This document shows, one piece after another, positions 1 through 23,746 of a stretch of 23,746 nt of DNA. This stretch comes from a bacterium. GTDB lineage: Bacteria > DYJV01 > JALVYZ01. A program made the position numbers and the translations under genes. The stretch is taken from assembly GCA_027037705.1 (NCBI GenBank), contig JALVYZ010000340.1:1-23746 (forward strand), read 5' to 3'. Under the pieces are notes generated by a model, which worked only from the letters and a program-made list of their open reading frames with translations, made no database searches and was not told where the DNA came from. How positions within the stretch are numbered: position 1 is the stretch's first letter; each line of letters begins with the position of its first letter.

Positions 1-632
1 ATATTAAGACATTCTTCCCTCAATTTGCCTATGAAACTCTCAATATTTCCATTTTCCCATGGACTTCCTTTAGATATAAATTCTGGTCCATTGTCTGTTC
101 TTATTATTTCTGGTTTGTTATATTTAAGAAAATAGCTTTTAAAAATTTCAATTATAGAATTAGCACAAATAGAATTATCAATTTTAATTCCAATACAGAA
201 TCTGCTGAAAACATCACATATTGGCATTATTTTTATTATTTTACCATTTTCAATTTCATCAAATGCAAAATCTATAGCCCATACATGATTAGAATGTTTT
301 GCTTCTGTAAGAGAATTACAGGAAGAAATAGAGATCTTTTTATGCTTTTTAACCTTAACCTTTTGCAAATTAAGCTCTTTATAAATTCTATAAACCTTTT
401 TATGATTTATTTTATACCCTTTATTTCGCAATACCCTATAAATCCTTATGTCACCATAAGAAGGAAAAGAATTTGCAATTTGTTTTATGAGAGAATAAAT
501 TTTCTTTTTAGATTGATAATAGATAGAAGAGATACTGATATTAAGAAATTCAGCGACAGTTTTAGATTTAATTTTAGAATTAATCATAAATTTAGCAATC
601 TCCTTTTTAGAGAATTTTGTCAGAAGTTTTTT
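1..632 (-). pseudogene. IS3-family transposase OrfB (DDE integrase core) with internal deletion, 3' partial
   Basis: The frame is open from 632 to the window start; its first ATG is at 587, but translation probably comes by frameshift from orfA. It carries the HTH_21-like segment (SFPSYGDIRIYRVLRNKGY) and the integrase core. The first catalytic Asp is in HVWAIDF (270-272), the second in RTDNGPEF (95-93) and the Glu in NIESF (41-39). In IS3 transposases the second Asp and Glu are about 35 residues apart (DD35E); here only 17 residues separate them, because FISK runs straight into GSPWENG. Exactly 18 residues seem to be missing in frame, removing a central strand and helix of the RNase H fold. 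An active enzyme is unlikely. The C-terminus lies off-window. Confidence 0.85.
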
Positions 633-883
633 TTAACAATGTCTCGTAGAACCTGTATTTCAAGTTCTTTTTCAGCTAATAATCTTTTAAGTCGTAAGTT
701 TTCATCTTCAAGAGCTTTAAGTCGTTTAGCTTCAGAAGAGGAAAACCCTTTATATTTTTTTCTCCATTTATCAAAAGTACTTCTTGAAATGGAATATTTA
801 CGACAAACATCAGCGATAGAAGAATTAGGAAGTTTAGCTTCAGCTAATATTTGTATTATTTTATCAATGGGATATTTAGTTTT
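620..883 (-). pseudogene. IS3-family transposase OrfA (HTH/leucine-zipper protein), start codon damaged
   Basis: The minus-strand frame 883-620 (87 codons plus TGA) reads KTKYPIDKIIQILAEAKL..., then a helix-turn-helix (VCRKYSISRSTFDKWRKKY) and a heptad-rich tail (LEDENLRLKRLLAEKELEI). These are the DNA-binding and coiled-coil parts of IS3 OrfA, and the length fits the family. No ATG, GTG or TTG lies in frame before the HTH. A good Shine-Dalgarno (GGAGGT, 901-896) is followed seven bases later by ATT and six A, in a frame that one extra A would join to orfA. So either an ATT start plus slippage is used, or a former ATG and one A have been lost. Confidence 0.75.
626..634 (-). promoter_or_regulatory. 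Probable programmed -1 frameshift site joining orfA and orfB
   Basis: The minus strand has AAAAAAAAC four codons before the orfA stop (TGA, 622-620). The -1 frame opened here continues without a stop into the DDE domain to the window edge. Many IS3-family elements make the OrfAB transposase by -1 slippage on A-rich heptamers of this kind. The position and frame fit exactly; function is inferred. Confidence 0.65.
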
Positions 884-888
884 TTAAT

Positions 889-976
889 TGACCTTACCTC
901 CAGTAATATTGATTTAAATAACATAAAAGAGATAAAATTCGTATTTTTAATTTTCCTATTTTTGGGGGCAAGGTCA
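889..976. repeat. IS left terminus and an inverted internal copy of its tip
   Basis: The terminus TGACCTTGCCCCC (minus, 976-964) has an inverted near-copy, TGACCTTACCTCC (plus, 889-901), 88 bases further in. Eleven of 13 positions match. The internal copy coincides with the GGAGGT ribosome binding site of orfA, so part of the match may be chance. Confidence 0.5.
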
Positions 977-1249
977 TTATTTTTTTCTAATGCAGAATTA
1001 AAGAAGTAGATTTTATTTGAGATTTTAATTCAAATATAGTAATAATTATGAATTAAAGTATAAAAATGAAAAAAAATACAAAAAATGAAAAAAAATACAT
1101 AAGAGACATTTAAATGGATGATTAATTATTCTTTTTTGAATAAAATTGTAATTATGCATACATAAAATTTTAATATCAGATTAATTTTTTTTGCAATACT
1201 TTTTAAAAATGGGTATATTTATTTTGCAATATTTTTTGCACTATTTCCT
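977..1249. other. AT-rich spacer with a 19-bp perfect tandem duplication
   Basis: The 19-base unit at 1062-1080 (AAAAATG, eight A, TACA) is repeated exactly at 1081-1099. Otherwise I see no gene, tRNA or clear promoter here. The last part (from 1166) is an open frame continuous with the small membrane protein that follows. Confidence 0.6.
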
Positions 1250-1459
1250 TTGATTTATTTTGTAAAAAATAAAATAAGTAAAATTTTAACAGAGATTGCA
1301 TTAATTTTTTCTCTTTTTGTTTGGGCTGAAACATTTTTTAAGTTATCGAATTTATATTTAAAATTGGGTATGCCTTTTAAAAAAACTGCTTTGATTTTGA
1401 GTTGTGTAATTATCTATAGTTTAATCACAATATTTCTAAACAGGAAGATCTTAAAATGA
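1250..1459 (+). CDS. Small two-helix membrane protein of unknown function, possibly truncated
   Basis: With the only standard start in frame (TTG at 1250) this gives 69 residues. The frame is open from 1166 without a stop and the upstream codons encode another hydrophobic stretch (YFAIFFALFPLIYF), so the TTG may not be the true start, or the gene may have lost its 5' end. Two or three hydrophobic segments are visible: the N-terminus, ALIFSLFVWAETFF, and ALILSCVIIYSLITIF. The C-terminus is basic (NRKILK), as expected of a cytoplasmic tail. The stop overlaps the start of the histidine kinase (ATGA, 1456-1459), so the two are probably translationally coupled. I recognise no family. It could be the membrane anchor or signal partner of that otherwise soluble kinase, or a remnant of a longer gene. 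Confidence 0.45.
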   Translation: MIYFVKNKISKILTEIALIFSLFVWAETFFKLSNLYLKLGMPFKKTALILSCVIIYSLITIFLNRKILK

Positions 1460-4293
1460 ATGAAAAAATTGATGAATTAAAGAAAAAACTTGAAGTTTAT
1501 GAAAAAAATTTTTCCACATTGATAAAAAATTCTCCTGTCCCAATGGCAATTTATGTAAATAATAAAATTTATCTGATTAATAACGCTATATTAAAATTAT
1601 TTAAAGCAAAATCAGAAAAAGAAATAATTGGCAAAAATCCACTTGAATTTGTCCTTTCGGAATATCATGCCATAATTTCAAATAGATGTTTTCAAAGAAT
1701 TTCAGGCGAAGCACTAAAACCTTATATCGTTGAAGCAAAAGACCTTGAGGGAAACATATTAAAGCTTTTAGTAAATGAAGCTGATATTATTTTTGATGAC
1801 AAACCTGCAGTATTAGCTCAAATGATTGACATAACAGAAAGAGAAAAGGCCAAAGAAGCTTTAAAAGAAAGTGAAAACAGGTTAAAAACTTTAATCAATG
1901 CGACTCCAGATATTATATGCTTTAAGGATGGTGAAGGCAGATGGCTTGAAGCCAATAGAGCAGATTTAGAACTATTTCAATTGCAAAATATTGATTATAA
2001 AGGGAAAACAGATTTAGAGTTAGCTAATTATACTCATTCAATCTACAAAGAAGCATTTTTAACATGCAGAAAAAGTGATGAAAAAGCATGGGAAAAAGGC
2101 TCTTTATTAAGGACCGAAGAAATTATACCAAAACCAGATGGAGAGGTAAAAGTTTATGATATTATAAAGGTTCCTGTTTTTAATGATGATGGTTCAAAAA
2201 GAGGATTAATAGTTATAGGAAGAGATATAACAAAATTAAAGCTTCAATTAAAATTCTCAGAATGCCTAAATGAATTTGCTGAGTTTATAATAAAAGAGAG
2301 TAATTTAGATTCTATCCTTGTAAAAGCACTTGAAATAGTAGGAAAAAGCTTAAAAGCAGATTTCACCAAAATTTATAAAGTTAATTTAAACGACAAATAT
2401 ATATCTATTTTAAAAAAATGGAAAAATCCAGATTTTCCCCATCATAATGTAGGAAAAGATTATTATGATTTATCAAAATTCGAAAATTCAAATAGATACG
2501 CTCTTGAAAATCCAGGTCGATATATTATCAGCAGCATAGATAATCCAAATCCTTTAATTATGAAAGATAATCTTTACAATATGATGCATATAGAATATAA
2601 AATTAAAACATTTATGTGGTTTCCTTTAAAGTTTCAAACAGATGATTACTATCTTTTAACAATTTATCACATTAAAAATATTCATAAATGGAACGATATT
2701 GAAATTAACTTTTTACGGTCTATCGCAAACTTAATTGAACTTGCATTTATTAAATTAGGGTTAATCGAAGATTATAAAAAACTTGCAACAGTAGTTGAGC
2801 AGTCAAAAAATATCATTTTGATTACTGATGCTTCAGGAAAAATAATTTATGTAAATAAAGCATTTGAAGAATTAACAGGTTATTTCAAAGATGAAGTTTT
2901 AAATAAGCCACCAAAATTTCTAAAGAGTGAAAAACATGAAATTTCATTTTATAAAGATATTGTGAAACAATTTTCGTCAGGTAAATCATGGTACGGGAAA
3001 ATGTATGTAAGAAAAAAGGATGGAACTGAGTATTTAGAAGAGGCTGTTATATTTCCAATAAAAGATGATAAAGGAAAAATTATTAATTTTTGTAAAATTT
3101 CAAGAGATGTAACAAAGGAAAAGGAACTTGAAGAGCAACTTATTCAGGCTCAAAAAATGGAGGCAATAGGCAGGCTTGCTGGCGGGATTGCACATGATTT
3201 CAATAATATATTAACTGTAATAAACGGATATGCAGAAATTGCAAAATTGAAACTTGAAAATTCACATCCAGTCTTGCCTTACATTGAGCATATCTATAAT
3301 GCAGGTTTAAAGGCTCAAAATTTAGTAAATCAAATTCTTGCATTCAGCAGAAAACAGGTTTATTCGCCTGAAATAGTTTCAATAAATAAAGTTATTATAG
3401 ATTCTCTTGAAATGTGTAAACGATTGATTCCAGAAGATATAAACATAGAATTGCATTTAAAAGATAATCTGCCTGAAATAAAAGCAGATAAACATCAGAT
3501 AGAGCAGATATTGATAAATTTAATTGTAAATTCACGAGATGCTTTGCAGGAAATATCTTTACCTGATTTTAAAAAAAGGATTAAAATTTCAACTGATATA
3601 GAAGACCCTCCTGATTATCTTAACTACAATAGGGAGAAAAATTATATTGTCATCTCTGTTTCAGATAATGGAAAAGGTATCCCCAATGAGATTAAAGATA
3701 AAATCTTTGAGCCTTTTTTTACAACTAAACCAAAAGACAGAGGAACAGGTCTTGGACTTTCAGTTGTATATGGAATTGTAAAACAAAATAATGGTTTTAT
3801 AATCTGCAACTCAGAATTTGGCAAAGGAGCAGAATTTAAAATATACTGGCCTGCTATTGAAAAAAATATAGAGGGTAAAAATGGGGAAGAAAGAAAAAAG
3901 GATTTACTGGAAAATTTGAAAGGCAGGGGAACAATTTTGGTTGTTGAAGATAATGAAGATGTTTTAAGTTTTATAAAAGACTCTCTTGAAAGGTTGGGAT
4001 ATACAGTTTTTACTTCTCGCAATGGAGAAGAAGCTCTAACTTTAATTAGCGAAAAAAATATAAAATTTGACTTAATCATCTCAGATGTTGTTATGCCGAA
4101 AAAAGACGGTTTTCAGCTTTTTAAAGAAATTCAGAAAATTTTACCAGATTCTAAATTTCTTTTTATGTCAGGTTACGATCACGATATATTAACAAAAAAT
4201 GGTAAAATTCAAAAAAATTTTAACTTTATTCAGAAACCTTTCGATATTAAAACACTCTCATCTACAATTAAAAAAATTTTAAAAATTAATTGA
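1456..4293 (+). CDS. Soluble hybrid sensor histidine kinase (PAS-PAS-GAF-PAS-HisKA-HATPase-REC)
   Basis: A 945-residue signalling protein. Approximate domains: PAS 15-128 (ends in DITERE), PAS 140-262 (ends in GRDITK), GAF-like 266-440, PAS 441-565 (ISRDVTKE), HisKA with phospho-accepting His580 in AGGIAHDFNNIL, HATPase with N box INLIVNSRDAL near 688, G1 DNGKGIP near 737 and G2 GTGLGLSVV near 764, and a C-terminal receiver (826-943) with acidic pocket EDNED (831-835), phospho-acceptor Asp877 in LIISDVVMP and the Lys of QKPFD. It has no transmembrane segment or signal peptide, so it senses cytoplasmic signals or acts with the small membrane protein whose stop overlaps its start. The Asp could end the relay or pass phosphate to an unlinked Hpt protein; no response regulator with an output domain lies nearby. 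Ligands of the PAS/GAF domains cannot be read from sequence. Confidence 0.93.
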   Translation: MNEKIDELKKKLEVYEKNFSTLIKNSPVPMAIYVNNKIYLINNAILKLFKAKSEKEIIGKNPLEFVLSEYHAIISNRCFQRISGEALKPYIVEAKDLEGNILKLLVNEADIIFDDKPAVLAQMIDITEREKAKEALKESENRLKTLINATPDIICFKDGEGRWLEANRADLELFQLQNIDYKGKTDLELANYTHSIYKEAFLTCRKSDEKAWEKGSLLRTEEIIPKPDGEVKVYDIIKVPVFNDDGSKRGLIVIGRDITKLKLQLKFSECLNEFAEFIIKESNLDSILVKALEIVGKSLKADFTKIYKVNLNDKYISILKKWKNPDFPHHNVGKDYYDLSKFENSNRYALENPGRYIISSIDNPNPLIMKDNLYNMMHIEYKIKTFMWFPLKFQTDDYYLLTIYHIKNIHKWNDIEINFLRSIANLIELAFIKLGLIEDYKKLATVVEQSKNIILITDASGKIIYVNKAFEELTGYFKDEVLNKPPKFLKSEKHEISFYKDIVKQFSSGKSWYGKMYVRKKDGTEYLEEAVIFPIKDDKGKIINFCKISRDVTKEKELEEQLIQAQKMEAIGRLAGGIAHDFNNILTVINGYAEIAKLKLENSHPVLPYIEHIYNAGLKAQNLVNQILAFSRKQVYSPEIVSINKVIIDSLEMCKRLIPEDINIELHLKDNLPEIKADKHQIEQILINLIVNSRDALQEISLPDFKKRIKISTDIEDPPDYLNYNREKNYIVISVSDNGKGIPNEIKDKIFEPFFTTKPKDRGTGLGLSVVYGIVKQNNGFIICNSEFGKGAEFKIYWPAIEKNIEGKNGEERKKDLLENLKGRGTILVVEDNEDVLSFIKDSLERLGYTVFTSRNGEEALTLISEKNIKFDLIISDVVMPKKDGFQLFKEIQKILPDSKFLFMSGYDHDILTKNGKIQKNFNFIQKPFDIKTLSSTIKKILKIN

Positions 4294-4369
4294 AATATTA
4301 TTAAAAATCGGTTAAATAAAATATAATTTTACTATTTGTCTATTAAGATCCCTTAGAGAGGAGGATATC

Positions 4370-6007
4370 ATGTCTGTATCTGACGAAAAAATAAAAAATT
4401 GTTTTAACCACTTATCAAAAAAAAATATAGAAGCTCTATTAAACAGATATAATAAAATCAGCAGATGGGTAATTGGTGATATTTTTAAGAGGAGTGCCAA
4501 TAGATATCCCACAAAGATTGCTCTTTCATTTCGAGGAAGAAATTTTACCTATAAAGAACTTGATAAAGAGATAAATAAAGTGGCAAATGCACTTTTAGAT
4601 CTTGGTGTTGAAAAATATGATAGAGTTGCAATTTTGGCCCACAATACTTTACACCATGTTTTAACATGGTTTGCATGTTGCAAAATTGGAGCAATATATC
4701 TTGCAATAAATTATCTTTTGCATGGACCTGATATACAATACTGTATAAACCATTCAGAAAGTAAAATCTTTATCATAGAAGATGAACTTTACCCACAGGT
4801 TAAAGAGGTAATTGATAACCTGCCAACAATTGAAAAGTTTATATGGTCAAATCAGGGTAAGGGAGAGAATAAACCTGATGATAGATTTATTGATTTTGAT
4901 GAATGGTATAAAAATTTTCCAGTTAAAGAGCCAGATATAATTGTTAGAATTGAAGATCCATGTCAGATGACCTATACCAGCGGAACAGAATCAAAACCTA
5001 AAGGCGTTATCTTAAATCATCAGTCATTAATTGCTCAGTATTTAAGCATGATAATAGATGGCGGTTTTGAACCTTCTGATATATGTGTAAATGCTCTTCC
5101 AATTTACCATTGTGCTCAGAGAGATGCATTTATGACTCCTGTTTTTTACATTGGCGGTACAAATATTTTAATTAGACCTGATATTAAGGAAATGATGGAA
5201 AATATATCAAAATGGAAAGGTACAATGTTTTTTGCTCCTCCAACAGTATGGATAGGAATATTGAGACATCCAGATTTTAAAAAATATGACATGTCTTCTT
5301 TAAAAAAATTATATTATGGTGCTGCAATAATGCCTACAGAAATAATTAAAGAATTGTTTGAAAAGTTTCCAGGCTGCAAATTGTATAACTGTTATGGACA
5401 AACAGAGTTAGCTCCACTACACACAATTTTAAAATCTGAATATGCATTAACCAAACTTGGTTCAGTTGGAATTGCAACATTGAATATGGCAACGAGACTT
5501 GAAGATGATAACGGTAATCCAATTGAAGAGCCAGGAGTTATTGGTGAAATATGTGGAACAGGTCCTCATGTAATGCTTATGTATTTCAAAGATTTTGAAA
5601 AAACAGAAGATGCAATGAGAGGCGGATGGTTTCATTCTGGAGATTTAGGAGTAATGGATGAGGACAGATTTATTACTGTTGTTGATAGAAAAAAAGATAT
5701 GGTAAAAACAGGTGGAGAAAATGTTTCAAGTAGAGAAGTTGAAGAGGCAATTTACAAAGATAAGAGAGTGGAAGAAGTTGCTGTTATAGGAGTTGCTCAT
5801 CCAAAATGGATTGAAGCTGTAACTGCAGTTGTTGTCCCTAAAAAAGGTGAAGAAATTACAGAAGAAGAAATAATTGAGCTTTGTAAAAAAGAATTAGCTC
5901 CATTCAAGGTTCCTAAGAAGGTGGTTTTTGTTGATAAACTACCAAAATCTCCAACTGGAAAAATTTTAAAAAGGGAGTTAAGAGAAATTTACAAAAATTT
6001 ATTTTAG
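4370..6007 (+). CDS. Acyl-CoA synthetase (AMP-forming fatty acid-CoA ligase)
   Basis: A 545-residue ANL-superfamily enzyme that activates a carboxylic acid to acyl-CoA through an acyl-AMP. Visible motifs: phosphate loop MTYTSGTESKPKGV (about 199-212; the usual second Thr of SGTTG is Glu), YGQTE (341-345), GWFHSGDLG (420s), the hinge DRKKDMVKTGGENV, and the C-terminal catalytic Lys in PTGKILKREL (about 530). Length fits medium- or long-chain ligases. The start has a strong GAGGAGG binding site (4359-4365), and a TATAAT box stands at 4322-4327 without a convincing -35. The next gene on this strand is an acyl-CoA dehydrogenase, which suggests fatty- or aromatic-acid degradation. Chain length or substrate cannot be decided. 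Confidence 0.92.
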   Translation: MSVSDEKIKNCFNHLSKKNIEALLNRYNKISRWVIGDIFKRSANRYPTKIALSFRGRNFTYKELDKEINKVANALLDLGVEKYDRVAILAHNTLHHVLTWFACCKIGAIYLAINYLLHGPDIQYCINHSESKIFIIEDELYPQVKEVIDNLPTIEKFIWSNQGKGENKPDDRFIDFDEWYKNFPVKEPDIIVRIEDPCQMTYTSGTESKPKGVILNHQSLIAQYLSMIIDGGFEPSDICVNALPIYHCAQRDAFMTPVFYIGGTNILIRPDIKEMMENISKWKGTMFFAPPTVWIGILRHPDFKKYDMSSLKKLYYGAAIMPTEIIKELFEKFPGCKLYNCYGQTELAPLHTILKSEYALTKLGSVGIATLNMATRLEDDNGNPIEEPGVIGEICGTGPHVMLMYFKDFEKTEDAMRGGWFHSGDLGVMDEDRFITVVDRKKDMVKTGGENVSSREVEEAIYKDKRVEEVAVIGVAHPKWIEAVTAVVVPKKGEEITEEEIIELCKKELAPFKVPKKVVFVDKLPKSPTGKILKRELREIYKNLF

Positions 6008-6087
6008 TTTTGCATATATAAAATTGCGGCAACATAGCCACCAATTATTTTAGATTGTCCAAATAATAATTATTAGAGGAGTTAAAA

Positions 6088-7245
6088 ATGCAGTATGAAT
6101 TAAATGATGACCAGAAACTCTTACAGGAAATGGTTAGAAGAATGGCAAAAGATAAAGTTGCTCCTGGAGCAATTGAAAGAGATGAAAAAGAAGAATTCCC
6201 ATGGGATATGGTTAAACTTTTAGGTGAAAATGGAATTTTTGGAATAGATTTTCCAAATGAATTTGGTGGTTCAGAAGCAGGGATGCTTGCTTTCTGTTTA
6301 GCTGTTGAAGAGTTATCAAAAGCAGATGCTTCTGTTGGAGTATTGCCATTAATTCAAGAATTAGGCTCATTACCAATACTTTATGCTGGTTCAAAAAAAT
6401 TAAAAGAGAAGTATTTACCTTCAATAGTTTCTGGAGAATCATTAATAGCATTTGCATTAACTGAAACAGTTGGAGGCTCAGATGTTGCAGGTTTTAAAAC
6501 AAAAGCTGTAAGAGAAGGAAATTATTATATTTTAAATGGTAATAAAATTTTTATTTCAAATGCAGGGGTTGCTGATTTTGTAACAGTTTATGCTGTAACA
6601 GATCCTGAAAAAGGAGCTTACAAAGGAGCAAGTTTATTTGTTGTAGAAAAAGATTTTCCTGGTTTTAAAGTTGGGAAAAAAGAAAAAAAAATGGGACTTA
6701 GAGCTTCTGACACAAGAGAAGTTATTTTTGAAGATTGTAAAATCCCCAAAGAAAATTTAATTGGAGAAGAGGGGCAGGGATTTTCAATTACAATGAAGGT
6801 TTTAGATGTTACAAGAGTTGGTGTTGGAGCACAGGCTCTTGGGGTCGCAGCTGGTGCATTTGAATATGCTAAAGAGTATGCAAAAGAAAGAATTGTTTTT
6901 GGTAAACCAATAATTAAACATGAAGGAATTGGATTTAAGCTTGCTGATATGGCAATTCAAATTGAAGCTGCAAGGCAGCTTGGCTATAAAGCAGCATGTG
7001 AGGTAGGTAAAACTCCTAAAGATATGACAAGATTAACAAAAGAACAGGTTTTATTGGCCTCAATGAGCAAAACATTTGCATCAGATGTTGCAATGAAAGT
7101 AACTACAGACGCAGTGCAGGTCCTTGGAGGATATGGATATATAAAAGAGTATCCAGTTGAAAAAATGATGAGAGATGCAAAAATTACGCAAATTTATGAA
7201 GGTACAAATGAAATTCAAAGATTAATTATAATGAACAATATTTAG
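6088..7245 (+). CDS. Acyl-CoA dehydrogenase
   Basis: A 385-residue FAD enzyme, the standard length for short/medium-chain acyl-CoA dehydrogenases, which oxidise acyl-CoA to 2-enoyl-CoA and pass electrons to ETF. Motifs include the flavin-contacting segment FALTETVGGSD (about 121-131), KIFISNAGVADF, the C-terminal helical domain with QVLGGYGY, and the catalytic base Glu371 in IYEGTNEIQR. It follows the acyl-CoA synthetase by 80 bases with its own AGAGGAG binding site, making a two-step activation/first-oxidation pair. No ETF, hydratase or thiolase is in view, so the rest of the pathway is elsewhere. Its 3' end overlaps the end of tgt on the other strand by 20 bases. It could be butyryl- or glutaryl-type; sequence alone does not separate them. 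Confidence 0.94.
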   Translation: MQYELNDDQKLLQEMVRRMAKDKVAPGAIERDEKEEFPWDMVKLLGENGIFGIDFPNEFGGSEAGMLAFCLAVEELSKADASVGVLPLIQELGSLPILYAGSKKLKEKYLPSIVSGESLIAFALTETVGGSDVAGFKTKAVREGNYYILNGNKIFISNAGVADFVTVYAVTDPEKGAYKGASLFVVEKDFPGFKVGKKEKKMGLRASDTREVIFEDCKIPKENLIGEEGQGFSITMKVLDVTRVGVGAQALGVAAGAFEYAKEYAKERIVFGKPIIKHEGIGFKLADMAIQIEAARQLGYKAACEVGKTPKDMTRLTKEQVLLASMSKTFASDVAMKVTTDAVQVLGGYGYIKEYPVEKMMRDAKITQIYEGTNEIQRLIIMNNI

Positions 7246-8332
7246 AAAGAAAATCTTTTTTGAATTTTAAAAAATTATTATTTTTTATTGATTTTTTTAT
7301 ATCTTTCATAAGATTTATATAAAATGTTAAATTATGGATTGTATTTAAACGATAAGATAGTAGTTCTTTTGAAGTAAAAAGATGTCGTAAATAAGCTTTT
7401 GAGAAATTTTTACAAGTATAACAGTTGCAATTTGCATCTAAAGGTTCGTCTTTAAATTTATATTCTTGTTTTTTTATATTTATGGGACCTATTGATGTGA
7501 AAAGTGTTCCATTTCTTGCATTTCTCGTTGGTAATACACAATCAAACATATCCACCCCATTTTCAACTGCAAATAATATATCTTCAGGCTTCCCAACACC
7601 CATTAAATATCTTGGCTTATCATCTGGCATTTTTGGAGTAATAAACTCAATAATTCTATACATTTCTTCTTTAGGCTCTCCAACACTTAATCCACCAATA
7701 GCATATCCATCAAAGCCAATATTAACAATTTCTTCAAGATGGTTTTGTCTAAAATTTTCTGAAAAGCCTCCCTGAATTATGCCAAATAAAAGATTTTGAT
7801 TTTTTTTAATATTTTTACACCTTTTAGCCCAGTTGGTGGTCCTTTTCATTGCTAAAATGTAGTCTTCTTCATTAGCTCCATATTCAACACAGTCGTCAAA
7901 AATCATCATAATATCAGAATTTAAAGTCTCTTGAATTTTAATTACTTTTTCAGGTGTAAAAAAATGTTTACTTCCATCAATATGAGATTGAAATTCAACA
8001 CCATCATCTGATTTTTTTAACAATTTTGTAAGGCTATAAACTTGAAATCCCCCACTGTCAGTTAATATTATTCTATCCCAATTTATAAATTTATGAAGTC
8101 CAGAGAATTTTTTAATTACTTCAAGACCAGGTCTGAGATATAAATGATAAGTATTCGAAAGGATAATATCTGTTTTAACTTTGTTTTTTAAATCTTCTGG
8201 ACAAAGAGACTTAACTGCTCCATAAGTGCCAACAGGCATGAAAAAAGGAGTTTCAATCTCACCATGAGAAGTTTTTAATTTCCCTATTCTTGCATTTGTC
8301 TCTTTATCATTGAAATATATATTAAAACTCAT
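7226..8332 (-). CDS. tgt: tRNA-guanine transglycosylase (queuosine biosynthesis)
   Basis: A 368-residue TIM-barrel enzyme that exchanges guanine-34 in GUN-anticodon tRNAs for preQ1. Key residues: Asp92 in TDSGGFQ (general acid/base), IIQGG (185-189) in the base pocket, Asp264 nucleophile in FDCVLPTRNARNG, and zinc ligands Cys302, Cys304, Cys307 and His333 (CNCYTC...H), the same spacing and numbers as in E. coli Tgt. It lies 33 bases downstream of trpS and closes the minus-strand run that starts at 11270. Its binding site is poor, so coupling to transcription from upstream is likely. No other queuosine genes are in view. Confidence 0.97.
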   Translation of the reverse strand: MSFNIYFNDKETNARIGKLKTSHGEIETPFFMPVGTYGAVKSLCPEDLKNKVKTDIILSNTYHLYLRPGLEVIKKFSGLHKFINWDRIILTDSGGFQVYSLTKLLKKSDDGVEFQSHIDGSKHFFTPEKVIKIQETLNSDIMMIFDDCVEYGANEEDYILAMKRTTNWAKRCKNIKKNQNLLFGIIQGGFSENFRQNHLEEIVNIGFDGYAIGGLSVGEPKEEMYRIIEFITPKMPDDKPRYLMGVGKPEDILFAVENGVDMFDCVLPTRNARNGTLFTSIGPINIKKQEYKFKDEPLDANCNCYTCKNFSKAYLRHLFTSKELLSYRLNTIHNLTFYINLMKDIKKSIKNNNFLKFKKDFLSKYCSL

Positions 8333-8365
8333 CGTTTAACTTGTGTGTTATTAGTATTACCAAAA

Positions 8366-9352
8366 CTAATATTTAAGTCCAATAATTTCATTAACCTTAT
8401 CTACAGTTTCTTTTGCAATTTTTTTTGCTTTATTTGAACCTTCTTCTAAAATATCAAGAATTAAATTTTTATTTGAAATATATTTTTCCCTTTTTTCCTG
8501 AATTGGAGCTAATTTTTCAGAAATTCTTTTTAACAATATTTTTTTACAGTCAAAACATCCAATTCCAGCCTTTGGACATTCTTTATTAATCATTTCAAGT
8601 TCATTTTCAGTACAATAAATTTTATGAAAATTATAAGCAAGACATCTTTCAGGATCTCCAGGGTCTGTTCTTCTAACTCTATGAGTATCTGTAACTAAAT
8701 TTAAAACTTTTTTTTCTAAATCTTTTCCTTTATCAGATATAAAAATTGCATTATTATAACTTTTACTCATTTTTCTTCCATCAATTCCTGGAATTTTTGC
8801 AAAATCAGTTAAAATAGGTTCTGGCTCAATAAAAAAATTTGTTTTATAAATAAAGTTAAATCTTCTTGCTATTTCTCTTGATAATTCTAAATGAGGGATT
8901 TGATCCATGCCCACAGGAACATATTTTGCATGATAAATAATAATATCAGCGGTTTGAAGAACAGGATAACCTAAGAATCCGTAATTATTTATATCTTTAT
9001 TTTTTATTTCATTTTTCATTTCTTTGTATGTTGGATTTCTTTCAAGCCATCCTAAAGGTGTTATCATTGATAAAAGTAAATGTAATTCTGCATGTTCTTT
9101 AACTTTTGATTGGATAAAAAGAGTTGATTTTTCAGGGTTAAGACCAACTGCAAGCCAATCAGCTACCATTTCAATTGTATTATTTTTTATTTCATGTGAA
9201 ATTTTGTAATCAGTTGTTAATGCATGCCAGTCTGCTACAAAGTAGAAACATTCATATTTATCCTGTAATTCTTTCCAGTTTTGTAATACTCCATGTAAAT
9301 GTCCAAGATGAAGTTTACCAGTAGGTCTCATCCCACTTAAAACTCTGTCCAT
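8366..9352 (-). CDS. trpS: Tryptophanyl-tRNA synthetase
   Basis: A class I aminoacyl-tRNA synthetase that charges tRNA-Trp. It has the HIGH-type signature KLHLGHLHG near the N-terminus and the KMSKS loop as GRKMSKSYNN, plus TDTHRVRRTDPGDPE typical of the bacterial enzyme. I chose ATG at 9352 (328 residues) because GGAGG (9362-9358) stands five bases upstream. An in-frame GTG at 9364 would add four residues but would bury that site. A CPKAGIGCFDCKK segment gives a cysteine cluster near the C-terminal third, as seen in a subset of TrpS proteins. It sits between the M50 protease gene (stop at 9370) and tgt. Confidence 0.96.
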   Translation of the reverse strand: MDRVLSGMRPTGKLHLGHLHGVLQNWKELQDKYECFYFVADWHALTTDYKISHEIKNNTIEMVADWLAVGLNPEKSTLFIQSKVKEHAELHLLLSMITPLGWLERNPTYKEMKNEIKNKDINNYGFLGYPVLQTADIIIYHAKYVPVGMDQIPHLELSREIARRFNFIYKTNFFIEPEPILTDFAKIPGIDGRKMSKSYNNAIFISDKGKDLEKKVLNLVTDTHRVRRTDPGDPERCLAYNFHKIYCTENELEMINKECPKAGIGCFDCKKILLKRISEKLAPIQEKREKYISNKNLILDILEEGSNKAKKIAKETVDKVNEIIGLKY

Positions 9353-9369
9353 TTTTTCCTCCACAATGA

Positions 9370-9999
9370 TTAACTTAATAAATTGGTAAAGATATAAATT
9401 AAAGGTATTAAAATTTTATCAAGTATGTTTGTAAAAAGTAAAATCAAAATAATCACAAAACCAAATGGTTCAAGATAAGAGTAATATCTATTTAGATTTT
9501 CAGGTAAAATTGCCATTAATATTTTACTTCCATCAAGCGGTGGAATTGGAAGAAGATTAAAAAAACATAAGGCTATGTTTAATTGAACTGTAAATTTTAA
9601 AATTATTGCAAGAGGAAGCATTAATTTTGTATAAATAAACGTATTATGAACAGAAACACCATAAAGTAGTTTTAAAATAATACCAGCAATAAAAGCAATT
9701 AAAAAATTTGTTGCAGGTCCAGCAATTGAAACTAAAATAAGGTCTCTTCTAAAATTTCTAAAATACAATGGATTAATTGGTACAGGTTTAGCCCAACCAA
9801 TAATTCTTGTCACTAAAAATACAATAGTGCCAATTAAATCAAGATGTTTTAACGGATTTAAAGTTAGCCTTCCTGCATTTTTTGCTGTGGGATCTCCACA
9901 TAAATATGCAACATAACCATGAGCAAGTTCATGAAATACAACTGCCACTAATACTGGGAAGATTAATAAAGATATTTCTCTAATGTAATTCTCAATCAT
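9370..9999 (-). CDS. Site-2 protease-like M50 family intramembrane metalloprotease
   Basis: A 209-residue polytopic membrane protein. The zinc motif HELAH (His23, Glu24, His27) lies in the first long hydrophobic segment, and the third-ligand motif is PPLDG (Asp156-Gly157) in another; NPLKHLDLIGT (48-58) is typical of the short YwhC-like branch. About five to six membrane segments are visible. No PDZ or CBS domain is attached, unlike RseP or SpoIVFB. It overlaps the upstream nucleotidyltransferase by four bases (ATGA) and precedes trpS. Small M50 proteases next to trpS are common in bacteria; their substrates are mostly unknown. Confidence 0.9.
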   Translation of the reverse strand: MIENYIREISLLIFPVLVAVVFHELAHGYVAYLCGDPTAKNAGRLTLNPLKHLDLIGTIVFLVTRIIGWAKPVPINPLYFRNFRRDLILVSIAGPATNFLIAFIAGIILKLLYGVSVHNTFIYTKLMLPLAIILKFTVQLNIALCFFNLLPIPPLDGSKILMAILPENLNRYYSYLEPFGFVIILILLFTNILDKILIPLIYIFTNLLS

Positions 10000-10988
10000 A
10001 TTAACACCACAGAATTATCACCTATATCTATTGTTTGAAAATCACCTTTAATTAGAGCATTTTCACCAATTATAGAATTAGTTAGTTTTACATTTTCAAG
10101 TTCAGCATTGTTATTTATTATAGAATTTTTAATTATTGAATTGGTTATTTTTGCATCTTTTCCAATAGAAACATATGGACCTATTATTGAAGATTCTATT
10201 TTAGCTTCCACATTTATATATACAGGAGGGATTATAACGCAATTATTGAAATTTATTTCCTTTGAGTTGTCAAGTCTTTTTAGTAAAAATTTATTTGTCT
10301 CAAGTAATGCTTCTTTTGTCCCACAGTCAAGCCAGTAATCAATTGTTGGAGCTCCAAATTTAGCTCCATTTTCAATCATATATTTGAAAGCTGATGGTAA
10401 ATAATACTCACCTTTAGTAGTAATATTATTTTTTATTGTCCATTCAATTGCATCCATTAATTTTTTTCCATTTTTAATATAATAGAGACCAACTTGTGCT
10501 AAATTTGAAACTAATTCATCTGGTTTTTCAACCATATCTACAATTATTCCATCTTTAACAATATTAACTCCAAACCTTCTTGGATCTTCAACTTCTTTTG
10601 AAAAGATTAATCCATCAAGATTTTTTGATAGTTCTGAAATCTTTGTAAGATCTGTAATGAACATTGTATCATTAAACACAATTAAAATATCTTCTTCACC
10701 AACTAAATCTTTTGCAAGCCATATTGCATGAGCTGGACCTTTTCTTTCTTTTTGAACAACATACTTAACCTTTAAATTGGGATATTTTTTATTAATAAAT
10801 TCTTTAATTTGAGACCCATTTTCATCTGTAATAAAGATAAACTCATTATCTCCATTAAGAGTAAGAAGGTTGTTCATTATATGTTCAAGAACAGTTTTTC
10901 CTGCCACAGTAACAAGAGATTTAGCTTTTGAATAAGTGTGTGGTCTTAATCTTGTCCCTTTGCCTGCAACAGGTAATATAATTTTCAT
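9996..10988 (-). CDS. Sugar-1-phosphate nucleotidyltransferase with C-terminal beta-helix
   Basis: 330 residues. The N-terminal domain begins MKIILPVAGKGTRLRPHT, the nucleotide-binding GxGTRLRP signature of glucose-1-phosphate thymidylyl/uridylyltransferases (Gly9, Gly11, Thr12, Arg13), followed by KSLVTVAGK, the acceptor-side DTMF motif and DCGTKEALLETN. The last ~90 residues show hexapeptide-like repeats (SSIIGPYVSIGKDAKITNS, NSIIGENALIKGD), a left-handed beta-helix. Together these make an NDP-sugar pyrophosphorylase; whether it uses UTP, dTTP or another nucleotide, and which sugar, is unclear. It starts immediately after the small lipoprotein gene and overlaps the M50 gene, so it is in the same transcript. 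Confidence 0.9.
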   Translation of the reverse strand: MKIILPVAGKGTRLRPHTYSKAKSLVTVAGKTVLEHIMNNLLTLNGDNEFIFITDENGSQIKEFINKKYPNLKVKYVVQKERKGPAHAIWLAKDLVGEEDILIVFNDTMFITDLTKISELSKNLDGLIFSKEVEDPRRFGVNIVKDGIIVDMVEKPDELVSNLAQVGLYYIKNGKKLMDAIEWTIKNNITTKGEYYLPSAFKYMIENGAKFGAPTIDYWLDCGTKEALLETNKFLLKRLDNSKEINFNNCVIIPPVYINVEAKIESSIIGPYVSIGKDAKITNSIIKNSIINNNAELENVKLTNSIIGENALIKGDFQTIDIGDNSVVLI

Positions 10989-11270
10989 TTAAAGCTCCTG
11001 AACAACTACTGTTCCACTAATTTTTACTTCTTTACCATTGTTATCAATAAATGAAATATATGCTCCTTGAACTTCAATTTTAAATCTACCTTTCCACTGT
11101 TTGATTATATTTCCATTACAGTCATATAAAGTAACAATTCTTTTTAAACCTATAATATCTGATTTAAAGTGTTTAAGCTCTTTTCTTTGTTTTTCAGTGC
11201 AAGATAAAATAAAAATTGAGAATAAAATAAAGATAATAATTAACACTTGTTTTTTAATTTTGATTGTCAT
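10989..11270 (-). CDS. Small lipoprotein of unknown function
   Basis: 93 residues with a classic lipoprotein signal: basic start (MTIKIKKQ), hydrophobic core and lipobox FILSC with Cys24. The mature part, about 70 residues, contains HFKSDIIGLKRIVTLYD, then GNIIKQWKGRFKIE and repeated beta-strand-like segments ending GKEVKISGTVVVQEL. Similar small lipoproteins with an 'FKSxxxGLxRxVTLY' core occur in many diderm genomes and some phages; their function is not known to me. It is the first gene of the minus run, with GGAGG at 11284-11280 before the ATG, and its stop is adjacent to the nucleotidyltransferase start. Confidence 0.8.
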   Translation of the reverse strand: MTIKIKKQVLIIIFILFSIFILSCTEKQRKELKHFKSDIIGLKRIVTLYDCNGNIIKQWKGRFKIEVQGAYISFIDNNGKEVKISGTVVVQEL

Positions 11271-11297
11271 ATATTAATACCTCCATTGTGATAAGCT

Positions 11298-11326
11298 GTA
11301 ATACAGGAAATTAAAAAAAAATTCAA
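11298..11326 (-). promoter_or_regulatory. Probable sigma70 promoter of the lipoprotein-to-tgt run
   Basis: The minus strand has TTGAAT (11326-11321), a 17-base spacer containing an eight-T tract, and TATTAC (11303-11298). This lies about 28 bases upstream of the lipoprotein start, in the 73-base divergent gap before the PHP gene. The -35 matches 5/6 of the consensus and the -10 matches 4/6. Confidence 0.5.
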
Positions 11327-11343
11327 CAAATAATGGGGTTATA

Positions 11344-12183
11344 ATGGGAATAATTGATTTACATACACATTCTACTTTTTCAGACGGAACATTAACACCT
11401 GAAGAAATTATTAAATTAGCAGAGAAGATTCAATTATCTGCTGTTGCATTAACAGACCATGATACTGTAAGTGGACTTGATGATTTTATGAATTTTGATG
11501 CTTGTAATGTTGAAAAAATTCCAGGTGTTGAAATAAGTGTTCAGATGAAAGGATACAATTTTCACATGGTTGGATTATTTATTGATAAGTCAAATGGAAT
11601 TATAGAAGAAAAACTTCAAATATTACAAAACGAAAGGGCAAATAGAAATTATAAAATTATTGAAAAACTAAATCAGCTTGGATTTAAAATTTCAATTGAT
11701 GAATTAATGGAAATAGCTGGAGAGCAACTCGGAAGACCTCACATTGCAACATTACTATTTAAAAAGGGTTATTGTTCTTCGCCTAAAGAGGCATTTGAAA
11801 AATTTTTAAAAAAAGGAGCACCAGCTTATTTTGATAAATTTAGATATTCTCCAGAAGAAGCAATTAAAATGATACATTCTTCAAATGGGATTGCAATAAT
11901 CGCGCATCCAGGACTTATAAATATTAGCAATAGAGAAAAAGTAGAATTAATAAAGTATTTAAAAAATATCGGACTTGATGGTATAGAGGTGTTTTATTCA
12001 GATCATACCAAAGAAGATGAAAAATTTTTTTATGAAATAGCTATGAGAGAAAATCTATTAATTTCAGGAGGAAGTGATTTTCATGGAGAGAATAAAAAAG
12101 GAATAGAATTAGGCACAGGACGAGGAAATTTAAATATAGATTATAAATATTTAGAAAAAATGAAACAATATTTAGGAGTTTAA
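11344..12183 (+). CDS. PHP-domain phosphoesterase (RNase AM / nucleoside bisphosphate phosphatase type)
   Basis: 279 residues of a PHP metallophosphoesterase. Metal ligands are seen in IDLHTHSTFSDG (His7, His9, Asp14), ALTDHDTVSG, a Glu in PGVEIS, IIAHPGL and GGSDFHG near the C-terminus. This order matches the YciV/TrpH group, which removes 3'-phosphate from 3',5'-nucleotides and, in E. coli, trims the 5' ends of rRNA (RNase AM). The neighbouring def-fmt genes suggest a translation-related role, but that is inference. It starts a four-gene plus-strand cluster; def follows after one base. Confidence 0.88.
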   Translation: MGIIDLHTHSTFSDGTLTPEEIIKLAEKIQLSAVALTDHDTVSGLDDFMNFDACNVEKIPGVEISVQMKGYNFHMVGLFIDKSNGIIEEKLQILQNERANRNYKIIEKLNQLGFKISIDELMEIAGEQLGRPHIATLLFKKGYCSSPKEAFEKFLKKGAPAYFDKFRYSPEEAIKMIHSSNGIAIIAHPGLINISNREKVELIKYLKNIGLDGIEVFYSDHTKEDEKFFYEIAMRENLLISGGSDFHGENKKGIELGTGRGNLNIDYKYLEKMKQYLGV

Positions 12184-12184
12184 A

Positions 12185-12715
12185 ATGAGTATTTTAAACA
12201 TCGTAACTTTTCCAGATTCAAAATTAAGAGAAAAATCAAAAGAAATTGAAAAAATTGATGAAAACATAAAAAAGCTTGTAGATGATATGATTGAAACAAT
12301 GATTGAAAATAAAGGATTAGGGTTGGCTGCAATTCAGGTAGGTGTGCCATTAAGACTTTTTATTATTGATTGGAGAGGTGTAGGAGAAGATGGTGAAAAT
12401 GATCATAAAAATCATGATATAAAGGTTTTCATAAATCCAAGAATTTTAAATTTAGAAAAGAAATTCATAATGGAAAATGAAGGATGTTTAAGTCTTCCAG
12501 ATTTGAGGGCAGATATTGAAAGGTATTATATTGCTGAAGTTGAGGCGTTTGATTTAAGCGGAAAAAAATTTAAATTAAAAGGTGAAGATATTTTAGGGGT
12601 TGCAATTCAACATGAGTATGAACATTTAGAAGGAAAACTATTTATTGATAAATTAAGTCCAGTCAAAAGAAGATTTTTATTAAAAGAATATAAGAAAAAG
12701 AGGAAAAATGATTAA
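12185..12715 (+). CDS. def: Peptide deformylase
   Basis: A 176-residue metalloenzyme that removes the formyl group from nascent proteins. All three motifs are present: GLGLAAIQVG (44-53), EGCLS with metal ligand Cys101, and QHEYEHLEG with His143, Glu144 and His147. The last motif usually reads HExDH; here Asp is Glu (HEYEH), which should not affect the ligands. A short acidic/polar insert (GVGEDGENDHKNHD, about 65-78) follows strand 3. The gene begins one base after the PHP gene and overlaps fmt by eight bases, so the formyl adding and removing enzymes are coupled. Confidence 0.96.
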   Translation: MSILNIVTFPDSKLREKSKEIEKIDENIKKLVDDMIETMIENKGLGLAAIQVGVPLRLFIIDWRGVGEDGENDHKNHDIKVFINPRILNLEKKFIMENEGCLSLPDLRADIERYYIAEVEAFDLSGKKFKLKGEDILGVAIQHEYEHLEGKLFIDKLSPVKRRFLLKEYKKKRKND

Positions 12716-13658
12716 TATATTATTTATTGGTTCTGGAGAATTTGCTGTTCCTTTTTTAGATTATTTAAATCGTAAAGATAATATAAATATTGTAGCAGTT
12801 GTTACTCAAGTCGATAAACCTGGAGGGAGAGGAAAAAAATTATTGCCTACTCCTGTTAAAGAAGCTGCAATAAGATTAAATTTAGATGTATTACAGCCTG
12901 AAAATATAAATTCGTCTGAAATAATAGATTTTATTAAAAAAAATGAAATAAAAATAAATGTTGTCATATCTTATGGTCAGATTATTAAAAAAGAAATTTT
13001 TTTATGTCCTATCTATAATTCAATTAATGTACATCCTTCTTTGCTTCCAAAATATAGAGGTGCATCTCCTATTCAAAATGTATTATTAAATGGAGAAAAA
13101 GAAACAGGAGTTTCAATTATTGAAATTGATGAAAAAATGGATGCTGGAGATATTCTGGCACAAAAAAAAATAGAAATTTCTATTGATGATGATTTTTATT
13201 CATTGAGTAAAAAGTTAGAGGAAGAGGGAAAAAAGCTTTTATATGATACTATTTTAAAGATTGAAAAAAATGAAATTACAAAGATTTCTCAGAATGATGA
13301 AGAGGCAACATACTGTAAGAAAATTTTTAAAAAAGATGGATTAATTAACTGGAAAGAATCTTCTTTTAAAATATACAATAAAATAAGAGCATTTGTTAAA
13401 TGGCCAGTTGCTTTTACTTATTATGAAAAAAATTTAATAAAAATTTACAAAGCAAAATTAACAGATTTAGAATACGATTATCAACCTGGAACTATTTATA
13501 GAATTGATAAAAAAAATTTTGGTGTTATCTGTGGAGATAAAAAATTATTAAAAATTGAAAAATTACAGATACAGGGAAAAAAGATAGTATCAGCAGGTGA
13601 TTTTTTAAATGGATATCCTCTTAAAACAGGAGATAAATTTATAAGTGAATCCAGATAG
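12708..13658 (+). CDS. fmt: Methionyl-tRNA formyltransferase
   Basis: 316 residues, the normal Fmt length. The N-terminal Rossmann-like catalytic domain shows VVTQVDKPGGRG, SYGQIIKK, then VHPSLLPKYRGASP with the conserved Asn-x-His, and DEKMDAGDILAQ with the catalytic Asp. The C-terminal domain begins with KDGLINWKESSFKIYNKIRAF, the tRNA-binding OB-fold region typical of Fmt. It formylates Met-tRNA-fMet using 10-formyl-THF. It overlaps def upstream (eight bases) and DUF116 downstream (14 bases). Confidence 0.97.
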   Translation: MINILFIGSGEFAVPFLDYLNRKDNINIVAVVTQVDKPGGRGKKLLPTPVKEAAIRLNLDVLQPENINSSEIIDFIKKNEIKINVVISYGQIIKKEIFLCPIYNSINVHPSLLPKYRGASPIQNVLLNGEKETGVSIIEIDEKMDAGDILAQKKIEISIDDDFYSLSKKLEEEGKKLLYDTILKIEKNEITKISQNDEEATYCKKIFKKDGLINWKESSFKIYNKIRAFVKWPVAFTYYEKNLIKIYKAKLTDLEYDYQPGTIYRIDKKNFGVICGDKKLLKIEKLQIQGKKIVSAGDFLNGYPLKTGDKFISESR

Positions 13659-14403
13659 GCCAAAAAAAAGATTATTTATTTCACTGCTACTTGCAACAGC
13701 TTTAATAATTTATCTAATATTTACAATTCTTTATATTATCCCTGCTATTGGCTTTAATAATCTACCTGAATTACTTAAATATCTATTCTATTTTATATTA
13801 ATTTTTATTCCTCTTTCAATATCTGTTCTTGTTTTGATACTTGTTGTTGCAATTTTAAGAGGAAAAGATTTCACAAAAATAAAAAAAATAAGGGTAATTG
13901 CAATTAAGGTTCTATATCCACTTGTAACTTTAATTGGCAATTTATTTAAAATTGATATAGATAAAATAAGATCTTCTTTTATTGAAATAAATAATTCACT
14001 CCTATCTCCACTAAAGAATAAATATAAAAAAGAAGAAATTTTAATTTTACTTCCTCATTGTTTGCAATATAATGAATGCAACATAAAAATAACAAATAAT
14101 ATTGAGAATTGCAAAAGGTGCGGGAAGTGTAAGGTTAAAGATATTTTAGAAATTGCAGAAGAAAATGGAATTCATGTTGGAATTGCTACTGGTGGAACAA
14201 TGGCAAGAAAAATTGTAAAAGATATAAAGCCTAAATTTATAATTGCTGTTGCCTGTGAAAGAGATCTTGCAAGTGGTATTCAGGATAGCTATCCTTTGCC
14301 AGTATATGGTATTCCCAACAACAGGCCTTTTGGTCCCTGCTTTAACACAGACCTTGATTTAGAAAAATTAAAATTTGCAATTAAATATTTTGTGAAATCT
14401 TAA
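13645..14403 (+). CDS. DUF116 membrane-anchored cysteine-rich protein
   Basis: 252 residues from GTG at 13645. Two membrane helices (about 10-32 and 40-70) precede a cytosolic domain with cysteines in LPHCLQYNECNIK and ENCKRCGKCK, a pattern that could bind an iron-sulfur cluster or zinc. The sequence GIATGGTMARKIVKDIKP and AVACERDLASGIQD is characteristic of DUF116. The family often sits beside fmt in Deferribacteres, Deltaproteobacteria and Clostridia; its biochemical role is unknown to me. Its start overlaps the end of fmt by 14 bases, so it is the last gene of the PHP-def-fmt transcript. Confidence 0.85.
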   Translation: MNPDRPKKRLFISLLLATALIIYLIFTILYIIPAIGFNNLPELLKYLFYFILIFIPLSISVLVLILVVAILRGKDFTKIKKIRVIAIKVLYPLVTLIGNLFKIDIDKIRSSFIEINNSLLSPLKNKYKKEEILILLPHCLQYNECNIKITNNIENCKRCGKCKVKDILEIAEENGIHVGIATGGTMARKIVKDIKPKFIIAVACERDLASGIQDSYPLPVYGIPNNRPFGPCFNTDLDLEKLKFAIKYFVKS

Positions 14404-14418
14404 ATTTTTTAATTCGTG

Positions 14419-14446
14419 TTGACTTTTTTTAATTCATTTCTATAAA
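14419..14446 (+). promoter_or_regulatory. Sigma70-type promoter for the radical SAM gene
   Basis: TTGACT (14419-14424), a 16-base spacer and TATAAA (14441-14446) lie 18 bases upstream of the ATG; both hexamers match the consensus in 5 of 6 positions. The binding site GGGGTGAGG follows. Confidence 0.65.
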
Positions 14447-14464
14447 ATAACTAAGGGGTGAGGA

Positions 14465-15607
14465 ATGATTGCTCTTTCAAAATTTTTTGAGACAAATTCA
14501 TTAAATGATATTGTCTGTTCGATTAAAAAACCTCGTAGTTATTACTTAAAAAATTCATTAAGAGGTTTTAAATCCTGGTTAATTCCATACATTAAATCAC
14601 AATTAAATAAAAAAAATTTCTCTCCAGTTTTAGCATACCTCTATACAGATTTAGATTGTAATATAAAATGTAGATACTGTTACAGTCAGGGGACACATAT
14701 TCCTGGAATGACAATGGATGTTGCTAAAAAATGTGTTGATTGGTTGCATTCAATTGGATGCAGGGTTTTAGCTTATATGGGAGGTGAGCCATTAGTTAGA
14801 AAAGATTTTATTATTGATTTAACAGAATATGCTGTGAAAAAAGGTTTTTTTGTTTATCTTCCAACAAATGGTTATCTACTTGACAAAGAGTTTATTGATG
14901 CAATTGGAAAAGCTGGGGTTGCAGCAATAAATTTTGCAGTTGATGTTGTAAACCCAAAACCTGGACTCCCTAAAGCTTTAAGTAAGGTTTATAAACAACT
15001 TGAATGGCTATTGGAAAAAGAACCTGAGTATGGTTATATTACATTTTTTAATATAAATATTACAAGAAAAAATATTGAGGATGTTAAAGTTTTAACAGAA
15101 ATTGCAAATAAAATAGGAATTGCTACAGATTACCATATTAATGAACCTCCTCCCATTGATTATGAACATTTTAAATATAAAGATGATGGATGGTGGATTA
15201 CTCCAGATGAATTTGAGGAAGTGGATAAATTAGTTGATTGGCTAATTGAAAAAAATAAATCTGGTTTTACAATGGTTAATTCAATTGAACATTTAAAATT
15301 AATTAAAGACTTTATTAGAGGTAATTTAAAACCATGGAATTGCAGAGCTGGTGAAATTACAATGGTGATAAGGCTTGATGGTTCGTTTGCTCCTTGTTTT
15401 GAGATGTATGGTAGTGAAAAAGATTGGGGAGATGTTTTCAGAGGACCTAAATTTGATCAAAATAAATTAAGAGAGTTAAAGAAAAAATGCTCAAAACATT
15501 GTCTTAGTACATGCAACTTTCAGGTTTATCACTACACTAAATCTTATCTTTATTCTCTACAGTGGGTAATAAAACATGCTTATTCTGATTTATTTGGCAC
15601 TTCTTAA
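14465..15607 (+). CDS. Radical SAM protein with SPASM-like C-terminus, function unknown
   Basis: 380 residues. The radical SAM cluster motif is CNIKCRYC (Cys65, Cys69, Cys72), preceded by YLYTDLD. AYMGGEPLVRKD matches the SAM-binding GGEP motif, and the TIM-barrel core follows. The C-terminal part has cysteines in WNCRAGEITM, APCFEMYG, KKKCSKHCLSTCNF, a SPASM/twitch-like set for an auxiliary iron-sulfur cluster. SPASM proteins modify peptides or proteins, or act as dehydrogenases on small molecules. No peptide precursor or partner is evident nearby; DUF116 upstream and the metal-binding protein downstream are the only neighbours. It has its own promoter and a good binding site. Its 3' end overlaps the convergent binding-protein gene by 71 bases. 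Confidence 0.85.
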   Translation: MIALSKFFETNSLNDIVCSIKKPRSYYLKNSLRGFKSWLIPYIKSQLNKKNFSPVLAYLYTDLDCNIKCRYCYSQGTHIPGMTMDVAKKCVDWLHSIGCRVLAYMGGEPLVRKDFIIDLTEYAVKKGFFVYLPTNGYLLDKEFIDAIGKAGVAAINFAVDVVNPKPGLPKALSKVYKQLEWLLEKEPEYGYITFFNINITRKNIEDVKVLTEIANKIGIATDYHINEPPPIDYEHFKYKDDGWWITPDEFEEVDKLVDWLIEKNKSGFTMVNSIEHLKLIKDFIRGNLKPWNCRAGEITMVIRLDGSFAPCFEMYGSEKDWGDVFRGPKFDQNKLRELKKKCSKHCLSTCNFQVYHYTKSYLYSLQWVIKHAYSDLFGTS

Positions 15608-16427
15608 ATGATAGTAAAATTTTATTTAAAATTTTTTCAATATATGATAAATATGAGTTTTCTCCACTTCCAAGAGGATCAATTTTTACAAAATTTACAT
15701 TTAAATCATTTTTTAAATTATTAATTATATTTGAATGGATATTGGAACTATATAATATTATTTTAACATTATATTTTTTTGCTTCTTTTATTAATTTTAG
15801 GTAATGTTTTATCGATAATGTTTGATGTTCTGAGACAAATACCACATCAATAATATTTAAGTTAAAATCATAAGCAAGGTAATCAAAAGCTGGGTGTATT
15901 TCTATAATATTTTTATTTTTAATTTTTGAAAATTTTAGCTTAAAGTTTTGTATTAATATTTTTAATTTTGATTGAAATTGACTCGCTTTTTTACAAATTA
16001 TTTCTTTATTTTCAGGGAATTTTTTTGTTAAAATTTGTTTGATAATATCAATATGTTTTAACATGGTTTGGGGTGATAACCATATATGAGGATTTCTATG
16101 TGGAGGGTTTAAGTAATATTTATATGCATTTTTCTTTAAATTTTTTTCAATCCATCCATCAAAATCTTTCTGTACTCCTATAAAAATATCTGCTTTTTCA
16201 ATTAATTTAATAGTAGAGGGAGTAGGCTCAAAAAAATGAGGATTTGAATTTACTGGAATTATATTTATAACTTTTACATTATTAGGTACAAGCTCTTTTA
16301 AAAATAACTTTAACGGATAAACACTTGTAATTATATTATTATTATTTGCATGTAAAAATGAAAAAGAAAGCAGGCTATATAAAATAGCCAAGCTTTTCAG
16401 AAATTTTCCTTGCGCCTTCAACAACAA
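15537..16427 (-). CDS. ZnuA-like metal-binding periplasmic protein (ABC transporter substrate-binding type)
   Basis: About 296 residues of the cluster 9 (TroA/ZnuA) family. Expected metal ligands occur in SNPHFFEPTPS, RNPHIWLSP and EIHPAFDYLAYDF, with a late Asp in VKIDPLGSG; the usual FxExxxS segment reads LYSSNIHS instead. A signal sequence (FLKSLAILYSLLSFSFLHA) is clear. The start is uncertain because there is no ATG: TTG at 16427 has GAGGAG ten bases upstream, TTG at 16391 and 16457 are also possible, and all but the last few bases lie inside the iclR gene. No permease or ATPase gene is adjacent. Likely Zn or Mn uptake, co-transcribed with iclR. Confidence 0.78.
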   Translation of the reverse strand: MLLKAQGKFLKSLAILYSLLSFSFLHANNNNIITSVYPLKLFLKELVPNNVKVINIIPVNSNPHFFEPTPSTIKLIEKADIFIGVQKDFDGWIEKNLKKNAYKYYLNPPHRNPHIWLSPQTMLKHIDIIKQILTKKFPENKEIICKKASQFQSKLKILIQNFKLKFSKIKNKNIIEIHPAFDYLAYDFNLNIIDVVFVSEHQTLSIKHYLKLIKEAKKYNVKIILYSSNIHSNIINNLKNDLNVNFVKIDPLGSGENSYLSYIEKILNKILLSFKKCQINQNKHVLLPTVENKDKI

Positions 16428-17166
16428 TTGGGCCCAACTCCTCTTTAATTCTGTCAAAAGTAATTCTATTCACAGGTCCTGATATACTAATTGCACCAAC
16501 AACTCTTTTTGTATAATCTTTTATTGCTGCACCAACACATCTAACCCCTGGGTCAACTTCTTCATCATCAATTGCATAGCCTAATTCTTTAACTTTTTCT
16601 AATTCTTCTTTTAGCTTATCTAAGGAAGTAATAGTATTAGGAGTAAATGGCTTCATTTCTCTTGGATTTACATATTTTTCTATCTCTTCTCCACTTTCAA
16701 TTAAAGATGCGAGTTGTGCTTTGCCTGAAGCACAACAATAAACTGGAAGTTGAGCTCCAATTCTTGATACCACTCTCACAGGTTGGTTAGCTTCAACTAC
16801 ATCTATATAAACAATTTTTTGTCCACGTAAAACCGATAAATAAACATTTTCATTACATTTTGCAACTATATCTTCCATTACTGGTCTTGCTTGTCTTAAA
16901 AGACCACTCTGTTTAAGGTAGTTTTGACCTAATTCTAAACATTTTACTCCAAGTCTATAATTTTCATTTAATTTGTTTTGCTCAATATAGCCTTTACTCT
17001 CTAAAGTTGCAAGAAGTCTAAAAACATTATTTTTGTGTAAATTTAATCTTTTGCTTAGCTCTGTTACCCCTAATTCTGTAACATCTCCATTAAATTGTTC
17101 CAAGAGTTCCAAGGCGTTAATTACTGCCTGGATGGTGTATTCTGATTTTTCTCTCTTTTTTCCCAT
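16375..17166 (-). CDS. IclR-family transcriptional regulator
   Basis: 263 residues. A winged helix-turn-helix (about 10-75: AINALELLEQF, VTELSKRLNLHKNNVFRLLATLESKGYI) is followed by the IclR effector-binding domain (QARPVMEDI, CASGKAQLAS, GYAIDDEEVDPGVRCVGAAI), which usually binds small organic acids. The start is clear: ATG with GGAGGGG eight bases before and a perfect promoter upstream. The 3' end overlaps the metal-binding protein gene by at least 17 bases, depending on its start. The target is unknown; IclR members often control neighbouring catabolic genes, but the only co-directional neighbour is that transporter protein. Confidence 0.93.
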   Translation of the reverse strand: MGKKREKSEYTIQAVINALELLEQFNGDVTELGVTELSKRLNLHKNNVFRLLATLESKGYIEQNKLNENYRLGVKCLELGQNYLKQSGLLRQARPVMEDIVAKCNENVYLSVLRGQKIVYIDVVEANQPVRVVSRIGAQLPVYCCASGKAQLASLIESGEEIEKYVNPREMKPFTPNTITSLDKLKEELEKVKELGYAIDDEEVDPGVRCVGAAIKDYTKRVVGAISISGPVNRITFDRIKEELGPIVVEGARKISEKLGYFI

Positions 17167-17190
17167 CGCTTTCCCCTCCTTGTTTTACAT

Positions 17191-17219
17191 ATTATAAATC
17201 TTTTTCTTTAAAATGTCAA
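17191..17219 (-). promoter_or_regulatory. Perfect-consensus sigma70 promoter of the IclR gene
   Basis: The minus strand reads TTGACA (17219-17214), exactly 17 bases of spacer, then TATAAT (17196-17191). The predicted start leaves a leader of about 18 bases that contains AAGGAGGGG before the ATG at 17166. Such a perfect promoter would need repression, and autorepression by IclR would fit (inference). The remaining gap to 17368 is poly-A/T rich with no other clear signal. Confidence 0.8.
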
Positions 17220-17368
17220 TATAAATAAAACATATTTATATAAAAAAAAGTTTTTTTTTTATCAAATTTAATTTTTTTTTTATTTCAGTATGTTGTATTA
17301 AAAAAAATTCAAACAGGGTAGATAAAATTATCCTTGAATAATAAATTTTGTTATGATAAAAATTAAAT

Positions 17369-17890
17369 ATGAAAAAAGAAGTACTACTCATTTGGTTTAT
17401 TATCTTTTTTTGCCTGAATTTAATATTCTCATGTAAGTCAAGAAATGAAAGATTCAAAGAAGTTAATAAAAAGACAATCGAAACTAAGGCTGAAAAGTTA
17501 AAATATTTAAAAATTACAAATACTAACTATACTGTTAAAAAAGGTCATGTTAATTATATTTTAGATGCAACTATTCAAGTGACAAATGTTTCAAATAAAA
17601 AAATTTATTGGTTTAAAGTTCTTGTTAATATCTTTGCAAATGGTAGATTAACTCATTCAATTATTTATACCCCTAATTATTATCCTGGAAAAGATGGAAA
17701 AATGTATTATAGAATTCTTGAACCAAAACAAACAGGAATTTTTAGAATTTTGTTAGGAGAACAATATAATATTAAAGAAAAACCAGATAATGTTGTAATA
17801 ACTTTATTTGAGGTTGGAGACAATTTAGATATTTTTAAAAAGATTAGAGTTAATCCAAAAAAATATTTCATTCCATATACTCCTGAATAA
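17369..17890 (+). CDS. Lipoprotein of unknown function
   Basis: 173 residues with a lipoprotein signal: MKKEV, hydrophobic core, lipobox LIFSC with Cys22. The mature part after a Lys/Glu-rich linker looks like a beta-sandwich (YILDATIQVTNVSNKKIYW, FKVLVNIFANG, LEPKQTGIFRILLGEQ), resembling FxLYD-type or YcfL-like extracytoplasmic domains with 'transition of unbound chain' patterns; I do not assign a family. No Shine-Dalgarno is visible before the ATG. It precedes rarA by two bases, so they are probably co-transcribed, although their jobs seem unrelated. Confidence 0.78.
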   Translation: MKKEVLLIWFIIFFCLNLIFSCKSRNERFKEVNKKTIETKAEKLKYLKITNTNYTVKKGHVNYILDATIQVTNVSNKKIYWFKVLVNIFANGRLTHSIIYTPNYYPGKDGKMYYRILEPKQTGIFRILLGEQYNIKEKPDNVVITLFEVGDNLDIFKKIRVNPKKYFIPYTPE

Positions 17891-17892
17891 AA

Positions 17893-19137
17893 ATGCTTTT
17901 TAGCAAGCCTCTATATCAGCTTATTAGACCTAAAAATTTAAATGAATTTATTGGACATGATAAAGCTATTAAAAATTTAACACCTCAGAATTTGATTTTA
18001 TGGGGACCTCCAGGAATTGGTAAAACAACTCTTGCATATATCCTATCAGAAAAATGGAAAAAGCCTTTTTTTGAAATGTCAGCTGTATTGTCCGGGAAAA
18101 AGGAGGTTAAAGAAATTTTAGATAAAGTAACTGAGTCAGGGCTTCAGTATATTTTATTTATAGATGAAATTCATGCTTTTAATAGAACTCAACAAAATGT
18201 ATTTTTAAAACATTTAGAAGAAGGGAAAATTATTTTAATTGGTGCAACTACTGAAAATCCTTCTTTTGAAGTAATTTCTCCTTTAATTTCAAGATGCAAG
18301 ATAATAAAATTAGAAAAGTTAAATCAAGATAATTTAAAAGAAATATTAAAAAGAGCAATAAGATTTTGTGAAGAAAAAAATATAAAAATTGTTTATTATG
18401 AGGATTTTTTTGAAGATATAACTCTTTTTGCTGATGGTGATGCAAGAGTATTAATAAATACATTTGAAAATTTAATTGAGACTTTAAAAAAAGATGAAAT
18501 TGTTCAGATAACTAAAGAAGACTTTTTTGATTTAATTAATAAAAATTATTACCTTTATGATAAAAGTTATGAAGAACATTACAATCTAATATCAGCTTTT
18601 CATAAAAGTTTAAGGGGAAGTGATCCTGATGCATCATTGTATTGGTTATTTAGAATGTTAGAAGCTGGAGAGAATCCAAGGTATATTTTACGAAGATTAA
18701 TAGTTTGTGCAAGTGAAGATGTTGGAAATGCTGACCCAAATGCTTTAAATATTGCAATAAACGCATTGCATGCTTTTGAATTTGTTGGTCCTCCTGAGGG
18801 TTTTCTTGCAATAGCCCAGGCAACTTTATATATCGCTACTTGTCCTAAAAGTAATTCTGTTTATAAAGCTACGAAAAAAGTGAAAAAAGAAATTAAAGAT
18901 ACAGGAAGTTTACCTGTGCCATTGCATTTAAGAAACGCTGTAACAGATTTGATGAAAAAAATGGGATATGGTAAAGATTATAAATATCCTCATGATTACG
19001 ATTATCATTTTATCCCTCAGGAATATTTCCCAGAAGGTGTAAAAAATAAAAAATTTTATGAACCTGGTGATATTGGTTTTGAGAAAGAGATAAAAAAGAG
19101 AATGAAATGGTGGGAAAAATTAAAGAAAAATTATTGA
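17893..19137 (+). CDS. rarA: Replication-associated recombination protein A (MgsA/RarA AAA+ ATPase)
   Basis: 414 residues. The clamp-loader-like AAA+ core starts at once (PLYQLIRPKNLNEFIGHDK), with Walker A GPPGIGKTT (38-46), Walker B LFIDEIHAF (Asp91, Glu92), sensor 1 in IGATTENPSFEV and the arginine finger in LISRCKI. The C-terminal MgsA tetramerisation domain is seen in RGSDPDASLYWLFRMLEAGE and LIVCASEDVGNADP. It acts at stalled replication forks. The length is slightly shorter than the common ~440 residues. It has no strong binding site, and its start two bases after the lipoprotein stop suggests coupled translation. Confidence 0.95.
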   Translation: MLFSKPLYQLIRPKNLNEFIGHDKAIKNLTPQNLILWGPPGIGKTTLAYILSEKWKKPFFEMSAVLSGKKEVKEILDKVTESGLQYILFIDEIHAFNRTQQNVFLKHLEEGKIILIGATTENPSFEVISPLISRCKIIKLEKLNQDNLKEILKRAIRFCEEKNIKIVYYEDFFEDITLFADGDARVLINTFENLIETLKKDEIVQITKEDFFDLINKNYYLYDKSYEEHYNLISAFHKSLRGSDPDASLYWLFRMLEAGENPRYILRRLIVCASEDVGNADPNALNIAINALHAFEFVGPPEGFLAIAQATLYIATCPKSNSVYKATKKVKKEIKDTGSLPVPLHLRNAVTDLMKKMGYGKDYKYPHDYDYHFIPQEYFPEGVKNKKFYEPGDIGFEKEIKKRMKWWEKLKKNY

Positions 19138-19189
19138 CTGAAATTTAGTTTGTGGTATTAGTAAGCATTCATAATTCAAGGAGGTTTTA

Positions 19190-20188
19190 ATGGAAAAGGA
19201 GATATATATTGTAGGTACTGGCTCTTATGTTCCTAAAAATGTTATTAACAACGAATTTTTTAAACAATTTATTGAAACATCAGATGAGTGGATTTACACT
19301 CGAACTGGGATAAGAGAGAGAAGATGGGCAGATAGAGATGAAGCAGCTTCAGACTTAGCTGCTCAAGCTTTTAATAAAATGAATAAAGAATTGAAAATAG
19401 ATCCATTGGATATAGAATTAATTGTAATGGCAACAATAACTCCAGATACACAATGTCCATCTGGGGCAAACTGGCTTGAAGCTAAAATTGGTGCTAAAAA
19501 TGCAGTATCTTTTGATGTAACTGCTGCATGCTCTGGATTTATTTTTGCTTTAGATGTGGCTAAACAATATTTGTTAAATGGTACATTTAAAAATGCTCTT
19601 GTTGTTGCTTCTGAAATTATGAGTCGAGTAATTGACCTTTATGATAGAGATTCTTGTATATTATGGGGAGATGCGGCTGGTTGCGTATTTTTAACAACAG
19701 ATGAAAAATATCAAGGATATCCTGTGTTAAAGTCAACTCATATCTTTACAGATGGAGAGAATGGCCAGAATCTTTTAATGCCAGGTGGAGGATCTAAAAC
19801 AACTCCAATTTCCCATGAAAGTGTTGATAAAAAATTACATTATTTAAAACTAATTCAGGCAAATGATTCACTAAGAGTTGCAGTAAGAAGATTTTCAGAA
19901 AGTATAAAAGTTGCATTAAAAAATAATAACTTATCTCCTGAAGATATTAACGTAGTAATTCCTCATCAGGCAAATATAAGAATAATTCAAAATGTTGCAA
20001 AATTAAGTAAAATTCCTATGGAAAAGTTTTATCTAACAATTGAGAAGTATGCAAATTCTTCATCTTCAACAGTTCCAACTGCATTAGATGAAGCTGTTAG
20101 AGATGGTACAATAAAAAAAGGAGACAATGTAATATTAACAGCATTTGGAGGAGGGTTAACCTGGGGAAGTGCATATATTAAATGGTGA
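19190..20188 (+). CDS. fabH: Beta-ketoacyl-ACP synthase III
   Basis: 332 residues of the thiolase fold. The catalytic triad is Cys114 (TAACSGFIFAL), His259 (PHQANIRII) and Asn289 (YANSSSSTVPTAL); ETSDEWIYTRTGIRERR and the C-terminal AFGGGLTWGSA are standard FabH signatures. It condenses acetyl-CoA (or a branched starter) with malonyl-ACP to begin fatty acid synthesis. The start is supported by AAGGAGG (19179-19185). No other fab genes are adjacent, so this is either a separated primary FabH or a second copy. The gene is followed by the first inverted repeat array. Confidence 0.95.
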   Translation: MEKEIYIVGTGSYVPKNVINNEFFKQFIETSDEWIYTRTGIRERRWADRDEAASDLAAQAFNKMNKELKIDPLDIELIVMATITPDTQCPSGANWLEAKIGAKNAVSFDVTAACSGFIFALDVAKQYLLNGTFKNALVVASEIMSRVIDLYDRDSCILWGDAAGCVFLTTDEKYQGYPVLKSTHIFTDGENGQNLLMPGGGSKTTPISHESVDKKLHYLKLIQANDSLRVAVRRFSESIKVALKNNNLSPEDINVVIPHQANIRIIQNVAKLSKIPMEKFYLTIEKYANSSSSTVPTALDEAVRDGTIKKGDNVILTAFGGGLTWGSAYIKW

Positions 20189-20255
20189 AGGAGCCAAGTA
20201 CCTGAAATTTTATGTGCTCGGGTAGTAAGGAGTGTGTAATAATTAATAAATGAAC

Positions 20256-20370
20256 ATGCGTAGAAGCGTAAATGCGAAGATGCGTAAAAATGACACAATA
20301 CATCATCCACACATTATTGCATGTACGCATTTACACATTTACGCATCTACGCATTAACGCATCTACGCAT
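20256..20370. repeat. Long imperfect inverted repeat built of TACGCAT-type units
   Basis: The left arm (20256-20292) and right arm (20334-20370) are each 37 bases and pair at 32 of 37 positions, with a 41-base loop. Both are built of degenerate units around ACGCAT spaced 7-10 bases apart; the right side has further units extending to about 20321. The 204-base gap (20189-20392) holds no gene. It lies between fabH and the HIT gene, ending just before the HIT binding site. It could act as a terminator/attenuator or be a DNA-level structure; there is no T-tract directly after the stem. Confidence 0.85.
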
Positions 20371-20392
20371 AAACTCAAAGAGGAGGTGTAAA

Positions 20393-20737
20393 ATGGCTGA
20401 TTGTATTTTTTGTAAAATTATAAATAAAGAGATTCCTTCTGAAATTGTATATGAAGATGAAAATGTTATTGCTTTTAAAGATATTAATCCAAAAGCTCCT
20501 GTGCATATATTAGTTGTTCCAAAAAAACATATTCCTACTTTAAATGATTTTGATGATCCAGATTTAATGGTGAAAGTAATGGAGACCTGCAAAAAAATAG
20601 CTAAAGATTTTAATGTTGCTGAATCAGGTTATAGAGTGCTTGTGAATGTTAATAAGGAAGGCGGTCAAGTTATTTATCATGTGCATTTCCATGTATTAGG
20701 TGGAAGATTATTTAAATTTGAACAAAAAGGTGAGTAA
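20393..20737 (+). CDS. HIT-family (histidine triad) nucleotide-binding protein
   Basis: 114 residues of the HINT branch, which hydrolyses nucleotide phosphoramidates. It starts ADCIFCKIINKEIPS with a CxxC pair, has the family motif PKAPVHILVVPKKHI, and ends with the triad HVHFH (96-100, nucleophile His98) followed by LGGR. I chose ATG at 20393 because GAGGAGGT (20381-20388) stands just before it; an in-frame ATG at 20321 would add 24 residues encoded only by the repeat and is rejected. The stop is one base from the next ATG, so it is coupled to the formyltransferase gene. Confidence 0.95.
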   Translation: MADCIFCKIINKEIPSEIVYEDENVIAFKDINPKAPVHILVVPKKHIPTLNDFDDPDLMVKVMETCKKIAKDFNVAESGYRVLVNVNKEGGQVIYHVHFHVLGGRLFKFEQKGE

Positions 20738-20738
20738 T

Positions 20739-22028
20739 ATGAAAGATTTGAAAGAAAATTATAGAAAAATTATGGATGACCATTTCCCAGATAAAATTGA
20801 AATTAAATATGGAAATACAATATTGATTTATAGAAAAAGAACATGGAAAATTTTTGATGAATCAAAAGGAATTTATGTAGAAAAAGGCTTGAGATATGGA
20901 GAAAATCCTGGTCAGGAAGCTGCATTATATGAACTTATAAATGGGAATCTTGTACTTGGGGATTGCAGATTTATTGAACCAGGTAATGGACTTGTTAGTT
21001 CTTTATCAGAAGAAAATTTCATTCAATTTGGGAAACATCCTGGAAAAATTAATTTAACAGATATAGACAATGGTTTAAATATAATAAAATATTTTGATAA
21101 ACCATGTGCTGTTATTTTAAAACACAATAATCCCTGTGGTGTGGCTGTTTCAGATTCAATAAATGATGCTTATGAAAAAGCTTTTTTTGCAGATAGAATA
21201 GCTGCTTTTGGAGGATGTGCAGTATTAAATAGGAAAGTAGATAAAGAACTGGCTGAATTTATTTCAAAGTATTATATTGAAGTTTTAGTTGCTCCAGAAT
21301 ATAGTGGAGATAGTATTGAAATATTAAAAAAGAGAAAAAATTTAAGAGTTGTTAAAATAGAAAAATTGTATGACCTAAAAAAATATAGATACTTTCGTTT
21401 TGTAGATTTTAAATCTTTAATTGATGGTGGATTAATTTTACAACAATCTCCATTAAATAAAATTGAAAAAAAAGAAGATTTTAAATTGGCAGAAGCAGAA
21501 TATAAAGGTAAAATATATAAAATAGAAAGAGAACCAACTGAAAAAGAATATGAAGATATGCTCTTTGGATGGTTTGTTGAACAAGGAGTAACATCTAATT
21601 CAATTTTATATGTAAAAGATGGAGTAACAGTTGGAATTGGGACGGGAGAACAGGATAGAGTTGGTGTTGCTGAAATCGCAGCATATAAAGCTTATACAAA
21701 ATATGCTGATAGATTATGCTTTGAAAAATATGGAATTTCTTATAAAGAGCTTGAACTTGAAATAAAAAGAGGAAAAAGAGAAGAGAAGTTAAAAATAGAA
21801 ATAGATGAACAAGTTAAAGCAGAAAAAGGGAATTTAATTGGTTCAACAATGATTTCAGATGCTTTTTTCCCATTTAGAGATGGAGTTGATGTTGGAATTT
21901 CTCATGGAGTGACTGCTATTGTACAACCTGGTGGTTCTGAAAGAGATTATGAATCAATAATTGCTTGTAATGAAGCCAATCCTAAAGTTACAATGGTTTT
22001 TACTGGACAGAGAGCGTTTAAGCATTGA
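20739..22028 (+). CDS. Stand-alone AICAR formyltransferase (PurH AICARFT domain without IMP cyclohydrolase)
   Basis: 429 residues from ATG 20739 (binding site AAAGGTGAG overlapping the HIT stop; an in-frame upstream start at 20700 would lie inside the HIT gene). Signatures of the AICAR transformylase half of PurH are present: LRYGENPGQEAAL, the catalytic KHNNPCG (Lys128-His129), FADRIAAFGG, and DAFFPFRDGVD near the C-terminus with GITAIVQPGG-like GVTAIVQPGGS. The N-terminal MGS-like IMP cyclohydrolase domain of normal PurH (about 200 residues) is absent and no candidate is nearby. It would make FAICAR from AICAR and 10-formyl-THF in purine synthesis. Stand-alone forms are known; the cyclohydrolase must be elsewhere. 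Confidence 0.88.
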   Translation: MKDLKENYRKIMDDHFPDKIEIKYGNTILIYRKRTWKIFDESKGIYVEKGLRYGENPGQEAALYELINGNLVLGDCRFIEPGNGLVSSLSEENFIQFGKHPGKINLTDIDNGLNIIKYFDKPCAVILKHNNPCGVAVSDSINDAYEKAFFADRIAAFGGCAVLNRKVDKELAEFISKYYIEVLVAPEYSGDSIEILKKRKNLRVVKIEKLYDLKKYRYFRFVDFKSLIDGGLILQQSPLNKIEKKEDFKLAEAEYKGKIYKIEREPTEKEYEDMLFGWFVEQGVTSNSILYVKDGVTVGIGTGEQDRVGVAEIAAYKAYTKYADRLCFEKYGISYKELELEIKRGKREEKLKIEIDEQVKAEKGNLIGSTMISDAFFPFRDGVDVGISHGVTAIVQPGGSERDYESIIACNEANPKVTMVFTGQRAFKH

Positions 22029-22060
22029 TATAGTGCGAAGTCTGGAGTAGGGAGTAAATA

Positions 22061-22275
22061 GAGGTTAGTTAAGGTTAGTTAGAGTTAGTTGAGGTTAGTG
22101 AATAGGGATTAATTAGGAATTGGCTAATGAGGAGTGGTATGGTAGGTAATTGTGATATTTTTACTATACTACTAAACTACTATACCAATAACAACAAATA
22201 ACTATGAATTACAATTAATTACTACAAATAACAAAAAACTAACACCATCACCAACACTAACACTAACACTAACAC
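22061..22275. repeat. Large degenerate inverted array of GTTAGT/ACTAAC units
   Basis: In the 268-base gap between the AICAR formyltransferase and ubiE, four 10-base tandem units (22061-22100, core GGTTAGTT) face several ACTAAC units of 6-base period (about 22239-22275). Inner segments also pair: TGGTATGGTAG (22135-22145) with CTACTATACCA (22177-22187), 10 of 11. The left half, 22061-22160, has one C in 100 bases; the right half to 22274 has one G. The whole folds as one long imperfect hairpin centred near 22160. No gene is visible in it. Confidence 0.85.
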
Positions 22276-22296
22276 ATATTTATAGGTTAAATATTA

Positions 22297-22974
22297 ATGG
22301 TTGATGAAAAATCAAAAAAAATTCAGGAGATGTTTTCTGAGATTTCGGATAAATATGATTTTTTGAATCATTTTTTAAGTTTTGGTCAAGATATTTATTG
22401 GAGAAAAAAAGTTGCAAATATAATTAAAAATATTCCAAATAATGATAAAGTTATTGATGTCGCTTGTGGTACTGGAGATTTAGCAATTGAGATAAATAAA
22501 AAAATAAATAAAAATATAACAGGAATTGATTTTTGTTATGAAATGTTAAAAATTGCTAAAAAAAAAACAAAAGAACTAACTTTTATAAATGGTGATGCAA
22601 CAAATTTACCATTAAAGGATAATTCTTTTGATATTTTAACAATAGCATTTGGTATCAGAAATATTCCTGAAAGAAAAAAAGCATTAAAAGAGTTTTATAG
22701 AGTATTAAAAAAAAAAGGATATTTAATTATTCTTGAATTTTCAATTCCAGATAATTTTTTATTCAGATTTTACTTTGAAAAAGTTTTACCATTTTTAGGT
22801 GGAATATTTTCAAAAAAAGAAGCTTATAAATATCTTCCAGATTCTGTTAAAAAATTTCCATCTGTAAGTAATTTTATAAAAGAAATAAATGAAATAGGTT
22901 TTTCAAGAATTGAAATTTTTTCTCTTTCTTTGGGAACTGTAAAAATTTATAAATGTGAAAAAGGGGCGGTGTAA
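22297..22974 (+). CDS. ubiE: Demethylmenaquinone/ubiquinone C-methyltransferase
   Basis: 225 residues of a class I SAM methyltransferase in the UbiE/MenG family. Signature MFSEISDKYDFLNHFLSFG opens the protein; SAM motif I is VACGTGDLA (55-63), followed by FDILTIAFGIRNIPERKKAL and LEFSIP. It methylates demethylmenaquinol in the last step of menaquinone synthesis; with no ubiquinone genes in view I cannot exclude ubiquinone. It begins after the inverted array with only a weak binding site, and its last bases form the left arm of the flagellin terminator. Gene could equally be named menG. Confidence 0.92.
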   Translation: MVDEKSKKIQEMFSEISDKYDFLNHFLSFGQDIYWRKKVANIIKNIPNNDKVIDVACGTGDLAIEINKKINKNITGIDFCYEMLKIAKKKTKELTFINGDATNLPLKDNSFDILTIAFGIRNIPERKKALKEFYRVLKKKGYLIILEFSIPDNFLFRFYFEKVLPFLGGIFSKKEAYKYLPDSVKKFPSVSNFIKEINEIGFSRIEIFSLSLGTVKIYKCEKGAV

Positions 22975-22987
22975 TTACCACCACCCC
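22958..22987 (-). terminator. Intrinsic terminator of the flagellin gene
   Basis: Stem arms 22963-22971 and 22979-22987 (GGGGCGGTG / CACCACCCC, 8 of 9 pairs plus one A-C mismatch), loop of seven bases. On the minus strand the stem is followed by five T (22962-22958), the classical arrangement for the flagellin transcript. On the plus strand only AAATTATTT follows, so ubiE would be less efficiently ended. The left arm lies within the last codons of ubiE. Confidence 0.85.
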
Positions 22988-22994
22988 AAATTAT

Positions 22995-23746
22995 TTACCC
23001 CAAAAGTTGTAACGCTAATTGTGGTAATGTGTTAGCTTGAGCAAGCATTGCAACACCAGACTGTGCAAGTATCTGATTTCTTACAAATTCAGTCATTTCA
23101 GTAGCAACATCAACATCTGAGATTCTGGATTCAGCAGCTTGTAGGTTTTCTGACTGAATTGATAAATTTGTAATTGTGTTTTCTAATCTATTTTGTAAAG
23201 CACCTAAAGAAGCTCTAATTCTGTCTTTTGATTGAATAGCTTCATCAAGAGCAGAAAGAGCAGCTTGAGCAGCAGATTGTGTACTAATTGTATAACCTGC
23301 ATTGGATGAACTTGTAGAATTTCCAACTCCAAGAGATGATGCAGTTGCACTACCAATAGCTATAAAGTAATAATCTTCTGCTGAATCATTGCCAGTTCCA
23401 AAATGAACTTTTAATGGACCAGTTGCATCTAAACCGCTTCCTGAGTGGTTATTTATCCAATCAGCTGGATTCACATATTTGCTAGATAAAGAACCATCAA
23501 GTAATTTAATTCCATTAAAGTCTGTTGCATTAGCAATTCTTGTGATTTCTGATGCCATTTGTTGATATTCAGAATCAATCATAAGTCTCTGAACAGAAGT
23601 ATAAGTACCAGTAGCAGCTTGTTCAGCGAGTTCTTTCATTCTAATTAATTTTTCATCAATAACACTTAATGCACCGTCAGCAGTTTGAATTAATGAAATA
23701 GCGTCTTGTGCATTTCTAATTCCTTGATTCAAGACTTTAATGTCCG
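22995..23746 (-). CDS. Flagellin, C-terminal part (5' end outside the window)
   Basis: About 250 residues are visible. The frame is open to the window end, and codons before the first in-frame TTG (23732) still read flagellin (DIKVLNQGIRNAQDAISL), so this is partial rather than starting here. The D1 signature TADGALSVIDEKLIRMKEL and AANGTYTS-like ATGTYTSVQR are followed by a central segment with VNPADWINNHSGSG and KVHFGTGNDSAEDYYFIAI. The C-terminal D0/D1 helices end RISDVDVATEMTEFVRNQI...MLAQANTLPQLALQLLG. This central segment is common in Deferribacteres/deltaproteobacterial-type flagellins (recollection). It forms the filament after flagellar export. Confidence 0.95.
   Translation of the reverse strand, partial: DIKVLNQGIRNAQDAISLIQTADGALSVIDEKLIRMKELAEQAATGTYTSVQRLMIDSEYQQMASEITRIANATDFNGIKLLDGSLSSKYVNPADWINNHSGSGLDATGPLKVHFGTGNDSAEDYYFIAIGSATASSLGVGNSTSSSNAGYTISTQSAAQAALSALDEAIQSKDRIRASLGALQNRLENTITNLSIQSENLQAAESRISDVDVATEMTEFVRNQILAQSGVAMLAQANTLPQLALQLLG

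Follow-up and report, generated by a model that had tools for sequence, protein, structure and literature searches.

A strand-polarised mosaic of short tandem repeats between a purH-like and an ubiE-like gene

The window analysed in this work, a stretch of 23,746 nucleotides, corresponds to contig C340 of a bacterial draft genome of 2.05 Mb (28% GC, 93% complete), for whose phylum one other genome, the relative G001, was available for comparison. At positions 22029-22296 of the window, the gap separating a purH-like gene from an ubiE-like gene, both on the plus strand, is occupied by an array of short repeats (the target array). The purH-like protein is 70% identical to its G001 orthologue. 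The features of this region, and a further array upstream, are the following:

20252..20370, + strand: inverted module built from one word (ATGCGTAAATGCG ... CGCATTTACGCAT) in the gap between the fabH-like and HIT genes (TRF; fold)
20739..22028, + strand: purH-like upstream gene, AICARFT/IMPCHase family (Pfam PF01808, 215.7 bits)
22039..22055, + strand: S word (AGTCTGGAGTAGGGAGT), post-stop, C-poor (sequence; word family)
22062..22099, + strand: V array, a GGTTAGTTGA-type 10-nt tandem (GGTTAGTT), C-less (TRF; about 20 further gaps)
22100..22156, + strand: remainder of the C-less left half, including the 5' arm of the inner stem at 22133-22150 (composition; fold)
22157..22182, + strand: start of the G-less right half, with the 3' arm of the inner stem at 22157-22173 (fold; TRF row at 22162-22182)
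22183..22237, + strand: n array, AATAACAACAAATAAC-type, a pre-start word (TRF; word family)
22238..22275, + strand: d element (ACTAACACCATCACCAACACTAAC...), a pre-start word (TRF; genome matches)
22297..22974, + strand: ubiE/COQ5-like methyltransferase, downstream gene (Pfam PF01209, 195.5 bits)

The initial annotation had pictured positions 22061-22275 as a half almost devoid of C facing a half almost devoid of G, and base counts bore this out, with a single C in the left half (22061-22160: A29 C1 G34 T36) and a single G in the right half (22161-22275: A59 C29 G1 T26). The 10-nt tandem and the ACTAAC units that it had read in these halves were also recovered by TRF, the former at 22062-22099 (consensus AGGTTAGTTA, 3.8 copies) and the latter as a 6-nt array at 22238-22275; an additional 10/20-nt AATAAC array was located at 22183-22244, in the right half. 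Strand polarity was scored as G minus C in the left 100 nt plus C minus G in the right 100 nt over 425 kb of the source genome, a sample that was partly picked for word matches and on which the genome statistics given here rest; a composition test on sampled contigs was run without those under 3 kb, which are masked as N. The target reached a polarity score of 55, the maximum of 41,574 scored windows, so that no other 200 bp of the 425 kb sampled are as strand-polarised; the maximum score in G001 was 40.

A genome-wide search for further arrays, with their positions read relative to gene ends as the initial annotation had proposed, yielded many of them, with words zoned by gene end. The arrays belong to one genome-wide set, sampled in about 50 gaps and built from roughly eleven short words with periods of 6, 7, 8 and 10:

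K, GGTAGAAGG: post-stop, C-less
S, GGAGTCTGGAGTGCGGAGTC: post-stop, C-less
V, GGTTAGTTGA: post-stop, C-less
I, GGCTATAGG: almost always post-stop
E, GTGAATAGTGAA: almost always post-stop
M, AATGAAAAATGAA: almost always post-stop
d, ACTAACACCAACAC: pre-start, G-less
n, AATAACAACAAATAAC: pre-start, G-less
w, AATTCAAAATT: always pre-start
c, CGCATTTACGCAT: mixed position, mainly pre-start
h, CACGAATCACGA: mixed position, mainly pre-start

The tandem pattern of V (GGTTAGTT...GGTTAGT) gave 29 matches in about 20 gaps versus one for the reversed control, and the pattern of the d element (ACTAACACYAWCACYAAC) gave 17 matches in the genome versus none for its control. In many operons the d element lay about 20-30 nt before the start codon with nearly constant edges and length, and the distinct units of the composite GGAGTCTGGAGTGCGGAGTCGGGAGT stayed in order across different operons. 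Since the excess in TRF tandem-array density over G001 was modest (10.7 vs 6.7 per 100 kb), what sets this genome apart is its words and the order in which they come, not tandem density. Recurrent 11-mers were also tried genome-wide as a word finder and were dropped, as AT-rich coding words dominated them. The V word was not found in other genomes of the family or of the phylum, the latter being represented by one relative, and no matches came from collections of phages and plasmids. The S word was present in 12 of the 385 genomes searched, all 12 unrelated to the source. In these distant lineages (L218-L237) the word (GGAGTCNGGAGTNNGGAGT) was sometimes arranged as inverted pairs (GACTCC, at L222 and L227) or apparently located within ORFs (L221 and L228).

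The near-constant position of the d element, together with the precedent of oriented pre-start heptamers (PMC4679880), would suit a scenario in which an RNA- or DNA-binding regulator recognises the words, pre-start and post-stop alike, as oriented targets, a role that has been proposed for the TAACTGA repeats of Beggiatoaceae. We give this a small chance, given that many unrelated words fill the same place, that many genes are devoid of any array, and that the orthologous operons of G001 carry none.

The placement of the arrays relative to genes followed a consistent polarity. Among 43 co-directional arrays read in gene orientation, 34 ran from G to C and none from C to G, the rest consisting of G-type words only (six) or C-type words only (three). 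The ratios of G-type to C-type occurrences in gene orientation were 15:1 for K, 21:2 for S, 20:2 for V and 7:0 for both E and M, and 0:20 for d, 0:13 for n and 0:4 for w. A word-free test based on TRF blocks and GC skew also favoured the G-to-C order in co-directional gaps (27 vs 2), and the same order was found in nine of ten multi-block gaps of the contigs that had not been picked for matches, an unbiased subset. Steps between neighbouring blocks ran from C to G in only three cases vs 37, and these sit in gaps with two serial modules. Two full G-to-C modules in series were observed at L159:5323-5655, L161:2509-2796, L164:1641-2091 and L171:6135-6491, an arrangement that loss of a gene in between or insertion of a second module could produce.

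The arrays usually extended from a few nt past the stop codon to about 20-30 nt short of the start codon. Co-directional gene pairs harboured 41 of 47 arrays; of the 152 gaps of at least 60 nt, 39 lay between divergent or convergent genes. No polarity was detected in array-free gaps of the source genome or in G001 gaps, and its absence from the array-free gaps indicates that polarity resides in the words and their placement. At two loci (L110:801 and L164:1641), post-stop words extend into the final codons of the gene upstream, resulting in word-encoded C-terminal tails.

The strand leading outward from the gene is C-poor on both sides of nearly every array, whatever the gene orientation. This pattern would be expected if breaks in the gaps had been extended by C-less repeats on both 3' ends and then rejoined, in a manner comparable to head-to-head telomere fusion. 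However, such a process would be blind to gene orientation, and yet the words are specific for gene ends (V 20:2, d 0:20); unit order is, moreover, common to different loci, and no reverse transcriptase was found. Altogether, an origin through break healing appears very improbable.

With regard to folding, the two halves had been described as aligning along most of their length, with inner segments that pair too. The inner pairing was confirmed, although the stem of lowest energy joins 22133-22150 with 22157-22173 and does not involve CTACTATACCA at 22177-22187, and the extent of the alignment was overstated. An advantage over shuffled sequences was seen for the exact interval 22061-22275 (z −2.25, 3 of 200 shuffles being as good) and it shrank when 20-nt flanks were included (z −1.27, 18 of 200). 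Mean fold z values did not differ among array gaps (−1.35), array-free gaps (−1.08) and G001 gaps (−1.24). In 22 mixed modules, including the target, own halves gave −569.6 kcal/mol and swapped halves −555.4 ± 18.5 kcal/mol, with no sign of specific pairing, whereas in nine same-word modules own halves paired better than swapped ones (−221.1 vs −177.7 ± 17.9 kcal/mol). The module at 20252-20370, folded over 20236-20374, showed a z of −8.57; it is a very strong predicted hairpin and the window's second array of this system. Several other same-word modules had z values of −3.5 to −5.4. A REP-like hairpin (GAGCACCT...AGGTGCTC) was also observed at four places in the genome, two of them adjoining arrays (L098:392-414, L108:18389-18413, L170:4547-4570, and a degenerate copy near positions 20194-20225 of the window).

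The strong folds of the same-word modules, the preference of nine of them for their own halves and the z of the trimmed target could be taken to indicate that, in the mRNA, the two halves form a stem that serves as a terminator, an attenuator or a processing or stability element. Most arrays, however, combine different words without specific pairing between their halves, and array gaps fold like ordinary gaps of this genome and of G001, so a hairpin is not common to the class. Furthermore, no intrinsic terminator (a G+C-rich stem-loop followed by a T run) was found within 21900-22420, in agreement with the earlier statement that the array is not a simple terminator, and Rfam covariance models over 22029-22296 gave no match up to E = 1. 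A role as intercistronic RNA hairpin is, in our opinion, unlikely. Judged by the comparison with shuffled sequence on which the initial annotation had made the structure depend, pairing is not the rule for the class, although the predicted folds point to real pairing in a minority of same-word modules. Quadruplex-like DNA, another structure put forward for this region, is unlikely as well because the left half of the target has only two GGG runs; the V, E, K and M words have none.

The initial annotation was right to see more than a plain duplication in the array and to invoke some repeat-generating or copying process. Its more specific proposal was a template-switch inverted duplication, with the right half as a degenerate reverse-complement copy of the left. 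This suits same-word modules (C/c at 20252-20370; S/s, K/k and I/i elsewhere), and template switching is plausible for the nine of them. It does not fit the target, whose right half uses other words: the words are specific for gene ends, and the 22 mixed modules, with unrelated words on each side, show no specific pairing. As an explanation of the arrays, inverted duplication is therefore improbable.

Orthologous gaps of G001 were mostly short and without arrays, in keeping with insertion specific to the lineage of the source genome, as judged from a handful of gaps in one relative, with empty sites at about 45-85% protein identity. Gaps between adjacent genes were at most 15, 27, 45, 78 and 107 nt in G001 vs 199, 86, 123, 250 and 256 nt in the source genome. 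In the clearest case, a gene pair about 80% identical, a 15-nt gap including the stop codon (TAAAAGGGGTGGAAA) in G001 corresponds to a 199-nt array here. For the target gap, G001 offers no clean empty site because it contains an additional 301-aa ORF (L022:1961-2866) between purH and ubiE, where the source genome has the array.

On the basis of these data, we interpret the target as a polarised repeat mosaic between cistrons, an extreme case, with many words, of the short tandem repeats that occupy intergenic regions in Xanthomonas, Nostoc and others, and we assign a probability of about one half to the whole explanation, including copying and an orientation filter. According to this explanation, the arrays would spread by the copying of short composite segments between gaps, either by ectopic recombination or by template switching between like tracts, and would change in length through slippage. 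Copying is favoured over independent slippage because single-unit expansion would not keep the composite unit order. Copies would persist only between the stop codon and the ribosome-binding site, and only in the tolerated orientation: the G-less pre-start orientation would keep out competing start codons and Shine-Dalgarno mimics, and the C-less post-stop orientation would produce no C-rich Rho-loading RNA. The long hairpin would be incidental in most arrays and real only in same-word modules.

Pre-start halves contained 9.3 start codons per kb, vs 103 if reversed, and rut-like (C-over-G) windows amounted to 0% of the post-stop halves, vs 90% if reversed; a Rho gene is present in the source genome. 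In view of these reversal effects and the presence of Rho, an mRNA-level filter on orientation is plausible for the pre-start half; for the post-stop half it is possible, but the case is weaker. There, in the first half of the array, Rho loading is a weak argument because the C-rich second half, with 46% rut-like windows, is untranslated too. In addition, post-stop halves contain 21 Shine-Dalgarno-plus-start matches per kb, which would not have survived a filter directed only at spurious starts, and the lack of polarity in array-free gaps, where no general selective filter on spacers is visible, also counts against filtering. Copying, in turn, has against it that no Y1 transposase (PF01797) and no reverse transcriptase were found in the 93% complete genome, nor any copying intermediate.

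A more far-reaching proposal would be a process that inserts C-less words outward from gene edges into operon gaps, with one set of words for the 3' ends of genes and another for the 5' ends. It would also lie behind the G-outward arrays of unrelated phyla, polarity being the mark of this mechanism and not of G-quadruplexes. We consider this a long shot.

Oriented G-rich intergenic repeats of bacteria have so far been discussed chiefly as quadruplexes or binding sites. Polarity is the surprising aspect of the present set: explanations based on quadruplexes and pairing are insufficient, because it holds for words without quadruplex capacity or pairing partners. That many words obey one orientation rule, and that gene ends and gene starts each have their own vocabulary, points to a shared cause that acts on how the words are oriented with respect to genes; this cause may be mutational or exerted at the mRNA level, and it is testable. 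The feature is a multi-word, strictly zoned form of intergenic tandem repeats that were already known, and the multi-word zoning is the new part.

REPs are conserved palindromes of 20-40 nt tied to Y1 (RAYT) transposases. Like REP and BIME elements, the arrays described here are small dispersed repeats in the gene gaps of operons; unlike them, they are tandem and polarised and have no conserved palindrome, and PF01797 is absent. The TAACTGA direct repeats of Beggiatoaceae, cyanobacteria and Bacteroidetes are closer, as oriented short tandems located directly upstream of start codons at many loci of one genome, and they vary between related strains (PMC4679880). That system differs in consisting of a single heptamer, with no matching post-stop word set and no G-to-C module.

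The comparison with Xanthomonas (GGGAATC) and Nostoc PCC 7120 (GGGGA(C/T)T) rests on PMC4692102, which describes G-rich heptamer tandem repeats dispersed in intergenic regions. Convergent inverted pairs of these repeats are common in Xanthomonas (70 and 75 cases), and the Nostoc repeats favour the non-coding strand (PMC4692102). Cyanobacteria lack Rho (PMC13289151), and this, taken with the Nostoc bias, would be in line with a contribution of Rho to the post-stop rule, although it is only suggestive. As in these genomes, short tandem units occupy many intergenic loci of one genome, with the G-rich strand near the ORF being the coding strand downstream and the non-coding strand upstream (34 vs 0 and 27 vs 2 here). 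Unlike the single heptamer families of Xanthomonas and Nostoc, with their capacity for G-quadruplexes (four GGG runs per array), the present set comprises about eleven words with periods of 6-10, mostly without GGG, with zones set by gene end and several words joined in a single gap.
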